Shown here piece after piece: positions 1 to 64,000 of a stretch of 64,000 bases of DNA; position 1 is the first letter of the stretch, and every line of letters starts with the position of its first letter. The stretch is from an uncultured Saprospiraceae bacterium (GTDB lineage: Bacteria > Bacteroidota > Bacteroidia > Chitinophagales > Saprospiraceae). Below the pieces are notes generated by a model. That model was not told the DNA's origin and searched no databases. It saw nothing but the letters and a program-made list of their open reading frames with translations. Both the position numbers and the translations under genes were made by a program. The stretch is from the NCBI GenBank assembly GCA_937928045.1, contig CALFWO010000032.1, forward strand, positions 62,001 through 126,000. Reading direction: 5' to 3'.

Positions 1-105
1 AAAGAGGGAAAATTGGTTCATTTCTTAGAGCGCCATCACATTGAAGGTAGAAGCGCAGAAATAATTGCGCAGAATTTAAAAATGGCGTACGACCACTTTT
101 GCTAA
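1..105 (+). CDS. C-terminal fragment of an unidentified protein
   Basis: Frame 1 is open from the window edge to a TAA at 103-105 and encodes 34 residues ending in ...MAYDHFC. The start lies outside the window. The fragment is mixed charged and hydrophobic (HFLERHHIEGRSAEII), compatible with a soluble helical C-terminus, but I do not recognise the family. A strong bidirectional terminator follows 25 bases later, which supports this being a real gene end. Confidence 0.55.
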   Translation, partial: KEGKLVHFLERHHIEGRSAEIIAQNLKMAYDHFC

Positions 106-130
106 ATCACTTTGATTTTGGAAAAAAAAA

Positions 131-157
131 GCAGGATGATTATCATCCTGCTTTTTT
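131..157. terminator. Bidirectional intrinsic terminator
   Basis: A perfect 8-bp stem (GCAGGATG / CATCCTGC, 131-138 and 144-151) with loop ATTAT is flanked by an A-tract at 122-130 and a T-tract at 152-157. It can therefore end the plus-strand gene that finishes at 105 and the minus-strand gene that finishes at 177. Confidence 0.9.
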
Positions 158-176
158 AGTTTAATACCTAAGGTAT

Positions 177-890
177 TTAACTCGCCTCTACAGTTTTATA
201 TTTTCTAATTTCTTGGCTCACTTGGTTCACCGCACACTTCAACATTTCTGAAGTATCGTTAAGAACATCATAAAATTCGGCTGCCGGATTCGCTTTAGTT
301 TGATCTTCTATAGTATCGACTAATTGCATAATGGTATGCAAGCCCATCATTCTCACATTGGACTTCATCCTATGAGCTGATTTTCCAATCGCATCAAGAT
401 CTTTTTGGGGAATTGCCTTTTCAATATTTTCCATTTCCTCATTTACTACGGTCACGAAAATCTCCATTAAATCCAGCTTTAAAGCTGTTCTACCTTTAGT
501 AATTCTGTCCAAATACTCAAAATCAGGCAGTGTATCACTTTCGTTAATTGTTGTGTCGCGAGAAATGCCAGATAGGATGCTTTGAAAAGTAGCGGCGTTG
601 AAAGGATGCTTCATAAAATGGCTAACCCCTCCGTTCAAAATATTATCAATCTCCGTTGAATTTTCCAAGTCACCTATGGCTACAATCGTTGTTTTACCCC
701 TAACTGCATTCAATACATTTGGAACAAATTCTAATCCGCAAACAATCAAATCAAATTCTTCATTGCTCAGCGCATTACACATAGCTGGTGCAGCCATTGC
801 ATACTTAGCACTCCATTCACTTTGACCTTTTAAGGCATTTAAAAAATTGACCTGGCTCACGTGGTCTGTATCGGCATACAAAATTTTCAT
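177..890 (-). CDS. Pseudo-receiver domain plus HPt phosphotransfer protein
   Basis: A 237-residue cytoplasmic two-component protein. Residues 1-110 look like a CheY-like receiver: acidic residues D7 and D9 near the N-terminus, a DLIV strand, and the conserved lysine K94 in the MKHPF motif. The phospho-acceptor position is glycine (DLIVCGL, G52) instead of aspartate, so canonical phosphorylation is not expected. Residues 125-230 form an HPt helical bundle with the phosphorylatable histidine in AHRMKSN (H173, K176), which looks intact. The protein could relay phosphate through the HPt domain while the receiver-like domain serves for docking. I start at the ATG at 890; the TTG one codon upstream is less likely. 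It is monocistronic and no histidine kinase is adjacent. Confidence 0.8.
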   Translation of the reverse strand: MKILYADTDHVSQVNFLNALKGQSEWSAKYAMAAPAMCNALSNEEFDLIVCGLEFVPNVLNAVRGKTTIVAIGDLENSTEIDNILNGGVSHFMKHPFNAATFQSILSGISRDTTINESDTLPDFEYLDRITKGRTALKLDLMEIFVTVVNEEMENIEKAIPQKDLDAIGKSAHRMKSNVRMMGLHTIMQLVDTIEDQTKANPAAEFYDVLNDTSEMLKCAVNQVSQEIRKYKTVEAS

Positions 891-1083
891 CAAGTAGTAT
901 TTACGGATAGCAAATCAAGAGAGACAACATAAAAATCTACTAGACATACCAATCCTCCTTTACCAAGCGGTAATCAAAGCATAAAGTAGAAAATAGATTA
1001 GGGGACACGTTTTCTCTATCTACTGTAATTCAAGTACTATACCAATTTGAATAATTTTCAATATGGCGCGAGAAAAAATTTAA

Positions 1084-1734
1084 TCAAGGGGCTATTCTTA
1101 CTGAATACCAGTCGTTTAAATCGTTTTTTTGATATAAAATTCTGTCATGCAAGCGAGACCGTCGACCTTGCCAAAACTCCATTTTGGAAGGTTTCAAACA
1201 ATACCCTCCCCAAAAAGGTGGGATGGGCAAAAACTCTTCTGATTTAAATTTCTCTTCTATCGCCGTTACCCGATTTTCTAAAAGTTCACGATCATCAATA
1301 ACTTTTGACTGCGGTGATGCCCATGCTCCAACTTGACTTCCTCTAGGTCTACTTTGAAAGTATTTAAGCGCAGATGCTCTATCTGTTTTTTGAACGGTTC
1401 CTTCTATACGTATTTGCCTTTGAAGGTCTAACCACAAGAAAAGTAAGCTTGCTTTAGGGTTTTCTTCAAGTACTTTCCCTTTAGAACTCTCATAATTTGT
1501 GTACCAAACAAAACCATCTTCACTCAATCCTTTCAATAATACTGTTCGTTGACTAACATGACCCGTTAAGTCCGAAGTTCCAAGAATCATAGCATTGGGC
1601 TCCTTTATCTCAGCATGTTGGGCTTCCTTAAACCAAGCTTTGAATTGATCAATAGGATTGTTAAGCACATCCTCAACATCTAAGGAATTTGCCAGGTAAT
1701 CTTGTCTTAAATTTTCTAAATCCTCATTATTCAT
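1084..1734 (-). CDS. pdxH: Pyridoxamine 5'-phosphate oxidase
   Basis: PdxH oxidises pyridoxamine or pyridoxine 5'-phosphate to pyridoxal 5'-phosphate with FMN and O2, the last step of PLP synthesis and salvage. At 216 residues it has the normal family length. It carries the typical series of motifs: RTVLLKG, the FVWYTNYESSKG FMN-binding segment, FLWLDLQRQIRIEG, the SRPRGSQVGAWAS block, and the C-terminal FWQGRRSRLHDR ... VRIAP block that contacts substrate phosphate and FMN. The ATG at 1734 gives the usual N-terminal helix. The gene stands alone on the minus strand; PLP users in this window include cysM and lysA. Confidence 0.97.
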   Translation of the reverse strand: MNNEDLENLRQDYLANSLDVEDVLNNPIDQFKAWFKEAQHAEIKEPNAMILGTSDLTGHVSQRTVLLKGLSEDGFVWYTNYESSKGKVLEENPKASLLFLWLDLQRQIRIEGTVQKTDRASALKYFQSRPRGSQVGAWASPQSKVIDDRELLENRVTAIEEKFKSEEFLPIPPFWGGYCLKPSKMEFWQGRRSRLHDRILYQKNDLNDWYSVRIAP

Positions 1735-1800
1735 AACTGATTACTTTGCAGTAAAGTTAGGCCTAGACATAGAAATAAGCATCAAAAGATGTTAGGAATA

Positions 1801-2235
1801 TTATTTTTTCTTTTTGAATCGATAGCCTAGATCCAATCTGAGATAAGGAATAAATGGAGAATTTTCGATTCCTCGGCCAGCACCAATTCCAAACTCGAAA
1901 ATAAGGCCTTTCTTTGCGACAATCTTTTGTCCTATTTGGAATCCTCCGCCAAAAGCCCCAGGGCCGGCTCCAAGAAAAACACCAACATTAAATCGATCTA
2001 ATCCTTCCCTTGGATTGAAATAGTATTTTCCGCTTAAGAAAGCAATTCCGGCAGCCTCTTCAGGAAAAACCACGCCGTAAAGCTCAATTCCAATATTATC
2101 TCTGATTCCATATTCAGCGGCAATTGTAGGAACTCCGAAAATTAATGCGATCGGATTCGATTTAAGTTCAAATTGAGCAGAAGCAGCGCATGAAAAAAGA
2201 ATGGCGAAGATTATGGTGGTAAGGATCGATTTCAT
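1801..2235 (-). CDS. Small predicted outer-membrane beta-barrel protein
   Basis: A 144-residue protein with a Sec signal peptide (hydrophobic residues 4-20, cleavage likely after ASA). The rest is glycine-rich with alternating hydrophobic and polar residues: repeated 'GIELYGVVF', 'FNVGVFLGAGPGAF' and 'IFEFGIGAGRG' style strands and a C-terminal LRLDLGYRF strand ending in a lysine run. This pattern suits a small barrel or a surface-associated protein. No specific family is recognised. It lies 66 bases upstream of pdxH on the same strand, so co-transcription is possible. Confidence 0.6.
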   Translation of the reverse strand: MKSILTTIIFAILFSCAASAQFELKSNPIALIFGVPTIAAEYGIRDNIGIELYGVVFPEEAAGIAFLSGKYYFNPREGLDRFNVGVFLGAGPGAFGGGFQIGQKIVAKKGLIFEFGIGAGRGIENSPFIPYLRLDLGYRFKKKK

Positions 2236-2278
2236 AGCTTTTTCCTTAAAGAAAGTAAAAATATCCTAAAAAAAGAAT

Positions 2279-2334
2279 CCCCCGAGGGACACTCGGAGGA
2301 CAAAACAAAAAACAAACACTATGAACAAACACTT
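2279..2334 (+). repeat. Hairpin plus leader repeat, copy 1
   Basis: The imperfect inverted repeat CCGAG(2282-2286)/CTCGG(2292-2296) is followed by an A/C-rich leader and ATGAACAAACACTT. The ATG at 2321 opens a frame of only nine codons (stop 2348-2350). Bases 2298-2334 match 2678-2714 with a single substitution. It looks like the 5' end of a gene whose body is missing, or a leader-peptide/attenuator unit. Confidence 0.65.
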
Positions 2335-2450
2335 TTTTATATCATACTAGTTTCCAATCTGTCTTATCCAAATGGTTCAAATTACATAACTAGGAAAGAC
2401 CACTTTTAGTGATCAAATTCGATGCTTTCAAATGGAAAAGTTTAAAAAGG

Positions 2451-2468
2451 CCCCGAGTAAACTCGGGG
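2451..2468. repeat. CCCCGAGT/ACTCGGGG hairpin
   Basis: A perfect 8-bp inverted repeat (2451-2458 and 2461-2468) separated by two bases has the same CCGAGT core as the hairpins at 2279 and 2660. The A-rich stretch after it resembles the leaders of the other copies only weakly. No start codon of the ATGAACAAAC type follows. Confidence 0.6.
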
Positions 2469-2659
2469 TCCGGATTAAACATATAAAAAACACTCTACCC
2501 TTTCAAAATTGGGCGATAGCTTCCAAATCAACTTTCTTCAGGAGTTGATCTTTGGCCTCGCGGGCTAGAGGATTGGATTATAAACAATTCAAATAGATGA
2601 AGGGGATCATCATTACTGGGGGGTAACAATGTGCAGGTGTTCATAAAGGGGAAAAAGTT

Positions 2660-2784
2660 CCCGAGTACTACTACTCGGGACAAAACAAAAAACAAAAACT
2701 ATGAACAAACACTTGCCCTATAAAAATAGGTCTCGCAATTCAGCGAGTAAATTTCTTTGTGGCCATTACGACCAACACTTATAA
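2660..2784 (+). repeat. Hairpin plus leader repeat, copy 2, with 27-codon ORF
   Basis: A perfect 8-bp stem CCCGAGTA (2660-2667) / TACTCGGG (2672-2679) with loop CTAC comes first. The duplicated leader and the ATG at 2701 follow. The frame runs 27 codons to TAA at 2782-2784. The predicted peptide starts MNKHLPYKNRSRNS, is basic, and has no signal peptide or recognisable family. Whether it is translated is unknown. Confidence 0.5.
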
Positions 2785-3030
2785 ACTTGCAAATCGTTTG
2801 CCAAACTGACTATTTGCTTCCCTAATTTGTAGGTAATTTTTAAATGATTTTTTATGATTATACATAACATCATGATTCATCGTAAAAAATATATATGTAT
2901 TGATAGAAAAAATATTGATTGTAATTAAAGCCCCATTTTTTAATGATTGCCTTGATAGTATAAATCAAATTCAATCTCGTTTTTTTGAATCTTCACTAGT
3001 TGTGATTGGAGGAATATTACCTTGAAAAAC

Positions 3031-3069
3031 AAAAAAAGGTTCTTCACTTTACTAAGTGAAGCACCTTTT
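3031..3069 (-). terminator. Terminator of the RND efflux operon
   Basis: An 8-bp stem CTTCACTT/AAGTGAAG (3042-3049, 3054-3061) extends, after one mismatch, into AAAAGGT/ACCTTTT. Read on the minus strand it ends in a T-run (complement of the A-tract 3031-3037). It lies 20 bases beyond the permease stop codon. Confidence 0.9.
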
Positions 3070-3088
3070 GCAAAAGTTCTTGATTAAA

Positions 3089-6000
3089 TTAGTTTGCTTT
3101 AAATAATCCTCTTGCCCATCTATTGAATCTGTAGGATAACCAATACATCGCGGGTACTACCACAAGTGTTAGGAAAGTTGCGAACGTCAAACCATATATA
3201 ACAGTCAATGCCATAGGCCCCCAAATTGCAGTATTGTCTCCACCCATAATAATATTTGGATCCAAATCTGAAATCAAAGTAAAGAAGTTGAAATTAAATC
3301 CAATCGCTAGCGGAATCAAACCAAGTACTGTTGTTATCGCGGTCAACAACACAGGCCTTAATCTGGTTGCACCTGCCACAACTATCGCCTCTTTCACTTC
3401 ATCCGTATTCAATCCCCATAGTGATTCAACCCCATTCTCAGTTCGTTTTCTCTTTATCAACAAATTAATATAATCTATTAGTACAATGGCATTGTTCACA
3501 ACAATGCCCGCAAGCGAGATTACTCCAACTCCTGAGAAAATCTGTTGAAACACTGAACCTGTTAGATAGTATCCTAGGAATACGCCAGTCAAACTAAATA
3601 CTATTGACAATATAATGATGAATGGTGCTACTACTGAGTTAAACTGTGCCACGATAATTAAGAAAATCGAAAAAATTGCAACTGCAAAAGCTCCCAAAAG
3701 AAATTCTGTATCCTGAGCTTGTTGCTCTTGTGCTCCTGTGAATTTATAATTCACTCCTTCTGGAAATTCAAAATTTTCTAACTCTCCTTTTATTTCCGCC
3801 ACAACATCATTCGCATTGTATTCAGAAAGTACATTTGACGAAATTGTAATCGCTCTATCCAAATTAATTCTTTTTACCGAGGAGAATGTGGAACTGTATT
3901 CTGCCGTAGCGACTGCTGATATTGGTATTTGAACTATTCTTCCATTCGCAGGATTTCGGAACGTTACTCTTTGATTCAAGAGTTCATTAATATCATATCT
4001 TTTATCCTTATCAAGACGTACAAAAATATCATATTCATCTTCTCCCTGTTTGTATTTAGAAATTTCCTTTCCATATACTGAGGTACGAATTGCATCAGCA
4101 ATAGAAAAAGTTGACAGTTCAAATCTTCTTGCTGCTTCTCGATCTATATTGATTACCAGTTCCGGCTTACCAATTTTCACATCAGCTTTGAGCTCTTCAA
4201 TACCTCCAATATTTGATTCATTAATATATTGAATCATGTCTTGAGAAGTCTGAGATAAAACTGCAACATCATCTCCTGCTAGTTCGATATTAATTGGTTT
4301 CCCTGTTGGAGGTCCATCTGCATTTTTATCCACTGCGATCTGAACTCCAGGTTGATCACCTACAGCTTTTCTGATTTCATTCATTACCGTCATAGAAGAA
4401 ACTCCATTTCGTTTTTCGTAAGGAACAAAAGAGACCGTCAATCTTGCCTTATTTGGAGAAGCGCCGGGTTCTGGTGGTGCATTAGGATCGGAAGTATTTT
4501 CACCGATTTGAGAAAGTACTTCTTCAACGATGTCTTTATAAGGAGCAATTGTCTCATCCACCTTTGCTTCAATATCAGTCATAATTTTATCCGTAGCTGT
4601 AATATCTTTTCCTAAAGGAAGGTCCACAAATACATTTACATACAGCGGATCTGCCGAAGGGAATTGTTCCATTTTAGGATCTGATCCAAAATAGATATTG
4701 GTAACAGCAATTAGCAATACAAAAGATCCAAAAAATACAATAACAGGATTTAACTTTTTCAATGCGAAACGAACAAATTTATCATAGATTCTTTCCAAAA
4801 ATGGAAGAACAGTATTTTGAAAACCCATAGAGGCTGCTCTCAAAATTAGCACATTGACTAAAGTTACTATTGCAATAATACCAAACAAGTTTCTTACCCA
4901 CATAGTATTGGTAACGTGACCGGCAATTGCAATCAGAACCAAGACAGCTGTCATGATTAATCCATTCATTAATTTTCTTCTCCTAACTTTTGGATCATCA
5001 GATCTTTCATCGATCTTCATAAAACTTGCCGTAAATACAGGATTAATCACCAATGCTACAAACAGTGAGGAAGTCAATACAATTACTAATGTGATTGGAA
5101 AGTATTTCATAAATTCTCCAATCAAACCAGGCCAAAATGCTAATGGGAAAAATGCTGCTAAAGTGGTAGCGGTGGATACAATAATAGGTATAGCTACTTC
5201 TCCTGCTCCGTACTTTGAAGCATCCTTTGCACTATAGCCTTCTTGCATATAACGATAAATGTTTTCTACAACTACAATTCCATTATCTACAAGTAAACCT
5301 AAGGCTAAAATCAGAGCAAAAAGTACAACAATATTCATGGTTACTCCAGAAAGATAAAGTAGCATAATTCCTGTCAACATAGACAATGGAATGGCGATTC
5401 CTACGAACATTGCATTTCTAATTCCTAAGAAAAAGAGTAAAACCAAAACAACAAGAATTACTCCTGATATTATAGAATTCTCAAGATTGGATACTTGATT
5501 TCTTGTATTAATAGATTGATCATTAAATACACTTACTCTAAGACCACCTGGAAATAAATTTATTTTTGACTCTTCGACCACTTTGTTTACCGCATCTGCA
5601 CAATTCAATAAATTCTCTCCTTTTCGTTTTATGACATCTAAGGAAATAACTGGGAATCCATTTGAACGCGCAATACTTGTTCTATCCTTGTAACCAAAAG
5701 TAACGTCTGCGATATCTCGAAGATATACTGGAGTTTGAGCTTCTGATTTAACAATCATATCTCGCAATTCATCAATGGATTCAAACTCTCCAACTACTCT
5801 TATCGCTCTTCGAAATTCATTATTTACAATTTCCCCTCCGGACATGTTCATGTTTTCAGAACGAATGGCATTTTCAATATCTCCAAAGCTTATTTGCCTT
5901 GCTTGTATGGCAGTCAAATCTACGTCGATTTGTACCTCACGTTCCATAGCTCCTTTGATGTCAACTTTATTAACTTCAGAAATTTCTTCTAGTCTATCTT

Positions 6001-6523
6001 TTAATTCGTCTGATATCGATTTCAAGTTGTCCATGCTGTAATCTCCAGAGAGGTTTACTGTCATGATCGGAATATCTGCCAAGTTTACATCAACCACTGC
6101 TGGATCAGCAGGTAAATCATTTGGCAATTCGCTTTTAGATTTATCAACTGCATCTTTAACTTTGCGCTTAACGATCTCAGGATCTGAATCTGTTGTAAAC
6201 TCCGCAGTGATAATTGAAAAATCTTGAATTGAAGTTGACTTGATATCTTTGATACCAGTGATTCCTTGAAGCTCTTTTTCTATTGGTCTAGTAATAAGAT
6301 TTTCAATATCCTGAGCGGAATTTCCTGGGTAAGGAGTATTGACAAATATTGTTGGGAAAACTGCCTCTGGAAATTGTTCCTTAGGCATTTTGTCATAGGA
6401 ATTCAAACCAAAAAGCAAGATCATTATTGTCAAAAGAAAAACGCTTGTTGCATTATCTACTGCCAATGTTGTAATCGAAAACTCCCGCAAAGACTCTTTT
6501 ATTTTTGCTAGTGGGTTAGCCAT
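3089..6523 (-). CDS. RND-family efflux permease (AcrB-like)
   Basis: A 1144-residue inner-membrane permease of the resistance-nodulation-division superfamily, which normally exports toxic compounds through an adaptor and a TolC channel. The family layout is clear: one N-terminal transmembrane helix (about 25-43), a large periplasmic porter loop, a block of helices around 345-500, a second periplasmic loop, and C-terminal helices around 955-1130. The fourth-helix motif reads LVDNGIVVVENI (D413, N414) and the tenth-helix motif VVNNAIVLID (N1010). AcrB has Asp-Asp and Lys at the equivalent proton-relay sites, so two of three polar residues differ. It is slightly longer than AcrB because of an inserted hydrophobic and charged stretch near 505-565. 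It is the last gene of tetR-tolC-adaptor-permease; substrate unknown. Confidence 0.95.
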   Translation of the reverse strand: MANPLAKIKESLREFSITTLAVDNATSVFLLTIMILLFGLNSYDKMPKEQFPEAVFPTIFVNTPYPGNSAQDIENLITRPIEKELQGITGIKDIKSTSIQDFSIITAEFTTDSDPEIVKRKVKDAVDKSKSELPNDLPADPAVVDVNLADIPIMTVNLSGDYSMDNLKSISDELKDRLEEISEVNKVDIKGAMEREVQIDVDLTAIQARQISFGDIENAIRSENMNMSGGEIVNNEFRRAIRVVGEFESIDELRDMIVKSEAQTPVYLRDIADVTFGYKDRTSIARSNGFPVISLDVIKRKGENLLNCADAVNKVVEESKINLFPGGLRVSVFNDQSINTRNQVSNLENSIISGVILVVLVLLFFLGIRNAMFVGIAIPLSMLTGIMLLYLSGVTMNIVVLFALILALGLLVDNGIVVVENIYRYMQEGYSAKDASKYGAGEVAIPIIVSTATTLAAFFPLAFWPGLIGEFMKYFPITLVIVLTSSLFVALVINPVFTASFMKIDERSDDPKVRRRKLMNGLIMTAVLVLIAIAGHVTNTMWVRNLFGIIAIVTLVNVLILRAASMGFQNTVLPFLERIYDKFVRFALKKLNPVIVFFGSFVLLIAVTNIYFGSDPKMEQFPSADPLYVNVFVDLPLGKDITATDKIMTDIEAKVDETIAPYKDIVEEVLSQIGENTSDPNAPPEPGASPNKARLTVSFVPYEKRNGVSSMTVMNEIRKAVGDQPGVQIAVDKNADGPPTGKPINIELAGDDVAVLSQTSQDMIQYINESNIGGIEELKADVKIGKPELVINIDREAARRFELSTFSIADAIRTSVYGKEISKYKQGEDEYDIFVRLDKDKRYDINELLNQRVTFRNPANGRIVQIPISAVATAEYSSTFSSVKRINLDRAITISSNVLSEYNANDVVAEIKGELENFEFPEGVNYKFTGAQEQQAQDTEFLLGAFAVAIFSIFLIIVAQFNSVVAPFIIILSIVFSLTGVFLGYYLTGSVFQQIFSGVGVISLAGIVVNNAIVLIDYINLLIKRKRTENGVESLWGLNTDEVKEAIVVAGATRLRPVLLTAITTVLGLIPLAIGFNFNFFTLISDLDPNIIMGGDNTAIWGPMALTVIYGLTFATFLTLVVVPAMYWLSYRFNRWARGLFKAN

Positions 6524-6552
6524 TTTGTTATATTTTAAACCTAAATAAAAGG

Positions 6553-7695
6553 TTACTTTTCTACTTTAATAAGTTCCTGATCTCCTAGTCCAATTGCACC
6601 ATCCATAATTAATTCTTCCCCTCCTTTCAAACCATCGGTAACAATTATTTCTCCTTTGTCTGCTTCACCAGTTTCAATAATTACTTTTTGCGCAAATTCC
6701 CCAGTCTCATTTGTTCCTTTTATATACACATAACTGTCTCCGCTGATTTCTTGCTGAACCAAATCTAATGGAACAAGTACAGCTGCTTTTTCAGAATAGT
6801 CCTTGAAAAAAACAGAGGCCAACAAGTTTGGTTTCAATACTCTGTTTGCATTGTTTAAATTGATGACAACTTCGAAAGTTCTATTTCCTGGATTAATGGT
6901 AGGGCTAATTCTAGTGATCCGTGCATTTCGACTTTCTTCTAAGGCTGGAAATTCAACCTTTACTAATTGTCCAGCGCGTACGGATTTCAAATATCTTTCT
7001 GGGACATCTACCTTGACTTTTACTTTGGAAGTATTAAGCACTTGAATTATTGGTGTACCAGGTCCAGCCAATTCTCCAGTTTTCAAAAATACTTTTTCAA
7101 CAACCCCGCTAATCGGTGCAAATACGGATGATTTGGTTAATTGAAAATCTATAGTTTCTAAACTTTGTTTTAAACGGTCTACACTATTCTTTGCTTGGAC
7201 GAATTGAATCTCTGTACCAATTTTTTGATCCCATAAACGCTTTTGCCTGGCAAATAAGTCTTCAGCAAGCCCTAATGAAATTTCTACCTCTGAACGTTGC
7301 TTGGTTAAAGATTCCAAATCAACTGAAGCAACCAATTGGCCTCTTTTGACATACTGCCCTTCTTTGGGGGTTACTTTTGTCAATCTTCCTCCGGTTTCAC
7401 TACTCGCGAAAACAACTTCATCCGAAACTACAGAACCTTGAACCTCTGCATATCGCTCAAAGTCTCTTGCTTCCAAAATTTTGGTGGTTACCAATCTTCG
7501 CGGCTTTTCCTTTGGTGGATCTAATTTTAGAATTTCTTCTTCAAGTGTTTTAATTTCACTTTTTAAGGTCGCCAATTCAGCTTTTTTCTCTTTAACATCT
7601 GCTCTTTTTTGTTCTAATGGAGAAAGATTAGATTGAGGTTGACATCCAAATGCAATAACTGCAAATACAGATAAGTATATCAACTTGGTTTTCAT
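6553..7695 (-). CDS. RND periplasmic adaptor (membrane fusion) lipoprotein
   Basis: A 380-residue HlyD/AcrA-type adaptor that bridges the inner-membrane permease and the outer-membrane TolC channel. A lipoprotein signal peptide ends at the lipobox AFGC (C18). A short coiled coil rich in Lys/Glu (about 28-60) follows, then the biotinyl-lipoyl-like half (ETGGRLTKVTPKEGQYVKRG), an alpha-hairpin (about 130-185), the second lipoyl half (VFAPISGVVEKVFLKTG), a beta-barrel domain and a C-terminal membrane-proximal domain (ETGEADKGEIIVTDGLKGGEELI). It lies 29 bases upstream of the permease and 23 bases downstream of the tolC gene, so all are one operon. Confidence 0.95.
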   Translation of the reverse strand: MKTKLIYLSVFAVIAFGCQPQSNLSPLEQKRADVKEKKAELATLKSEIKTLEEEILKLDPPKEKPRRLVTTKILEARDFERYAEVQGSVVSDEVVFASSETGGRLTKVTPKEGQYVKRGQLVASVDLESLTKQRSEVEISLGLAEDLFARQKRLWDQKIGTEIQFVQAKNSVDRLKQSLETIDFQLTKSSVFAPISGVVEKVFLKTGELAGPGTPIIQVLNTSKVKVKVDVPERYLKSVRAGQLVKVEFPALEESRNARITRISPTINPGNRTFEVVINLNNANRVLKPNLLASVFFKDYSEKAAVLVPLDLVQQEISGDSYVYIKGTNETGEFAQKVIIETGEADKGEIIVTDGLKGGEELIMDGAIGLGDQELIKVEK

Positions 7696-7718
7696 ATTGA
7701 TAGAATTTTAAATTCAGT

Positions 7719-9044
7719 TTATTTACCTAAAGACTTGTCTAATGCAGACTTCGCAGTTAGCAAATCAAAAAGTGCTTGGTTGTAATTTTGTTGGGTATTA
7801 AATAAGCTAGTTTCGGCCTGGGTTATTTCGAGGCTTGATCCAACTCCTTCTTTGTATTTAATTTGAGCTGTATCGTATATTTTTTGGGCCAATTCAATAT
7901 TTCTCTGCTGTAATTCGACGCGCTTTGCAGCATTTCGATAATTTCCACGAGCATTGTTCACTTCTAATAAAATTGCTCTTTGCAGATCATTCTTCTGATT
8001 ATTGTAAGTTTCTAATTGCAGTTCAGCTCTTCTGAGTTTTGCATTTCTTTGCAAGCCACTAAATATTGGTACATTCAATTGAAGACCGGCAATAGCAGTT
8101 GGAAACCAGAATGGATCTTTGAATAAATTGTTGCCTTGTGCACTGTAAGAATAAGAAGCAAATCCCCCTACGCTTGGCAAATAAGCTTGCTTTTGCAAAT
8201 CAACATTTAGCTCATTCAATGCAATGACTTTTTCAAAAACTCTAAAATCTGCTCTACTTTGGAAATTTACAGCACCAAGTAAATCGTCGGCTTCCACTTC
8301 TTTCAACAAATCTTGAACATTGTCTGAAATCGCTAATGCTTCCTCAATAGGATATCCCATTTGAAATTTTAGAAAATTGAACGAAAGTTCTAGTTGACGG
8401 CTAAGATTTTCTTGCTCTGTTTCTAAGTTTGCAATACTCAGGTCCAATCTGTCAATGTCTAATTGTTCTGCAAATCCTGCCTCTACCAAGGCTTTTGTTT
8501 CAACCCTTAGTTTATTTAGATTAACAATATTTTTTTCTAAGGTCGACTGATTTGACTGAATGATTAGTGCCGGATAATAAGCGTCTTTAACATTCTGTGC
8601 CAACTCTTGTTTGGTTTGAGCCATTTGCTCAGAAGCATAAGACTTGGCTTCTCTCGCTGCTTTCAAACCTACAAAGTAAGAACCGTCAAAAATCAAAGCA
8701 GAGGCTTGAATCTTTGCTTCAAAAGAATTGGTTGTTCCGAATTGAACTTCAGCAAAATCTCCTTCCATAGCAGTTGGATCAAAAAATTGAGCTGGAATTA
8801 AGGAAGTAGGTAAATCTATAAAATAGTTATAACCAACAGTGGCATTTACTTGAGGTATTCCCACCGCTCTTCTTTCAATAATTTGTTGTTCAGCATCCGC
8901 AATATTAATTTGACTATTCTTAATGGCGTTTGAATTTTTCATTGCATAAGCCACCGCCTCTTCCAAAGTGAAAGTTTTCGCATTTTGCGCAACAACAAAT
9001 TGCAAGCTCAGGCAGAATAGTATGAGTAAAAAATTATTTTTCAT
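7719..9044 (-). CDS. TolC-family outer-membrane efflux channel
   Basis: A 441-residue outer-membrane factor for the RND pump. A Sec signal peptide (cleavage after FVVAQ or nearby) is followed by two OEP repeats: TLEEAVAYAMKNSNAIKN opens the first helical/beta unit, and the second begins around residue 250. Long amphipathic heptad-like helices (ELQLETYNNQKNDLQRAI, the 'GVGSSLEITQAETSLFN' segment near the end) are typical of TolC periplasmic tunnels. Its ATG (9042-9044) lies inside the last codons of tetR, an 11-bp overlap that suggests translational coupling. Confidence 0.95.
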   Translation of the reverse strand: MKNNFLLILFCLSLQFVVAQNAKTFTLEEAVAYAMKNSNAIKNSQINIADAEQQIIERRAVGIPQVNATVGYNYFIDLPTSLIPAQFFDPTAMEGDFAEVQFGTTNSFEAKIQASALIFDGSYFVGLKAAREAKSYASEQMAQTKQELAQNVKDAYYPALIIQSNQSTLEKNIVNLNKLRVETKALVEAGFAEQLDIDRLDLSIANLETEQENLSRQLELSFNFLKFQMGYPIEEALAISDNVQDLLKEVEADDLLGAVNFQSRADFRVFEKVIALNELNVDLQKQAYLPSVGGFASYSYSAQGNNLFKDPFWFPTAIAGLQLNVPIFSGLQRNAKLRRAELQLETYNNQKNDLQRAILLEVNNARGNYRNAAKRVELQQRNIELAQKIYDTAQIKYKEGVGSSLEITQAETSLFNTQQNYNQALFDLLTAKSALDKSLGK

Positions 9045-9645
9045 TTGCCTTGGTATATTTTTCTAATAATTTAATTCCTTTAGGAGATGCGACTCCATGA
9101 ATATGATATCTAATATGTTGGATAAATAACTCATCTGGATGATATTCTCTTAATGAGAAAGCAGACTCATCGACCAGCATCACAGTTTTACCGACATACA
9201 ATCTTGCAATCACTTCTGCATTAATATCTTTTCGATAAAGTCCCTCTTCAATTCCTCTTACTAAATTGTCCTTAATGGTTTTGTATATGAACTCATTATG
9301 GAATGATTCGATCATTTGAAAAATATCTCGGTAGTACTTTTGCATATCAAACAAAACCTTGGGAGACATATCTCTTAAATCCTTTGTAATAAATCGAGCG
9401 ATAGATAGGATCTCTTCTAAGGCACTTTGTCCTTTTTCAAATATTCCTTCAATTATTTTCATTTCACGCTCTATCCGTGCGACCACTATTTCTTTAATCA
9501 AAACTTCCTTATTCTGAACAAACTGATAAATCGTTTTCTTAGACATGCCAAGATCCCGGGCAATATCATCCATAGATACGCTCTTCAAGCCGTATCGCAT
9601 GAAAAGTTTTTCCGAAGAAGTAAGTATGGTTTGTTTTTCTGTCAT
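9034..9645 (-). CDS. TetR/AcrR-family transcriptional regulator
   Basis: A 203-residue repressor-type protein. The N-terminal TetR DNA-binding domain is clear (residues 1-50: helix, then VSMDDIARDLGMSKKTIYQFVQNKEVL helix-turn-helix), followed by an all-helical ligand domain with the common YYRDIFQMIESF-type helix. I start at the ATG at 9645 (MTEKQT); the frame is open for nine more codons, but those residues do not resemble a TetR N-terminus. It is the promoter-proximal gene of the efflux operon and overlaps tolC. A 10+10-bp palindrome lies 28 bases upstream, so it probably represses itself and the pump, and is released by a pump substrate. Confidence 0.93.
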   Translation of the reverse strand: MTEKQTILTSSEKLFMRYGLKSVSMDDIARDLGMSKKTIYQFVQNKEVLIKEIVVARIEREMKIIEGIFEKGQSALEEILSIARFITKDLRDMSPKVLFDMQKYYRDIFQMIESFHNEFIYKTIKDNLVRGIEEGLYRKDINAEVIARLYVGKTVMLVDESAFSLREYHPDELFIQHIRYHIHGVASPKGIKLLEKYTKANEK

Positions 9646-9650
9646 TGGTG

Positions 9651-9658
9651 CAAATATA
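9651..9658 (-). promoter_or_regulatory. Candidate -7 box for the tetR-efflux operon
   Basis: TATATTTG on the minus strand matches the Bacteroidota -7 consensus TAnnTTTG. It ends only five bases before the tetR ATG, so the transcript would have almost no leader. No clear -33 TTG lies 19-21 bases upstream; the palindrome at 9673-9702 covers that region. Confidence 0.45.
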
Positions 9659-9672
9659 GGCCAAATAAACAC

Positions 9673-9702
9673 AGGAAACTATTTTTATGTTCATAGTTTC
9701 CT
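9673..9702. promoter_or_regulatory. Palindromic operator candidate upstream of tetR
   Basis: AGGAAACTAT (9673-9682) and ATAGTTTCCT (9693-9702) form a perfect 10-bp inverted repeat with a 10-bp spacer. It sits 28 bases upstream of tetR, over the expected -33 region, and has no T-tract, so a terminator is unlikely. A TetR-family dimer (or pair of dimers) is the obvious candidate ligand. Confidence 0.7.
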
Positions 9703-9791
9703 AGGTTTTAACAGTTTTGAGAATGTTTTATTCCCCTCAATCAAGCAGGACCTCTAGATCTATGCTTATGCCATAATAATGTACCTTTAGC

Positions 9792-10118
9792 ATGAAAAAT
9801 AATAATATGAAAATCACAATTGTTAGTATTTTTATCATCATTGTTCTTTATGCTTGTGGTGGTGGAAAAGAAGGGCCTGCAAATTATGATGCCGTTCAAG
9901 CAAAAACGTTGTTTAAAAAGTATTGCATGGTTTGCCATGGCATGGACGGAAAGTTAGGATTAAACGGAGCCAAAGATTTGACAGCTTGTCCATTAGGCTT
10001 TGACCAACGCGTTACGCTGATTACTAATGGTCGCGGAGCCATGACGCCATTTAAAGGAATTCTTTCTGAATCTGAAATAGAACAGGTCGCTCAATTCACT
10101 TTGAATCTAAAAAAGTAA
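9792..10118 (+). CDS. c-type cytochrome lipoprotein
   Basis: A 108-residue monohaem cytochrome c exported to the periplasm and lipid-anchored. The signal peptide ends in the lipobox LYAC (C22). The haem attachment motif is CMVCH (C45, C48, H49) and the likely axial methionine is M84 in GRGAMTPFKG. The C-terminal helix ESEIEQVAQFTLNL is the usual cytochrome c helix. The start could also be the second ATG at 9807, which gives a more compact lipoprotein signal. anmK follows after three bases, so the two are co-transcribed, although no functional link is obvious. Confidence 0.92.
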   Translation: MKNNNMKITIVSIFIIIVLYACGGGKEGPANYDAVQAKTLFKKYCMVCHGMDGKLGLNGAKDLTACPLGFDQRVTLITNGRGAMTPFKGILSESEIEQVAQFTLNLKK

Positions 10119-10121
10119 TAC

Positions 10122-11213
10122 TTGAATTCTGGTAAATTTGTAATGGGTTTAATGTCGGGGAGCTCACTTGATGGCTTAGATATTGCCTTGCTCCATTTTC
10201 CCACAAATTTTTACGAATCCAAATCATGGCAACTTATCAAGTCTGAAACAATTTCATATTCCGAAGATTGGATAAAAAAGTTAAAATTGTCGTCGAAAGC
10301 GGACCAATACAGTATAATTGATCAAAATTTTGGATCATATCTGGGAGAATTGATTTCTCCATTTTTAAAATCTTTTCATCGTCAACCGGAATTAATAGCT
10401 GTCCATGGTCATACAATGTACCATGCTCCTTCCGAAGGAATTTCAGTTCAACTAGGTGCAGCGCAATCTATCGCTAATTATACGGGCATTCCAGCCATGG
10501 ACGATTTTCGGACACAAGACATTATTCTAGGGGGGCAAGGTGCTCCTATTGCTCCAACTGTTGAGCATTGGTTATATCCGGACCACAAAGTATTTTTAAA
10601 CATAGGGGGAATTGTCAATATTAGTGTACATGGATCAAATGGTATTTCGGCCTTTGATATTGGGCCGGGGAATCAATTGCTTAATGCCCTTTCAATGGAA
10701 ATTGGAAAACCTTATGATGAAAATGGAGCAATAGCAATGCAAGGGACGGTAATCGAATCACTTTTGAATGAAGGTAAAAAAAATCAGTTTTATCATCAGG
10801 CTTTTCCAAAATCCCTATCTAATCAATGGGTTCAAGAAGAAGTAATTCCAATATTTAAGAATTCCAATCATACTTTATCAGATAGGATGGCAACGGCAAT
10901 AGCTATGATTGCTTGGACATTGGAAAATGCATTAAACCAATTAAACTTATCGGAAAAAAATATTTTAATCACTGGCGGAGGTGCATACAATAATGCATTA
11001 ATCAAAAACATGCAATCGGCTATTCATTCAAAGAAAAACCATTTAGTCATTCCCGATGATGACACGATTAATTACAAAGAAGCTTCCCTTATGGCTTTGA
11101 TGGGATACTTGAATATAACCGGCTCGAATAATATTTTTGGACATTCGACCGGCAGTAAAATAAATCATTGTGCCGGCAACCTTTGTGTTCCAAAATCTCT
11201 TTTATTACTATGA
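10122..11213 (+). CDS. anmK: Anhydro-N-acetylmuramic acid kinase
   Basis: AnmK phosphorylates and opens 1,6-anhydro-MurNAc, giving MurNAc-6-phosphate during peptidoglycan recycling. The 363-residue protein has the family landmarks: VMGLMSGSSLDGLD at the N-terminus, AVHGHTMYH, the GIPAMDDFRTQDIILGGQGAPIAP block, FLNIGGIVNIS, FDIGPGN, and LITGGGAYNNALI near the C-terminus. The start is probably the TTG at 10122, giving seven residues before the core; the first ATG (10143) would cut into the nucleotide-binding strand. It lies three bases after the cytochrome gene and overlaps the next gene by four bases (ATGA). Confidence 0.93.
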   Translation: MNSGKFVMGLMSGSSLDGLDIALLHFPTNFYESKSWQLIKSETISYSEDWIKKLKLSSKADQYSIIDQNFGSYLGELISPFLKSFHRQPELIAVHGHTMYHAPSEGISVQLGAAQSIANYTGIPAMDDFRTQDIILGGQGAPIAPTVEHWLYPDHKVFLNIGGIVNISVHGSNGISAFDIGPGNQLLNALSMEIGKPYDENGAIAMQGTVIESLLNEGKKNQFYHQAFPKSLSNQWVQEEVIPIFKNSNHTLSDRMATAIAMIAWTLENALNQLNLSEKNILITGGGAYNNALIKNMQSAIHSKKNHLVIPDDDTINYKEASLMALMGYLNITGSNNIFGHSTGSKINHCAGNLCVPKSLLLL

Positions 11214-12199
11214 AAAAAATATTGGTCACTGGAGCTACAGGATTTCTAGGTGCACACGTTATAGCCGCTTTGCTTAGAAAAAATGAAGGAAAGGTAATTG
11301 GCTTCAAAAGGAGCAATAGCCCAATGCATTTGGTAACAGATTTTCAAGATCAAGTAAAATGGATTGATGGTGATATCTTAGACATCTTTTCACTTGAAGA
11401 CGCAATGGAAGGTGTGGACGAGGTATATCATACCGCTGCGATCGTGAGTTATCACCCTTCCTTAAAATCTGAAATGGAAAATGTCAATATTGAAGGAACT
11501 GCAAATGTGGTTAATGCATGTTTAGAAAAAAAGGTGGGTAAACTCTTGCACATTAGTTCTATTGCTGCTATTGGCAGAATTAATGGTCAATCTTTGGTTA
11601 GTGAAAAAAACAAGTGGAATACCTGGGCTGGAACTAGCAGCTATGGAATGACTAAGCACAAAGCAGAAATAGAAGTATTTCGTGGCATTGCTGAAGGATT
11701 GCATGCCAATATGATCAATCCATCGGTAATCATTGGTAGTGGATATTGGGATCGAGGTACCAGTAGGTTTTTCCCAAGAGTTCATCATGGCCAGAAATTA
11801 TATCCAGCTGGAGCCACAGGATTTGTAGATGTAAAGGATGTTGCGGAGTTATCCATAAGGTTGATGAATCAACCAGATTCTGGAAAAAGGGTAATTGCAA
11901 ATGCGGTAAATTTGAACTTCCTTGAATTCTTCAATTTGTTGGCGAAAAAAATGAATGTACCAGGACCAAGTTTTAAGGTAAACTCTTTCTTAGCTGGAGT
12001 GGCATGGAGAACGGAGGCCATCCGATCAAAACTGTTTAATGTAGCTCCCTTTTTAACCAAAGAAACAGCACATGCTGCCATGACCAAATTCGAATTCGAT
12101 AATACCCTTTCCAAAGAAATGTTAGATATGCAATATCGTAACTTCGAGCAAACTGTAGAGCGTACGGCCAAAGACTACTTGGCTTGGTATACCCGTTAG
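11210..12199 (+). CDS. NAD(P)-dependent extended SDR (epimerase/dehydratase/reductase)
   Basis: A 329-residue extended short-chain dehydrogenase. The Rossmann motif is GATGFLG (8-14). The catalytic residues are S117 (HISSIA) and YGMTK (Y145, K149). The overall pattern, including 'YHTAAIVSYHP' and 'VNIEGTANVVNAC', resembles dihydroflavonol-4-reductase-like and hydroxysteroid-dehydrogenase-like members, so a specific substrate cannot be named. I start at the ATG at 11210, which overlaps the anmK stop as ATGA. The reading frame is open further upstream, but those residues are unlike an SDR N-terminus. Confidence 0.9.
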   Translation: MKKILVTGATGFLGAHVIAALLRKNEGKVIGFKRSNSPMHLVTDFQDQVKWIDGDILDIFSLEDAMEGVDEVYHTAAIVSYHPSLKSEMENVNIEGTANVVNACLEKKVGKLLHISSIAAIGRINGQSLVSEKNKWNTWAGTSSYGMTKHKAEIEVFRGIAEGLHANMINPSVIIGSGYWDRGTSRFFPRVHHGQKLYPAGATGFVDVKDVAELSIRLMNQPDSGKRVIANAVNLNFLEFFNLLAKKMNVPGPSFKVNSFLAGVAWRTEAIRSKLFNVAPFLTKETAHAAMTKFEFDNTLSKEMLDMQYRNFEQTVERTAKDYLAWYTR

Positions 12200-12565
12200 G
12201 TCGTAGATCAACCTGTATATATTTTTGTCTCAGGGTTGATCCTAATTTTAGTAGGCTCAAATTTGCGTTTCAAAGCTTCAAATTGGATTTTTAAAAATTC
12301 GTAGGCCTGACTTTCAACAACTTAGAGCTATTCCTTTCTTACGATTATCCCTTTATTGTTCAATTATTTTCCTGTAAAGTTAATTACACAGCGGATTTCG
12401 TAAAAATCCATTGGTCCTATTTTCTAACCTAAATACTTATTTCCTACGAATTCTAATTGACTTACCACGAATTCGAGTTTGCCTATAATTGAACATCAAA
12501 AGGGCCGCATCTTGCTATCATAATCAAATGTTTAAATCAATTATTCACTTAAAAAATAAAAGATT
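12200..12565. other. Intergenic region without recognisable gene
   Basis: 366 bases. A weak hairpin follows the SDR stop (12206-12241). Two copies of ACGAATTC (12446-12453, 12467-12474) lie 21 bp apart, upstream of the SH3-like gene. TATAATTG (12484-12491) is a one-mismatch version of the -7 motif. No ORF with coding character was found on either strand. Confidence 0.5.
12206..12241 (+). terminator. Weak candidate terminator after the SDR gene
   Basis: GATCAACC (12206-12213) pairs with GGTTGATC (12234-12241) around a 20-base loop. The following sequence is only mildly T-rich, so the call is tentative. Confidence 0.3.
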
Positions 12566-13321
12566 ATGAAAAAGGTAATTTGTTTTTTCTTGGCAATTGG
12601 ACTATTAGCAAACATCAATTTCGCAAATACAAGTCCATCTCCTTCTGACAAAAGATTGTCTTACACATCAGGTCAGAAAATTTTCAACTGGGCAAGTTTT
12701 TTAAACCTCCGAGAAGCTCCGCATGCAGATGCAACAGTCCTAGCATTACTTCCATTCGGAACAACTTTGACGGTGGCAAATAATCAACCGAGTAGTAGAA
12801 TTTTTGCATCAGAACTTGTTCCTGATTACAGACCATTCGAAACGGAGAATGTCGTGTATCCGGGGAAGTCTGTAGATGGAAATTGGTTACGAGTAAGTTA
12901 TGAAGGATTTGACGGATACGTTTTTGATGGATACCTTTCGACTATTAGACCCTATAGAAAAAAGTCTCAAGAAGAAAACTGGGAAGTAATGGAAAACTTT
13001 ATCAGCAAAAAGTATCCTGGATCGATAGAAGAATACATTGAAGACGAAGGAGTTGATCGCATTTTTTCTCCGGATGAAAAAATGGACTACAGATTTTCAC
13101 AAGATGACTATTCGGCTACGCATGAACTAAAGTTAAAAGGAGTTAGTATGGAAGAAGCCTTAATGCTTACAACTAAGTTATTTCCAGTACAAGGAATAAA
13201 AACAATCAACTCTAAGCAAATTGGTCTCTTTATTGAAAATGAATTCAATTGCACTTTGGTCATCAAAAAAGAAGAAAACGGAAGTCGAATAGTATTAAGC
13301 TTTTGGGACGGGGGGTGTTAA
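12566..13321 (+). CDS. Exported SH3-like domain protein
   Basis: A 251-residue protein with a Sec signal peptide (residues 1-20, cleavage near NFA). Residues 40-125 resemble a bacterial SH3 domain: FLNLREAPHADATVLALLPFGTTLTV is the usual opening, and WLRVSYEGFDGYVFDGYLS the closing strands. Roughly 35 residues are inserted between the two halves. Residues 130-251 form an unrecognised acidic C-terminal domain (EEYIEDEGVDRIF ... LVIKKEENGSRIVLSFWDGGC) ending in a single cysteine. Such proteins usually bind peptidoglycan or peptides in the envelope. It is monocistronic and followed by a strong terminator. Confidence 0.75.
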   Translation: MKKVICFFLAIGLLANINFANTSPSPSDKRLSYTSGQKIFNWASFLNLREAPHADATVLALLPFGTTLTVANNQPSSRIFASELVPDYRPFETENVVYPGKSVDGNWLRVSYEGFDGYVFDGYLSTIRPYRKKSQEENWEVMENFISKKYPGSIEEYIEDEGVDRIFSPDEKMDYRFSQDDYSATHELKLKGVSMEEALMLTTKLFPVQGIKTINSKQIGLFIENEFNCTLVIKKEENGSRIVLSFWDGGC

Positions 13322-13346
13322 AAGCTGAAATATTTCATAAAAAAAG

Positions 13347-13389
13347 GGGCAATCAATACTCCTATTGATTGCCCTTTCCTTTTTTTTTT
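13347..13389 (+). terminator. Strong intrinsic terminator
   Basis: A perfect 12-bp stem GGGCAATCAATA/TATTGATTGCCC (13347-13358, 13363-13374) with loop CTCC is followed by TTTCC and ten T residues. It closes the SH3-like gene. Confidence 0.95.
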
Positions 13390-13394
13390 CAAGC

Positions 13395-13628
13395 TCACAA
13401 AGACAAACCCATCACTACCGCAAATAGAAATATTAGAATATAAATACCTAGCATTATTGCCATAAATATTCCGTAGAACTTGTAATGAGATTTCAGATAT
13501 TCAAACGATTCAGCACATTTCGCAGTTTCACTTAAAGATGACTATATCTCCGATGAAATAATTAAATCTGAATTATTTGAGTAGTCGGCATCCAATGTTT
13601 TTCCAAATCCCATTACTGGTTTTTTCAT
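13395..13628 (-). pseudogene. Small membrane-protein ORF interrupted by an in-frame TAG
   Basis: On the minus strand an ATG at 13628 opens 28 codons (start MKKPVMGFGKTLDADYS), meets TAG at 13542-13544, and the same frame stays open for 48 more codons to TGA at 13395-13397. The second part begins SSLSETAKCAESFEYLKS and ends in one strongly hydrophobic helix (FMAIMLGIYILIFLFAVVMG). A soluble N-terminus followed by a C-terminal membrane anchor, in one frame without other stops, suggests a 76-residue membrane protein with a nonsense mutation. It could also be chance. No family is recognised. It occupies most of the 394-base gap 13322-13715. Confidence 0.45.
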
Positions 13629-13715
13629 TCTAGTAAAATATCTTTAAGTAAATGTAATCAATTTCCTAAAATCGTCACTACCCTGTTACAAAAACCTATA
13701 AGGGAAAGTTGGGGA

Positions 13716-14870
13716 TTACATCTCTTCAATTAATTTTGCCATAAATTCCATCCCTTTAACTAATTCAGACTTCGAAATGAATTCATTTGCACGATGCGCC
13801 TGGGCAATTGACCCCGGTCCGCAAATAATACTTTGAAATCCAGCTTCCGAAAATTGACCAGCTTCAGCTGCATAAGAAACGGTATCCCATTGTTTGATTC
13901 CACTCAATTTTTTTACCAAATCTACAATTGGCATATCTGGAGCAGTATCCAAAGCCGGAACTGGCGGATGCAATTCCACATTTCTAATTTCGAATCCTGC
14001 AAACTTCATTTTTAATTCAGTTTCTCTCGCTTTACAAAACGCCTCAAATTCCGCCATTATCTCATAGGCCTTATCTTGCGGTATGGTCCGCATGTCCCAC
14101 TGAAAATGAAACTGATCTGCGATTACATTAAAAGCTATTCCTCCTTTAGCAACGCCAACGTGCAAGGTGCTATGCGGAGGATAAAAACGGTCATCAATGT
14201 GTCCGCTTTCAATCAATTGATTCATCTTGTTCTCTAACCAAAGAATCAATCTTGTTCCCTCATGAATCGCACTAACTTCATCTTTGATCCGACTACTATG
14301 CCCAGCAGATCCATTTATGTACGTATCGACTACATAAATACCTTTCTGCCCGATCATCGGTTGCATCAAGGAAGGTTCTCCAATAATGGCGTAAGCAGGT
14401 TTTTCCTTGTAGAAATTTTTAAAAGCATCAATTAAGTATGGCGCGCCAAGGCATCCAACTTCCTCGTCATAAGAAAAGGCAAAGTACAAAGGATGCTTTA
14501 AGTCCGCGGCTATCATATCCGGTAAGGCCCCCAAACAACATGCAACAAATCCCTTCATATCGCAAGATCCTCTTGCATATAATTTGCCGTCATTTTTGTC
14601 TGTCAAAACGAAAGGATCAGTATCCCAAGCTTGTCCCTCCACAGGAACAACATCAGTATGACCTGATAAGATAATTCCTCCATCTACAGCGGGACCAATT
14701 CTACAATGCAGCCCTGCCTTATTTTTTTCTTCATTATAAACCAATTGAGTATCAACACCTAGGTCTCGAATATATTCATCAATCCATAAGATAATCGGCA
14801 GATTAGAATCTCCGCCCAAGCAAGGAAATGAAACTAGTTTTTCCAAAATCCTTTCAACATTATTTGACAT
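13716..14870 (-). CDS. argE: M20-family deacylase, acetylornithine deacetylase-like
   Basis: A 384-residue cytoplasmic zinc amidohydrolase of the ArgE/DapE/ACY1 family. The metal and catalytic motifs are complete: SGHTDVVP, ARGSCDMKG, the YDEEVG glutamate pair, IGEPS, and a C-terminal AHRANEF histidine. Sequence features such as 'WDTDPFVLTDKNDGKLYARGSCDMKGF' and 'GHSSR' fit acetylornithine deacetylase best, but related N-acyl-amino-acid deacylases cannot be excluded. I use the ATG at 14870; an upstream TTG at 14888 is also in frame. It lies 26 bases downstream of the YfcC carrier, so the pair probably imports and deacylates an amino-acid derivative rather than serving arginine synthesis. Confidence 0.82.
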   Translation of the reverse strand: MSNNVERILEKLVSFPCLGGDSNLPIILWIDEYIRDLGVDTQLVYNEEKNKAGLHCRIGPAVDGGIILSGHTDVVPVEGQAWDTDPFVLTDKNDGKLYARGSCDMKGFVACCLGALPDMIAADLKHPLYFAFSYDEEVGCLGAPYLIDAFKNFYKEKPAYAIIGEPSLMQPMIGQKGIYVVDTYINGSAGHSSRIKDEVSAIHEGTRLILWLENKMNQLIESGHIDDRFYPPHSTLHVGVAKGGIAFNVIADQFHFQWDMRTIPQDKAYEIMAEFEAFCKARETELKMKFAGFEIRNVELHPPVPALDTAPDMPIVDLVKKLSGIKQWDTVSYAAEAGQFSEAGFQSIICGPGSIAQAHRANEFISKSELVKGMEFMAKLIEEM

Positions 14871-14896
14871 AAATTTGTATTTCTTCAATTTTAAAT

Positions 14897-16291
14897 TTAG
14901 CTATATCCAATTGCCACAGCTACAATTAACACTACCCAAGATATTACCAATATTAATCCAACCATAGGCAATATAAATCGCAACCATCTATCAAGAGGAA
15001 CACGGCACATGCTTAGCATAGCGATTAATCCACCCAAAGTTGGATTTACCAAATTAGTAACGCCATCACCGATTTGGAACGCCAATATGGTAGTTTGCCT
15101 CGTCAGTCCTAAAACTTCTCCAAGCGGAATCATTACCGGCAATGTTGCCAGCGCTTGTCCTGAACCGGAAGGAATAAATAAATTGATTAAGCATTGTGAA
15201 ATTGACATTCCAATTGCTGATCCATACAAAGAAAATCCTTGTAATATTTCAGCCAAGTTATAGGAAATTGTGTCGCCAATATTTCCCATTTCCATTAGCA
15301 CTTTTATTGAGGTTGCGTATCCAACCATGAATGCACCTGGAGCGGCAATGGCGATAGACTTCAATACTGTTTCCGATACCGTAGTTGGATTCAATCTGGA
15401 GACTATTGCCGTAGCCAACGCCACCATTAGAAATATAGCTGACAATTCATTAATATACCAATGATGATTGAAGACCCCATAAATCATCACCACAAGACCC
15501 GCTAAAAATATTCCAAGTACCATCCAACTTTTACCATCCATCCTGTATTCCTGAATCGGTTTGGACAAAGCTATGCCCGATTCATCCAAACCATGACCCA
15601 TACCTTTGCTAGGATCATTTAATATTTTTCTCAAATAACGAACATTATAAAAAGCCATCAAAGCCAAGCCTGTGAAGCAAAGAATACTTCTCAATCCTGC
15701 GCCAGAAAACATTGGAAGCTCCGCTATATTATGACCGGTCCCTACTGTATATGGATTTATTGGAGACAAACCGAATCCCACTGTCATTGCACCAACAGAA
15801 ATTCCAGCTGCCAAAATTAAATCTCCCCCCAATGCCAAACTGAGAACCGCAGCAATCGGAACCATTGCAATATTATTTTCATAACCTACTGCAACACCAA
15901 GTGCACCAAAAACAAAAGTCATCAAGACAACAATAAAATATTTTTTTTCTTGACCTAACTTACGAACTAATGTTCCAATACTATTCTCAACAGCTTTGGA
16001 CTTTTCCATCATTCCAAACATTATAGAACCTGCCAAAACAATAAAAATAATATTAGCCGCAGCTTCGAAACCCAATGGTATGGACTTGAACATCCCAAGA
16101 AGCCCGACCGGACTCGATGGCATTACTTTGTATGATCCAGAAATTACCCGTTGGCGACCATCTATGATCTCCCGTTCATAACTTCCTGCAGGAAGTAAAT
16201 AAGTCAACACAGTAACTATAATGATTATTATGAAAAGAATAGTTACAGCATGAGGAATTCGTTCGTACCATTTTTTCTGAAGAGCATTCAT
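14897..16291 (-). CDS. YfcC/DcuC-family inner-membrane carrier
   Basis: A 464-residue polytopic membrane protein with about a dozen hydrophobic helices. The N-terminus (RIPHAVTILFIIIIIVTVLTYLLPAGSY) and the paired re-entrant-like segments (GLSPINPYTVGTGHNIAELP; CLINLFIPSGSGQALATLPVMIPL) are characteristic of the YfcC family, which is related to C4-dicarboxylate carriers and often annotated as basic amino-acid antiporter. The substrate is not known from sequence. The next gene downstream is an M20 deacylase, suggesting uptake of an acylated amino acid or peptide. Confidence 0.88.
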   Translation of the reverse strand: MNALQKKWYERIPHAVTILFIIIIIVTVLTYLLPAGSYEREIIDGRQRVISGSYKVMPSSPVGLLGMFKSIPLGFEAAANIIFIVLAGSIMFGMMEKSKAVENSIGTLVRKLGQEKKYFIVVLMTFVFGALGVAVGYENNIAMVPIAAVLSLALGGDLILAAGISVGAMTVGFGLSPINPYTVGTGHNIAELPMFSGAGLRSILCFTGLALMAFYNVRYLRKILNDPSKGMGHGLDESGIALSKPIQEYRMDGKSWMVLGIFLAGLVVMIYGVFNHHWYINELSAIFLMVALATAIVSRLNPTTVSETVLKSIAIAAPGAFMVGYATSIKVLMEMGNIGDTISYNLAEILQGFSLYGSAIGMSISQCLINLFIPSGSGQALATLPVMIPLGEVLGLTRQTTILAFQIGDGVTNLVNPTLGGLIAMLSMCRVPLDRWLRFILPMVGLILVISWVVLIVAVAIGYS

Positions 16292-16299
16292 ATTGGATT

Positions 16300-16307
16300 C
16301 AAAGTTA
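16300..16307 (-). promoter_or_regulatory. Candidate -7 box for the yfcC-argE operon
   Basis: TAACTTTG on the minus strand matches TAnnTTTG, with eight bases between it and the yfcC ATG. A TTCG at the expected -33 position is one base off consensus. The implied leader is very short. Confidence 0.45.
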
Positions 16308-16499
16308 TGAACTCAATATAGGCTTTCGAACTGCTAAATCTATTAGATATCGTGTCAATATTACAGGTTAACCAAAAATTACTGACAATATTTCAGGCGC
16401 TCTCCTAAATTTCCAGCCATTTTTTCAGCAAAAAGGCAATGGCATATCGCTTGATGCATTCCAATGTATAGACCAAAGTGAATTTAAAGAAAATTGAAC

Positions 16500-19133
16500 A
16501 TGAATAAATTAACTATAAAAACACAAGAGGCATTGCAACGCGGTCAGCAATTGGCCATGCAATCCCAGCATGTTGCAATCGAACCGGGACATATATTTTT
16601 AGGGTTATTAGAGGTTGATCAGCATGTTACTCCTGCTATGATCAAAGAGGTAGGAGCGAATTTTGAAATGATCAAGAAATCTGCGGAACAAGTTGTGCTG
16701 GGATATCCAAAAATATCCAACGGAAATCCTGCGCAAAATCTTTCCAGAGCAGGAAATGAGATTATGCAAAAGGCGGCAATTGCAGCTAGAGAATTAAAAG
16801 ATGAATACATCACTTTGGAACATCTGTTCTTAGGAATATTCAGGACTCAAGATAGCATCAGCCAAATCTTAAAAGATGCAGGTGTCAACGAATCCGCGTT
16901 AAAAACTTCAATAGAAAATTTGAGAAAAGGGCAAAGATCCATAACCTCCACTGCAGAGAATAACTACAACGCGTTGGCAAAATATGCTGTTGATTTAATT
17001 GATAAAGCCAAAGCTGGAAAATTAGATCCAGTGATTGGTCGTGATGAAGAGATCCGAAGACTACTGCATATTCTCGCTAGAAGAACAAAAAATAATCCGA
17101 TTCTAATTGGACAACCGGGAGTTGGAAAAACGGCTATTGCTGAAGGTCTTGCTCATAGAATAGTAGAAGGAGATGTACCTGAAGATTTACTAAATAAAAA
17201 AATCTTTGCATTGGACATGGGCGCACTGATTGCCGGTGCAAAATTCCAAGGTGAATTTGAAGAGCGATTGAAAGCTGTTGTCAATGAAGTCGTTCAATCT
17301 AATGGTGAGATCATCTTATTCATTGATGAAATTCACACTTTGGTTGGTGCCGGAAAAAATGCAGGAGCAATGGATGCTGCGAACATTTTAAAACCAGCAT
17401 TAGCTAGAGGAGAACTCAGAACTATAGGAGCCACAACTTTAGACGAATATCAAAAATACTTTGAATCAGATAAAGCATTGGAAAGAAGATTCCAAACCGT
17501 GATTGTAGATGAACCTATGGAAGAAGATGCCATCTCTATTCTTCGAGGATTAAAGGATCGGTACGAAGCCCATCATAAAATAAATATAAAAGATGAAGCC
17601 GTGGTAGCCGCGGTACAATTGTCTACAAGATATATTACTGATCGATTCTTACCAGACAAGGCAATTGATCTTATTGACGAGGCGGCGGCTAAATTGCGAC
17701 TTGAGATGAACTCTGTTCCACAAGAATTGGATGAATTGGAACGAAAAATTAGGCAGCTTGAAATAAAGCGGGAGGCTATCAAAAGAGAGGCCGATCGGGA
17801 ACAACTGCTGCAAATAACTGAAGAATTGGCAAATCTCGAAGAATCGAAAAATAGATATCGTAAGCAATGGGAAAATGAGCGCAGTTTAATTCTTGAATTG
17901 CAACAGACAAAGGAGGAATTAGAACAATTCAAAATACAATCTGCACAAGCAGAACGAGCAGGAGATTTTAGTAAAGCAGCCGAAATTAGATATGGAAAAA
18001 TTCCTTCCGCTCAAGAAAAACTTGTTTCGCTTCAAAAGGAAATTGCGGCGCGTTCAGAAACAACAGAGTTGCTACTCAGGGAAGAAGTAACTGCGGAAGA
18101 CATTGCTCAAATCGTAGGAAAGTGGACAGGAATTCCTGTTACTAAGATGCTCCAAAGCGAACGGGAAAAACTGGTGTATTTAGAAGATGAATTGCACAAA
18201 CGGGTAGTTGGTCAGGAAGATGCTATTGAAGCCATCAGTGATGCGATTCGAAGATCGAGAACAGGATTGGGAGATGATAAAAAACCAGTCGGATCCTTTT
18301 TATTCCTAGGGAGTACAGGTGTTGGAAAAACAGAATTGGCTAAGGCATTGGCGCAATACTTATTCAATGATGAAAATTTATTGACAAGAATTGACATGAG
18401 CGAATATCAGGAAAGGCATGCGGTCGCAAGACTAGTCGGTGCTCCTCCAGGTTATGTTGGATACGATGCCGGCGGTCAACTTACAGAAGCAGTGAGAAGA
18501 AAACCTTACTCCGTGATTCTTCTTGACGAAATAGAAAAAGCGCATCCCGATGTTTTCAATATACTGCTCCAAGTATTGGATGAAGGAAGGTTGACAGATT
18601 CCAAAGGTAGGATTGCAAATTTCAAAAATTGTATCGTGATCATGACTTCAAATCTTGGCGCTGAAATTATCCAAGATCAATTTGAAAACAATGATCGTAA
18701 CCCAGCAGAAAATGCCAAAAAGCAAATCACCAATATGCTTAAGCAGCAACTGAGGCCAGAATTTATTAATAGAATTGACGAAGTGGTTATGTTCCATCCA
18801 TTGACAAGAAAAAATCTTCGCACAATTGTAGATATTCAGGTTAAGCAATTGCAAGCAAAATTGAACGATAAGCAGATTGAATTGATTGTGACAAAACAAG
18901 CTTTAGATCAATTGGCTATGGAAGGCTACGATCCAGAATACGGGGCACGGCCCATCAAAAGGGTTATTCAAAAAAGGGTAATGAATGTATTGTCGAAAGA
19001 AATGTTATTACAAAAAGTACAAGCTGGACAAACAATCGTCCTTGATGCCTTTGAAAGTCAGTTGGTATTTAGAGCACCATTGAAAAAAGAGAAATCAATA
19101 AAAGGAGAAGAAGTTCCAAGCGCTAGTAAATAA
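16500..19133 (+). CDS. clpB: ATP-dependent disaggregase ClpB
   Basis: An 877-residue Hsp100 chaperone that threads aggregated proteins with DnaK help. All parts are present in order: a Clp N domain (1-145), AAA-1 with Walker A GQPGVGKT (204-211) and Walker B LFIDEIH, the coiled-coil middle domain (about 400-525, Glu/Lys/Gln-rich), and AAA-2 with Walker A GSTGVGKT (604-611), Walker [14 protein letters not shown] and the C-terminal D2 small domain ([15 protein letters not shown]). The length is normal. The middle domain and lack of a ClpP-binding loop separate it from ClpA/ClpC. I start at the ATG at 16500, not the in-frame TTG two codons earlier. Two 14-bp near-repeats lie 104-147 bases upstream; no obvious heat-shock element was found. 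Confidence 0.98.
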
Positions 19134-19200
19134 ATTTTCTATTGTGCAGAATGAGATTAAATGCACAAACAATAAGTGATAGATTTTTCATGAGTTCAGG

Positions 19201-19229
19201 CAGGGTTGGCATAATGTCAGCCCTGTTTT
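19201..19229 (+). terminator. Intrinsic terminator after clpB
   Basis: A 10-bp stem CAGGGTTGGC/GTCAGCCCTG (19201-19210, 19216-19225; two G-U pairs) with loop ATAAT is followed by TTTTA. Confidence 0.8.
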
Positions 19230-19344
19230 AATTACAATCAATGTTTTCCCCAAATAATTAAACCACTATTTCGTCATTAGCCATGCCATTTCAGCAACCT
19301 AATTGCTTCAAAATCAGTTTAACTATTAGGAAAATCTGATCATC

Positions 19345-20157
19345 ATGAACACCGAATTTAAGCAGCGATTATTTGAAAGACACAAATTAAGTGATCCTAT
19401 TCCCTCTACTCAAAAAACAAGTGAATGGGTAGAACAATTATTGGGAATTCTGTTTCCTGAAATGTCTGACGAGGACTATCCACTTTTCGGAGATTTGGAT
19501 GATGCCATTTACAAAAATCAAATCATTCTAAAAGAATTGATGCAGCCTGCGGCAGCTAATATTCCCAAAGGAATTGATTTCTGCTGCAATGGATTTTATC
19601 AGGAAATTCCAAAGATCTACGAATTGCTTTTAATGGATGCGGAGGCCATCACAAAAGGAGACCCTGCGGCAACCAACAAAATAGAAGTACTTAGAACCTA
19701 CCCCGGATTTTACGCCATTGCCATTTATCGAATAGCAAATATATTTCACTCATTTGAAGTCCCATTGATTCCACGAATTCTTACAGAATATGCGCATGAA
19801 AAAACGGGAATTGATATTCATCCCGGTGCAAGCATTGGAAAAAGATTTTGCATTGACCACGGAACAGGGGTAGTCATTGGTGGGACTACAATAATCGGAG
19901 ATGATGTTAAAGTTTATCAAGGAGTGACATTGGGAGCTCTTTCTGTCAAAAAAGAATTGGCAAAAGTTAAAAGACATCCAACTATAGAAGATAATGTTGT
20001 CATCTATTCAGGAGCGACTATCTTGGGTGGAAAAACTGTGATCGGAAAAGAAAGTATCATCGGAGGAAATGTATGGTTAACAAAATCTGTTCCCAGCAAA
20101 TCTAGAATATATTACAAAGGAAATATTGCTCAACATAGCTCAACTCTAAATTCATAA
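19345..20157 (+). CDS. cysE: Serine O-acetyltransferase
   Basis: A 270-residue enzyme that acetylates L-serine with acetyl-CoA, the first committed step of cysteine synthesis. The N-terminal helical half is followed by a left-handed beta-helix of hexapeptide repeats (GIDIHPGASIG, the FCIDHGTGVVIGGTTIIGDD segment with the active-site His-Asp, VTLGALS, YSGATILGGKTVIG). The C-terminus ends ...AQHSSTLNS. It lies two bases upstream of the cysteine synthase gene; the two proteins normally form the cysteine synthase complex. Confidence 0.95.
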   Translation: MNTEFKQRLFERHKLSDPIPSTQKTSEWVEQLLGILFPEMSDEDYPLFGDLDDAIYKNQIILKELMQPAAANIPKGIDFCCNGFYQEIPKIYELLLMDAEAITKGDPAATNKIEVLRTYPGFYAIAIYRIANIFHSFEVPLIPRILTEYAHEKTGIDIHPGASIGKRFCIDHGTGVVIGGTTIIGDDVKVYQGVTLGALSVKKELAKVKRHPTIEDNVVIYSGATILGGKTVIGKESIIGGNVWLTKSVPSKSRIYYKGNIAQHSSTLNS

Positions 20158-20159
20158 AT

Positions 20160-21038
20160 ATGCCGAGCATTATAGAATTAATTGGGAACACCCCACTTGT
20201 CCCAATTCAACACTTGAATACAAACAATCAGGTGACCCTAATGGGAAAACTAGAAGGCCAAAATCCGGGAGGTTCTGTAAAAGATCGCGCAGCACTTGGC
20301 ATGATTCAAGCTGCTATTGAATCTGGCAAATTAGCCTCTGGAATTAGACTTGTGGAAGCGACCAGTGGAAATACCGGAATCGCACTATCTATGATTGCCG
20401 CTCATTATAAAATCCCAATCACCTTAGTTATGCCTGAAAGTGCCACAGCCGAAAGAGTTGGAACAATGAAAGCTTATGGCGCCGAAGTGATATTGACTCC
20501 AGCAGAAGGAACGATTGAATATTCGCGAAAACATGCGGCTGAATTGGTGCAGCAAGGAGGTTTTCATTTGCTCAATCAATTTGCAAATCCCAATAATTAT
20601 GGGATGCATTACAAAACCACCGGTCCAGAAATATGGAATGCCACCAAAGGAAAGATCACCCATTTTGTATCTTCTATGGGAACAACCGGAACCATTATGG
20701 GCGTAAGTAGATTTTTAAAAGAGAAAAATCCTAACATTCAAATCATTGGTGTTCAACCTACCGACGGATCAAGAATCCCAGGAATTCGAAGATGGAGTCC
20801 AGCATTTTTACCGAAAATATATGAACCAGAGAGGGTTGATAGAATAATTGATGTTAGTAGAGCGCAAGCTATTGATCAAATGAAACAATTGGGAACCCAA
20901 GAAAGTATATTTTGCGGCTTATCAAGTGGCGGCGCCATGCATGCGGCCTTACAAATTGCAAATGAGCTTACAGAAGGGCTTATTGTTAGTATTGTTTGCG
21001 ACAGAGGAGATCGATATTTAAGTACAGGTCTATGGTAA
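20160..21038 (+). CDS. cysM: Cysteine synthase B (O-acetylserine sulfhydrylase)
   Basis: A 292-residue PLP enzyme that makes cysteine from O-acetylserine and sulfide (CysM types also use thiosulfate). The Schiff-base lysine is K41 in PGGSVKDRAA. The substrate loop is EATSGNTGIALS, the phosphate-binding segment SSMGTTGTIMG, and the C-terminal PLP-contact serine lies in FCGLSSGGA. The short N-terminus and the arginine-rich RIPGIRRWSPAF segment place it with CysM rather than CysK. It is the second gene of a cysE-cysM operon. Confidence 0.95.
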   Translation: MPSIIELIGNTPLVPIQHLNTNNQVTLMGKLEGQNPGGSVKDRAALGMIQAAIESGKLASGIRLVEATSGNTGIALSMIAAHYKIPITLVMPESATAERVGTMKAYGAEVILTPAEGTIEYSRKHAAELVQQGGFHLLNQFANPNNYGMHYKTTGPEIWNATKGKITHFVSSMGTTGTIMGVSRFLKEKNPNIQIIGVQPTDGSRIPGIRRWSPAFLPKIYEPERVDRIIDVSRAQAIDQMKQLGTQESIFCGLSSGGAMHAALQIANELTEGLIVSIVCDRGDRYLSTGLW

Positions 21039-21085
21039 AAATTATCTTTACAATACCTTACCATATCAATAAGAAATTATAACAA

Positions 21086-23485
21086 ATGAAATATATACTT
21101 CCGCTTCTATTACTTTTTGCAAGCCTTGGTCTTCAGGCGCAAGAATCGACCACTTATTCAAAGGTCCGTATTGATCTGACCAATCATGAAATTTCAGAAC
21201 TTGGCGTACTTGGCTTGGAAATAGATCACGGTGCATATCATCGTGGTAAACACTTTGTAAGCATTCTTAGTGAAAACGAAATAGCCGAAGTAAAGGCCGC
21301 AGGGATTCCGTACAAGGTGGAAATAGCTGATGCTACTGAACATTACTTGAGAACTGTGGCAGAGTCCGCACATGGTCACGATCACGGCCCATCAACGGCT
21401 CGGGTAAATGAGTGCAATAGTTCTGGTGGAGCTCCAATTTATGATTATGACACTCCGGAAAATTACACCAATGGTTCCATGGGTGGTTATCTGACCATGG
21501 ATGAATACCTAACGGTGCTTGATGATATGTCTTCAAAGTATCCTAATCTAATCACCCAGAAGCAACCGATTGGAAATTTACAGACTGAAGAAGGTAGATC
21601 CATTTATTGGTTGAAAATTTCTGACAATCCTAACATGGATGAAGATGAACCGGAGGTCTTGTACAATGCACTTCATCATGCACGCGAACCAAATTCTATG
21701 TCTCAATTAATTTTCTTCATGTGGTATGTGTTAGAAAATTATGAGACAGATCCAGAAATTAAATTTTTACTCGACAATACGGAACTGTATTTTATTCCCA
21801 TGGTGAATCCGGATGGTTATGCTTACAATCAATCTACTGATCCCAACGGAGGTGGTTTTTGGAGAAAGAACCGATGGAAAGATTCAAACGGAGAAGCTTT
21901 TGGTGTTGATCTAAATAGAAACTATGGTTTTGAGTGGGCTTATGACAATCAAGGATCCTCTCCAAATCCCGGTTCTGGAACTTTCAGAGGTTTATCGGCT
22001 TTTTCTGAGCCGGAAACTCAAGCGGTAAAAATGCTTTGTGAAGCCCATAACTTTCAACTGGCTTTAAATTATCACACCTTTGGAAATTTATTAATTCACC
22101 CATGGGGATTTAGCGACATGCCAACAGCTGAAGATGAGAGCTTTAAGACTATGGGGCGATTTTTAAATATTGAAAATAATTATAAGCTTGGAACCGGCAC
22201 GGAGACTGTAGGCTATACAGTTAATGGAGATTCAGATGATTATATGTATGGAGAGCAAGTTGATAAAAACAAAATTTACTCTTATACCCCAGAGGTAGGT
22301 CCAGGCTTTTGGCCTCAACCCAGTGAGATTGATAATTTAAATAAATCAAATGTTCGAATGAACATTAATCTTGGTTTGCTAACCCACAATACATTGATTG
22401 CGATAGATGAATCCCCGCTTCTTTACACTGGATATGACAACCAATTGAATATAAAATTAAAGCAAGCTGGATTGGCGTCTGGAACGAACACTGTAACTGT
22501 GACTTCATCTGATCCTAATGTGATTTCCATTGGACCTCCAATCACTACCAATTTCGAACATTTAGAAGAAGAAGTTTTTAACATTGACTTTTCAATTGCT
22601 CCTACGGTTACCACAACAATCGATGTTACATTTACAATTACGATTGATAATGGACAGCTTTCTCAAAGTCAAGAAATCAAAAAAAGTATTGCTCAAGGAT
22701 CTCCAACCATATTGGTCTTAGATGAAATTAGCAATGATGAAAATTTTAATGCTAATGACAATTGGGGAATTACAAATGAAGAATTTGTTTCGGCACCAAC
22801 AAGTTATACTGATAGTCCTGGGAGTGATTATACTTCTAATCGTAATGACCATGTTTTATTCACAGAACCGATAGATTTATCAGAGGCAGTATCTGCAACT
22901 TTAAATTACAAAGCGCAGTGGGATATTGAAGACGATTTTGACTTCGTACAAGTCTTGGTAGGTACTCAACCGAATATTAATTTAATGACCGCTCAATGTG
23001 GGATTTTTACAAATCCTGGAAGTAGTGATCAAATAGAAGGTGCACCACTCTACGATGGTACTCAAGCCGAATGGGTGGCAGAAAAGATTAGTTTGGCAGA
23101 TTTCTTAGGAGAAGAAAATGTATACTTTGGATTTAGATTTATCAGCGACGGATTTGTAAACGGAGATGGCTTTTACTTCGACGATTTAGAATTAGAAATT
23201 ATTTTAGATACTGATACTGATACTGATAACTTTGTGTTTAGCAATGCAATTTCTATAGCGCCTAATCCAACGAAGGACAACTTTAGCATAGTCTTCGATG
23301 AAGCGTTGACTGAATCAAGTACAATGAGCTTTCAATTAATTGATGTCTCTGGAAGAATTGTTTTGCAAAACGATTTAAATGAAAGAAAGACTATCGATAT
23401 CAATCATCTGTCTAACGGGGTTTATCAATTGATTCTGATGGCTGGTGATCGCAAACTTGCTATTAAAAAGGTAGTGAAGATTTAG
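21086..23485 (+). CDS. Secreted M14 zinc carboxypeptidase with T9SS sorting domain
   Basis: A 799-residue exported peptidase. A signal peptide (1-18) and a propeptide-like region (to about 100) precede the M14 catalytic domain. Zinc ligands are H198 and E201 (HHARE) and H330 (LNYHTFG). The general base is E403 (TPEVGPGFWP). A conserved NPDGY and VDLNRNYGFEW follow the family pattern. Residues 440-700 look like beta-sandwich domains, including a segment with 'YFDDLELEI' typical of adhesin-like jelly rolls. The last about 80 residues (SIAPNPTKDNF ... SGRIVLQN ... LSNGVYQLIL ... KKVVKI) are a type A T9SS sorting domain, so the protein is exported across the outer membrane. Confidence 0.95.
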   Translation: MKYILPLLLLFASLGLQAQESTTYSKVRIDLTNHEISELGVLGLEIDHGAYHRGKHFVSILSENEIAEVKAAGIPYKVEIADATEHYLRTVAESAHGHDHGPSTARVNECNSSGGAPIYDYDTPENYTNGSMGGYLTMDEYLTVLDDMSSKYPNLITQKQPIGNLQTEEGRSIYWLKISDNPNMDEDEPEVLYNALHHAREPNSMSQLIFFMWYVLENYETDPEIKFLLDNTELYFIPMVNPDGYAYNQSTDPNGGGFWRKNRWKDSNGEAFGVDLNRNYGFEWAYDNQGSSPNPGSGTFRGLSAFSEPETQAVKMLCEAHNFQLALNYHTFGNLLIHPWGFSDMPTAEDESFKTMGRFLNIENNYKLGTGTETVGYTVNGDSDDYMYGEQVDKNKIYSYTPEVGPGFWPQPSEIDNLNKSNVRMNINLGLLTHNTLIAIDESPLLYTGYDNQLNIKLKQAGLASGTNTVTVTSSDPNVISIGPPITTNFEHLEEEVFNIDFSIAPTVTTTIDVTFTITIDNGQLSQSQEIKKSIAQGSPTILVLDEISNDENFNANDNWGITNEEFVSAPTSYTDSPGSDYTSNRNDHVLFTEPIDLSEAVSATLNYKAQWDIEDDFDFVQVLVGTQPNINLMTAQCGIFTNPGSSDQIEGAPLYDGTQAEWVAEKISLADFLGEENVYFGFRFISDGFVNGDGFYFDDLELEIILDTDTDTDNFVFSNAISIAPNPTKDNFSIVFDEALTESSTMSFQLIDVSGRIVLQNDLNERKTIDINHLSNGVYQLILMAGDRKLAIKKVVKI

Positions 23486-23503
23486 GGAAAAACCGGTTTC
23501 ACT

Positions 23504-23544
23504 AAGAAGGGCGACTTTGTTATCAAGGTCGCCCTTCTTGTTTT
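23504..23544 (+). terminator. Strong intrinsic terminator after the M14 peptidase gene
   Basis: A perfect 12-bp stem AAGAAGGGCGAC/GTCGCCCTTCTT (23504-23515, 23528-23539) with a 12-base loop is followed by GTTTTC. It separates the peptidase gene from the next T9SS gene. Confidence 0.88.
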
Positions 23545-23594
23545 CATTAGCACCCAAGGCATCCCATACTTCAAAGACTTCGTTCAAGAGGTAT

Positions 23595-24539
23595 ATGTCA
23601 GGAATTACTTTTAAAGGCTGGTTATACTTCATCTTGATTTGGGCTTCAACTCCCTTTCTATCCTTTGGACAGTCAGATCAATGGAACTTAGATTTTGAAA
23701 TTTGGGACTACTATAATACTACTCCTGACCTTTGGTTTGATACGACTATAGTAGAAAATCGCGTAGGCTTATTTCCGCCCAGATGGCATTATAGATCAGA
23801 TCATATTCCAGAGGGAACTGGCCTTGGAAGAACAACAGATGCCACAAAAGGAGACTACGCAATCGCATTATCCGGATTCTATCAATATCAAGTTATGAGA
23901 ATTATTTCTGGTGAATCTGATGATAACCCAGGATGGCCTATAAGCTCCAGACCACTAAGTCTTCATGGAGATTACAAGTCTATTCTTCTAGGAAGCTGCG
24001 ATTCTCTAAGAGCCTATGTCGATGTATTCCTAACGAAATTTAATGAGCTAAATAATTCAAGAGATACAATCGGAGTTGGAAAAATAATTTTATCCGAAAC
24101 TTCAAAGGAGTATCAGCAATTTGAAGTTGATATTAACTATTCCAACGATCTTAAAACTCCCGATACCGTAATAATAATTTTAGCAAAAGAAAGATTTGGG
24201 TTTGATGTACCTCCAGCATGCTTGGAATGTGGTCATGTTTTTTTCGACAATCTAAATTTTTCGAACAAACTTAGTGCACTCAATTTACCTGACGATCAAC
24301 TACGCCTGGAAGTTTACCCTAATCCGGCAGATGAAGATTTTTGGGTACATACAAATTGTGAGGAGTGCAGTTTAGATCTTAGCTTTTACAATTCCCAAGG
24401 AAAATTGATTCAACGCCTTCTGAATGTAAGTAACAAGACAAGAATTGAAACCTCAAACTTTTCAAAAGGAATATATTTTATCACTTTGCAAAATAGAACA
24501 ACAAGTTCAAGCATTTCGAATAAATTGATTATCCAGTAG
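23595..24539 (+). CDS. Exported T9SS-cargo protein of unknown function
   Basis: A 314-residue protein. A signal peptide (hydrophobic about residues 8-20, cleavage near SFGQ) is followed by an unrecognised beta-rich region starting WNLDFEIWDYYN and containing CLECGHVFFDNLNF. The C-terminal about 80 residues (LRLEVYPNPADEDFWV ... LSFYNSQGKLIQRL ... FSKGIYFITL) are a T9SS type A sorting domain. The frame extends upstream into the terminator hairpin, so I start at the ATG at 23595. A small lipoprotein gene follows 46 bases later and may be co-transcribed. Confidence 0.85.
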   Translation: MSGITFKGWLYFILIWASTPFLSFGQSDQWNLDFEIWDYYNTTPDLWFDTTIVENRVGLFPPRWHYRSDHIPEGTGLGRTTDATKGDYAIALSGFYQYQVMRIISGESDDNPGWPISSRPLSLHGDYKSILLGSCDSLRAYVDVFLTKFNELNNSRDTIGVGKIILSETSKEYQQFEVDINYSNDLKTPDTVIIILAKERFGFDVPPACLECGHVFFDNLNFSNKLSALNLPDDQLRLEVYPNPADEDFWVHTNCEECSLDLSFYNSQGKLIQRLLNVSNKTRIETSNFSKGIYFITLQNRTTSSSISNKLIIQ

Positions 24540-24585
24540 AAAAATTAAAACAACAAATAGAATTCAACAACTAAAATTTTTAGCC

Positions 24586-24927
24586 ATGAGAATATTAATG
24601 CTAGGTTTAACCATCATGCTTTTTGTTATTTCATGTGAAGAACCTATTGATCCGCCAATTGATTGTACAGGAGAATGTTTATTTACTAAAACAGATGCCA
24701 CTGGCATCATTAGTTTTACGAATTGTTATGACAAATGGTCCATTACCTTTGACGCTGACAGTCTTCAAGCAATCATTATTAACCCTGATTCTAAGTTGGA
24801 AGTTGAAGGTCTTAAGATTGAAGTCAGCGGAATATTTTACGACAATGACTTCCCATTTTTAATGCCAGATCCTCCAGGGCCCATCCAACATAAATTGGAG
24901 ATCAGAAAATATCAAGTTCTTGATTAA
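24586..24927 (+). CDS. Small lipoprotein of unknown function
   Basis: A 113-residue protein with a lipoprotein signal peptide (lipobox VISC, C17). Three further cysteines (C27, C31, C47) in the CTGEC and TNCYDK motifs could form a disulfide or bind metal. The rest is short beta-type sequence with a proline-rich loop (PFLMPDPPGP). No family is recognised. It follows the T9SS cargo gene and ends just before a bidirectional terminator. Confidence 0.75.
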   Translation: MRILMLGLTIMLFVISCEEPIDPPIDCTGECLFTKTDATGIISFTNCYDKWSITFDADSLQAIIINPDSKLEVEGLKIEVSGIFYDNDFPFLMPDPPGPIQHKLEIRKYQVLD

Positions 24928-24946
24928 GAAATAAGCGAACAGCAAT

Positions 24947-24985
24947 AAAAAAGGCTTCCAATAAAATATCATTGGAAGCCTTTTT
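24947..24985. terminator. Bidirectional terminator between lipoprotein and pgk genes
   Basis: A 15-bp stem: the A-run and GGCTTCCAAT (to 24962) pair with ATTGGAAGCC and the T-run (24971-24985) around loop AAAATATC. A-tract on the left and T-tract on the right let it serve both converging genes. Confidence 0.95.
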
Positions 24986-25001
24986 ATAATTTTAAGAATA
25001 G

Positions 25002-26204
25002 TTATTTCTGCATAGCAGCGATCCCAGGCAAAGTTTTGCCTTCTAAAAATTCGAGCATTGCTCCACCACCGGTTGATACGTAACTCACTTCATCTGCCAG
25101 TCCCATTTGATTAACTGCTGCAACTGAGTCTCCTCCACCTACTAATGAGAATGCGCCTTTTTTTGTTGCCTTTGCTACTGCTTTCGCAATGGCCTTGGTT
25201 CCTTTTGCATAAGGTTTCATTTCAAATACGCCCATTGGACCATTCCATAACAAGGTCTTACTTTCCAATATTACTTTTGAAAAAGCTTTCTGCGCATCTG
25301 GACCTATGTCAAGTCCCATCCACCCTTTATTAATCTTATTCGAATCTTTGACTTCCCTTTTAGCTTTTGCACTGAATTGATCTGCGATGGTAGAATCTTT
25401 TGGCAAGTAAATATTTACTTTTCTTTTTTCTGCCTTCTTCAGCAATCTCAAAGCCAGTTTAAGTTTATCTTCTTCCACTAAGCTATTTCCGGTTCTTCCA
25501 CCTTTGGCTTTGATAAAAGTATAAGCCATTCCACCACCTACTATAATATTGTCAGCGAATTCAATGAGTCGATCCAATAATAAAATCTTGTCAGAGACTT
25601 TTGCTCCACCCACAATTGCAGTTACTGGTCTTTCAGGATCATTGATAACCTTGTTTGCATTTTCAATTTCTGCAGACATTAAAAACCCAAAAGACTTACT
25701 TCTTGCGCCAAAGTACTTGGCAACTGTAGCAGTACTGGAGTGTGCTCTGTGCGCTGTTCCGAAGGCATCATTGATATAGATCTGTCCAAGCTTTGACATT
25801 TCCTTTGCTAAGGCTTCATCACCTTTTGTTTCCCCTTTGTTAAATCTTGTGTTTTCTACAAGTAAAATCTCGCCTGGCTTTAACGCTTTGGCCATTTTAT
25901 TGGCAACCTTGCCAACTGTCTCTGGACAGAATTGAACTTTCTTCCTAAGCTTTTTAGAAAGGTGACCTCTAAGATGTTCAAGGGTAAATTTCTTAACATT
26001 AATAGATCCGTCTTCATTCAATTTTTTCTGAGGACGTCCTAAGTGAGACATGATCACGACAGCAGCTCCGCTCTTTAGTAGATACTTTATAGTAGGCAAG
26101 GCTCTTTGGATTCTGGTGTCATCCGTTATTTTATTATTCTTATCGAGCGGTACATTAAAGTCCACTCGAATTAAAACACGCTTATTGGTTACCTTAATGT
26201 TCAT
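25002..26204 (-). CDS. pgk: Phosphoglycerate kinase
   Basis: A 400-residue glycolytic kinase interconverting 1,3-bisphosphoglycerate + ADP and 3-phosphoglycerate + ATP. Landmarks are RVDFNVP, the HLGRP substrate loop, LLVENTRFNKGE, INDAFGTAHRAHSST, AIVGGAKVSDK, LLWNGPMGVFE, and the nucleotide loop FSLVGGGDSVAAV. The start is the ATG at 26204 (MNIKVTNKRV); upstream codons would run into a terminator hairpin. It is lysine-rich (runs such as KKLRKKVQF and KKAEKRK) compared with typical homologues. It lies just downstream of gap, but a terminator separates them, so the pair may be partly or wholly transcribed apart. Confidence 0.97.
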   Translation of the reverse strand: MNIKVTNKRVLIRVDFNVPLDKNNKITDDTRIQRALPTIKYLLKSGAAVVIMSHLGRPQKKLNEDGSINVKKFTLEHLRGHLSKKLRKKVQFCPETVGKVANKMAKALKPGEILLVENTRFNKGETKGDEALAKEMSKLGQIYINDAFGTAHRAHSSTATVAKYFGARSKSFGFLMSAEIENANKVINDPERPVTAIVGGAKVSDKILLLDRLIEFADNIIVGGGMAYTFIKAKGGRTGNSLVEEDKLKLALRLLKKAEKRKVNIYLPKDSTIADQFSAKAKREVKDSNKINKGWMGLDIGPDAQKAFSKVILESKTLLWNGPMGVFEMKPYAKGTKAIAKAVAKATKKGAFSLVGGGDSVAAVNQMGLADEVSYVSTGGGAMLEFLEGKTLPGIAAMQK

Positions 26205-26227
26205 ATTTAATTTTTGACGAAAATAAA

Positions 26228-26258
26228 AAAACACTGTCGAAATTTCCGACAGTGTTTT
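26228..26258 (-). terminator. Terminator between gap and pgk
   Basis: A 12-bp stem AAAACACTGTCG/CGACAGTGTTTT (26228-26239, 26247-26258) with loop AAATTTC. On the minus strand it ends in TTTTTT-rich sequence. It lies 20 bases after the gap stop and 23 bases before the pgk ATG, so it can end or attenuate gap transcripts. Confidence 0.85.
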
Positions 26259-26278
26259 ATAAAATTGTAGTATGAGAA

Positions 26279-27382
26279 TTACTTTTTCTTAGTTGTCTTC
26301 TTTGTTGCCTTTTTCTTAGCAGACTTCTTAGTCGATTTTTTCTTTGACGTCACTTTCTTAACAGCAGATTTCTTTGTTGGTTTATGACCAGCGATTTTAA
26401 TCGCTAAACCAGCCAATCTTGCAGAATATCCAGCTTCGTTGTCATACCAACTCACTACTTTTAAAAGTTGGCCATTCACTTCTGTAATTTGGCTATCAAA
26501 AATAGAACTGTATGGATTTCCAATGATATCACTTGAAACGATTGGCGCTGTTTCATATTGAAGGATTCCCTTCATTGCACCTTTAGCTGCTGCTGCAAAT
26601 TTTTTATTTACGGCTTCTGCTGTCGTTTTTTTCTTAATAATTACGTTCATCTCAATCAGGGATCCAGTAATTACAGGAACTCTAACCGCCATGGCAGATA
26701 ACTTACCTGAAACAGCAGGATATACTTTTGAAACTGCACTTGCAGCTCCAGTACTGGTAGGCACTATATTAAATGCTGCAGCTCTGGCTCTTCGTAAATC
26801 ACTATGAGGAGCATCCTGGATTCTCTGGTCCGCAGTGTAAGCGTGAGTTGTAGTCATTGATCCTTGAACCAATCCAAAATTTTCGTCAATTATTTTGACA
26901 ACAGGCGCCAAACAATTGGTAGTACAAGAAGCATTTGAAAAAATCTTCTTATTGAAATTCACCTCATGATCGTTCACTCCTAGAACAACCGTTTGAATAT
27001 CACCACCTTTTGCTGGAGCTGATATAATTACCTTCTTTGCTCCTGCCTTAACATGAAGACCGGCACTTTCCTCTGTTCTAAAAATCCCTGTACACTCAAG
27101 TACCAAATCAACTTTCATTTTTTTCCAAGGCAAGTTTGCCGGATTACGCTCTGTCAAAGCGGCAATCTTTTTTCGCCCGACAATAATATGAGAATCAGTA
27201 GAAGATACTTTATCTGTTAGTTGACCTTGGGCCGAATCGTATTTTAACAAATGTGCTAATGTTGCATTGTCTGTCAAATCGTTGATTGCAACAACTTCAA
27301 CATTTCTGCTTTTCATCAATGCTCGGAAAGTCAATCGACCGATTCTTCCGAAACCATTAATAGCTATTCTTTTGGCTGCCAT
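26279..27382 (-). CDS. gap: Glyceraldehyde-3-phosphate dehydrogenase with lysine-rich tail
   Basis: A 367-residue enzyme; the first about 332 residues are a normal type I GAPDH. The Rossmann motif is NGFGRIGR, the catalytic pair C153 (ASCTTNC) and H180 (THAYTADQRI), with the conserved SNASCTTN, RAAAFNIVPTSTGAA and SWYDNEAGYS blocks. The enzyme oxidises GAP to 1,3-bisphosphoglycerate with NAD and phosphate. After the normal end (LAGLAIKIAG) there is a 35-residue extension with 18 lysines and otherwise mainly Ala, Ser, Thr, Val, in KKSA/KKAT-type repeats like a histone H1 or Hc1 tail. The extension is in frame and ends at TAA (26279-26281). Confidence 0.97.
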   Translation of the reverse strand: MAAKRIAINGFGRIGRLTFRALMKSRNVEVVAINDLTDNATLAHLLKYDSAQGQLTDKVSSTDSHIIVGRKKIAALTERNPANLPWKKMKVDLVLECTGIFRTEESAGLHVKAGAKKVIISAPAKGGDIQTVVLGVNDHEVNFNKKIFSNASCTTNCLAPVVKIIDENFGLVQGSMTTTHAYTADQRIQDAPHSDLRRARAAAFNIVPTSTGAASAVSKVYPAVSGKLSAMAVRVPVITGSLIEMNVIIKKKTTAEAVNKKFAAAAKGAMKGILQYETAPIVSSDIIGNPYSSIFDSQITEVNGQLLKVVSWYDNEAGYSARLAGLAIKIAGHKPTKKSAVKKVTSKKKSTKKSAKKKATKKTTKKK

Positions 27383-27566
27383 GTGTGTTCTATTAGAAAG
27401 TGAATCAATAATTAAGTCCTAGAACTATGAAAGAACGAATATCTTGCCTAGTTAGTGTAAAATGGACAATAATTGTACAAAGAAACAAAATTAAAACCAA
27501 TAAATAGGAGTAAAGTTTAATATCTATTGGAAATAATCCGATAAGGGTCTATTTTCAATTTAGGGC

Positions 27567-27604
27567 AAAAAAAAACCTTGCTCATATAAAATATGAACAA
27601 GGTT
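27567..27604 (-). terminator. Terminator downstream of tRNA-Glu
   Basis: The stem AACCTTG (27574-27580) / CAAGGTT (27598-27604) continues after one mismatch as TCATAT/ATATGA around loop AAA. On the minus strand it ends in a run of T (complement of 27567-27575). It lies ten bases after the tRNA end. Confidence 0.92.
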
Positions 27605-27613
27605 GTGATTATG

Positions 27614-27685
27614 CAGCCCATAGGAGAATCGAACTCCTGTTACCAGGATGAAAACCTGACGTCCTAACCACTAGACGAATGGGCC
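27614..27685 (-). tRNA. tRNA-Glu (anticodon TTC)
   Basis: On the minus strand a 72-base cloverleaf starts GGCCCATTCG. The acceptor stem is GGCCCAT/ATGGGCT with a terminal G-U pair. The D-arm contains TAGTGGTTAGGA, the anticodon loop is TTTTCAT within TCAGG/CCTGG-type stem sequence, and the T-arm is AGGAGTTCGATTCTCCT. The 3' CCA is not encoded. A terminator follows immediately. Confidence 0.97.
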
Positions 27686-27808
27686 AATTTGACTAAGAAA
27701 AAGAGTAAATTTTGGACTTTTCCAATACCCTTCTTTCAAAAGCAACGCAAATATATGGCGTTCTAAATTCAAAATCAAAAGAACGATCATTTTTTTCTAA
27801 CTAATATC

Positions 27809-30800
27809 CTACTTCAATATAAGCCATCTGCTTGTTCCGCTCATAGCCTTCTCATTTTCAAGCTGTAAGAAATAAAGTCCTTGCTCGCATGATCTGCAGT
27901 TTACTTGAATATTTTTATCTCCAATGCTAATAAACTCAACATCTTCTACCCTTTGGCCCAAAGCATTTCTCAATTCCATCGTTTTAGGGAAGTCTTTGGC
28001 CGCTTTCAAAGTAATTATTGCTTGGCCATTTGAAGGATTTGGAAAAAGTTCAAATTCCAAAGAATTGATCGTCAAAGTTGATACATCTTCACAGCCATTT
28101 GGGATTCCATCGCCGTCATCATCTAACAAATCATCAAATCCAGGACAAACGTCGTCTGCATCACAAACTGTATCATTATCCTCATCTGCAAATACGCCAA
28201 CACAATCGCAGTTTGCATTAAAGGCATCATCCTCTGTACAATTATCACCATCATCGCAAGCATCACCTGCAATACAAGTGGCCTCAAAAATTGGGGTTAA
28301 CGAAGCATCGACTCCAGAAATAAATTGTATCTCAGCATCAGTTACTCCTGTTTCTTCCCAACGAATGAACTCAAATCCTTGATTGGGAATAGCTTTTACT
28401 GTTAAAGGAATATTTTGAAAATAAGTTCCTTTATGATTTAATGGAACTTCCATTTCATTCCAATTCACAACAACCTTTCCTCTAGTTTCTGAATCCACAT
28501 TAAAAGTCAATTCATAATTGTCACCCAATCCAAATTGATCAGCTAGATGTTCTCTCATAAATGAAGGACGCTCCAAGTAAAAACCAAGATATTCATCTGT
28601 CCAAGCATTCCAAGCAATCATACTACCGCCCATTACGGAAAAGGCTGGATCAACTCCATCCCATCTTGCGATATGTCGCGGTGCATTTGGAGAAAAAAGC
28701 GCAACCGTTTCATCGATTGCAGCTGTTACTGAATCACTATCGTAAGTGATATCCATAATAGAACATGTCCTTTGTGCAAATTCTTGATAAAATGCTTCGT
28801 TCTCAAAAGCCTTCCTTAAGAACAACACCGCATCAGAATTATACGGAGGAGTCATATTCACTGGATCTGTGATTGCTTCGAGTGTATTAAAATGCTGATA
28901 GGATAATTGAGCTGTAGTGAAGTCAATGTGCGTACTACAATCGGTATCAGCAATTCCATATCTCCATTTTTCTCCAGCCTTTTGTTCTTTCCACACTGTA
29001 ATGTTATTATTGGGAAAATCACAATTAGCCATAAAAGTCATGACAGACCAATAGTTAATGAAATTGTTAATGTCAACTTGATCCGCAAAGTTGTCATATT
29101 GGCTTTGATTACTTAAATCTGCTGTCTGCATCCAATTAAAAAGAACATTATATTCAGCATCTGTTCCTTCCTTTACATCCGCATAAGTCAACCCTGGTGA
29201 CTTGACGATATTTACTTTGTTAAGACTTGTCCCCTTATTTTCATTGAAGTAGTACTTTGTATATTTTTCTCGGATATTGTAAATACCCCAAAATTCTCCA
29301 TTTAAAAACAACAAAGTGGGCTGACCAGCCTGAGTTTCAACATCCAATTTTCCCGTCAATAACTTCTGATTCAATAAGTCTCTAAAACCAAGTCTAGAAA
29401 AATCTTGTCCTGAGTTTCTTAATTTCAATCTAAAGAAGTCATCATTGTTTTCCCTATTTGAAAAAATAGGATATTCAATTTTTCCATCGCCATACATTTG
29501 CTCGCGTAAATTAACGGCCAAACTTTTCATTGGAAAATTTCTTGAACAGGCACCGGTAACTTTCACACCAACATTTTCATCAAAAGCTATTTCACCATCT
29601 GGCAATATCATTTTTAAATTGGCCGGGCGTTCCCAATCCTGAGCATAGTTAGCAGGAAAGGCTACACAGCCGTCAATAATTCCATTGGTTCCAACTACAT
29701 AAATTCCGATTTCATCATCAAAGAAATTGTCCGGCGCTGTTGTCATGAACAAAGCTGGAATATTCAAATCTTCATCAATCAGATAAGCTTTATTCGCATC
29801 TTGAGAAACGGCAAAACCACTTTTTACTGCAACCGCTCGAAGTGCAGAATTTGCAGTTATTGAAACTGGTCCAGTGTATGATGTACTCGACGAAGTCGGA
29901 ATATCTCCATTCAATGTGTAGTATATATCAACGCCAGAATCATTGTGCGTAATCGTGGTCATTTGCATTCCAGTATAATGTCCAGACTCCAATTCAATGA
30001 TTGGTTTCTCTAGATATCCCAATGCTCCAGAATTGGTAGCTTTCGGTGTTATTTCTCCAAATAGTTGAAGATTGTTAGTTCCATCCGGCAAACGACCGTA
30101 AGTAGATTGAAAAGGGATTTCATCCCAAGCCAAAGAATCAATTATTCTAAATCCTGTTGTAGTCTGCTGGACCAATCCTAACCAATCTCCGCTTCCTTGG
30201 ATTTTAAAGTTAGCATGATCAGAGCCCTCTTCAGTATCGTCATCTAGAAAAAATGTAATATAACCTCCAGGTTGTATATCTCTTCCAAATGGTAAATTCC
30301 ATTTGTCTAGATCTCCCTTGTCATCTGTTAAATATAAACCTGTTGTATTAATTACATCGTTAGAACTATTGTATAATTCTACCCAATCTTCTGGATCTCC
30401 AGATTCGTCAAGGAAGTTTGTTCCTGCCGCTGCTATTTCATTAATGAAAAGATCATTGACTTCCGTATCAGGAATTTCAACTGTTCCTCTTATGATAAAC
30501 TTTGCGCTTGCGTCAGGATTTCCTTCGAAGGATTCTGCATCCCTCTGACCAGTTCCTTCAATGTTAAAATAAGCGTTGCTACCAGAAACCCAGTTGGCTT
30601 GATTAATCCAAGTTGATACCAAAGGAGCTAAATTAGGAGTCCTTTGCTTTTCAGTGACTTCTCCGGTTAACCAAGGATCAACTTGCCAGTCAACTGTATT
30701 CAAAAGATAATTTCTGTTGGTAATATTATTCGCTGTCGTTGTAAAAGTTTCAGCGAAAATATCGCTTCCCATTTTTACCGTATAATTCGCAGGACTACTT

Positions 30801-31528
30801 TGATCATTATACGCCGAGAATTGAATAAATGCTTCTGTAACAGTTGCATTTTTATCTAAACCAATATTCGTAAATCTTAATCCTGCAGAAAGTGGTGTTC
30901 CAGAATCTTGTCCTAAATTTAAAAGAGGCTTTGTCAATCCCATCGTACCAAAAAACTCATTGGCATCATCAGATCCTTGATTGATTGGACTGGTAATTTC
31001 GAAAGGCACAGCTATGCTTCCACCGGAGATATTTGTAGATCCTGGTGTGGGAGTTGGAAAAAATTCTAGATTAGGATTAGCATCAGGAAATCGCCCATAG
31101 GAAACATCCGAACCTTGTGCAGGAAATCCAACTTGGTCAATTATTGTTGAACCATCAGGTCCAACAATAAGAACGGATTCTCCACCGCCCGATAATTTAA
31201 ATTCTAAATGAGTAGGCCCTTGTCCCCCATCATTATCGGCCCAAAGTATCAAGTAACCATTTGCAGGAATTATAACTTCACTGCCAGAATTTGCCGGAAT
31301 TTGCCACTTGGTTAAATCATTCTCGTCATCAGTTAAATAATGCTCAGACAGGTCGAATGAAGACCCAGAAGTATTATGCAATTCTATCCAATCGTCAAAC
31401 TCTCCAAAATCATCAGCCAAAAAGGATTCATTCGAAGCCATCCACTCGTTGATAACAACTTGTGCATTTAACGACAAAGAAAATATAGTAAGTATTACTG
31501 TCAGAAGTAATAGGGGAAGTGCTCTCAT
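27809..31528 (-). CDS. CotH-family surface protein with lamin-tail domains and T9SS sorting signal
   Basis: A 1239-residue exported multidomain protein. In order: signal peptide (1-22, cleavage after NAQ); lamin-tail domain 1 (about 24-170, INEWMASN ... DDWIELHN); a beta domain about 185-350 like DNRLRE proteins; lamin-tail domain 2 (about 355-500, FINEIAAAG ... DWVELYNSS); a chitobiase/hexosaminidase C-terminal-like module (about 505-585, YYTLNGDIPTSSSTSYTGP); a CotH kinase-like domain (about 590-1000, with GIADTDCSTH resembling its acidic motif); an InlB-like segment; calcium-binding Asp-rich type 3 repeats (about 1110-1160, DEDNDTVCDADD, DDDGDGIPNG); and a T9SS sorting domain. It is probably a cell-surface protein that may phosphorylate secreted partners. 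It follows rfbB on the same strand after 185 bases. Confidence 0.92.
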   Translation of the reverse strand: MRALPLLLLTVILTIFSLSLNAQVVINEWMASNESFLADDFGEFDDWIELHNTSGSSFDLSEHYLTDDENDLTKWQIPANSGSEVIIPANGYLILWADNDGGQGPTHLEFKLSGGGESVLIVGPDGSTIIDQVGFPAQGSDVSYGRFPDANPNLEFFPTPTPGSTNISGGSIAVPFEITSPINQGSDDANEFFGTMGLTKPLLNLGQDSGTPLSAGLRFTNIGLDKNATVTEAFIQFSAYNDQSSPANYTVKMGSDIFAETFTTTANNITNRNYLLNTVDWQVDPWLTGEVTEKQRTPNLAPLVSTWINQANWVSGSNAYFNIEGTGQRDAESFEGNPDASAKFIIRGTVEIPDTEVNDLFINEIAAAGTNFLDESGDPEDWVELYNSSNDVINTTGLYLTDDKGDLDKWNLPFGRDIQPGGYITFFLDDDTEEGSDHANFKIQGSGDWLGLVQQTTTGFRIIDSLAWDEIPFQSTYGRLPDGTNNLQLFGEITPKATNSGALGYLEKPIIELESGHYTGMQMTTITHNDSGVDIYYTLNGDIPTSSSTSYTGPVSITANSALRAVAVKSGFAVSQDANKAYLIDEDLNIPALFMTTAPDNFFDDEIGIYVVGTNGIIDGCVAFPANYAQDWERPANLKMILPDGEIAFDENVGVKVTGACSRNFPMKSLAVNLREQMYGDGKIEYPIFSNRENNDDFFRLKLRNSGQDFSRLGFRDLLNQKLLTGKLDVETQAGQPTLLFLNGEFWGIYNIREKYTKYYFNENKGTSLNKVNIVKSPGLTYADVKEGTDAEYNVLFNWMQTADLSNQSQYDNFADQVDINNFINYWSVMTFMANCDFPNNNITVWKEQKAGEKWRYGIADTDCSTHIDFTTAQLSYQHFNTLEAITDPVNMTPPYNSDAVLFLRKAFENEAFYQEFAQRTCSIMDITYDSDSVTAAIDETVALFSPNAPRHIARWDGVDPAFSVMGGSMIAWNAWTDEYLGFYLERPSFMREHLADQFGLGDNYELTFNVDSETRGKVVVNWNEMEVPLNHKGTYFQNIPLTVKAIPNQGFEFIRWEETGVTDAEIQFISGVDASLTPIFEATCIAGDACDDGDNCTEDDAFNANCDCVGVFADEDNDTVCDADDVCPGFDDLLDDDGDGIPNGCEDVSTLTINSLEFELFPNPSNGQAIITLKAAKDFPKTMELRNALGQRVEDVEFISIGDKNIQVNCRSCEQGLYFLQLENEKAMSGTSRWLILK

Positions 31529-31569
31529 ACTGATAGCTTATTTTATTAAGCAATAAAACGGTGGGACCA

Positions 31570-31577
31570 CAAAGATA
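31570..31577 (-). promoter_or_regulatory. Candidate -7 box for the cotH-family gene
   Basis: TATCTTTG on the minus strand matches TAnnTTTG. It sits 41 bases upstream of the ATG. No well-spaced -33 TTG is visible. If used, the cotH-type gene has its own promoter as well as possible read-through from rfbB. Confidence 0.45.
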
Positions 31578-31713
31578 GCAATATTCCCACTTGATTAACG
31601 ATCTCTAACAATGAAGACAGCTGATTATCAAAATTTTATCAACAGCTTGAATTCTATCGCCAGTATTTCTCTGAAATAGACAACAGATTCAATGATCAAA
31701 CGAAGAAATGCAA

Positions 31714-32769
31714 TTATTCTCCGTATTGCTTAGTATAATATTTTTGGTAAGCACCTGAAGTTACGTTTTCTAACCACTCCGAATTAGACAAATACCACTC
31801 GGCAGTTTTACGCAATCCTTCTTCTGCAAATACTGTTGGTTCCCAACCTAGTTCATTCATTAGCTTCGAAGCATCAATTGCATATCTACGATCATGACCT
31901 GGTCGATCTTTGACATAAGTGATTAATTGCTCAGAACTTCCAGCTGGACGATCTAACAACTCATCCATCACTTTGCACAATGAATTAATAAGGTCAATAT
32001 TTTTCCATTCGTTGTTTCCACCAATGTTATAGGTTTCTCCGTCTCTACCCTTCTCATAGATTAAATCGATTGCAATTGCATGATCGATAACCCAAAGCCA
32101 ATCACGAGTGTACTTACCATCGCCATATACCGGCAATGGCTTTTCATTCTTGATGTTGTGAATAAAAAGTGGTAACAATTTTTCAGGAAACTGATTTGGA
32201 CCATAGTTATTCGAACAATTCGAAATGACGATTGGTAAACCATAAGTATGGTGATAAGCTCTTACCAAATGATCCGAACTTGCTTTTGAAGAAGAGTATG
32301 GTGATCGCGGATCATAGGCGGTAGTTTCAACAAAGAATCCAGTTTCACCTAGAGAACCATAAACTTCATCAGTGGAAACGTGATAAAACCTTTTTCCACT
32401 AAAATCTGTCCAATACTTTCTAGCGGCATTCAACAAATTCACCGTACCAACAATGTTGGTTTTAATAAAACTCATTGGATCTTCAATAGACCGATCAACA
32501 TGTGATTCAGCTGCCAAATGAATGACTCCATCAAATTGGTAATCCGCAAACAGTGTATCAATAAACTGCTCATCCACTATGTCTCCCTTAACAAAACTAT
32601 AGTTATCGTTTGACTCGATATCAGAAAGATTTTCCAAATTACCGGCATAGGTCAATTTATCCAAATTGACTATTCGGTAGTTAGGATATTTATTAACCAT
32701 CAGGCGGACCAAATGAGATCCAATGAATCCTGCGCCCCCAGTAATTAGTATTGTTTTATCAAAAGACAT
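31714..32769 (-). CDS. rfbB: dTDP-glucose 4,6-dehydratase
   Basis: A 351-residue extended SDR that converts dTDP-glucose to dTDP-4-keto-6-deoxyglucose, the branch point to rhamnose and other deoxysugars. The NAD motif is GGAGFIG (11-17). The catalytic triplet TDE is at 133-135 (HVSTDEVYGSLG) and the SDR pair is Y158 and K162 (YSSSK). LTYAGNLENL, AAESHVDRS and the NNYGPNQFPEKLLPLFI substrate block are typical of RmlB/RfbB. It is the second gene after uxs (32-base gap); no rmlA, C or D is in the window. Confidence 0.96.
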   Translation of the reverse strand: MSFDKTILITGGAGFIGSHLVRLMVNKYPNYRIVNLDKLTYAGNLENLSDIESNDNYSFVKGDIVDEQFIDTLFADYQFDGVIHLAAESHVDRSIEDPMSFIKTNIVGTVNLLNAARKYWTDFSGKRFYHVSTDEVYGSLGETGFFVETTAYDPRSPYSSSKASSDHLVRAYHHTYGLPIVISNCSNNYGPNQFPEKLLPLFIHNIKNEKPLPVYGDGKYTRDWLWVIDHAIAIDLIYEKGRDGETYNIGGNNEWKNIDLINSLCKVMDELLDRPAGSSEQLITYVKDRPGHDRRYAIDASKLMNELGWEPTVFAEEGLRKTAEWYLSNSEWLENVTSGAYQKYYTKQYGE

Positions 32770-32801
32770 AGTAAATGAGTATTTAGTTATCCAGTTATTT
32801 T

Positions 32802-33749
32802 TTAATCTACTTTTACAACTTTCTTAAAGTATTCGTAGGTAATTTTCATTCCATCAGCACGATTAACTTTAGGTTCCCAACCAAGAATTCTTTTTGCCTT
32901 CTCGATATAAGGTTTACGTTGTTTTGGATCATCCGTAGGCAACTCCTTATAGATCAACTTTGCCTTCGGGTTTCCAACCATTTCCAAAACTTCTTCACCA
33001 AATTGTTTGATAGTGATTTCATCTGGATTTCCAATATTCACTGGTTGGTCGTAATCTGAAAATAACAATCTATAAATTCCGTCTACTAAATCATCAACAT
33101 AGCAAAATGCTCTTGTCTGTGATCCGTCACCGAAGACTGTTAATCCTTCTCCACGAATAGCTTGAGAGAAAAAAGCTGGCAATACTCGACCATCATTGAC
33201 TCTCATTCGAGGTCCGTAGGTATTAAATATTCTAACAATTCTAGTTTCTAGTCCGTGGAAAGTATTGTAGGCCATTGTTATGGCTTCTTGGAAACGTTTT
33301 GCTTCATCGTATACTCCTCTTGGTCCGATAGGATTGACATTTCCCCAATATTCCTCTGTTTGTGGGTGTACCAAAGGATCACCATAAACTTCAGAAGTTG
33401 AAGCGATAATCATTCTTGCTTTTTTCGCTTTAGCCAAACCAAGCAAATTGTGTGTTCCTAAGGAACCAACCTTCATTGTTTGAATTGGCATCTTTAAGTA
33501 GTCAATAGGACTTGCAGGTGATGCAAAATGAAGAATGTAATCTAATTCTCCTGGAACATGGACAAACTTAGAAACATCATGATGATAGTACTCAAAATCT
33601 TCTCTTGGGAAAAGATGAGCAATATTGTCCAATGATCCAGTAATTAGATTATCCATTCCAATAACATGGAATCCTTCTTTAATAAATCTATCACAAAGGT
33701 GAGAACCTAGGAAGCCTGCAGCTCCTGTGATTAGTACGCGTTTTTTCAT
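32802..33749 (-). CDS. UDP-glucuronate decarboxylase-like SDR (UDP-xylose synthase)
   Basis: A 315-residue extended SDR. The NAD motif is GAAGFLG (9-15). The motifs match [37 protein letters not shown], and the active-site stretch [12 protein letters not shown] with Y147 and K151, then [10 protein letters not shown] and NDGRVLPAF. The enzyme makes UDP-xylose from UDP-glucuronate for surface polysaccharides. It leads the uxs-rfbB-cotH gene run, about 93 bases downstream of a well-formed promoter. Confidence 0.9.
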
Positions 33750-33848
33750 TTACTGTTAGGTTTTGTCCTACTTGGTAAGACTGTTCTTGGTGAAATTTAG
33801 ATTGCAGAGGTATACAATGCAGACTTCTTGCCAATTCTAAATCGGGCG

Positions 33849-33879
33849 CAAAGATACAGGCTTGAAAGCTCAATTGCAA
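33849..33879 (-). promoter_or_regulatory. Bacteroidota-type promoter for uxs-rfbB
   Basis: On the minus strand a -33 TTG (33877-33879), a 20-bp spacer, and -7 TATCTTTG (33849-33856) fit the TTG-N19-21-TAnnTTTG consensus. The start of transcription would be near 33843, giving a leader of about 94 bases. Confidence 0.65.
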
Positions 33880-33981
33880 TTGATTTAAGAACAGCAAAGT
33901 GTTATTGTAAATCGTTAAAATTGGGCAGCTAGTAATAAGGCCTTACCTTTATGACGTAGCAGGTCACACCAATTTACAATT

Positions 33982-34728
33982 ATGAGAACCATTTTAGGTG
34001 CATTGTTCATCTTACTCCTTGCAAATCAATCTTTTAGTCAGAAAAAAGCTGAAGTAGATCCTGCAATATTGATTCATTTTAGTTATGGGTTCCAAGTACC
34101 TGGTGCCGATTTGGCCAAAGATTTTGGTACCGGCTTCTCTATGGGAAGTACTGTTGAATATTTAACGCCAAATAACTTAATTTTTGGCCTAGATGGCGGG
34201 ATCATTTTCGGAGATAAGGTTAAAAATGATGTTATTTCGGATCTAAGAGCCAGTGATGGATTCATTATTGGGATAAATAGAGGGTTGGCAGATATCCAGT
34301 TAAAAGAGCGCGGATTCAATGCAGCTGTACAAATCGGAAAGCTATTTCAATTTGATAACAAGGGCAGTCGGTCAGGAATACGAGCAACTGCTGGAGTTGG
34401 TCTTTTGCAACACAAGGTGAGAATACAAAATGATTTCCAGGCTGAAGTTCCTCAGCTCAACAATGATTACCGAGCAGGATACGATCAACTGACCAATGGA
34501 CTCTCTCTCACAGAATTTATTGGATATCAATATCTCAGTAATGACGGCTTGGTGAATTTCAAAATCGGAGTTGAGTTCATACAAGGTTTTACTAAGAATC
34601 GAAGATCTTGGGATTTTAAAGAAAATCGGGTAAAAGATGAACCTCGACTAGATTTATTAAACAGTTTAAAAGTATCGTGGATACTGCCATTATATTTCAA
34701 AGCAAATCCTGACGAAATATTTTATTAG
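33982..34728 (+). CDS. Predicted outer-membrane beta-barrel protein
   Basis: A 248-residue protein with a signal peptide (MRTILGALFILLLANQSFSQ, cleavage near FSQ). The mature part is a series of amphipathic strands with glycines and aromatic ends (FSMGSTVEYLTPNNLIFGLDGGIIFG, GIRATAGVGLLQH, KIGVEFIQGFTK). The last strand WILPLYFKANPDEIFY ends in Tyr, consistent with a barrel C-terminus. No specific family is recognised. It lies 13 bases upstream of waaA, so the two are co-transcribed and a role in envelope or LPS biology is plausible. Confidence 0.65.
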   Translation: MRTILGALFILLLANQSFSQKKAEVDPAILIHFSYGFQVPGADLAKDFGTGFSMGSTVEYLTPNNLIFGLDGGIIFGDKVKNDVISDLRASDGFIIGINRGLADIQLKERGFNAAVQIGKLFQFDNKGSRSGIRATAGVGLLQHKVRIQNDFQAEVPQLNNDYRAGYDQLTNGLSLTEFIGYQYLSNDGLVNFKIGVEFIQGFTKNRRSWDFKENRVKDEPRLDLLNSLKVSWILPLYFKANPDEIFY

Positions 34729-34741
34729 TCAGAAATAACAT

Positions 34742-35956
34742 ATGCTTTTTTTCTATTCCATTGTCATCTTTTTTTACGGTCTTTTTATTCGAATTGCGTC
34801 GCTGTTTTCCGATAAAGCAAAGCTTTGGATCTTTGGCAGAAAAAACTGGAAAAATAATCTTCAAAAAAATACTCCCCCAGGCGGATTTGATCTTTGGATG
34901 CACTGCAGTTCTTTGGGTGAATTTGAGCAAGGAAGACCAGTCCTTGAAGCGTATAGAAAATCACATTCCTCTGCAAAAATTCTCTTAAGTTTTTTTTCCC
35001 CATCTGGATATGAAATCAGAAAAAATTATGAAGTTGTAGACTACATTTGCTACCTACCTCTTGACACAAAAAGCAATGCAAAAAAATGGCTGAGTATCGC
35101 CGCACCAAAGCAAACTATTATTGTTAAATATGACTTTTGGTTTCATTTTCTTCTTGCCATTAAAAATAGCCCTACTAAGGCAATATTAATCTCTGCGCTT
35201 TTTAATAAAAATCACTTTTTCGATTCTTGGATTGGTAAATATTTTAAATATACCTTGTCAGCTTTTCAAGCAATTTTCTTTCAAAAAGAACCGGCTTTCC
35301 CGATTGAAAAGTCAATTTTAATCGAAATAGTTGGAGATACGCGCGTGGATAGAGTCCTTAAAATTCAAGAAGAGAATTCTTCAAATAAAGCCTTAGCCCA
35401 TTGGGTCGCAGAAAATAAAGTGATGATTTGGGGATCAGTTTGGGATCATGATCTATTTATTCTGAAGTCGGCACTTATCGGGCCTTTAAAAGATTGGAAA
35501 CATATTATTGCTCCACATGAACCCAATATTAAAAATATTAATGGGATTGAAGAAAATTGTCCTTTGAATTTTCAGCTCTTTAGTGAACCGATCAATTCAA
35601 AAACTCAGGTCATTATTGTAGACTCAATTGGTCAACTATCTAGTCTCTATAAATACGGTTCCGCATCGTATATCGGTGGAGGATTTGGCAATGGAATTCA
35701 CAATACTTTAGAGCCAATGGCCGCATCATGCCCAGTCATTATCGGTCCAAAATATTTTAAATTTCCTGAGGCAATTGAAGGGATTAAAAATAATATTGTC
35801 TTTAGTATAAATAATGTGCAAGAATTCAAAAATATTTGTAAAATATTTGTTCAACCTAATGCTTTATTACAAGCTCAGAACGAATGCCAAAAATTTATTA
35901 AATCTAAGGCTGGAGCAACTTCAAAAATTCTTCAGTACTTAGAAGAAATTGGTTAG
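34742..35956 (+). CDS. waaA: 3-deoxy-D-manno-octulosonic acid (Kdo) transferase
   Basis: A 404-residue inner-membrane-associated glycosyltransferase that adds Kdo from CMP-Kdo to lipid A precursor. The N-terminal membrane anchor (residues 1-20), the catalytic glutamate E60 in HCSSLGEFEQGRP, the KYDFWFHFL motif, the GDTRVDRV motif in the middle, APHEPN, and the C-terminal SASYIGGGFGNGIHNTLEPMA block are all present. The length is typical. It shows that this organism makes Kdo-containing LPS, in line with lptD and the heptose kinase here. Confidence 0.95.
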   Translation: MLFFYSIVIFFYGLFIRIASLFSDKAKLWIFGRKNWKNNLQKNTPPGGFDLWMHCSSLGEFEQGRPVLEAYRKSHSSAKILLSFFSPSGYEIRKNYEVVDYICYLPLDTKSNAKKWLSIAAPKQTIIVKYDFWFHFLLAIKNSPTKAILISALFNKNHFFDSWIGKYFKYTLSAFQAIFFQKEPAFPIEKSILIEIVGDTRVDRVLKIQEENSSNKALAHWVAENKVMIWGSVWDHDLFILKSALIGPLKDWKHIIAPHEPNIKNINGIEENCPLNFQLFSEPINSKTQVIIVDSIGQLSSLYKYGSASYIGGGFGNGIHNTLEPMAASCPVIIGPKYFKFPEAIEGIKNNIVFSINNVQEFKNICKIFVQPNALLQAQNECQKFIKSKAGATSKILQYLEEIG

Positions 35957-35978
35957 ACAATCGTTTATATTAACTTTG
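35949..35978 (+). promoter_or_regulatory. Promoter with near-leaderless start for the heptose kinase gene
   Basis: TTG (35949-35951), a 19-bp spacer and TAACTTTG (35971-35978) match the phylum consensus exactly. The next gene's ATG begins at 35983. Transcription would then start at or within a base or two of the ATG. Confidence 0.6.
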
Positions 35979-35982
35979 AAAC

Positions 35983-36978
35983 ATGAACAAGAACAAGGAG
36001 TTATTCGATCCAATAAAAAATCAAAAAATATTGATTATTGGGGATGTTATGCTAGATCATTATCTCAATGGAACAGTCAATCGAATTTCTCCTGAAGCTC
36101 CTGTACCTATTGTGAAATTAAATTCTAGCGAATACCGGCTGGGAGGAGCAGCAAATGTCGCTGCAAATGTTCAGGCCTTTGATGCCATCCCAGTTATTTT
36201 TAGCGTAGTAGGAAAAGACAAACATGGAATGATCCTAAAAGATTTGTTGAAAGAAGCGGGAATGGAATCCAGCTATATTTTCACAGATGATTCCCGACCA
36301 ACTACTCGTAAAACTAGAATCTCAGCGGGCTATCAACAAATGCTGAGAGTCGATGAAGAAGAAACTCATCCAATTGGTTCTGCTATTCAAAACGAAATAC
36401 TCTATTCGCTTGAGCAATTAATCGACAAAGATCCACCAAAAGCCATCATTTTTCAGGATTACAATAAAGGCGTCTTGGCTAAAAATCTCATTGTCAAAAT
36501 TATCGAAATTGCTAATAAAGCAAATATTCCATCAGTTGTTGACCCAAAATTTGACCATTTCTTCGAATTCAAGAAATGCACAATTTTTAAACCAAACCTC
36601 AAAGAACTTTCAGAGGGATTAGGTAAGAAAATTAAGCCGGAATTGGAGGTTTTGAAAGCTGCATGTCAAGCCTTGGAGGATAAAATTCAAGCGAAACAAT
36701 TACTCATTACGCTTTCCGAATATGGCGTTTTCACCTTTGAAAATGGTGAAGGATCAGTTTTACCCGTAAAATCCAGGGAAATTGTAGATGTTTGTGGGGC
36801 TGGAGATGCTGTAATCGCTACTTGCGCAATAGGAACAGCGTTGGGCCTATCCTTGGCTCAAATCGGTCAACTGGCCAACATATCGGGTGGAATAGTATGC
36901 GAATCAATGGGAGTAGTACCCTTAGAGTTCCAGAAATTACAAGCCGAAATCGAAGAATTGCATCCCAGTTTCCAATAA
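35983..36978 (+). CDS. rfaE1: D-glycero-beta-D-manno-heptose 7-phosphate kinase
   Basis: A 331-residue PfkB/ribokinase-family sugar kinase, the kinase half of HldE, which prepares heptose-1,7-bisphosphate for LPS inner core. The signatures are GDVMLDHYLNGTVNRISPEAPVP, the ribokinase glycine pair in RLGGAANVAANV, and the catalytic loop DVCGAGDAV with base D275. No cytidylyltransferase domain follows, so a separate nucleotidyltransferase must exist elsewhere. It lies 26 bases after waaA, also consistent with an LPS operon. Confidence 0.92.
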   Translation: MNKNKELFDPIKNQKILIIGDVMLDHYLNGTVNRISPEAPVPIVKLNSSEYRLGGAANVAANVQAFDAIPVIFSVVGKDKHGMILKDLLKEAGMESSYIFTDDSRPTTRKTRISAGYQQMLRVDEEETHPIGSAIQNEILYSLEQLIDKDPPKAIIFQDYNKGVLAKNLIVKIIEIANKANIPSVVDPKFDHFFEFKKCTIFKPNLKELSEGLGKKIKPELEVLKAACQALEDKIQAKQLLITLSEYGVFTFENGEGSVLPVKSREIVDVCGAGDAVIATCAIGTALGLSLAQIGQLANISGGIVCESMGVVPLEFQKLQAEIEELHPSFQ

Positions 36979-37036
36979 AGTTGTACGGATCGTCGTAAAG
37001 CTGTCCATATCATTCTAAAACTGTACCGATATTGCT
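36977..37036 (+). repeat. Three imperfect 20-bp tandem repeats upstream of a T9SS gene
   Basis: Units at 36977, 36997 and 37017 share the pattern AAA(G/A)(T/C)TGT(A/C)C..AT. The third ends directly before the -7 box at 37037. A 20-bp period is close to two helical turns, so stacked binding sites for a regulator are possible. Confidence 0.4.
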
Positions 37037-37044
37037 TACTTTTG
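37037..37044 (+). promoter_or_regulatory. Candidate -7 box for the first T9SS paralogue
   Basis: TACTTTTG matches TAnnTTTG and lies 40 bases before the ATG at 37085. The -33 position (about 37013-37017) has no TTG, so activation by a factor bound to the upstream repeats is possible. Confidence 0.45.
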
Positions 37045-37084
37045 GTAATCTTAAGCACAATTTATTAAAACAATAGTTATACAG

Positions 37085-39019
37085 ATGATTAGAAAATTTA
37101 CCCTACTAGTAGGAATGGCATTAATCTCTCAACTTGCAATGGCCCAAGTAGTTATTTGGGGAACTCAAGAAGGAGAAGGAGATTTTAGCGGTGGATTCAA
37201 TGGATGGACTACTGCAATTGAAAATGTTGACACAGACTCAACTTGGCAATGGTCTCCAGATGGAGATTGCTCAATTGGTTCTTTTTCAGCTGCTACTGAC
37301 CAAATCGCATCGCCAACGGCTTCCAATGGAGCTGCGTTGATTCACTATGATGCATTAACAACATATCCTGGTGCACCAGATCCAGTGTTTCCTTATCCTG
37401 ACATGATCACACATTTGATCAGTCCGGCTATTGATATTAGTGGCGCACCTTCAGAATTCATTGCGGTTAACTTTTACCAGGCATTCCGAAGATTGAATCC
37501 AGCTCCTGGAGTGCCGATTTCAAGTTTGTCTTTCAGTAGTGACGGAGGATTAACTTGGTTACCAGATGGTGGAATCGATTGTAATCCTACGGCTGCTGCC
37601 AACGACGCATCTACGATCAGCCAAGTAAACATTAACATCCCAACAGATCTAGTTGACTTGACTCAACCATTACAAGTTAGATTTAGTTGGTCTGGAGATT
37701 TCTATTTCTGGGGTATTGATGATGTAACACTAGTTGTTAGACCTCCATATGAATTAAGAGCAAATGATTTTTACTCTATCACTCCGAATTTGGTTACTCC
37801 TGAAGGACAGATGTTCCCTTCTGGGTTCTTGATTGATGTTGAAAATACAGGATCTACCGAGATGGACAATGTGGATGCTACTTTCACAATTACAGATGGT
37901 GGTGGAGTAAATGTTTATGAAAACACATTGAACTACGGAACGTTGACAGCTGATTCATTAGCTGAAAACCAACCATTCCCTGGTGTTTTTCCAAATGACT
38001 TACCAGTTGGAGGCTATACAGGTACTTATACTGTTAGCGGTGATAGTACTGAAGCCAATCCAAATGACAATAGTCAATCTTTTGATTTTATAGTTTCTGA
38101 TTCTACTTTCTCTAAAGATGTTGGTGCAACTAGAGGAATTTCTCCAGCAAGAGCTAACTGGGATACTGGTGAAAACTGGACTTGGGCTTATGGAAACCAT
38201 TACTTGGTTCCTAATGGAGAAGGTAAATTTGCAAGAACACTTAGTTTTGTTCTTGATGTTGATCCGGGAACTGATACTGATATTTCTGATGAATTTATAT
38301 TCATAAAACTATATGAATGGAATGAAGAAGCTGACTATGATGGCTTGGCATCAACAACTGAAAAAGTTGAGCTCGGTTCTGCTATCTATCAAGTACAAGC
38401 GGATGATGACTTGACTAAACTTATCACTGTTGATCTAAGACAACCTGATGGAAGTTTAGAAGCGATACCATTAAAAGATAACGGAGCTTATTTAGCTATG
38501 GTTGAATATCGTTCAAATGATGATATGACTACACTTTCAATGGGAGGTGCTAGAACTGCGAACTATGGAGCTAGAATCTTCCAAGATCAGTTCACTGATT
38601 CTACTTTAACCAATTATGCTTCTGTATTAATTATTGGTGATGAGTTGGATACTGGAGACTACTCCGCTGTTCAAACATTTGGTAGCTCACTTGTGCCGAT
38701 TGTTAGAATGAATATTGGAGATGAGGCTTTGATTCCTTCTTCGGTTAAGTTACCAACACTTGCAGACAATAGCATGTTGATCAGTCCTAACCCGGCTGTT
38801 GATTTCGTAAATGTTGCTTTAGATCTTGAAGAAATGGCTAAAGGAGCTATTCTTGAAGTTCTAGACATGAATGGAAAGACTTACAACATGATAGACATGA
38901 ATAATGTACAGCAAGAATCAAAAAGCTTCCAAATTGAGTCGCTTTCTTCAGGTACTTACTACATAAGACTTACTACTGAGAATGGTAGAATCACAAAACC
39001 ATTCCAAGTGATCAAATAA
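37085..39019 (+). CDS. T9SS-cargo adhesin-like protein, paralogue 1
   Basis: A 644-residue exported protein: signal peptide (1-21, LAMAQ), then an adhesin-like jelly-roll region (about 22-220) ending in VRFSWSGDFYFWGIDDVTLVV, a CARDB-like beta domain (about 230-340, 'IDVENTGSTEMDNVDATF'), another beta-rich region with a HYLVPNGEGKFARTLSF segment, and a T9SS type A sorting domain (about 565-644). No catalytic motif is seen. The next gene has the same domain order and length, so they are a tandem duplication. A strong terminator follows. Confidence 0.88.
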   Translation: MIRKFTLLVGMALISQLAMAQVVIWGTQEGEGDFSGGFNGWTTAIENVDTDSTWQWSPDGDCSIGSFSAATDQIASPTASNGAALIHYDALTTYPGAPDPVFPYPDMITHLISPAIDISGAPSEFIAVNFYQAFRRLNPAPGVPISSLSFSSDGGLTWLPDGGIDCNPTAAANDASTISQVNINIPTDLVDLTQPLQVRFSWSGDFYFWGIDDVTLVVRPPYELRANDFYSITPNLVTPEGQMFPSGFLIDVENTGSTEMDNVDATFTITDGGGVNVYENTLNYGTLTADSLAENQPFPGVFPNDLPVGGYTGTYTVSGDSTEANPNDNSQSFDFIVSDSTFSKDVGATRGISPARANWDTGENWTWAYGNHYLVPNGEGKFARTLSFVLDVDPGTDTDISDEFIFIKLYEWNEEADYDGLASTTEKVELGSAIYQVQADDDLTKLITVDLRQPDGSLEAIPLKDNGAYLAMVEYRSNDDMTTLSMGGARTANYGARIFQDQFTDSTLTNYASVLIIGDELDTGDYSAVQTFGSSLVPIVRMNIGDEALIPSSVKLPTLADNSMLISPNPAVDFVNVALDLEEMAKGAILEVLDMNGKTYNMIDMNNVQQESKSFQIESLSSGTYYIRLTTENGRITKPFQVIK

Positions 39020-39042
39020 TTTTTAAGAAATTAGTTCATATT

Positions 39043-39072
39043 AAGGCCGAGCCATTTTGGCTCGGCCTTTTT
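39043..39072 (+). terminator. Intrinsic terminator between the two T9SS paralogues
   Basis: A perfect 11-bp stem AAGGCCGAGCC/GGCTCGGCCTT (39043-39053, 39059-39069) with loop ATTTT and a T-run to 39072. It ends only 13 bases before the ATG of the next gene, leaving no room for a downstream promoter. Confidence 0.93.
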
Positions 39073-39085
39073 AGATTATAAAGCT

Positions 39086-41014
39086 ATGTTAAAAAAATCG
39101 CTGCTGACATTGATGATACTTTTTAGTGTTCTGATCTGCTTTGGACAAAATATTCTGTGGCAAGAACAATTTGAAAATGGAATTCCTGCTGGTTGGAGTC
39201 AAGACGATTTAACCTCTGGCGATGCACAATGGACAGTATGCACTAATCAAGGGGAAGATCCAACGGAAAATTGTCCAAAGATTTGGGATGACGATCAAAA
39301 TGAACAAGGAGCATTTGCGTCTACTACTGCTTCAAACGGATTTTTAACATTCGATTCTGATCAATACTGGATAGAAAACCCGACACAAAATCATGATATA
39401 TTTATTCAAACAAATCCAATCTCTATTGATGGCGCTGAGGAAGTCTGGATTAAATTTGAATACCAAATAGGCGTTTACATTAACCCAACCTTTAACAACG
39501 CATTTGTTGAAGTCATTGCTGGACCAACATTAAAACGATTTCAACTTAAGCCCCTGAGTCTTGGTGATAATCCTTATCCAGAATTTATTCGCTGGTCAAA
39601 AAATCCTGAAGTGTTTTTTATTAATGCTACAGCAATAGCCCAAGGCGAATCAAGTTTAAAAATAAAATGGCGTTGGACTGGATTTGGAGAATATTTTTGG
39701 GCAATTGATGATGTTGTTATTTATGATAAAAATCCAGCATCACTTTGGCTCCCAGATAATGATTTAGAGGCCACTCAATTTACGTCAGTAAATACAAATA
39801 GTAAAACCCCTTTTTCTCAAACTGAATCATTTGGCTTCTTTGGTGATTTCATCAATAGATCGCATAACCCAGCAACTGACATAAATTTTTCAGGTAAAAT
39901 AGTTTATAATGGAGAAACTATTTTTCAGGACAGTGTAATTGTAGATAGTGTCGGACCAAATTCTATTGCAGAGAACATACTTTTCCCTAACGAAACTCCC
40001 GTGTTTAATCAGCAAGGTTTTTACATGGGAGAATATATCGTTAATAACCCAAATGACGAGACACCTTCTAATAACAAATTCTTGTATGGTTTTGAAGTAA
40101 CACAAGATGTATTTGCCAAAGATGCCGATATACAAGCATATGCAAGACCACCTGATTTTAGATGGGATCCTAATGCACCGCATGACTGGGCTTGGGGAAA
40201 TGTTTTTTATGTTCCAAATGGGAAAGGGTTTAAAGCAACTGGAATTTCATTTTCTTTTAGAAAGGATGCTACCTTCAATTATGCAGAAATAACTGGGCTT
40301 GCGCTTCAAGTGTTGTTATACGAATGGGAAGATGCTCCTGGCCAAAATAATGACCCTCCAGATGGAATTTGTCAAAGCACGGAACGAACATTAATTGGTG
40401 TGGGAGACTATAAAGTTACCGGTGAGGAATCTCCATTTTCTTTTACTTATCAATCCTTTTTTGACGACCCAAGTCTTGAGTTAAAAAATAATACGCATTA
40501 CATCGCGTTGGTTAAATTCAAAAGTCAAGTGGATGCGGCGGATATTGAATTTGGTGCATATATTGGAACGAGGTATGGCAGCACATTATTAAGATCTGAG
40601 CTGCTAGAAAATAGAAGATTTTTGTCGGCACTTTGGATTAGCGACAATAATGAAACTGAATTTGACATGCTTGGTTTTGGTTATGATATTGTTCCAACTG
40701 TAAGATTGCATATTGATCAATTATCAAATACCGAGGATCATCTTGCGGTAGATCAAAACTTATTGGAATTAATTCCTAATCCCAGTTCAAATTATTTCCG
40801 AATTGAAAACAAGGGATTTGAATTTGATCAAATCGATAACATTCAATTAAAGATTTATTCAATGGACGGGAAGTTGGTTTTGGTAAAAAACTGGGGAAAT
40901 CAGCCAAACCAAAGTGCTACTATAAATATTGACGATTTGGCTTCAGGCATTTACCAAGTTGTAGTTGGGGATCAAAAGACGGATATATTTAGTAAATCTT
41001 TAGTCGTAGAGTAA
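39086..41014 (+). CDS. T9SS-cargo adhesin-like protein, paralogue 2
   Basis: A 642-residue exported protein with the same architecture as its upstream neighbour: signal peptide (to about 21, ICFGQ), a jelly-roll region ending in KWRWTGFGEYFWAIDDVVIY, a CARDB-like domain, a segment with NVFYVPNGKGFKATGISFSF matching the upstream protein's VPNGEGKFARTLSF, and a T9SS sorting domain (LIPNPSSNYFRI ... KIYSMDGKLVLV ... LASGIYQVVV). The two are clearly homologous but diverged. The ATG lies just after a terminator, so expression probably depends on read-through. Confidence 0.88.
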   Translation: MLKKSLLTLMILFSVLICFGQNILWQEQFENGIPAGWSQDDLTSGDAQWTVCTNQGEDPTENCPKIWDDDQNEQGAFASTTASNGFLTFDSDQYWIENPTQNHDIFIQTNPISIDGAEEVWIKFEYQIGVYINPTFNNAFVEVIAGPTLKRFQLKPLSLGDNPYPEFIRWSKNPEVFFINATAIAQGESSLKIKWRWTGFGEYFWAIDDVVIYDKNPASLWLPDNDLEATQFTSVNTNSKTPFSQTESFGFFGDFINRSHNPATDINFSGKIVYNGETIFQDSVIVDSVGPNSIAENILFPNETPVFNQQGFYMGEYIVNNPNDETPSNNKFLYGFEVTQDVFAKDADIQAYARPPDFRWDPNAPHDWAWGNVFYVPNGKGFKATGISFSFRKDATFNYAEITGLALQVLLYEWEDAPGQNNDPPDGICQSTERTLIGVGDYKVTGEESPFSFTYQSFFDDPSLELKNNTHYIALVKFKSQVDAADIEFGAYIGTRYGSTLLRSELLENRRFLSALWISDNNETEFDMLGFGYDIVPTVRLHIDQLSNTEDHLAVDQNLLELIPNPSSNYFRIENKGFEFDQIDNIQLKIYSMDGKLVLVKNWGNQPNQSATINIDDLASGIYQVVVGDQKTDIFSKSLVVE

Positions 41015-41024
41015 TTCGGAGAAG

Positions 41025-41101
41025 AAGTTTGGAGACCTGTTATTGCGCGCTTTTCAATAATTTATTGATTGGTCTACTAAGCAAAGGCCTCCAAACTTTT
41101 T
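41025..41101. terminator. Long-stem terminator between converging genes
   Basis: AAGTTTGGAG (41025-41034) pairs with CTCCAAACTT (41089-41098), followed by T-rich sequence to 41101. The 54-base interior contains its own short palindrome (TCAATAATTTATTGA). It ends the plus-strand gene and may also serve valS. Confidence 0.6.
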
Positions 41102-41103
41102 GA

Positions 41104-43818
41104 TTATTTAAGATTAGCTAAAGATTCTTCCAGATGCTGAATCTTAGCCATTCCATCTGCTAATTTTTTTCTTTCCATTTCAATAACTTTTGGCGGAGCA
41201 TTTTGAACAAATCGTTCATTGCTTAATTTCTTCTCAACGCCTTTGATGAATCCTTTCTGGTATTTCAAATCTTCTTCAAGTCTTGCTTTTTCTTCCTCAA
41301 CATTGATCGTTTGATTGATCAGTAAGAAAAACTTTTCTTGACCAATAACGATAGGAATACCATTCTGTGGAGCATCGCCTTTCAAGAAAGTCAATTCTTC
41401 AACAAAAGCCATTTTAGAAATAATATGCTTCAACCCGGAAATATTCATCATTGCTTCCGAGCCTACCGATTTTTGAACCAATAATTGTAACGGATCCTTT
41501 TGCTTAAGTCCTTTTTCGTTTCTAGTTTTTCTAATCTTTGAAACCAAAGCAATCGCAGAATCGACACTTGCAATCAATTCTTTGTTATAGTCAGTTGTCT
41601 TAGGATAAGGAGCAATACAACAATCTTCCCCTTCTTTTCTTTCTTTTAAGTTGTGCCAAATTTCTTCTGTTACGAATGGCATAAAAGGATGAAGTGCTGT
41701 TACCAATGTACTGAAGAATTCTATACTACGATCCAAAGTTGGTTGATCGATTGGCTTACCATATTCTGGCTTGATCATTTCCAAATACTCTGAACAAAAA
41801 TCTCCCCAGATAAATTTATACATTTCCATCAAGGCGTCTGACAATCGGTACTGTGCAAGATGGTGTTCTATTTCTCCCAAGACTTTGCTTAGTTTATTTT
41901 CAAACCACTGTCCTGCTAAAGTATTGATCGCAGCAACTTCTTCACTAATTGCTTCAGGAACTACCTCCCACCCTTTTAGCAAACGCAAAGCATTCCACAT
42001 CTTATTTCCAAAGTTCAATCCTTGGTCACAAAGTTTAGATTCATTTAAAACTTGTTTAGTTACTTTGTCAATAGGCGCATCGAAAATAATGTCATTCCCT
42101 GCAGCACCCGAACTTAGCATTCCGAAACGAACTCCGTCTGCTCCATAGCGTTCTATCAAGGCTAAAGCATCAGGACTATTTCCTAATGACTTACTCATTT
42201 TTCTGCGCTGGGCATCTCGAACCATCCCCGTAAAGTAAACTTCGTTAAAAGGTTGAACACCCTTTTTAGCATCACTCAACAATTCCGGCGCCCATTCATA
42301 TCCAGCCATAATCATTCTAGCTACCCAAAAGAACATGATGTCCCATCCAGTAACTAAAACATTTGTCGGATAATAATAATTCAGTTCATCCTGATTTTCA
42401 AAACCATCAAATACAGAAATCGGCCAAAGCCAACTAGAGAACCAAGTATCGACTACATCCTCATCTCTTTTCAAATCTGACATAGAAATTTCAGCGCCAA
42501 ATTTTTCTTGGGCTTGAGTCAGTGCTTCCGCCTCGGTCTCAGCAACGAAAATTTCATCTTTGAAGAACCATGCGGGAATTTGCTGTCCCCACCAAAGTTG
42601 GCGAGAGATACACCAATCACGAACATTATCTTCATTCAACCAATTGTGATACATGTTACGCATATGATCTGGATAGAACTTAACTTCTCCATCTTCCACA
42701 GCTTTTAAGGCTGTTGCCGAAAAGTCTTTCATATCCAAAAACCATTGATTAGTTAACCTTGGTTCAACGACTGCGTCTGTACGCTCAGAATATCCAACAC
42801 TGGTTCTGTATTGTTCAATTTCAACCAATGCTCCGGCTTCCTTTAATAATATCTTAATATTCTTTCGAGCTTCGAATCTATCTTGGCCAACTAATATTTG
42901 GGCCTTTTCATTTAGCGTTGCATCAGCATTTAAAATGTCGATTACTTCCAAATTATGTCGCTCGCCTACTTCATTATCATTTTGATCATGTGCAGGAGTA
43001 ATTTTCAACGCGCCAGTTCCGAATTCAATATCAACATAGCTATCAGCAATGATAGGAATTGATCTATTGATAATTGGTATCAATACATTTTTTCCAACCA
43101 AATCCTTATAGCGATCATCATCGGGATGGACAGCAATCGCTGAATCCGCCATAATCGTTTCAGGTCTTGTAGTGGCAATTACCAAATATTGATCTTCTGT
43201 TCCTTCTATTTTATATTGAATATGAAAAAGGTTTGAATTGGCTTCACGATGAATCACTTCCTCATTTGATAAAGCGGTAAGCGCAACTGGATCCCAGTTT
43301 GTCATTCTTAGACCACGATAAATCTTTCCTTTTTTATGTAAGTCAACAAAAACCTTAACTACCGCTTTTGAAAGACTTTCATCCATCGTAAATTTGGTTC
43401 TATCCCAATCGCATGAAGCACCAAGCTTTTTCAATTGGTCTAGAATGATTCCACCGTATTTGTCCTTCCAATCAAAAGCATGTTTCAAAAATGCTTCTCG
43501 ACCAATATCCGTTTTTTTGATTCCTTGCTCTCTTAGCAACTTGACAACTTTGGCTTCTGTAGCAATAGAAGCATGGTCAGTTCCAGGAACCCAACAGGCA
43601 TTTTTCCCATTCTGACGAGCATGTCTCATCAAAATGTCTTGAATTGTAATATTAAGCATATGTCCCATATGCAGGACACCGGTTACATTAGGCGGAGGGA
43701 TCACAATAGAAAAAGGCTCACGCTCATCTGGGACAGATTTGAAATACTGCTTAGATTCCCAATGCTTATACCACTTACTTTCTTTCTCCTGTGGTTGATA
43801 CCTTGCCGCTAATTCCAT
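41104..43818 (-). CDS. valS: Valyl-tRNA synthetase
   Basis: A 904-residue class I aminoacyl-tRNA synthetase. The HIGH motif is HMGH (50-53) in PPPNVTGVLHMGH. The KMSKS motif is at 540-544 (RRKMSKSLGNSPD). The editing domain (about 180-400), anticodon-binding domain, and C-terminal coiled coil (EEKARLEEDLKYQKGFIKGVEKKL ... ERKKLADGMAKIQHLEESL) are in the expected order. The length is typical. It lies 51 bases after lysA on the same strand and probably forms an operon with it. Confidence 0.98.
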   Translation of the reverse strand: MELAARYQPQEKESKWYKHWESKQYFKSVPDEREPFSIVIPPPNVTGVLHMGHMLNITIQDILMRHARQNGKNACWVPGTDHASIATEAKVVKLLREQGIKKTDIGREAFLKHAFDWKDKYGGIILDQLKKLGASCDWDRTKFTMDESLSKAVVKVFVDLHKKGKIYRGLRMTNWDPVALTALSNEEVIHREANSNLFHIQYKIEGTEDQYLVIATTRPETIMADSAIAVHPDDDRYKDLVGKNVLIPIINRSIPIIADSYVDIEFGTGALKITPAHDQNDNEVGERHNLEVIDILNADATLNEKAQILVGQDRFEARKNIKILLKEAGALVEIEQYRTSVGYSERTDAVVEPRLTNQWFLDMKDFSATALKAVEDGEVKFYPDHMRNMYHNWLNEDNVRDWCISRQLWWGQQIPAWFFKDEIFVAETEAEALTQAQEKFGAEISMSDLKRDEDVVDTWFSSWLWPISVFDGFENQDELNYYYPTNVLVTGWDIMFFWVARMIMAGYEWAPELLSDAKKGVQPFNEVYFTGMVRDAQRRKMSKSLGNSPDALALIERYGADGVRFGMLSSGAAGNDIIFDAPIDKVTKQVLNESKLCDQGLNFGNKMWNALRLLKGWEVVPEAISEEVAAINTLAGQWFENKLSKVLGEIEHHLAQYRLSDALMEMYKFIWGDFCSEYLEMIKPEYGKPIDQPTLDRSIEFFSTLVTALHPFMPFVTEEIWHNLKERKEGEDCCIAPYPKTTDYNKELIASVDSAIALVSKIRKTRNEKGLKQKDPLQLLVQKSVGSEAMMNISGLKHIISKMAFVEELTFLKGDAPQNGIPIVIGQEKFFLLINQTINVEEEKARLEEDLKYQKGFIKGVEKKLSNERFVQNAPPKVIEMERKKLADGMAKIQHLEESLANLK

Positions 43819-43869
43819 AAAACTTCCTTTTTTAATACTTACGATATAATTGACTTGACGTTGCCAAGC

Positions 43870-45117
43870 TTAGTTCTTTTCTGCAATTGCAGGTTTTAAG
43901 GAATCTATTTCCACCTGATGATGTAGCAAATCCTTCATTTCTTCTCGTTCTCTAATCAAATGATCTTCCCCATTTAATATCAATACCTCAGCTGGTCTAA
44001 ACCGAGAGTTATAATTTGAGGCCATTGAGAAACAATAAGCACCAGCATTTGCGAATGCGATAATGTCTCCCTCACGAACTTCTGGCAACTTTCTATTTAC
44101 TCCAAAAGTATCTGTCTCACAAATGTACCCAACGATGCTATAAATCCTTGGCTTACCATTTGGATTTGAAACATTAAATATTTCGTGATGCGCATTATAG
44201 AACATCGGGCGAATTAAATGATTCAAACCAGAATCAACTCCAATAAAAACATTAGAGGTCGTCTGTTTGACCACATTAGTTTTTACCAAAAAATGTCCAG
44301 ATTCACTTACAAGAAATTTACCAGGTTCAAAAATTAGGGTTAATTCCTTTCCATATTTTTCACAAAAATCATTAAATCGCTTTGACAATTTTTCCCCTAA
44401 GTCTTCAACATCCGTTGATATATCCGATTCTCGATATGGAACCTTAAATCCTGAACCAAAATCGATGAAGGAAAGTTCCTTGAAGTTATCCGCGGCAGAC
44501 AGTAATATTTCTGCTCCCCTAAGAAATACTTCGGCATCTAAAATATTAGAACCTGTATGCATGTGCAATCCTTCTACATTAATGCCGGTCGTTTTTACCA
44601 CTCTGACTACATGTGGAATTTGATGAATCGAAATTCCGAATTTAGAATCGATATGACCAACAGATATTTTTGAAGATCCTCCTGCCATAATGTGAGGATT
44701 GACCCTTATGCAAACTGGAATTTCTGGATGTAAATGTCCAAATTGCTCGAGAATCGATATGTTGTCAATATTTATTTTTACCCCTAACTGAACGGCTTCA
44801 GTAATTTCCTCCATCGAAACACAATTCGGTGTGTACATGATATCTTGAGGAGCGAATCCGGCATGTAATCCCAAATGAACCTCCTGAATACTTACGGTAT
44901 CCAATCCACTTCCCAGTTGCTTTAAATAACGAAGGATATTTACATTCGTTAGAGCTTTACAAGCATAATTGATTCTAATCTTTGGCACTTTGAAAGCAGT
45001 TAACATCCGTTTATATTGAAATTCGATCCTTTCAGCGTTATAAACGTATAATGGAGCACCGTACTTTTCAACTAACGAAACGGGATCCAGCTTTTGGATA
45101 GCATCTTGAATAGCCAT
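43870..45117 (-). CDS. lysA: Diaminopimelate decarboxylase
   Basis: A 415-residue fold III PLP enzyme that decarboxylates meso-diaminopimelate to lysine. The PLP lysine is K54 in INYACKAL. Other landmarks are GLHMHTGSNI, the SFIDFGSGFKVPYRE glycine loop, EPGKFLVSESG, and the C-terminal GYICETDTFGVNRKLPEV and NAGAYCFSMASNYNSRFRPAEV blocks with the active-site cysteine and tyrosine. It leads the lysA-valS pair. Confidence 0.96.
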   Translation of the reverse strand: MAIQDAIQKLDPVSLVEKYGAPLYVYNAERIEFQYKRMLTAFKVPKIRINYACKALTNVNILRYLKQLGSGLDTVSIQEVHLGLHAGFAPQDIMYTPNCVSMEEITEAVQLGVKINIDNISILEQFGHLHPEIPVCIRVNPHIMAGGSSKISVGHIDSKFGISIHQIPHVVRVVKTTGINVEGLHMHTGSNILDAEVFLRGAEILLSAADNFKELSFIDFGSGFKVPYRESDISTDVEDLGEKLSKRFNDFCEKYGKELTLIFEPGKFLVSESGHFLVKTNVVKQTTSNVFIGVDSGLNHLIRPMFYNAHHEIFNVSNPNGKPRIYSIVGYICETDTFGVNRKLPEVREGDIIAFANAGAYCFSMASNYNSRFRPAEVLILNGEDHLIREREEMKDLLHHQVEIDSLKPAIAEKN

Positions 45118-45170
45118 ATTAAAATCTTTTGAGTAATCTATATGAAAATTACCTTTAATATAAAATGCGG

Positions 45171-45204
45171 CAAAGATAGTTGTTTACTAAGGTAAGTGTC
45201 CAAA
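45171..45204 (-). promoter_or_regulatory. Candidate promoter for lysA-valS
   Basis: On the minus strand -33 TTTG (45201-45204) and -7 TATCTTTG (45171-45178) are separated by 22 bp, slightly more than the usual 19-21. The -7 octamer is identical to that of the uxs and cotH-family genes. The leader would be about 50 bases. Confidence 0.5.
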
Positions 45205-45365
45205 TTCTGGTTGTTTTTTGCCTTTATCAAGATCGCTAGACACCAATATTTTAAAATCCTGCATCTTTCTTATAAATTGAAAAGGTAAAAAGGTGCACAA
45301 TTAGCTAAAAAAGGGAAATCCCGCTATCATCTTCCTCAAGGAAGTACTAATCGAAAACTAAGCTT

Positions 45366-45917
45366 GTGACAGAAAAGGAACTCATAAAAGGCTGTCTTAA
45401 ACAAGATCGAAAGGCGCAACAAATGCTTTATGAGCAATTGTCACCTCGCATGCTTTCGGTCTGTAAGCGATATGTCAAATCGACTCAAAACGCAGAAGAT
45501 GTCATGGTTGAGGCTTTTTTCAAAGTCTTTACTAAGATTGAGCAATATGGCGACAAGGGGAGTTTTGAGGGCTGGGTTCGAAAAATAATGGTGAACGAAT
45601 CCTTGATGTTTTTAAGAAAACGCAAGCCAACTGAAAATGCTTTTGAACCCAGAGAAAGTGATGCGCAACAGACACTGAACATTCAAGATGATCTAGAGGC
45701 GAGAGATATTTTAAAGCTGTTAAACCAATTGCCAAATGGCTATCGAACGATATTTAATCTTTATGTGATTGAAGGATTTAAGCATCGTGAAATTGCTGAG
45801 AAGTTATCGATCAGTATCAACACATCGAAGTCACAATTGATTCTTGCAAAAAAGAAAATGCGAGAGCTATTAGTAAAAAATAATTACCCGGGAATTCGGG
45901 CAACCGATTCAATGTAA
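45366..45917 (+). CDS. ECF-type RNA polymerase sigma factor
   Basis: A 183-residue sigma-70 family factor with only regions 2 and 4. Region 2 is about residues 20-95 (LYEQLSPRMLSVCKRYVKSTQNAEDVMVEAFFKVF, then GSFEGWVRKIMVNESLMFLRK). Region 4 is about 120-175 (LPNGYRTIFNLYVIEGFKHREIAEKLSISINTSKSQL helix-turn-helix). The start is GTG at 45366, supported by the usual MTEKELIKGCL opening. The next gene begins five bases after the stop and encodes a membrane protein that may be its anti-sigma factor. Confidence 0.93.
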   Translation: MTEKELIKGCLKQDRKAQQMLYEQLSPRMLSVCKRYVKSTQNAEDVMVEAFFKVFTKIEQYGDKGSFEGWVRKIMVNESLMFLRKRKPTENAFEPRESDAQQTLNIQDDLEARDILKLLNQLPNGYRTIFNLYVIEGFKHREIAEKLSISINTSKSQLILAKKKMRELLVKNNYPGIRATDSM

Positions 45918-45922
45918 TTCTG

Positions 45923-47221
45923 ATGAAAGAAGAAAAAGATTTATTTAACCGATTTAGAAATAAGGATCACAGCTCAAGAGAGCAGCCTTCTGAGCGCGCT
46001 TGGAATAAATTGGAAGCGAAGCTTGATGATCATAATGCAGAAAATCAAGCCCCAGTGGTTCCATTAAGGCCAAAGTTTCAATGGTTAAAAATAGCAGCCG
46101 GTCTTGCCATACTTTTAGGAACAGTTGCCATATTGAGGCCTCAATTGAAAGATGCCCTTAATCCAACACAAATGGCATCAAACGATAGCGAATCATTTGT
46201 CATAGAAGATTTAGAATATTCTCAGCCCAGTGGATTCTATGCACTTGCCATACAATCATCAAAATACTATGCGACACAGCCAAGTAAATTAGCAGAAGGT
46301 CGACATGAACAAAGATTACAAATCACGAATCGCAAAACAAGAATGCCAAATAGAACAACATTGGCAATGAATGAAAGCTTGGCAAAAGATGCCAATACTT
46401 TAGAAACTGTGGCGTCAAAAAAAATGAATTCCTCAAATGGAATAGTTTCGGAGGATTATAAAGTAGCTTCAGCAACTGAAAAATTAGAAATTCAAGAAGT
46501 TGATGTTGATGAAAATGATTTAAGTAATACTGAAGTTGAAAACACAGCTATTGTCGAGGCAAATGTGGAGTTCGATGATGCGTCCAAAGTTACTTTTAAC
46601 GATGCTGTCACGGATACTGAATCTTTACCTAGTGTATCTACTTCTTCGGCAAAAGCAGTGCAAAAAAGCTATTCAAAATCTAAGAAAAGAGCTGTTCAAC
46701 ATTACTCAGAAGTGGCAGAAGAAAACCTTGACGCATCAGGTTATGAAAAAATCAGTGCCCACAGCAATGCTATTGCCTTCGAAAGTCTAGCGCCATCCGA
46801 TGTTAATGTTGATTATTTTAAATGGTTAATTGGAAACTGGGAAGCGACATATGACGACCAAAGCAATAATATTCAAACTTGGGAACAAAAGGATCAATTT
46901 ACACTTAGTGGAAACGCTATATTAACAATTAATGGAGCCGAGATTTTAGTAGAAAGAATGGAGATCAAAAAAATCGACGATCAATTATATTTTCTTAGAG
47001 TGGACACTCAATCTGGCGAAGTAATTAAATACAGCTTGACCAGTTTAAAAAACGACACGGCGGTATTTAGCAATACGATCATTAAAGATGAATTCAGTAT
47101 AAAACTAAATACGTTCAATAATTTTAGCCAGCAGAACACGCCTTCAGGGGCCTTACAAATGAGCCAATTCCCTGGGGCTTCTAACGCAACATTTAATTTT
47201 GTAAAAACTCAGAAAGACTAG
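45923..47221 (+). CDS. Putative membrane anti-sigma protein with DUF6265-like C-terminus
   Basis: A 432-residue protein. The N-terminal about 50 residues are charged and cytoplasmic (ERAWNKLEAKLD), then one transmembrane helix (about 54-71, WLKIAAGLAILLGTVAIL). A long low-complexity Ser/Glu/Asn-rich stretch (about 80-285) with no clear fold follows. Residues 295-432 (KWLIGNWEATYDDQSNNIQTWEQ ... LTSLKNDTAVFSN) resemble DUF6265 / lipocalin-like 'L(I/L)GxW' domains. Position after an ECF sigma gene suggests an anti-sigma factor with a periplasmic sensor, but no classic ZAS motif is visible. It ends by sharing CTAG with the converging gene. Confidence 0.65.
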   Translation: MKEEKDLFNRFRNKDHSSREQPSERAWNKLEAKLDDHNAENQAPVVPLRPKFQWLKIAAGLAILLGTVAILRPQLKDALNPTQMASNDSESFVIEDLEYSQPSGFYALAIQSSKYYATQPSKLAEGRHEQRLQITNRKTRMPNRTTLAMNESLAKDANTLETVASKKMNSSNGIVSEDYKVASATEKLEIQEVDVDENDLSNTEVENTAIVEANVEFDDASKVTFNDAVTDTESLPSVSTSSAKAVQKSYSKSKKRAVQHYSEVAEENLDASGYEKISAHSNAIAFESLAPSDVNVDYFKWLIGNWEATYDDQSNNIQTWEQKDQFTLSGNAILTINGAEILVERMEIKKIDDQLYFLRVDTQSGEVIKYSLTSLKNDTAVFSNTIIKDEFSIKLNTFNNFSQQNTPSGALQMSQFPGASNATFNFVKTQKD

Positions 47222-48462
47222 CTGTCCAAAGGATTCTTAAAAGGATTTCTAGGCTCCCACGCTTTCTCAGGTTTAAGAACATTTAGTATCGAAGGTAATA
47301 GGCGATTGGTAAAGGTATTCTGGTGCTTTAAATAGCAATGCATGTCAAAACCTTCAGCGCCTAAAGATGACTTTATCTCCATAGCGGTCCTAGCATATAC
47401 AATACTCTCGTATCTCCCGGCTATCCCTTCCGCTAGAATATCATAAAGCATATTTAGATAAAGTTGGGCGGTTCTATTCAATCTTTTTTCAAAACCTAAA
47501 AAGTGAGCTTCCAACTCTTCCCCATTGTTCAACGTGGTAATAAATCCAACTAATTTTTCGGCCTCAAAGTAACCAACAACTTTGAATTTATTCGGCATAC
47601 TTCTTTTCAGGGAAATAAGATATTCCCTATTCAGATTAACTAAATTAAATCCTGAATTATCGGCTACCTCGTTATACAATTCATACATACGATCACGATA
47701 GGACATCATTTCCTCCAAAGACAATTCTCGTTTAGAAAGTTCCTTAGATTTTTTTCTGGCTCGCTTGTATCGCACTCTATACTTAGAGGTTAATCCAGTC
47801 AAGTAGGCATCAAAATTATCCCAGCGTGATGCCACTTGATGTAAAATCATATTGGGTTGCACTTGAAATTCATGGTAACCAAAATTGGTTAATTTGCTAC
47901 TGAATGAATGATTGGTTTGAAAAAAATCTTTGAGCAAATTTCCAGCGATCTGAATACCTTGTTTTTCATATTCACTTTGGGCAAAGGTTAATCCGTTGTC
48001 TAATATTTCCAATTGATCCTTGTCAGAAAACAAACCTTCTTTGAAATAAAAACCATGTTCGCCAGTCAGCAACATCGATCCACACACTAGGGTATGAAAT
48101 TCTACTCTGCTGGCCACAAGATTTCTAAAAAACTTACTCATAGTTCCAAAGAATCCTACTTTTTCAGAATCATCATATCTTATGTTTTGATTCGCTCGAA
48201 AATATTGCACTTGCAATATTGCTCCACCTACAAGGTCCTCCCCCTGCTTAAAAAGTAGATATCCCAATTTTACACCGATAGGTGGGGATTTTTCCAGTGC
48301 ATTAAGGTAATCTGGTTGGAAAAAAAGATTGGATTGCGGCATAATGTCAATCCATAGATCACTGATTTCACTGATTGTCTTTGCAAATTCTACGGTCACG
48401 TCAGGTATCTGATTGATACTGATGATATTTCCGTTTCTAGATTTGTTTTTACAATGAACCAT
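47218..48462 (-). CDS. FemAB/GNAT-like acyltransferase
   Basis: A 414-residue cytoplasmic protein of the peptidoglycan-bridge / BioF2-like acetyltransferase group. The N-terminal half has a degenerate GNAT fold (WIDIMPQSNLFFQPDYLNALE ... GYLLFKQGEDLVGGAILQ). The C-terminal half contains the typical basic helix (SKYRVRYKRARKKSKEL) and a GNAT-like core (FKVVGYFEAEKLVGFITTLNNGEELEAHFLGF). Family members transfer amino acids or acyl groups; the substrate here is unknown. Its stop codon overlaps that of the converging anti-sigma-like gene. Confidence 0.72.
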   Translation of the reverse strand: MVHCKNKSRNGNIISINQIPDVTVEFAKTISEISDLWIDIMPQSNLFFQPDYLNALEKSPPIGVKLGYLLFKQGEDLVGGAILQVQYFRANQNIRYDDSEKVGFFGTMSKFFRNLVASRVEFHTLVCGSMLLTGEHGFYFKEGLFSDKDQLEILDNGLTFAQSEYEKQGIQIAGNLLKDFFQTNHSFSSKLTNFGYHEFQVQPNMILHQVASRWDNFDAYLTGLTSKYRVRYKRARKKSKELSKRELSLEEMMSYRDRMYELYNEVADNSGFNLVNLNREYLISLKRSMPNKFKVVGYFEAEKLVGFITTLNNGEELEAHFLGFEKRLNRTAQLYLNMLYDILAEGIAGRYESIVYARTAMEIKSSLGAEGFDMHCYLKHQNTFTNRLLPSILNVLKPEKAWEPRNPFKNPLDS

Positions 48463-48580
48463 TGATAAGGTCTAGTACAAATTGGCAGATTAAAATGTTC
48501 TGCAAAAATGATTTATTCGTTGACTAAAATTCAAGAATTTCGAGGAGAAGTCAAATTTTGAAGACTAAATTGGATCCAGA

Positions 48581-49180
48581 CTAATTTGAAGTCCACTTTC
48601 TAATGAGCTGTTTGGCCGCTTTTTCATCTTCCCATCCAAGCAATTCGGTTTTCCCCATTCCTTTATACCCTAGAACCCAAGTTTGAAGAATTTGTTGTGC
48701 CATATGATATTCGGTAACTAAATCAGAAAACTTATCGAGCCTCATTATACGCTGCGATTTATCTACGGGAATGGCGATGATTTTTGAATCCAATTGCCCA
48801 TTATCTTTCAGATTGATTACTCCAATGGGCTTAATATCCAATTGGGTTCCGGAAGCTAAATGTTCAGAGAGTACAAATACATCCAATGCGTCGCCGTCAC
48901 CACCTTTGTTTTCATCCATTTTAGTCCCTGGTATGTATCCATAGTTTGCAGGATACGGCAAAAAATCAATTACTCTGTCCTTTCCATCCTTTTGATCAAT
49001 TTCAATCTTATTGCTAGAAGTATTCAGCTCGTACTTAATATTTGTCCCAGCAGGAATTTCAATAACCGCTTGAATCTCGCCTGTTTTACTATTGGTAGGC
49101 TCTTTAGGACCTTTGCCTAGCTTACAAGCCGGTAATAGACAAATTAGTCCAATAAATAAGCAGAAGATTGATCGAAACAT
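48581..49180 (-). CDS. Lipoprotein-type inorganic pyrophosphatase
   Basis: A 199-residue family I soluble pyrophosphatase (PPi to 2 Pi) carrying a lipoprotein signal peptide (lipobox LPAC, C19). Aligned with E. coli PPase, the active-site residues are present: E41, K49, E51, R69, Y80, D95/D97/D100 (DGDALD, usual motif DGDPxD), D126, D131, K133, and Y172-K173. It should therefore be catalytic but located in the periplasm or on an outer membrane leaflet rather than the cytosol. It is monocistronic. A cytoplasmic PPase presumably exists elsewhere. Confidence 0.9.
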   Translation of the reverse strand: MFRSIFCLFIGLICLLPACKLGKGPKEPTNSKTGEIQAVIEIPAGTNIKYELNTSSNKIEIDQKDGKDRVIDFLPYPANYGYIPGTKMDENKGGDGDALDVFVLSEHLASGTQLDIKPIGVINLKDNGQLDSKIIAIPVDKSQRIMRLDKFSDLVTEYHMAQQILQTWVLGYKGMGKTELLGWEDEKAAKQLIRKWTSN

Positions 49181-49350
49181 ATTGACAAATACTGAAAGAA
49201 TATTTAAAAAGGAAAGGTAGCAAAAAACATTATCTTGGCCACTGTAAAACCGAACTACCCTCTTTGTCCGTAGATATTCATTAGAAGTTATTTTGAAAGA
49301 TTAATTGGGGTGTTTGAAAACAATTGACTGTACTTTAACATTCTGCTACT

Positions 49351-49689
49351 ATGAGTGAAAAAAGCTATTTTGATCCAGCTGACCTAAAAAAATTTGGCAA
49401 CATCACAGATTGGCAAGAACCCTTGGGTAAGAAATTTTTCGACTATTATGGTGAAGTCTTCAAAGAAGGAGCACTTACCGCACGAGAAAAATCTTTAATC
49501 GCACTGGCCGTTGCTCATGCAGTTCAATGCCCATATTGTATTGATGCTTATTCCGGCGATGCTTTGAAAAAAGGGGCTGATGAAGAGCAAATGATGGAGG
49601 CTGTTCATGTAGCTGCTGCTATTAAAAGCGGAGCTACATTGGTATACGGCGTCCAAATGATGAACAAGGTGGATAAAATTAGTATGTAA
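49351..49689 (+). CDS. Carboxymuconolactone decarboxylase-like protein, arsenosugar-associated
   Basis: A 112-residue AhpD/CMD-fold protein with the redox motif QCPYCIDAY (C60, C63) and an upstream H56. It lies 19 bases before the ArsS radical SAM gene. In several bacterial lineages a small CMD-like 'peroxidase-like' protein of this kind accompanies ArsS, so arsenosugar-linked redox chemistry is likely. Some homologues have selenocysteine at the first redox position; here it is cysteine. Confidence 0.88.
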   Translation: MSEKSYFDPADLKKFGNITDWQEPLGKKFFDYYGEVFKEGALTAREKSLIALAVAHAVQCPYCIDAYSGDALKKGADEEQMMEAVHVAAAIKSGATLVYGVQMMNKVDKISM

Positions 49690-49708
49690 TATAGAAAGAA
49701 AAGGCACT

Positions 49709-50782
49709 ATGGCTATAAAGCAAAAAGGTAAATCTTTAAAATCACAATCAGCGAATCTTTCAGATTCATTTTTCCAATTAGAAGTATTGAATGGAAAAGC
49801 ATTGGTTGATGCGAATCATGAAAAATTCGCTGGAAAATTGGCTGATTTGGGTCATAAACCTTTGAAAACTTCAGCACTAGAGATTTTTCAAATTAACATT
49901 GGAAAACTTTGCAACCAGACTTGTGCGCATTGCCATGTAGATGCCGGGCCAGATCGAAAGGAAGAAAACATGGACAGGTCGACTCTAGAAAAATGTCTTA
50001 AAATAATTGCAGCGGTTCCAACAATTCATACCGTTGATATCACGGGAGGTGCACCAGAAATGAATCCCCATTTTAGATGGTTCGTTGAAGAATGCACTGC
50101 ATTGGGTAAACAAGTCATTGATCGATGCAATTTGACGATTATCATGGCCAACCCAAAGTATCACGACATTCCTGAATTCTTAGCAAAAAATAAAGTTCAT
50201 GTCGTTTCTTCTTTGCCTTACTTTTCTAAGAAAAGAACAGATAGTCAAAGAGGTGATGGTGTATTTGAAGATTCAATCGCTGCACTAAAAAAATTAAATA
50301 CCATTGGATACGGTAAAAAGGGATCTGGTTTGATTCTAGACTTGGTTTACAATCCAAACGGCGCTTTTTTACCAGATGACCAGGCCAATCTCCAATCAGA
50401 ATTCAAGAGACAATTAAAACGCAAATTCGATATCGAATTCAATTCCCTTTTTGCAATTACAAATCTTCCAGTAAGCAGATTTTTGGATTATTTAATCCAA
50501 ACTGAAAACTACGAAGACTATATGCAGTTGCTTATCGAAGCTTTCAACCCTAATACTGTAGAAGGTCTCATGTGTAGGAATACACTTTCAGTAAGTTGGG
50601 ATGGATTCCTATATGATTGTGATTTTAATCAGATGTTAGATCTAAAAGTTTCTAGTCAGAAAAGTCAACACTTGGATGATTTTGACCTAGAGGCGCTTCA
50701 TGAACGTCCGATCGTTTTGAATCAACATTGCTACGGATGCACTGCAGGTGCTGGGAGTTCTTGCGGCGGAGAGATCATGTAG
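49709..50782 (+). CDS. arsS: Arsenosugar-type radical SAM protein
   Basis: A 357-residue radical SAM enzyme of the ArsS / DUF3641 group. The [4Fe-4S] motif is CNQTCAHC (C68, C72, C75), followed by the SAM-binding GGAPEMNP. The second half contains the DUF3641 domain with PVSRFLDYL, GLMCRNTLSVSWDG, LYDCDFNQML and a C-terminal cysteine cluster HCYGCTAGAGSSCGG (C341, C344, C352). ArsS transfers a 5'-deoxyadenosyl group to dimethylarsenite on the way to arsenosugars. No arsM or other ars gene is in the window, so the substrate is inferred from family only. Confidence 0.9.
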   Translation: MAIKQKGKSLKSQSANLSDSFFQLEVLNGKALVDANHEKFAGKLADLGHKPLKTSALEIFQINIGKLCNQTCAHCHVDAGPDRKEENMDRSTLEKCLKIIAAVPTIHTVDITGGAPEMNPHFRWFVEECTALGKQVIDRCNLTIIMANPKYHDIPEFLAKNKVHVVSSLPYFSKKRTDSQRGDGVFEDSIAALKKLNTIGYGKKGSGLILDLVYNPNGAFLPDDQANLQSEFKRQLKRKFDIEFNSLFAITNLPVSRFLDYLIQTENYEDYMQLLIEAFNPNTVEGLMCRNTLSVSWDGFLYDCDFNQMLDLKVSSQKSQHLDDFDLEALHERPIVLNQHCYGCTAGAGSSCGGEIM

Positions 50783-50804
50783 CCATTTTTCACACTTTTT
50801 ACAT

Positions 50805-50812
50805 TATTTTTG
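50805..50812 (+). promoter_or_regulatory. Candidate -7 box for the OmpA-family gene
   Basis: TATTTTTG matches TAnnTTTG. It lies 18 bases before the ATG at 50831. The in-frame TTG at 50810 falls inside this box, which argues for the ATG as start. No -33 TTG is visible. Confidence 0.45.
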
Positions 50813-50830
50813 CAGAAATACTGTGATACT

Positions 50831-51793
50831 ATGAAATACACACTACTCTGCACTCTGGGGATTTTGCTTTTCTTTGGCTGCGTTCCTAAAAATAAATTTG
50901 ATGCACTGCTCTTGCAAAATGGCAAAACTCAAATGCAAAGAGATTCGCTCAATGAGCTCGCCGGTAAACTTCCTGGTGCCCAAAACAATTTAGCAACTGC
51001 TCGTCAACAATTACTAGCTACCCAAGAGCACCTGAATGATTTGAAAACTCGCCATGATGCGCTAACTGGGAATTATGCTGATATCGAAAGAAGATACAAC
51101 GACCTTTTAGATCAAAATAAAAAGGTATTGGAAAACTCCAGTACTCAAGTACAAGCGCTTAGTTCAGCCTTATCCAGTAAAGAATCCGAGCTAGACAAAC
51201 GAGAAAAAGAATTGCAAAGACTGGCTTTTAGTCTCAAACAAAAAGAAGCTACACTAAGCCAAGTAAACGACAACTATAAAACATACGAAGGAAAGATTCA
51301 AAATTTGGAAGCAACACTGGCCAAAAATCAAGCGCAACTTGATGCTTTGAAAGCTAATGTTATTAGTGCTTTGACCGGATTTCAAGCTTCAGACTTATCA
51401 GTTGCGGAAAGAAATGGGAAAATCTATGTTTCGCTCTCTCAAGATTTACTGTTTGCCAGCGGCTCTGATCAAATCGATACCAAAGGAAAAGATGCCATCA
51501 GTAAATTGGCTGGAGCATTAAAAGGAAACAAAGATTTTTTAATCAATGTGGAAGGACATACTGATGCTCAAGGGGCAGTCGATAAAAACTGGGACTTAAG
51601 TGTTCGAAGAGCAACTTCTGTTGTCAAAATTTTAACCACTGCTGGGCTAGACCCTAAAACGATCACTGCATCTGGAAGAGCTTTGTATGATCCATTATCA
51701 GAAAATGAATCCGCTGAAGGTCGAGCGAAAAATAGAAGAACAGAAATCATTTTGGCTCCGAGATTAAATGAATTGTATCAATTAGTCAAGTGA
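50831..51793 (+). CDS. OmpA-family peptidoglycan-binding lipoprotein
   Basis: A 320-residue envelope protein. A lipoprotein signal peptide ends at FFGC (C17). Residues about 35-190 are a long coiled coil (repeats such as QLLATQEHLNDLKTRHDAL and SALSSKESELDKREKELQRL). The C-terminal OmpA domain (about 195-320) has the LLFASGSDQIDTKGK strand, HTDAQGAV and the NWDLSVRRATSVVKIL peptidoglycan contact helix. It probably links outer membrane to cell wall. Confidence 0.93.
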   Translation: MKYTLLCTLGILLFFGCVPKNKFDALLLQNGKTQMQRDSLNELAGKLPGAQNNLATARQQLLATQEHLNDLKTRHDALTGNYADIERRYNDLLDQNKKVLENSSTQVQALSSALSSKESELDKREKELQRLAFSLKQKEATLSQVNDNYKTYEGKIQNLEATLAKNQAQLDALKANVISALTGFQASDLSVAERNGKIYVSLSQDLLFASGSDQIDTKGKDAISKLAGALKGNKDFLINVEGHTDAQGAVDKNWDLSVRRATSVVKILTTAGLDPKTITASGRALYDPLSENESAEGRAKNRRTEIILAPRLNELYQLVK

Positions 51794-51831
51794 TTACTCA
51801 TCATTTGGCCAATTCTTAGCGTTAATACCAT

Positions 51832-53046
51832 ATGGAGAATTGGTGGATCTTATACTTTCTATGTTTTTCCTTTTACGGGATGAGTCAAGAACGTTGCTAT
51901 GTGCCAACTCACCAAGAAGCGCTTTCGTTATCAGATCCCAACTTTCTTTTAGATCAAGCAAATCGAGAAGCAATATTGGCAAGACAATCCAATGCATTTG
52001 CTAGGAATGGAGCATTGACAATTCCCGTTGTATTTCATTTGGTTGGAATCTCGGGCAGTTATTTTCCATCTGATCAATTGGTGTTATCCCAATTAGATGT
52101 TTTGAATGAAGACTATGGTTTTCAAAATGCAAACAAAGATCAAACTCCATTAGAAGTAGAAAACTTAGCCGTCGACATGGGCCTTCGTTTTTGTCTTGCA
52201 ACTAGCGATCCCGATGGCATGCCTACCAGCGGAATTATTAGAACAGTGACTGATTTTGATTGCCTGGGGAATATTAGCCAAGTCAAAGTTGGGGATCGAC
52301 CTAGGTTGTATTATGAGGACCTTGGAGGTTCTCAAGCATGGGATCCCGACCGTTATCTAAACATCTGGGTAACCAATACTTGCGGAATTTATTTGGGATT
52401 TTCTACATTCCCAGGAACAGCTATTCCCGCAGAAGATGGAATCATCATTGACCCGAAATACTTTGGTAGAAGTACTGCTAGCGGTCCAATCCCTCCTTAT
52501 AATTTGGGCCGAACTTTGACCCATGAAGTTGGACATTATTTCAACTTAATTCATATCTGGGGAAATACTGGCTGTGATGGTGACGACTTAGTTGAGGACA
52601 CCCCCAACCAGGAAAATTTTTATTTAGGATGTCCGCTGTATCCATCCTCAAGTTGCGGTTCCCCTGATTTTTTCTTCAACTTTATGGACTACTCTGATGA
52701 TAACTGTATGACAATGTTTACTAGAGGACAACGTCAAAGAGTCTGGAACTCTATCGCTGCTTTCCGCCCTACTCTTCTTAGAGATTTGGGATGCGACGAA
52801 ATCATTTCTAACTCAGCACTTTTGGTATATCCCAACCCTGCTCGAGACATTTTATATTTTCAATTTAATGGAGAACCTGGGCCTATCGAATTAAATATTT
52901 TTGATAGTGCAGGTCGATACATTTTTAATGCTCAATTTAAAAATGAAGGAGCACGTTGGGTAGATGTTTGGGATTGGGCCAATGGTGTATATTTTTTCGA
53001 ATCTGTGGATCAAAAGTATCAAGGCAAATTTATTATCTTTAATTAG
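51832..53046 (+). CDS. Secreted M43 (pappalysin-type) metallopeptidase with T9SS domain
   Basis: A 404-residue exported protease. A signal peptide (about 1-18) is followed by a short pro-region and the metzincin catalytic domain with HEVGHYFNLIH (zinc ligands H231, H235, H241; base E232) and Met-turn NFMDYSDDNC (M285). Upstream YLNIWVTNTCG is typical of M43. The last about 75 residues (LVYPNPARDILYFQF ... NIFDSAGRYIFN ... WDWANGVYFFE) are a T9SS sorting domain. Confidence 0.94.
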   Translation: MENWWILYFLCFSFYGMSQERCYVPTHQEALSLSDPNFLLDQANREAILARQSNAFARNGALTIPVVFHLVGISGSYFPSDQLVLSQLDVLNEDYGFQNANKDQTPLEVENLAVDMGLRFCLATSDPDGMPTSGIIRTVTDFDCLGNISQVKVGDRPRLYYEDLGGSQAWDPDRYLNIWVTNTCGIYLGFSTFPGTAIPAEDGIIIDPKYFGRSTASGPIPPYNLGRTLTHEVGHYFNLIHIWGNTGCDGDDLVEDTPNQENFYLGCPLYPSSSCGSPDFFFNFMDYSDDNCMTMFTRGQRQRVWNSIAAFRPTLLRDLGCDEIISNSALLVYPNPARDILYFQFNGEPGPIELNIFDSAGRYIFNAQFKNEGARWVDVWDWANGVYFFESVDQKYQGKFIIFN

Positions 53047-53060
53047 TCAAACCCCAATAT

Positions 53061-53576
53061 ATGCATCATGTTCCTTTGCTCCTTGCCTGCATTGCAGGAA
53101 TACTTTTATTTTCCAGCTGCCAAGAATCAGTAAGTCCTGAAGCCAAAATTGAATCGGATCCATCCGTCCAATTAGCTTCAGAAAAAGTATTGATCTTGCA
53201 AACATTAAACAACGAAACCAAATCTGCTTTCACTAGAGATTATGAAGGTTGGAAAGACAATTGGATTCATGAAAAATATGTAGCCAAATCTTATATGAAT
53301 TTTGTCGACAGCACTTTGTCTGAAACTTTGGGTTGGGCTGAAGTTGATAATTTTGTTAGAACATACATCGAAAACCATCCCGAACCTGCTCCAATACCTG
53401 AACCATTGGCTGATGTTGATGTAAGAATTTATGGCAATGGAGCTTGGGTAGAATATGAGCAAATAGATTCCAACCTTGGACTTAAAAGAGAATCTCGTTT
53501 AATGGAAAAGTCAAATGGAAAATGGAAAATTGCAGGTATGCAAACTGTGATTTATGGATTTGAGGAAAAAAATTGA
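53061..53576 (+). CDS. NTF2-like (SnoaL-type) lipoprotein
   Basis: A 171-residue protein with a lipoprotein signal peptide (lipobox FSSC, C20). The mature part resembles the NTF2/DUF4440 cone fold: an N-terminal helix with LQTLNNETKSAFTRDYEGWKDNWIHEKYVAKS, strands with DVDVRIYGNGAWVEYEQID, and a closing LMEKSNGKWKIAGMQTVIY. Such domains often bind small ligands; no catalytic residues can be assigned. It lies 14 bases after the M43 peptidase gene. Confidence 0.8.
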   Translation: MHHVPLLLACIAGILLFSSCQESVSPEAKIESDPSVQLASEKVLILQTLNNETKSAFTRDYEGWKDNWIHEKYVAKSYMNFVDSTLSETLGWAEVDNFVRTYIENHPEPAPIPEPLADVDVRIYGNGAWVEYEQIDSNLGLKRESRLMEKSNGKWKIAGMQTVIYGFEEKN

Positions 53577-53649
53577 TGGTAATCTTCCTTTAGTATTCAT
53601 CGTTATTTCCTTGGATTAGTTGAGCTGAACAAATCTGTTTACGATCAAA

Positions 53650-53657
53650 TAATTTTG
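53650..53657 (+). promoter_or_regulatory. Candidate -7 box for the DUF6438 gene
   Basis: TAATTTTG matches TAnnTTTG, 28 bases before the ATG at 53686. No well-spaced -33 TTG is present. Confidence 0.4.
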
Positions 53658-53685
53658 TGTTATCTTGCCTTCACAACTTTCAACT

Positions 53686-54471
53686 ATGAAATTAAGCACA
53701 ATTTTATTAGCCGTTATAACCTTGAGTTTAGTGGCCTGTAAAGGATCTAAGAAATCAACAGAGGAAAAAAAAGAAGTGGTTACCGAAACGGTTACCGAAG
53801 TCACTGATGAGATTGAAGAAAAAGAAATGATGGCTGGAGACATCACGAGCCTCGCTGTAAAACGAAATGCCTGTTATGGTCGATGTCCGGCATTTGAATT
53901 TACAGTTGACAAAACTGGAGCAGCCACTTATAACGGACAACGTTTTGTTGATCAACTTGGCGTATGGAAAGGACAAATTCCAAATGTTAGGTTACAAGAG
54001 TTGTGGGAATATTGCAATAGTTTGGGACTAGAAAAATATGAGTCTTCTTATAAATCCGGAGCAATGGATGCACCGATATCTTCCTTGAAAATCGGCAGAA
54101 GAGATTCTGTTCAAGTGATTGTCGGAGATTTTGCAATGCCGGATGAATTAAAAGATGCCATGAAGCTTTTAGATTCTTTGTGCCACCAAACAGTTCCAGC
54201 ATTTGAATTATACGAAGCCAATGTACCAAGGAGTATCGTACCTGGCGAAACAATAGTCAATGTTAAAGCCAATGGAACTCCTGAAGCAATTTGTGAATCC
54301 TTTGTAGAATATGGATTAAAAGTGAAGAAAAAAGTTTCTCCGGCACTTTCGTTATATGTATTAACGTTCGATGAAAGTCAAAATGCGGGTAGACTATTGG
54401 CTTTGTTAAAAAAACATCCAATGGTTGCTGAAGCTCAATTTAATCAACAAGCAGATCAAAGAAATAACTAA
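53686..54471 (+). CDS. DUF6438-domain lipoprotein
   Basis: A 261-residue envelope lipoprotein. The lipobox is LVAC (C18). A short charged linker (to about 52) precedes a domain with the family motif NACYGRCPAFEFTVDKTGAATYNG (C63, C67), typical of DUF6438, whose function is not known. The C-terminal about 80 residues (SIVPGETIVNVKANGTPEAICESFVEYGLKVKK ...) form a second, ferredoxin-like-looking segment. I start at the ATG at 53686; an upstream in-frame TTG lies close to the promoter motif. The stop overlaps the next start by one base (TAATG). Confidence 0.85.
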   Translation: MKLSTILLAVITLSLVACKGSKKSTEEKKEVVTETVTEVTDEIEEKEMMAGDITSLAVKRNACYGRCPAFEFTVDKTGAATYNGQRFVDQLGVWKGQIPNVRLQELWEYCNSLGLEKYESSYKSGAMDAPISSLKIGRRDSVQVIVGDFAMPDELKDAMKLLDSLCHQTVPAFELYEANVPRSIVPGETIVNVKANGTPEAICESFVEYGLKVKKKVSPALSLYVLTFDESQNAGRLLALLKKHPMVAEAQFNQQADQRNN

Positions 54472-54890
54472 TGAAAAAATTTATACTTCTTCTTTTCATC
54501 GCACTACAATTTGGAGCAATAGCTCAAGAATCTAAAAACGCCGAAGGCTTTCAAATATTTAGCTATCAGGAAGGAGATACTACTTATACGATGAAACAGT
54601 ATGTCCTTTGCTTACTAATAGAAGGACCAAATCGAGATCATCCTGAAGACGAAGCAGATGTAATTCAAGCAGCGCATTTGGCGCATTTAGAACAGTTGGC
54701 CGCAGATAACAAAATTTGTATGGTGGGACCAATGGGTGATGATGACAACATCAAAGGCATTATTATATTCAATACCCCAACTGTTGCTGAAGCAAAAGCT
54801 TTGGCCAAAGCAGATCCGGCGGTAAAAGCAGGAAGACTTCTGGTTGAAGTACATCCTTGGTGGGGAGCTGTAGGCTCAAAGTTGTTTTAA
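54471..54890 (+). CDS. Exported YciI-like protein
   Basis: A 139-residue protein with a signal peptide (MKKFILLLFIALQFGAIAQ). The mature part resembles the YciI fold: QYVLCLLIEGPNRDH, the AAHLAHLEQLAADNKICMVGPMGDDDNIKGIIIF strand-helix pattern, and AEAKALAKADPAVKAGRLLVEVHPWWG. YciI proteins are usually cytoplasmic and of unknown activity; export is uncommon. It is translationally coupled to the DUF6438 gene. Confidence 0.85.
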   Translation: MKKFILLLFIALQFGAIAQESKNAEGFQIFSYQEGDTTYTMKQYVLCLLIEGPNRDHPEDEADVIQAAHLAHLEQLAADNKICMVGPMGDDDNIKGIIIFNTPTVAEAKALAKADPAVKAGRLLVEVHPWWGAVGSKLF

Positions 54891-54939
54891 GCTTGTAAAA
54901 GCTCACTGGCAAAAAGAATTCTCAATAGTTTTCAAAAAA

Positions 54940-55575
54940 ATGAAAAACAAAATTGATTGGTTAAATCATGGACTAGAATTCTTCGTGGTAATTATAGGTA
55001 TTTTGATTGCTTTTCAGCTGAATACATGTAGCACAGAAAAAGAACAAGATGAACTGGTCGACACCCACCTAACACAAATTATAAAGGAAACTGAATTCAA
55101 TAGATTAAATTTTACGAAGGCAATCGAACATTGCCAAAGCAATTTGTCCAAACTGGACACTATTTTTCAATTGATGGCAACAAATAATAATCGCAAAAAG
55201 ATTAACCGTCTTGCTATTGAATTACTAAACTTAGGAGGAGTTTATATTCGTAAAAACGCCTATTCCAATTTAACACAATCCGCTGATATTCGATTCATGA
55301 AAGATTTTGAACAAAAAAGCAAAATCATCAACTTGTATGAATATTACATTTGGGTTGAAGCTTTTGATGAAATTTCAATGAACTTATACAATTCCGATTT
55401 CTATCCATACTTGAAAGAAAATTTTGACTTGGTCGCCAGTTCCATACAATCCGATGATGTATACAATTCAAAGCTGTTCAAAAATATCCTAGTAGCCTAT
55501 TATCGAACAAGTCAACAACGCCTTAAAAAATACAAAGACTGTTTACTTCAAATAGATAAATATCTTGAAAATTAA
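54940..55575 (+). CDS. DUF6090-like membrane-anchored protein
   Basis: A 211-residue protein. It begins KIDWLNHGLEFFVVIIGILIAFQLN, giving one transmembrane helix (about 12-28), then a mainly helical, charged domain (about 35-211) with many Lys, Asn and Tyr. The opening, with its helix directly after a short N-terminus, matches DUF6090-type proteins common in Bacteroidota; no function is known. It is probably the last gene of the run starting at 53686. Confidence 0.65.
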   Translation: MKNKIDWLNHGLEFFVVIIGILIAFQLNTCSTEKEQDELVDTHLTQIIKETEFNRLNFTKAIEHCQSNLSKLDTIFQLMATNNNRKKINRLAIELLNLGGVYIRKNAYSNLTQSADIRFMKDFEQKSKIINLYEYYIWVEAFDEISMNLYNSDFYPYLKENFDLVASSIQSDDVYNSKLFKNILVAYYRTSQQRLKKYKDCLLQIDKYLEN

Positions 55576-55594
55576 AGTACTTCAATCAAGTACT
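55576..55594. terminator. Weak hairpin between converging genes
   Basis: A perfect 7-bp stem AGTACTT/AAGTACT (55576-55582, 55588-55594) with loop CAATC lies directly after the stop at 55575 and before the lptD stop at 55612. A T-rich stretch follows after ten bases on the plus strand. Confidence 0.4.
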
Positions 55595-55611
55595 AAGGGA
55601 CATTTTTTGCG

Positions 55612-58356
55612 CTAAAACCGCCTATTCCCTTCAAACTGCGACCGTTTGTATGGCGCTTTAATAAATTCTAAGGTTCCTGGTTTTACGCCGAGCGTAAAGG
55701 TGAATGCATTTGCATTTGGATACCAATTTACCGCCATTTGCCAACAATGCAGATCTCTTGTAAATCCAAAATCCGGATAAGTCACTCTATTTTGAATAAA
55801 GTTATATCCTATCTGCCCCACTCTAACAGCCCATTTGTCTGTAATATCTAATCGACCGTTGATACTTAATGCATTTGCAGAAATAAAGAAAGTATCTCTG
55901 CCCATTGGCTTATCCCATCTCATCGTCACATTATAATTCAGAGAAAAATTATCAAGCAAATCTTCCAAAGTTCCCTCTGCAGGTTTGCCTGGTTTTTCAT
56001 TGCGCTGTGCAATATCAATGATCTGACGAACTGTAGTTCGGCCATTAATTCCCAAAGTGGTATTCGTTGTTTCAAACAATCTTTTTTCTTCCTTCCACAA
56101 CAACTTGTCTACTCGTCTATTCAGTTCAGTATCGAATTGATAAAAATTCAAAGTTGAATTAAAGTTTACGCTAATAGCTTTCTTAAAAAAAGAAGTTCTT
56201 GCTCGAAATGATGATGTACTAAAGTTTAAAGAATCGGCTTCAAAATTATAATTACCCGTCAAGTTATAACTTTCGACAAGTTTAATATTCTTGGTTTTCT
56301 TTTCCTTTCTAGAATATACTTTTGCCTCTATCACTCCTCGAAAACCATAAGTCATTGAGAAATTCCGATCCGGACTGGAAGGTTTATCGTAGATGGATCG
56401 ACTCAGTATTGAATATTCCCTTGGATCATTTACATCTGCTCTAGTATCCGTATCTACTTCCCTAAAAAATTGACTATAGCCTGGTGTGTAGCTAACTCCG
56501 AAATTGGGAGTTGTTACATTTCTCAATCCTCTCAACCTTCCTTTCTTAAAAAGCATGGTACTAAATACTTTAAATTGTATACCAGCAGTAATCGGCTTAA
56601 GATTGTGGAAGGCCGTAAAATCTCTTATTAAAGTATCTTGTATAGACCCATATCCTGTGGTATCGATTCTAACCAAGACAGGGTCATCTCCTGGATTTAA
56701 AGTTTCAAAAACCTGAGTAGTATCTAAAGTCGGATCAAAAATTCGTTGATATGTTTTTAAATATAAATTTTCAGAAAAAGAAGTATTGAAGTTAAAATTA
56801 AAATACTTGAGAATAGCGGTACTGAAACCTGCAGTCACAGAATGTCGCATTCCTGTATTTGCAGATTGCAGAGTCTGCTGCGTAAATAAGGTTGTATCTG
56901 TAGTTGTAAAATTCGACTTGGATTCTGCCCGATAAGACATGGTAAAGTTATCATACCATTTTTTCTTAGACCCCTTAGATTGAAAAGGCTTAAAATTACC
57001 TGTAGTAAAAAGGAGATCAGGGAAAGTAAAATTAAAAGAGTTTGTACTTGAATTCTGGCGGTGTGTAAAAGCTGCAGTAAATCTCCAAGGCTTATTTCTA
57101 AATGTTTGAGTAAAATTTACCGAAGAACCCAGTTGATTATTTTGAACACTTCCAACATCATTTCTCAACCTTTGATTAAACCCATTAGTATTGATATTTA
57201 CATTTCCTGAAAATTTACGTGTCGGATGTGCTTTTCCATCTTGGCTATGGTTCCAATTGATACTAATCGGAGTTGTTCTAAAATTTCTTGCAAATTCATC
57301 TTCTTGCAGCAAACTGGAATAATTCAATGTCAATCCTCCATTGTATTTATATCGTTTCCGATAATCTGCTCTTAAATTTAAACCCCAAGTCCCTCTCAAA
57401 TAATAGTCCGCCGTCAACTGTAGATTCAATGTTTTTCCTATTGGGAAATACCATCCAACACCTTTGATACCAAATCCTAATTGGCCATCATTCTCAATAT
57501 CTTTTGGAAATATTAATCCAGTGCTACCCGCATTACTAATAGGATAGAATCCGAAAGGCAACCATAATGGTGTAGCTACTCCCCCCAATTCTAAATTCGA
57601 AGGTCCAACTACAACTATTTTATTGGGGATTACTTTTTGCTTCTGAGAGCGAATTCCAAAGTGGGGCTCCGGGTGATCACAAGTTGTAAATATTGCATCT
57701 TGACTGTAGACCACATTGCTTGTTGTGCTATCTTCTTTTACTGAACTAATCTTCGCCTTGGCCCCTAAGACAAATAAATCTGCTCCCTGCTTGGTCACTA
57801 CATTTTCAACGATTCCTTTTCTAGATTTAAAATTAAATCTGATTTTTTTCGCCTCAAAAGTTTGTGTCTGATCCTTAAAAACTGGCAACTGCGCCAAACG
57901 ATCACTCGTATCACGAATTCCACTCGCAACAACTTCGTTGGTATTCCAATTGAAGGATAGATATCCAGCTGTTAAATTAAACTCCTCATATTTGATTTTT
58001 GCCTCGCCATACAAATGGACCGTTTGATTTTTCAAGTCATAAATAGACGAATCTTTTGCAGAGTAATCTAATTGAGAAGTTAGGCCATCATCTGAAATTT
58101 TAACCTGATTCAACGGATTTTTGACATTTGCTCCTTCAGATCGCATTCCACTCAGACTATCTCTTCCGATACTGTCCAATTGGTAATTGGTTTCCCATGG
58201 CTTAAGTGTATCCTGTCGAGTTGTCAATGACAAAGAATCTTTCATATCGGAAAGATTGAGTGAAGTATCTACCTGAGCATACAGCTCAATATTACTACCC
58301 AAAAGCAGAAATAGTGGGAAAATCAGTTTACTATATGTTTCTAAAAGTTGCTTCAC
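55612..58356 (-). CDS. lptD: LPS-assembly outer-membrane protein LptD
   Basis: A 914-residue outer-membrane protein that inserts LPS into the outer leaflet. A signal peptide (to about 28, LYAQ) is followed by an OstA/LptA-like jelly roll (about 90-215, IYDLKNQTVHLYGEAKIKYEEFNLTAGYLSF) and a long beta-barrel domain (about 240-900) rich in aromatic-Asn-Thr strands (GLNLRADYRKRYKYNGGLTLNYSS). It is the Bacteroidota form. The start is GTG at 58356; the preceding in-frame codon is TAG. It is divergent from the amidase gene. Confidence 0.93.
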   Translation of the reverse strand: MKQLLETYSKLIFPLFLLLGSNIELYAQVDTSLNLSDMKDSLSLTTRQDTLKPWETNYQLDSIGRDSLSGMRSEGANVKNPLNQVKISDDGLTSQLDYSAKDSSIYDLKNQTVHLYGEAKIKYEEFNLTAGYLSFNWNTNEVVASGIRDTSDRLAQLPVFKDQTQTFEAKKIRFNFKSRKGIVENVVTKQGADLFVLGAKAKISSVKEDSTTSNVVYSQDAIFTTCDHPEPHFGIRSQKQKVIPNKIVVVGPSNLELGGVATPLWLPFGFYPISNAGSTGLIFPKDIENDGQLGFGIKGVGWYFPIGKTLNLQLTADYYLRGTWGLNLRADYRKRYKYNGGLTLNYSSLLQEDEFARNFRTTPISINWNHSQDGKAHPTRKFSGNVNINTNGFNQRLRNDVGSVQNNQLGSSVNFTQTFRNKPWRFTAAFTHRQNSSTNSFNFTFPDLLFTTGNFKPFQSKGSKKKWYDNFTMSYRAESKSNFTTTDTTLFTQQTLQSANTGMRHSVTAGFSTAILKYFNFNFNTSFSENLYLKTYQRIFDPTLDTTQVFETLNPGDDPVLVRIDTTGYGSIQDTLIRDFTAFHNLKPITAGIQFKVFSTMLFKKGRLRGLRNVTTPNFGVSYTPGYSQFFREVDTDTRADVNDPREYSILSRSIYDKPSSPDRNFSMTYGFRGVIEAKVYSRKEKKTKNIKLVESYNLTGNYNFEADSLNFSTSSFRARTSFFKKAISVNFNSTLNFYQFDTELNRRVDKLLWKEEKRLFETTNTTLGINGRTTVRQIIDIAQRNEKPGKPAEGTLEDLLDNFSLNYNVTMRWDKPMGRDTFFISANALSINGRLDITDKWAVRVGQIGYNFIQNRVTYPDFGFTRDLHCWQMAVNWYPNANAFTFTLGVKPGTLEFIKAPYKRSQFEGNRRF

Positions 58357-58532
58357 CTACGTATTTTACTCAAAAGCAAGATGTAATGTATTGATTCGAA
58401 GATTATTAGCCTAATTGAGGCAATAAAAGCCAGACAATTCATATTTTTGCTAAAGGTAATACGGTATTACCTGAATTTGTGTACATCACTTAGCAACAAA
58501 TTAAATTGAAACACTATCAAATCTAAAATACC

Positions 58533-59744
58533 ATGCATTTTAGCTTATCGCTTATTCTAACGATTGCATGGACACTTTTGCCATCATCTTCCAATTACTT
58601 TAACATTTCGAATCAGTATTCGACCGTTACAATGAAAGTTGTTATTGATGCTGGTCATGGTGGTCGAGACGGCGGATGCATAGGAGCTCCACACAATGAG
58701 AAAGACATTGTACTGCCAATAGCCTTAGAATTGGGACGCTTGATTGAGACTCAACTTTCTGACGTTGAGGTAATTTACACCCGAGAAGAGGACGAATTCA
58801 TTACACTGAATAATCGAGCAAAGATTGCCAATGATGCCAAGGCTGATCTTTTTATTTCCATACATGCCAATAGTCTTCCTGCATTAAAATCACTAAGAGG
58901 CTCAGAAACTTATGTAATGGGATTAGGGGAAGCCAAAGCCAATCTTGCCGTAGCGAAGCGAGAAAATGCATCTATTGTGATGGAAGATAACTATCAGAAC
59001 AATTATCAAGGTTATGATCCGAATTCGAACGAAGGACACATTTTGCTTTCCATGTTTCAAAATATTCACTTGGAGAAAAGTATTTACTTCGCCTCGTTAG
59101 TCGAAGAATCAATAGAAAAATATGGACATGGATTGAGTCGAGGGGTAAAGCAAGCGGGTTTTCTGGTATTGCGTGCCACCAATATGCCATCTGTTTTAAT
59201 TGAAGCTGGCTATTTGACAAATACAGATGATAATGAATATTTGCAAAAAGAGTCTGGTCAAAACGATATTGCCTTTGCAATTTTTGAAGCTTTCAGAATA
59301 TATAAGACCAACCAAGGAATACCATTGAGTGTTGATAATGATGTGGTAGATAAAAATGTTCCTGCGGCCAAATTGGTTAAACAAGCAGAATCTTTAGAAA
59401 AAATTTCAAAAGAAAGAGAAATTCCAACCAATCCTGTTCAAAAGGAACCTACTTTTGCAACGGAGCAATCTAATAATATTAGCGCACTTTTAGATCAAAC
59501 CATTGTATATCGTGTTCAATTGGCGGCTAGCACCAAACCTATTGAACAGTTCAAAGGAAAATGGGAGAACATTGCTGCCTCCATTCAGGTAAAAAAGGAA
59601 GGCAAATTTTATAAGTATTTAAGTGCTCCCAGATCGACCGTTGCTGATGGCAAAAAACTTTTGAAAAGGATGCAAGAGCGTGGATTTGATGCCGCATTTT
59701 TGGTAGCCTATAAAGGTGATCAGCGTGTTAAAATTGTTCATTGA
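58533..59744 (+). CDS. N-acetylmuramoyl-L-alanine amidase with C-terminal SPOR-like domain
   Basis: A 403-residue Amidase_3 enzyme that cleaves the MurNAc-L-Ala bond. A short hydrophobic leader (1-20) suggests export. Zinc ligands are H42 (DAGHGGRDGG), E56 (NEKDI) and H111 (FISIHANS); the catalytic glutamate is E224 (LIEAGYLTN). Residues about 325-403 (YRVQLAASTKPIEQF ... YKYLSAPRSTVADGKKLLKRMQERGFDAAFLV) look like a SPOR/septal peptidoglycan-binding repeat. It is followed by the MCE protein gene. Confidence 0.93.
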   Translation: MHFSLSLILTIAWTLLPSSSNYFNISNQYSTVTMKVVIDAGHGGRDGGCIGAPHNEKDIVLPIALELGRLIETQLSDVEVIYTREEDEFITLNNRAKIANDAKADLFISIHANSLPALKSLRGSETYVMGLGEAKANLAVAKRENASIVMEDNYQNNYQGYDPNSNEGHILLSMFQNIHLEKSIYFASLVEESIEKYGHGLSRGVKQAGFLVLRATNMPSVLIEAGYLTNTDDNEYLQKESGQNDIAFAIFEAFRIYKTNQGIPLSVDNDVVDKNVPAAKLVKQAESLEKISKEREIPTNPVQKEPTFATEQSNNISALLDQTIVYRVQLAASTKPIEQFKGKWENIAASIQVKKEGKFYKYLSAPRSTVADGKKLLKRMQERGFDAAFLVAYKGDQRVKIVH

Positions 59745-59795
59745 GTTAACCTTTGGTCTGTAATAAGGTTTTGAATAAAGAATAAAAGAAATCAA

Positions 59796-60857
59796 ATGTC
59801 AAACGAGACTAAAATAGGCCTGATGGCCACAATTATTATTGCTGCATTTATTTGGGGCTTTAAATTTATCCAAGGAAAAAATCTCTTTTCTCAGAACAAC
59901 ATTTTTTATGTTGAGTATGATGATGTATCTGAGTTACAAGCTTCTGCTCCAATATTTAAAAATGGATTACAAATTGGAACTGTAGCTGACATCAGTTTCA
60001 AAGGTGATGATATGGAAAAAGTAATCGTCACTTTAGATGTTGATGGGGATTTAAAAGTTCCAAAAACGGCAACCGCTGACTTGGTATACATGGGTGTCAT
60101 GGGTGGTCGTGGTGTTTATTTGAATTTTTCAAAACCATGCTCTGGAGATGACTGCGCACAGAGCGGTGATTATTTGAATGCAGTCGGAAAAGGTCTACTT
60201 GGATCTTTATTGGATCCAAATGAAATTCCAGCTTATATTGATCAATTGAGTTCTGGAGCTAAAGATATGTTGAAACAACTGAATGCTGCTTTAGGAGATC
60301 CTAATTCCGCCAATGAACCAATGGTGAAAATTGTCAACAACCTTTCCAATACTTTGGCAAATCTATCGAAGACAACTGAGGAACTTAATAATTTAATGGC
60401 AGGATCGGCGGGACCATTGAAACGAACTTTGCAAAATGTTGAAGGACTGACAGCAAACTTAAACAACAACAACGACAAGATCACCGCAGTGTTAGCAAAT
60501 ACAGAAACAATGACCGGCAAGTTGAAAGATTTGGAATTAAAGCCGACTATTGATAAAACCAATGGTACAATTGAAAGCGCTAAAAAAACAATGGACGAAC
60601 TAAGAATAACATTGGAAAAAGCCAATACCACCTTTGATGGTTTCAATAAACTATTAGCTGGAATTGAAGCTGGGGAAGGTACTATTGGAAAGCTAGCAAA
60701 AGACAAGGCTTTGTATGAAAAACTGGATGCCACGCTTAAAGAAGTTGAGTTGCTGATGCAAGATTTCAGATTGAATCCAAAGCGCTACACTAGAATCTTG
60801 AGTAAAAAGGAAACGCCCTATGAAGCTCCGGTAAATGATCCGGCTAAGAACAATTAA
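59796..60857 (+). CDS. MlaD-family (MCE domain) lipid-transport protein
   Basis: A 353-residue protein with an N-terminal transmembrane anchor (about 8-26, GLMATIIIAAFIWGFKFI) and an MCE domain (about 35-120: VEYDDVSELQASAPIFKNGLQIGTV ... DLVYMGVMGGRGVYLNF). A long helical Asn/Thr/Lys-rich stretch (about 150-310) of repeating amphipathic segments is typical of MlaD-like periplasmic bridges. It probably takes part in phospholipid transport between the membranes. The stop shares TTAA with murB. Confidence 0.92.
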   Translation: MSNETKIGLMATIIIAAFIWGFKFIQGKNLFSQNNIFYVEYDDVSELQASAPIFKNGLQIGTVADISFKGDDMEKVIVTLDVDGDLKVPKTATADLVYMGVMGGRGVYLNFSKPCSGDDCAQSGDYLNAVGKGLLGSLLDPNEIPAYIDQLSSGAKDMLKQLNAALGDPNSANEPMVKIVNNLSNTLANLSKTTEELNNLMAGSAGPLKRTLQNVEGLTANLNNNNDKITAVLANTETMTGKLKDLELKPTIDKTNGTIESAKKTMDELRITLEKANTTFDGFNKLLAGIEAGEGTIGKLAKDKALYEKLDATLKEVELLMQDFRLNPKRYTRILSKKETPYEAPVNDPAKNN

Positions 60858-61855
60858 AGTAGCGTCACTTCTCGTTCGATTTTTATTCCAAATTTTACAT
60901 ACACGGAATCCTGAATTTGCTTTGACAGATTCAGGATTTCTTGTCCAGTGGCATTTCCATAGTTCACCAAGACTAATGCTTGTTTAGCATGAGCCCCGGT
61001 TTCCCCTACCCTTTTCCCTTTCCAACCACATTGCTCAATCAACCAACCAGCTGGCACTTTAGTGCGATCATTCGGTTGTGGATATCCCGGACATTCTGGA
61101 TAAGCCATTTTTAATTCACGAAAATGAGGATTGGAAATTGTTGGGTTTTTAAAAAAAGAACCTGCGTTGCCCAACTCTTTAGGATCTGGAAGTTTGGATT
61201 GACGAATTTCAATTACCGCATCAGAAATATCTTTTATAGTCGGTTCAATAATGTTTTTACTTTTTAACACGTCAGAAATCGCGCCATAAGTAGCATTGAT
61301 TTGATGCTGCTTTGTCAAGCGCAAAGTCACATGCGTAATAATTATTTTAGACTTCAATTCATTTTTAAATATAGAATCTCTATATCCAAAATTACACGCT
61401 TCAGTATTTAGGGAAAAACGTTGAAGGTCATCGAGCATAATACCATCTACCTGATGGAATACATCTTTCAATTCAACTCCATAAGCTCCGATATTCTGAA
61501 TAGGAGCTGCGCCAACTGTCCCTGGAATTAGAGACATGTTTTCAATTCCACCATAGTTGTTTTCTACGGCATAAAGTACGGATTCGTGCCAGTTCTCACC
61601 GGCCCCAAATTTTATCCAAACATGATGGTCATCTTCTTTTACAATCTGTTTGCCCAGAATATTTATTTTTAAAACCAATCCATTAAAGTCACCTCCAAAA
61701 AGAATATTACTTCCTCCGCCCAATATCAAAATCTTCTGATCTAAATTTACAGAATTCAAATCATCAAGGGTATTGACCTCCAGAAATTTTTGAGCATTGA
61801 CCGCGATGCCCATCGTATTGTAAGACTTTAAATTAATATTGTTTGAAATCTGCAT
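60854..61855 (-). CDS. murB: UDP-N-acetylenolpyruvoylglucosamine reductase
   Basis: A 333-residue FAD enzyme that reduces UDP-GlcNAc-enolpyruvate to UDP-MurNAc with NADPH. The FAD motif is LGGGSNILF. Other blocks are NIGAYGVELKD, FGYRDSIFK and the active-site serine in GNAGSFFKNP, followed by the C-terminal glutamate region HAKQALVLVNYGNATGQEIL. It fits type I MurB. I start at the ATG at 61855 (MQISNN); the open frame upstream overlaps the neighbouring gene's end. Confidence 0.95.
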   Translation of the reverse strand: MQISNNINLKSYNTMGIAVNAQKFLEVNTLDDLNSVNLDQKILILGGGSNILFGGDFNGLVLKINILGKQIVKEDDHHVWIKFGAGENWHESVLYAVENNYGGIENMSLIPGTVGAAPIQNIGAYGVELKDVFHQVDGIMLDDLQRFSLNTEACNFGYRDSIFKNELKSKIIITHVTLRLTKQHQINATYGAISDVLKSKNIIEPTIKDISDAVIEIRQSKLPDPKELGNAGSFFKNPTISNPHFRELKMAYPECPGYPQPNDRTKVPAGWLIEQCGWKGKRVGETGAHAKQALVLVNYGNATGQEILNLSKQIQDSVYVKFGIKIEREVTLL

Positions 61856-61884
61856 ATGAACGAAGGTATAGAAAAGCCAGCGAA

Positions 61885-62445
61885 TTATAGATTTTCCTCT
61901 TGAAGACTTACCCACTTTAAGCCAAGTAGCCCAGTATGAATATTTATTGGTAAAATTTCTCCTTTGTAATATTCAATTACATTAAAATCAGGCGACGCAC
62001 TTAAACGGAAAGGCGCTTTGTCAACTATAAAATAAACATAATATCCATCTAATGTCTTAGACAATTCTAACTCACCAAAACGACTTTGGGAATATTCATC
62101 TATTCTTTGGATAACCACTTCTTTTTCTACTGTAGAATTTATTTGAACAATCCGATTAATCAAGGTAAGCATCAAAGGCAACAAAATCATTCCTACAAAA
62201 GCACAACCAACAAAGAGCTGAACTTTTTCAATCAAGAAATGCAATTCTTTGCCTAAGAAATAAGCTACAACTATTCCTAAAATGCCACCTAGTAAAATAT
62301 AGGTAATAACATGTACTTTGATATTGATACAATTTTGAAAAAAAGCAAATTGATAAACATATCCAGAGATCAAGGAGAAAACAATGAATATTCCTAGAAG
62401 GATTTTGTTTCGATCAGATTGGAGCCAATTTGGCAACATAGTCAT
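61885..62445 (-). CDS. Predicted membrane protein of unknown function
   Basis: A 186-residue protein with about three transmembrane helices (14-34, 46-64, 78-97) and a C-terminal soluble tail (about 105-186) containing VIQRIDEYSQSRFGELELSKTLDGYYVYFIVD. No family is recognised. It lies between the ABC exporter (20 bases) and murB, so it is probably co-transcribed with both. Confidence 0.7.
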   Translation of the reverse strand: MTMLPNWLQSDRNKILLGIFIVFSLISGYVYQFAFFQNCINIKVHVITYILLGGILGIVVAYFLGKELHFLIEKVQLFVGCAFVGMILLPLMLTLINRIVQINSTVEKEVVIQRIDEYSQSRFGELELSKTLDGYYVYFIVDKAPFRLSASPDFNVIEYYKGEILPINIHTGLLGLKWVSLQEENL

Positions 62446-62465
62446 ATGTTTAATTCCAGAACGAT

Positions 62466-64000
62466 TTAAATAGACTCAAATTGTAATTTAGCCAATCCTG
62501 CGTACAACCCTTCTGATTTGGCAATAAGTTCTTCATGGGTTCCGATCTCTACAATTTTTCCTTCGTCTAAAACATAGATGCGATCAACTTCCCGGATTGT
62601 TGCCAAGCGATGCGCAATAATAATTGAGCTACGACCTATCATCAATTGATCCAAAGCTGCTTGAACTTCTTTTTCGGATTCAGCATCCAAACTGGATGTG
62701 GCTTCATCTAATAGTAAGATCGCTGGATTTCTAAGAAGGGCTCTCGCAATCGCGATTCGTTGGCGCTGTCCTCCTGATAATTTAATCCCTCGTTCTCCAA
62801 CGATGGTATTTAATCCTTCTGGAAAACTGCTAATGAAATCCCAGGCATTGGATTGCTTTGCAGCCTTTATTATTTCGTCGTCGGTTGCACTGGGACGACC
62901 ATATATAATATTCTCTCTGATTGTTCCTCCAAAAAGGAGCACTTCCTGAGGTACCAGTGCGAAATTTTTTCTATAATCACTTAGCTCATAATCATTCGCA
63001 TTTTTTCCATCAATCTTAATGGTTCCTCCTTCCAAGCCATATAACCTTAGCAGCAATTGCATAATGGTTGATTTACCAGCTCCAGAAGTCCCTACCAAGG
63101 CCACTTTTTCTCCTGGTTTCACTTGAAGGTCTACTCCCTTCAAAACAGGAACATCTGTTCTCGTAGGATAACTAAACTGTACATTTTCGAAAGTGACTTC
63201 TCCTTTGAATTTGACTTTTGGTTCGATATGTTTCGAGGGAGATAACTCCCCTGCAGTTCCAAGTATATCTCGAATTCTTTCTGTTGCTCCAATTGCTCCA
63301 AGCAACTGGGTGTAGAAATTTCCTAGACCAGCAATCGAGGCTCCAATGATACCAGTGTAAAAAACAAATGATACCAATTCTCCTGCTGTCATATCACCAG
63401 ACTGCAAAAGTGTGGCTCCTTGCCATAAGATAAAAAAGATAGCTCCGAATAAAACTGTCACAATGAAAACAGAAAAGATCGCACGACCTTGAGCAAATTT
63501 AAGCGCAATTTTAACCACATCTTTCAAGGAGCTTCCATAGCGGCCTATTTCAAAATTTTCACTCGTAAATGATTTTACAACATTGATGTTCTGAACGCTT
63601 TCATTTACAATTACATTGGTCTCGGCTAAGGCATCTTGTCTCTGCTTAGATAATTTCCGAATGTATCTGCCAAAAAATATTGCCGCTACAACGATAATAG
63701 GAAATGTTCCCAGCATGATAAGCGCCAAATTAGGAGTAGTGAAGGCTAAAAAAATAACGCCAGTTATTAGAATAATTATTTGCCTAACGAATTCAGCAAG
63801 GGTTATCGAAAAAGCACTGTACAACTTTTCAACATCAGCAGTAATCCTACTCACCAAGTCTCCAGTTCTATTTTTTTCAAAAAATGTTATTGGCAAGGTG
63901 ATCATTTGCTGAAAGACCGCATTTCGAACATCCGCAATTCCCTTTTCACTGGCTATGGCAAAAAATACAACTCGCGTATAACTCACAACACCTTGTATGA
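62466..64000 (-). CDS. MsbA-like ABC exporter (5' end outside the window)
   Basis: At least 511 residues of a half-transporter that flips lipids or drugs across the inner membrane. The remaining transmembrane domain (about 1-285) has the coupling-helix segment DLVSRITADVEKLYSAF. The nucleotide-binding domain has Walker A GTSGAGKST, Q-loop VPQEVLLFGG, signature LSGGQRQRIAIARALL, Walker B ILLLDEATSSLD and H-loop IIAHRLATI. The frame is still open at the window edge (codons for IQGV precede the GTG at 63986), so the true start is outside. Genetic context (murB) suggests an envelope role such as lipid A or lipid flipping. Confidence 0.95.
   Translation of the reverse strand, partial: IQGVVSYTRVVFFAIASEKGIADVRNAVFQQMITLPITFFEKNRTGDLVSRITADVEKLYSAFSITLAEFVRQIIILITGVIFLAFTTPNLALIMLGTFPIIVVAAIFFGRYIRKLSKQRQDALAETNVIVNESVQNINVVKSFTSENFEIGRYGSSLKDVVKIALKFAQGRAIFSVFIVTVLFGAIFFILWQGATLLQSGDMTAGELVSFVFYTGIIGASIAGLGNFYTQLLGAIGATERIRDILGTAGELSPSKHIEPKVKFKGEVTFENVQFSYPTRTDVPVLKGVDLQVKPGEKVALVGTSGAGKSTIMQLLLRLYGLEGGTIKIDGKNANDYELSDYRKNFALVPQEVLLFGGTIRENIIYGRPSATDDEIIKAAKQSNAWDFISSFPEGLNTIVGERGIKLSGGQRQRIAIARALLRNPAILLLDEATSSLDAESEKEVQAALDQLMIGRSSIIIAHRLATIREVDRIYVLDEGKIVEIGTHEELIAKSEGLYAGLAKLQFESI

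Follow-up and report, generated by a model that had tools for sequence, protein, structure and literature searches.

Within the window, the stretch of 64,000 nt analysed here (CALFWO010000032.1, 62,001-126,000, forward strand), whose numbering is used for its coordinates throughout, the region between acrB and the gene of a 144-aa protein most probably carries, on the minus strand of positions 2268-2803, three candidate small RNAs in tandem, ordered A-C-B (Table 1). The genome to which the window belongs comprises 5.18 Mb in 75 contigs.

Table 1. Features of the array and of its neighbourhood. Positions are those of the window, except in the last row, which refers to loci of relatives.
Feature	Position	Strand	Basis or remark
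Sigma-54 type -24/-12 promoter motif TGGCA-N6-TTGCA, upstream of sRNA A	2788-2803	-	10/12 consensus letters
Candidate sRNA A: 5' hairpins, conserved core, terminator	2651-2777	-	5' end predicted from the promoter motif alone
Core of A, GTGTTTGTTCATAGTTTTTGTTT	2690-2712	-	complement of part of the leader + ATG of the earlier note
Terminator hairpin of A, then T-run	2659-2680	-	terminator scan
Conserved core of candidate RNA C, GTAGAGTGTTTTTTATATGTTT	2477-2498	-	12 rows in relatives
Terminator hairpin of C, then T-run	2451-2468	-	stem letters vary among relatives, pairing kept
Candidate sRNA B: short, mostly unpaired core + terminator	2268-2341	-	conservation ends ~9 nt before the core
Core of B, GTGTTTGTTCATAGTGTTTGTTT	2310-2332	-	alignment and exact-core search
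Terminator hairpin of B, then T-run	2277-2301	-	terminator scan
144-aa protein gene, next gene downstream, neighbour outside the unit	1801-2235	-	no Pfam or NCBIfam match
pdxH (pyridoxamine 5'-phosphate oxidase), common downstream neighbour	1084-1734	-	Pfam PF01243/PF10590
Members of the ~270-aa protein cluster	L049:1159-1965, L117:5985-6803, L104:1001-1789	+

The earlier note on this DNA had described three hairpins with a CCGAG/CTCGG core, two of them followed by the same leader running into an ATG. All three hairpins are found, at the positions of the three terminators in Table 1, and the direct repeat is there as well (2298-2334 and 2678-2714; 37 nt, 36/37 identical, offset 380). Each hairpin is followed by a T-run on the minus strand, where the order of elements is AAGTGTTTGTTCATAGTKTTTGTTTTTTGTTTTGT-hairpin-T-run, and the "leader" is therefore the complement of the stretch directly 5' of the terminator. 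The repeat of leader and ATG thus exists but was read on the wrong strand: it is the complement of a U-rich element that precedes two of the terminators. The hairpin at 2451-2468 has no such repeat because it is part of the third candidate RNA, C. That the hairpins have the CCGAG core in common is in part incidental: the stems of relatives come in many different sequences.

A scan of positions 1500-3500 yielded seven terminator-like sites, compared with 1.3 (sd 1.2) in shuffled sequences; six of the seven lie on the minus strand, and three of these six are the hairpins of the array. Another terminator-like hairpin (3042-3061, minus strand), after acrB, sets the efflux gene apart from the RNA array. 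Compared with shuffled sequences, the candidate RNAs have fold z-scores of -3.81 (A), -4.06 (B) and -3.09 (C).

Anatomy and distribution of the candidate RNAs

To determine how widely the array is conserved, we searched the genomes of relatives with the exact core GTGTT(T)GTTCATAGTKTTTGTTW (22/23 nt, in the A or the B form). It is present in 92/248 genomes of the family, with 0/248 for the reversed control, and in 66 of the 190 family genomes with at least 90% completeness and at most 5% contamination. In a sample of 395 genomes drawn from the class it occurs in three, all of them among the six that come from its own family, i.e. in 0/389 class genomes outside the family. These counts are lower bounds because variants, e.g. 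the copy in genome G208, escape an exact search. A 17-mer with one mismatch was found in 127/248 genomes of the order and 64/247 of the class, in a search where the reversed control also matched often. When the intergenic region of the window was searched for in 60 genomes, 18 matched (including the window's own), mostly with the two elements just 5' of the terminators. The contigs of named genomes contain at least 118 stretches with the core; of 80 of these, 79 carry names from Bacteroidota, most of them Saprospiraceae but Lewinella and Phaeodactylibacter as well, and the remaining one is named only "bacterium"; from these names we judge the family to be Saprospiraceae. The leader is hence strongly conserved in relatives and, together with the terminators on the minus strand, this conservation bears out the suggestion of the earlier note that a small-RNA unit is kept and repeated here.

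The array has no match in Rfam: window positions 1-8000, searched at E up to 5, gave nine sub-threshold matches, all elsewhere, and six relatives compared with Rfam 15 at the gathering score gave none, so a known RNA was discarded as a candidate in these sequences. A search of open-licence papers found no literature on small RNAs of Saprospiraceae or Lewinella, and to our knowledge few regulatory RNAs of Bacteroidota have been characterised. We file the array as a new RNA family, whose kind, tandem sibling sRNAs, is already known.

The 118 stretches listed contain at least 171 exact copies; type A (CATAGTTTTTG) accounts for 86 of these and type B (CATAGTGTTTG) for 85. Among the listed B copies with enough upstream sequence, 27 are one T short and are termed here type b. 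Directly 5' of the core, type A usually has GGGTGA, while types B and b have a box mostly ending in TTA or ATA (among the matches listed); conservation of the flank ends about 9 nt upstream of the core. The 119 loci listed comprise 47 with both types, 35 with B only, 34 with A only and three with two A copies, and wherever both types were recognised (47/47 of these loci) A lies 5' of B on the same strand. A perfect stem and a T-run follow the core in 164 of the 168 listed copies with enough sequence, i.e. the elements look like stand-alone intergenic genes ending in an intrinsic terminator, as members of the sRNA class do. The commonest stem start, CCCTGTCA, accounts for 50 of the copies listed and the others are diverse; with so many stem sequences in use, it is the pairing and not the sequence that has been kept. 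In the consensus fold of an alignment of 66 selected copies, two terminator pairs show changes on both sides, a count that is crude because the stems are misaligned there. Terminator stems of A and B are alike in stability (medians -14.3 and -14.2 kcal/mol). The cores, by contrast with the stems, are almost unchanged over 22-23 nt in both siblings.

Candidate RNA C has a core of its own, GTAGAGTGTTTTT(T)ATATGTTT, for which we found 12 rows in L003-L005 and the 118 named stretches scanned; not all of these rows are independent: L005 and L025 are taken to come from one genome, L004 and L098 look alike, and L030 and L051 come from near-identical genomes. C lies between A and B in all rows that have both on the stretch, and its stems differ among rows. 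To judge from their letters, A and B are siblings with a common long U-rich core, and the core of C differs.

The copies also speak to how the plus strand should be read. Its frames are 9 and 27 codons long, as had been stated, and they open on a start codon in a start-like setting, which is what made decayed copies of the 5' end of a highly expressed gene, or a leader peptide, conceivable. In relatives, however, these frames vary in length and sequence, the median being 9 codons for the 87 copies of type A, 4 for the 59 of type B and 17 for the 27 of type b (among the matches listed); the 1-nt deletion of type b shifts the frame, and the T-runs lie on the other strand. Since the frames are not conserved, we reject both a decayed gene and a leader peptide, and give such readings hardly any credence.

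We regard as very improbable a mobile or REP/MITE-like repeat with no regulatory role, to which the repeated copies, up to five per array (in locus L048), would be congenial. Further copies elsewhere in the genome, which the earlier note had proposed to look for, do not exist: the leader with its ATG has two exact matches in the whole genome (reversed control, 0), and both lie within the array. Flanks that are not conserved past about 9 nt and stems that change while their pairing stays likewise argue against such a repeat. A mobile origin was rejected on comparison with plasmids, which gave no match, and with phages, where a single weak one was found (E 0.5). The array of L048 (1732-2309, minus strand) consists of one A and four b copies, the latter about 110 nt apart, which suggests a recent change in copy number.

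Promoter motifs and genomic context

The sigma-54 motif of the window lies 75 nt upstream of the A core and predicts a transcription start near 2777; a gene for RpoN is present in the genome. Among the matches listed, a motif with at least 9/12 consensus letters lies upstream of 18/81 A copies, 1/55 B copies and 0/27 b copies, while in control windows of 200 nt taken from the same loci the same score was reached in 153/8813 random and 138/7302 intergenic-like windows (1.7-1.9%). The motif is thus enriched upstream of A. Judged by the similarity of site and spacing, the 18 A copies with the motif appear to come from about nine lineages. The other 63 of the 81 A copies listed have no strong sigma-54 motif, and searches with sigma-54 and sigma-A motifs identified no promoter for these or for B. 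The complete sigma-A type motif TTG-N17-23-TAnnTTTG occurs in 0/65 A (shuffle mean 0.7), 3/44 B (shuffle mean 0.6, maximum 5) and 0/22 b copies, and the -7 box alone in 7/65 A (shuffle mean 5.5), 10/44 B (mean 4.1, maximum 10) and 1/22 b copies (mean 2.1), all among the matches listed. Sigma-A promoters were accordingly set aside as not clearly above shuffles, with B coming nearest to an excess. The distance from the A terminator to the 5' box of B is at most 40 nt in 15 of the 46 A-B pairs measured among the matches listed; with gaps this short, synthesis of B may require read-through and processing, or a promoter overlapping the A terminator.

Analysis of the gene neighbourhood (simple ORF calls, among the matches listed) shows that the array and the first gene downstream share a strand in 62 loci and lie on opposite strands in 42; for the first gene upstream the counts are 84 and 19. 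Of the two genes closest to the array on its upstream side, at least one belongs to the AcrB cluster in 35 loci; of the two closest on its downstream side, at least one belongs to the pdxH blastp cluster in 53/119 loci (both among the matches listed). The latter association, and the position of the B terminator in the window, which ends about 40 nt upstream of a gene on the same strand, would suit a cis-acting attenuator or leader, chiefly of pdxH, in which the tandem terminators regulate read-through into the downstream gene. We consider this improbable. A pdxH leader should always be upstream of its target gene and co-directional with it, and this is not what the loci show: in 42/104 loci (among the matches listed) the array is followed by a gene on the opposite strand, downstream neighbours among the ten proteins examined include unrelated ones, e.g. 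GlgC-like, T9SS-signal and lyase proteins, and in the window itself the 144-aa gene separates the array from pdxH. As a general explanation, a cis-leader of pdxH is rejected in view of these varied and often opposite-strand downstream genes. Because gene contexts differ between loci, the array looks autonomous, and the unit is best seen as an independent gene array; the conserved core, variable flanks and independence of context are those of the sRNA class.

Two further features of the neighbourhood were observed. The 144-aa gene stands between the array and pdxH in the window; in many relatives pdxH directly follows the array. A cluster of uncharacterised proteins of about 270 aa (Table 1) adjoins the array in 20 of the loci listed, mostly just upstream of A and sometimes duplicated; three members tested against Pfam and two against NCBIfam gave no match.

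The core as a complement of start regions, and comparison with known sRNAs

The complement of the core, AAACAAAMACTATGAACAAACAC, contains an ATG in an A-rich setting. The 430 gene starts predicted in the window and in the named stretches have an excess of A at positions -14 to -10, at -3 and in codons 2-3; this agrees with the A at -3 of starts reported for Flavobacterium johnsoniae in the portion of that study used here (PMC6847099). Aligned on its ATG, the complement scores 13.43 against these starts for A, compared with 13.02 (sd 0.19) for shuffled versions, of which 4/300 score as high, and 13.27 compared with 12.83 for B, with 3/300 as high; there is no surplus of very good matches among the 430 starts. 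The complement also discriminates between predicted start ATGs (449) and other ATGs (28305), with an AUC of 0.69 for A and 0.70 for B, a level reached by 0/500 strings of random letters and, among shuffles of the same composition, by 11/500 (A) and 3/500 (B).

Genomes outside the family lend independent support. The 17-mer with at most one mismatch matches 58 loci, 55 of them outside the family, and in 33 of these 55 a frame of 80 codons or more begins at the ATG of the complement, close to the upstream stop of that frame. Eight exact 17-mers were read, of which seven lie on starts of open frames and one, in G208, belongs to an A RNA. Three of the seven genes presumably encode RecA of one genus, and we take a fourth to encode an ECF sigma factor. 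As the matches outside the family mostly lie antisense on start codons, the core is the in-register complement of a typical start region. This likeness shows no more than what the core could bind, and much of it is a matter of composition. In L364, L365 and L366, which come from one outside genus (genomes G153, G173 and G143), a putative recA start exactly complements the 17-nt core, and the search of the order gave no sign of an array in these three genomes.

Searches for target sites within the family showed no enrichment. In nine chosen genomes an 11-mer matched 59 sites (14 in the RNAs themselves, 45 non-self) compared with 53 for the reversed pattern, and a 15-mer matched 42 sites in the 248 family genomes compared with about 55. 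Gene-start matches, defined as starts of frames of at least 150 codons, were found at 5/30 loci (of the 42 sites), compared with 5/18 sites for a misregistered pattern. In the window's own genome, a search with at most three mismatches gave 17+18 sites, compared with 15+15 for the reversed pattern; loci were available for 30/35 of these sites, three of these loci are the array itself, and two of the rest resemble the starts of long genes, which we take to be mqo-like (L153) and to encode a secreted protein (L164). No recurrent orthologous target gene was found in the own genome, the nine chosen genomes or the 248 family genomes. One gene start in genome G032 (L255, G032:C1:173972) matches the complement of 17 nt of the B core without a mismatch, its ATG lying within the 17 nt, and is a possible target; the gene presumably encodes an OmpA-like lipoprotein, and its start would be the best single target candidate, albeit an anecdotal one. 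The gene-start candidate that the 11-mer search gave in G000 we assume to be a YidE-like transporter.

Hfq (PF17209) was found in 0/60 genomes, while the control was positive in 5/14 named genomes; an Hfq-dependent sRNA would call for a host that encodes Hfq, which was not detected in these 60 genomes. The core of B folds mostly unpaired. In 16 A RNAs modelled from the sigma-54 motif, the core has a mean unpaired probability of 0.57, compared with 0.46 for the whole RNA, although it is below 0.4 in five of the 16 and below 0.5 in six.

The reading that we favour, with a probability of roughly three in four, is that A and B are sibling sRNAs which, independently of Hfq, pair with start regions and act like GibS and FopS of Bacteroides. 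In the window's genome A would be transcribed from the sigma-54 promoter, and B would arise either as a processed read-through product or from its own promoter. The core of A or B would then pair in trans, with no need of Hfq, with the A-rich start-codon regions of mRNAs, ATG included, and the pairing would block initiation of translation.

The U-rich core could instead be the site of an RNA-binding protein, for which the RNAs would serve as a decoy or sponge in the manner of CsrB and CrcZ. An almost invariant core in both siblings is compatible with this, as is the 1-nt change in GTGTT(T)GTTCATAG (type b), which is easier to reconcile with two short boxes or a small GUG/CAU loop than with a continuous duplex; the family searches showed no enrichment of targets, and Bacteroides RbpB, in the excerpts drawn on here, binds a 41-nt motif in sRNAs. 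Nevertheless, each RNA has a single copy of the core and not many repeats, and the core complements the start region in register beyond composition, so we hold a protein-binding role to be unlikely. Pairing at start codons is preferred because of this register and of the precedent of GibS and FopS in Bacteroides.

A bolder version of start-codon pairing takes the core as the complement of a consensus, Kozak-like start region of Bacteroidota, and the family-specific, Hfq-free, partly sigma-54-driven siblings as a broad brake on initiation, to which the third RNA would add a second specificity. This proposal is tentative and, on balance, rather doubtful; if true, the array would act on initiation generally rather than on a few chosen mRNAs. 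With a core that hardly varies in the family and complements a start region, the RNA pair makes the question of how Bacteroidota control translation with neither Shine-Dalgarno sequences nor Hfq directly testable in cultured relatives, e.g. Phaeodactylibacter, of which P. luteus KCTC 42180 (L088) and P. xiamenensis KD52 (L062) have the core.

Among known systems the nearest are GibS and FopS, which, according to the sections of the reports used here, pair around mRNA start codons in Bacteroides (PMC7366714, PMC11697453). The likeness, drawn from descriptions of those RNAs and not from sequence, comprises a Bacteroidota host that lacks classical RNA chaperones, paralogous multicopy sRNAs (in the case of FopS), and a long single-stranded seed that pairs at the starts of mRNAs with no Shine-Dalgarno sequence (same sources, same sections). 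The 14 FopS genes are described there as spread over several loci and served by sigma-ABfr promoters, each RNA having its seed at the 5' end, whereas the array has two or three RNAs in tandem, a core that adjoins the terminator (in the window's A, 65 nt from the predicted 5' end) and a sigma-54 motif at some A copies. Three short letter strings sought in the FopS text and one sought in the GibS text do not occur there.

The Qrr sRNAs of Vibrio are under sigma-54 control and depend on Hfq. They too are sibling sRNAs with a conserved core, of 32 nt in the part of the account that we cite (PMC4211561); compared by description, their genes lie apart, whereas those of the array are in tandem. Rfp18 of Flavobacterium resembles the array as a conserved Bacteroidota sRNA that affects mRNAs, and differs, again by description, in that its pairing is predicted to involve a stem-loop and that the cited portion describes no multicopy arrangement (PMC9723704). 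In its layout the array resembles PrrF1/PrrF2/PrrH of Pseudomonas aeruginosa, two tandem siblings in which, as the section cited has it, read-through of the first terminator gives a third RNA (PMC4211561); compared by description, in the array, with at most 40 nt between the A terminator and B in 15/46 of the pairs listed, read-through may be needed for B to be made at all.
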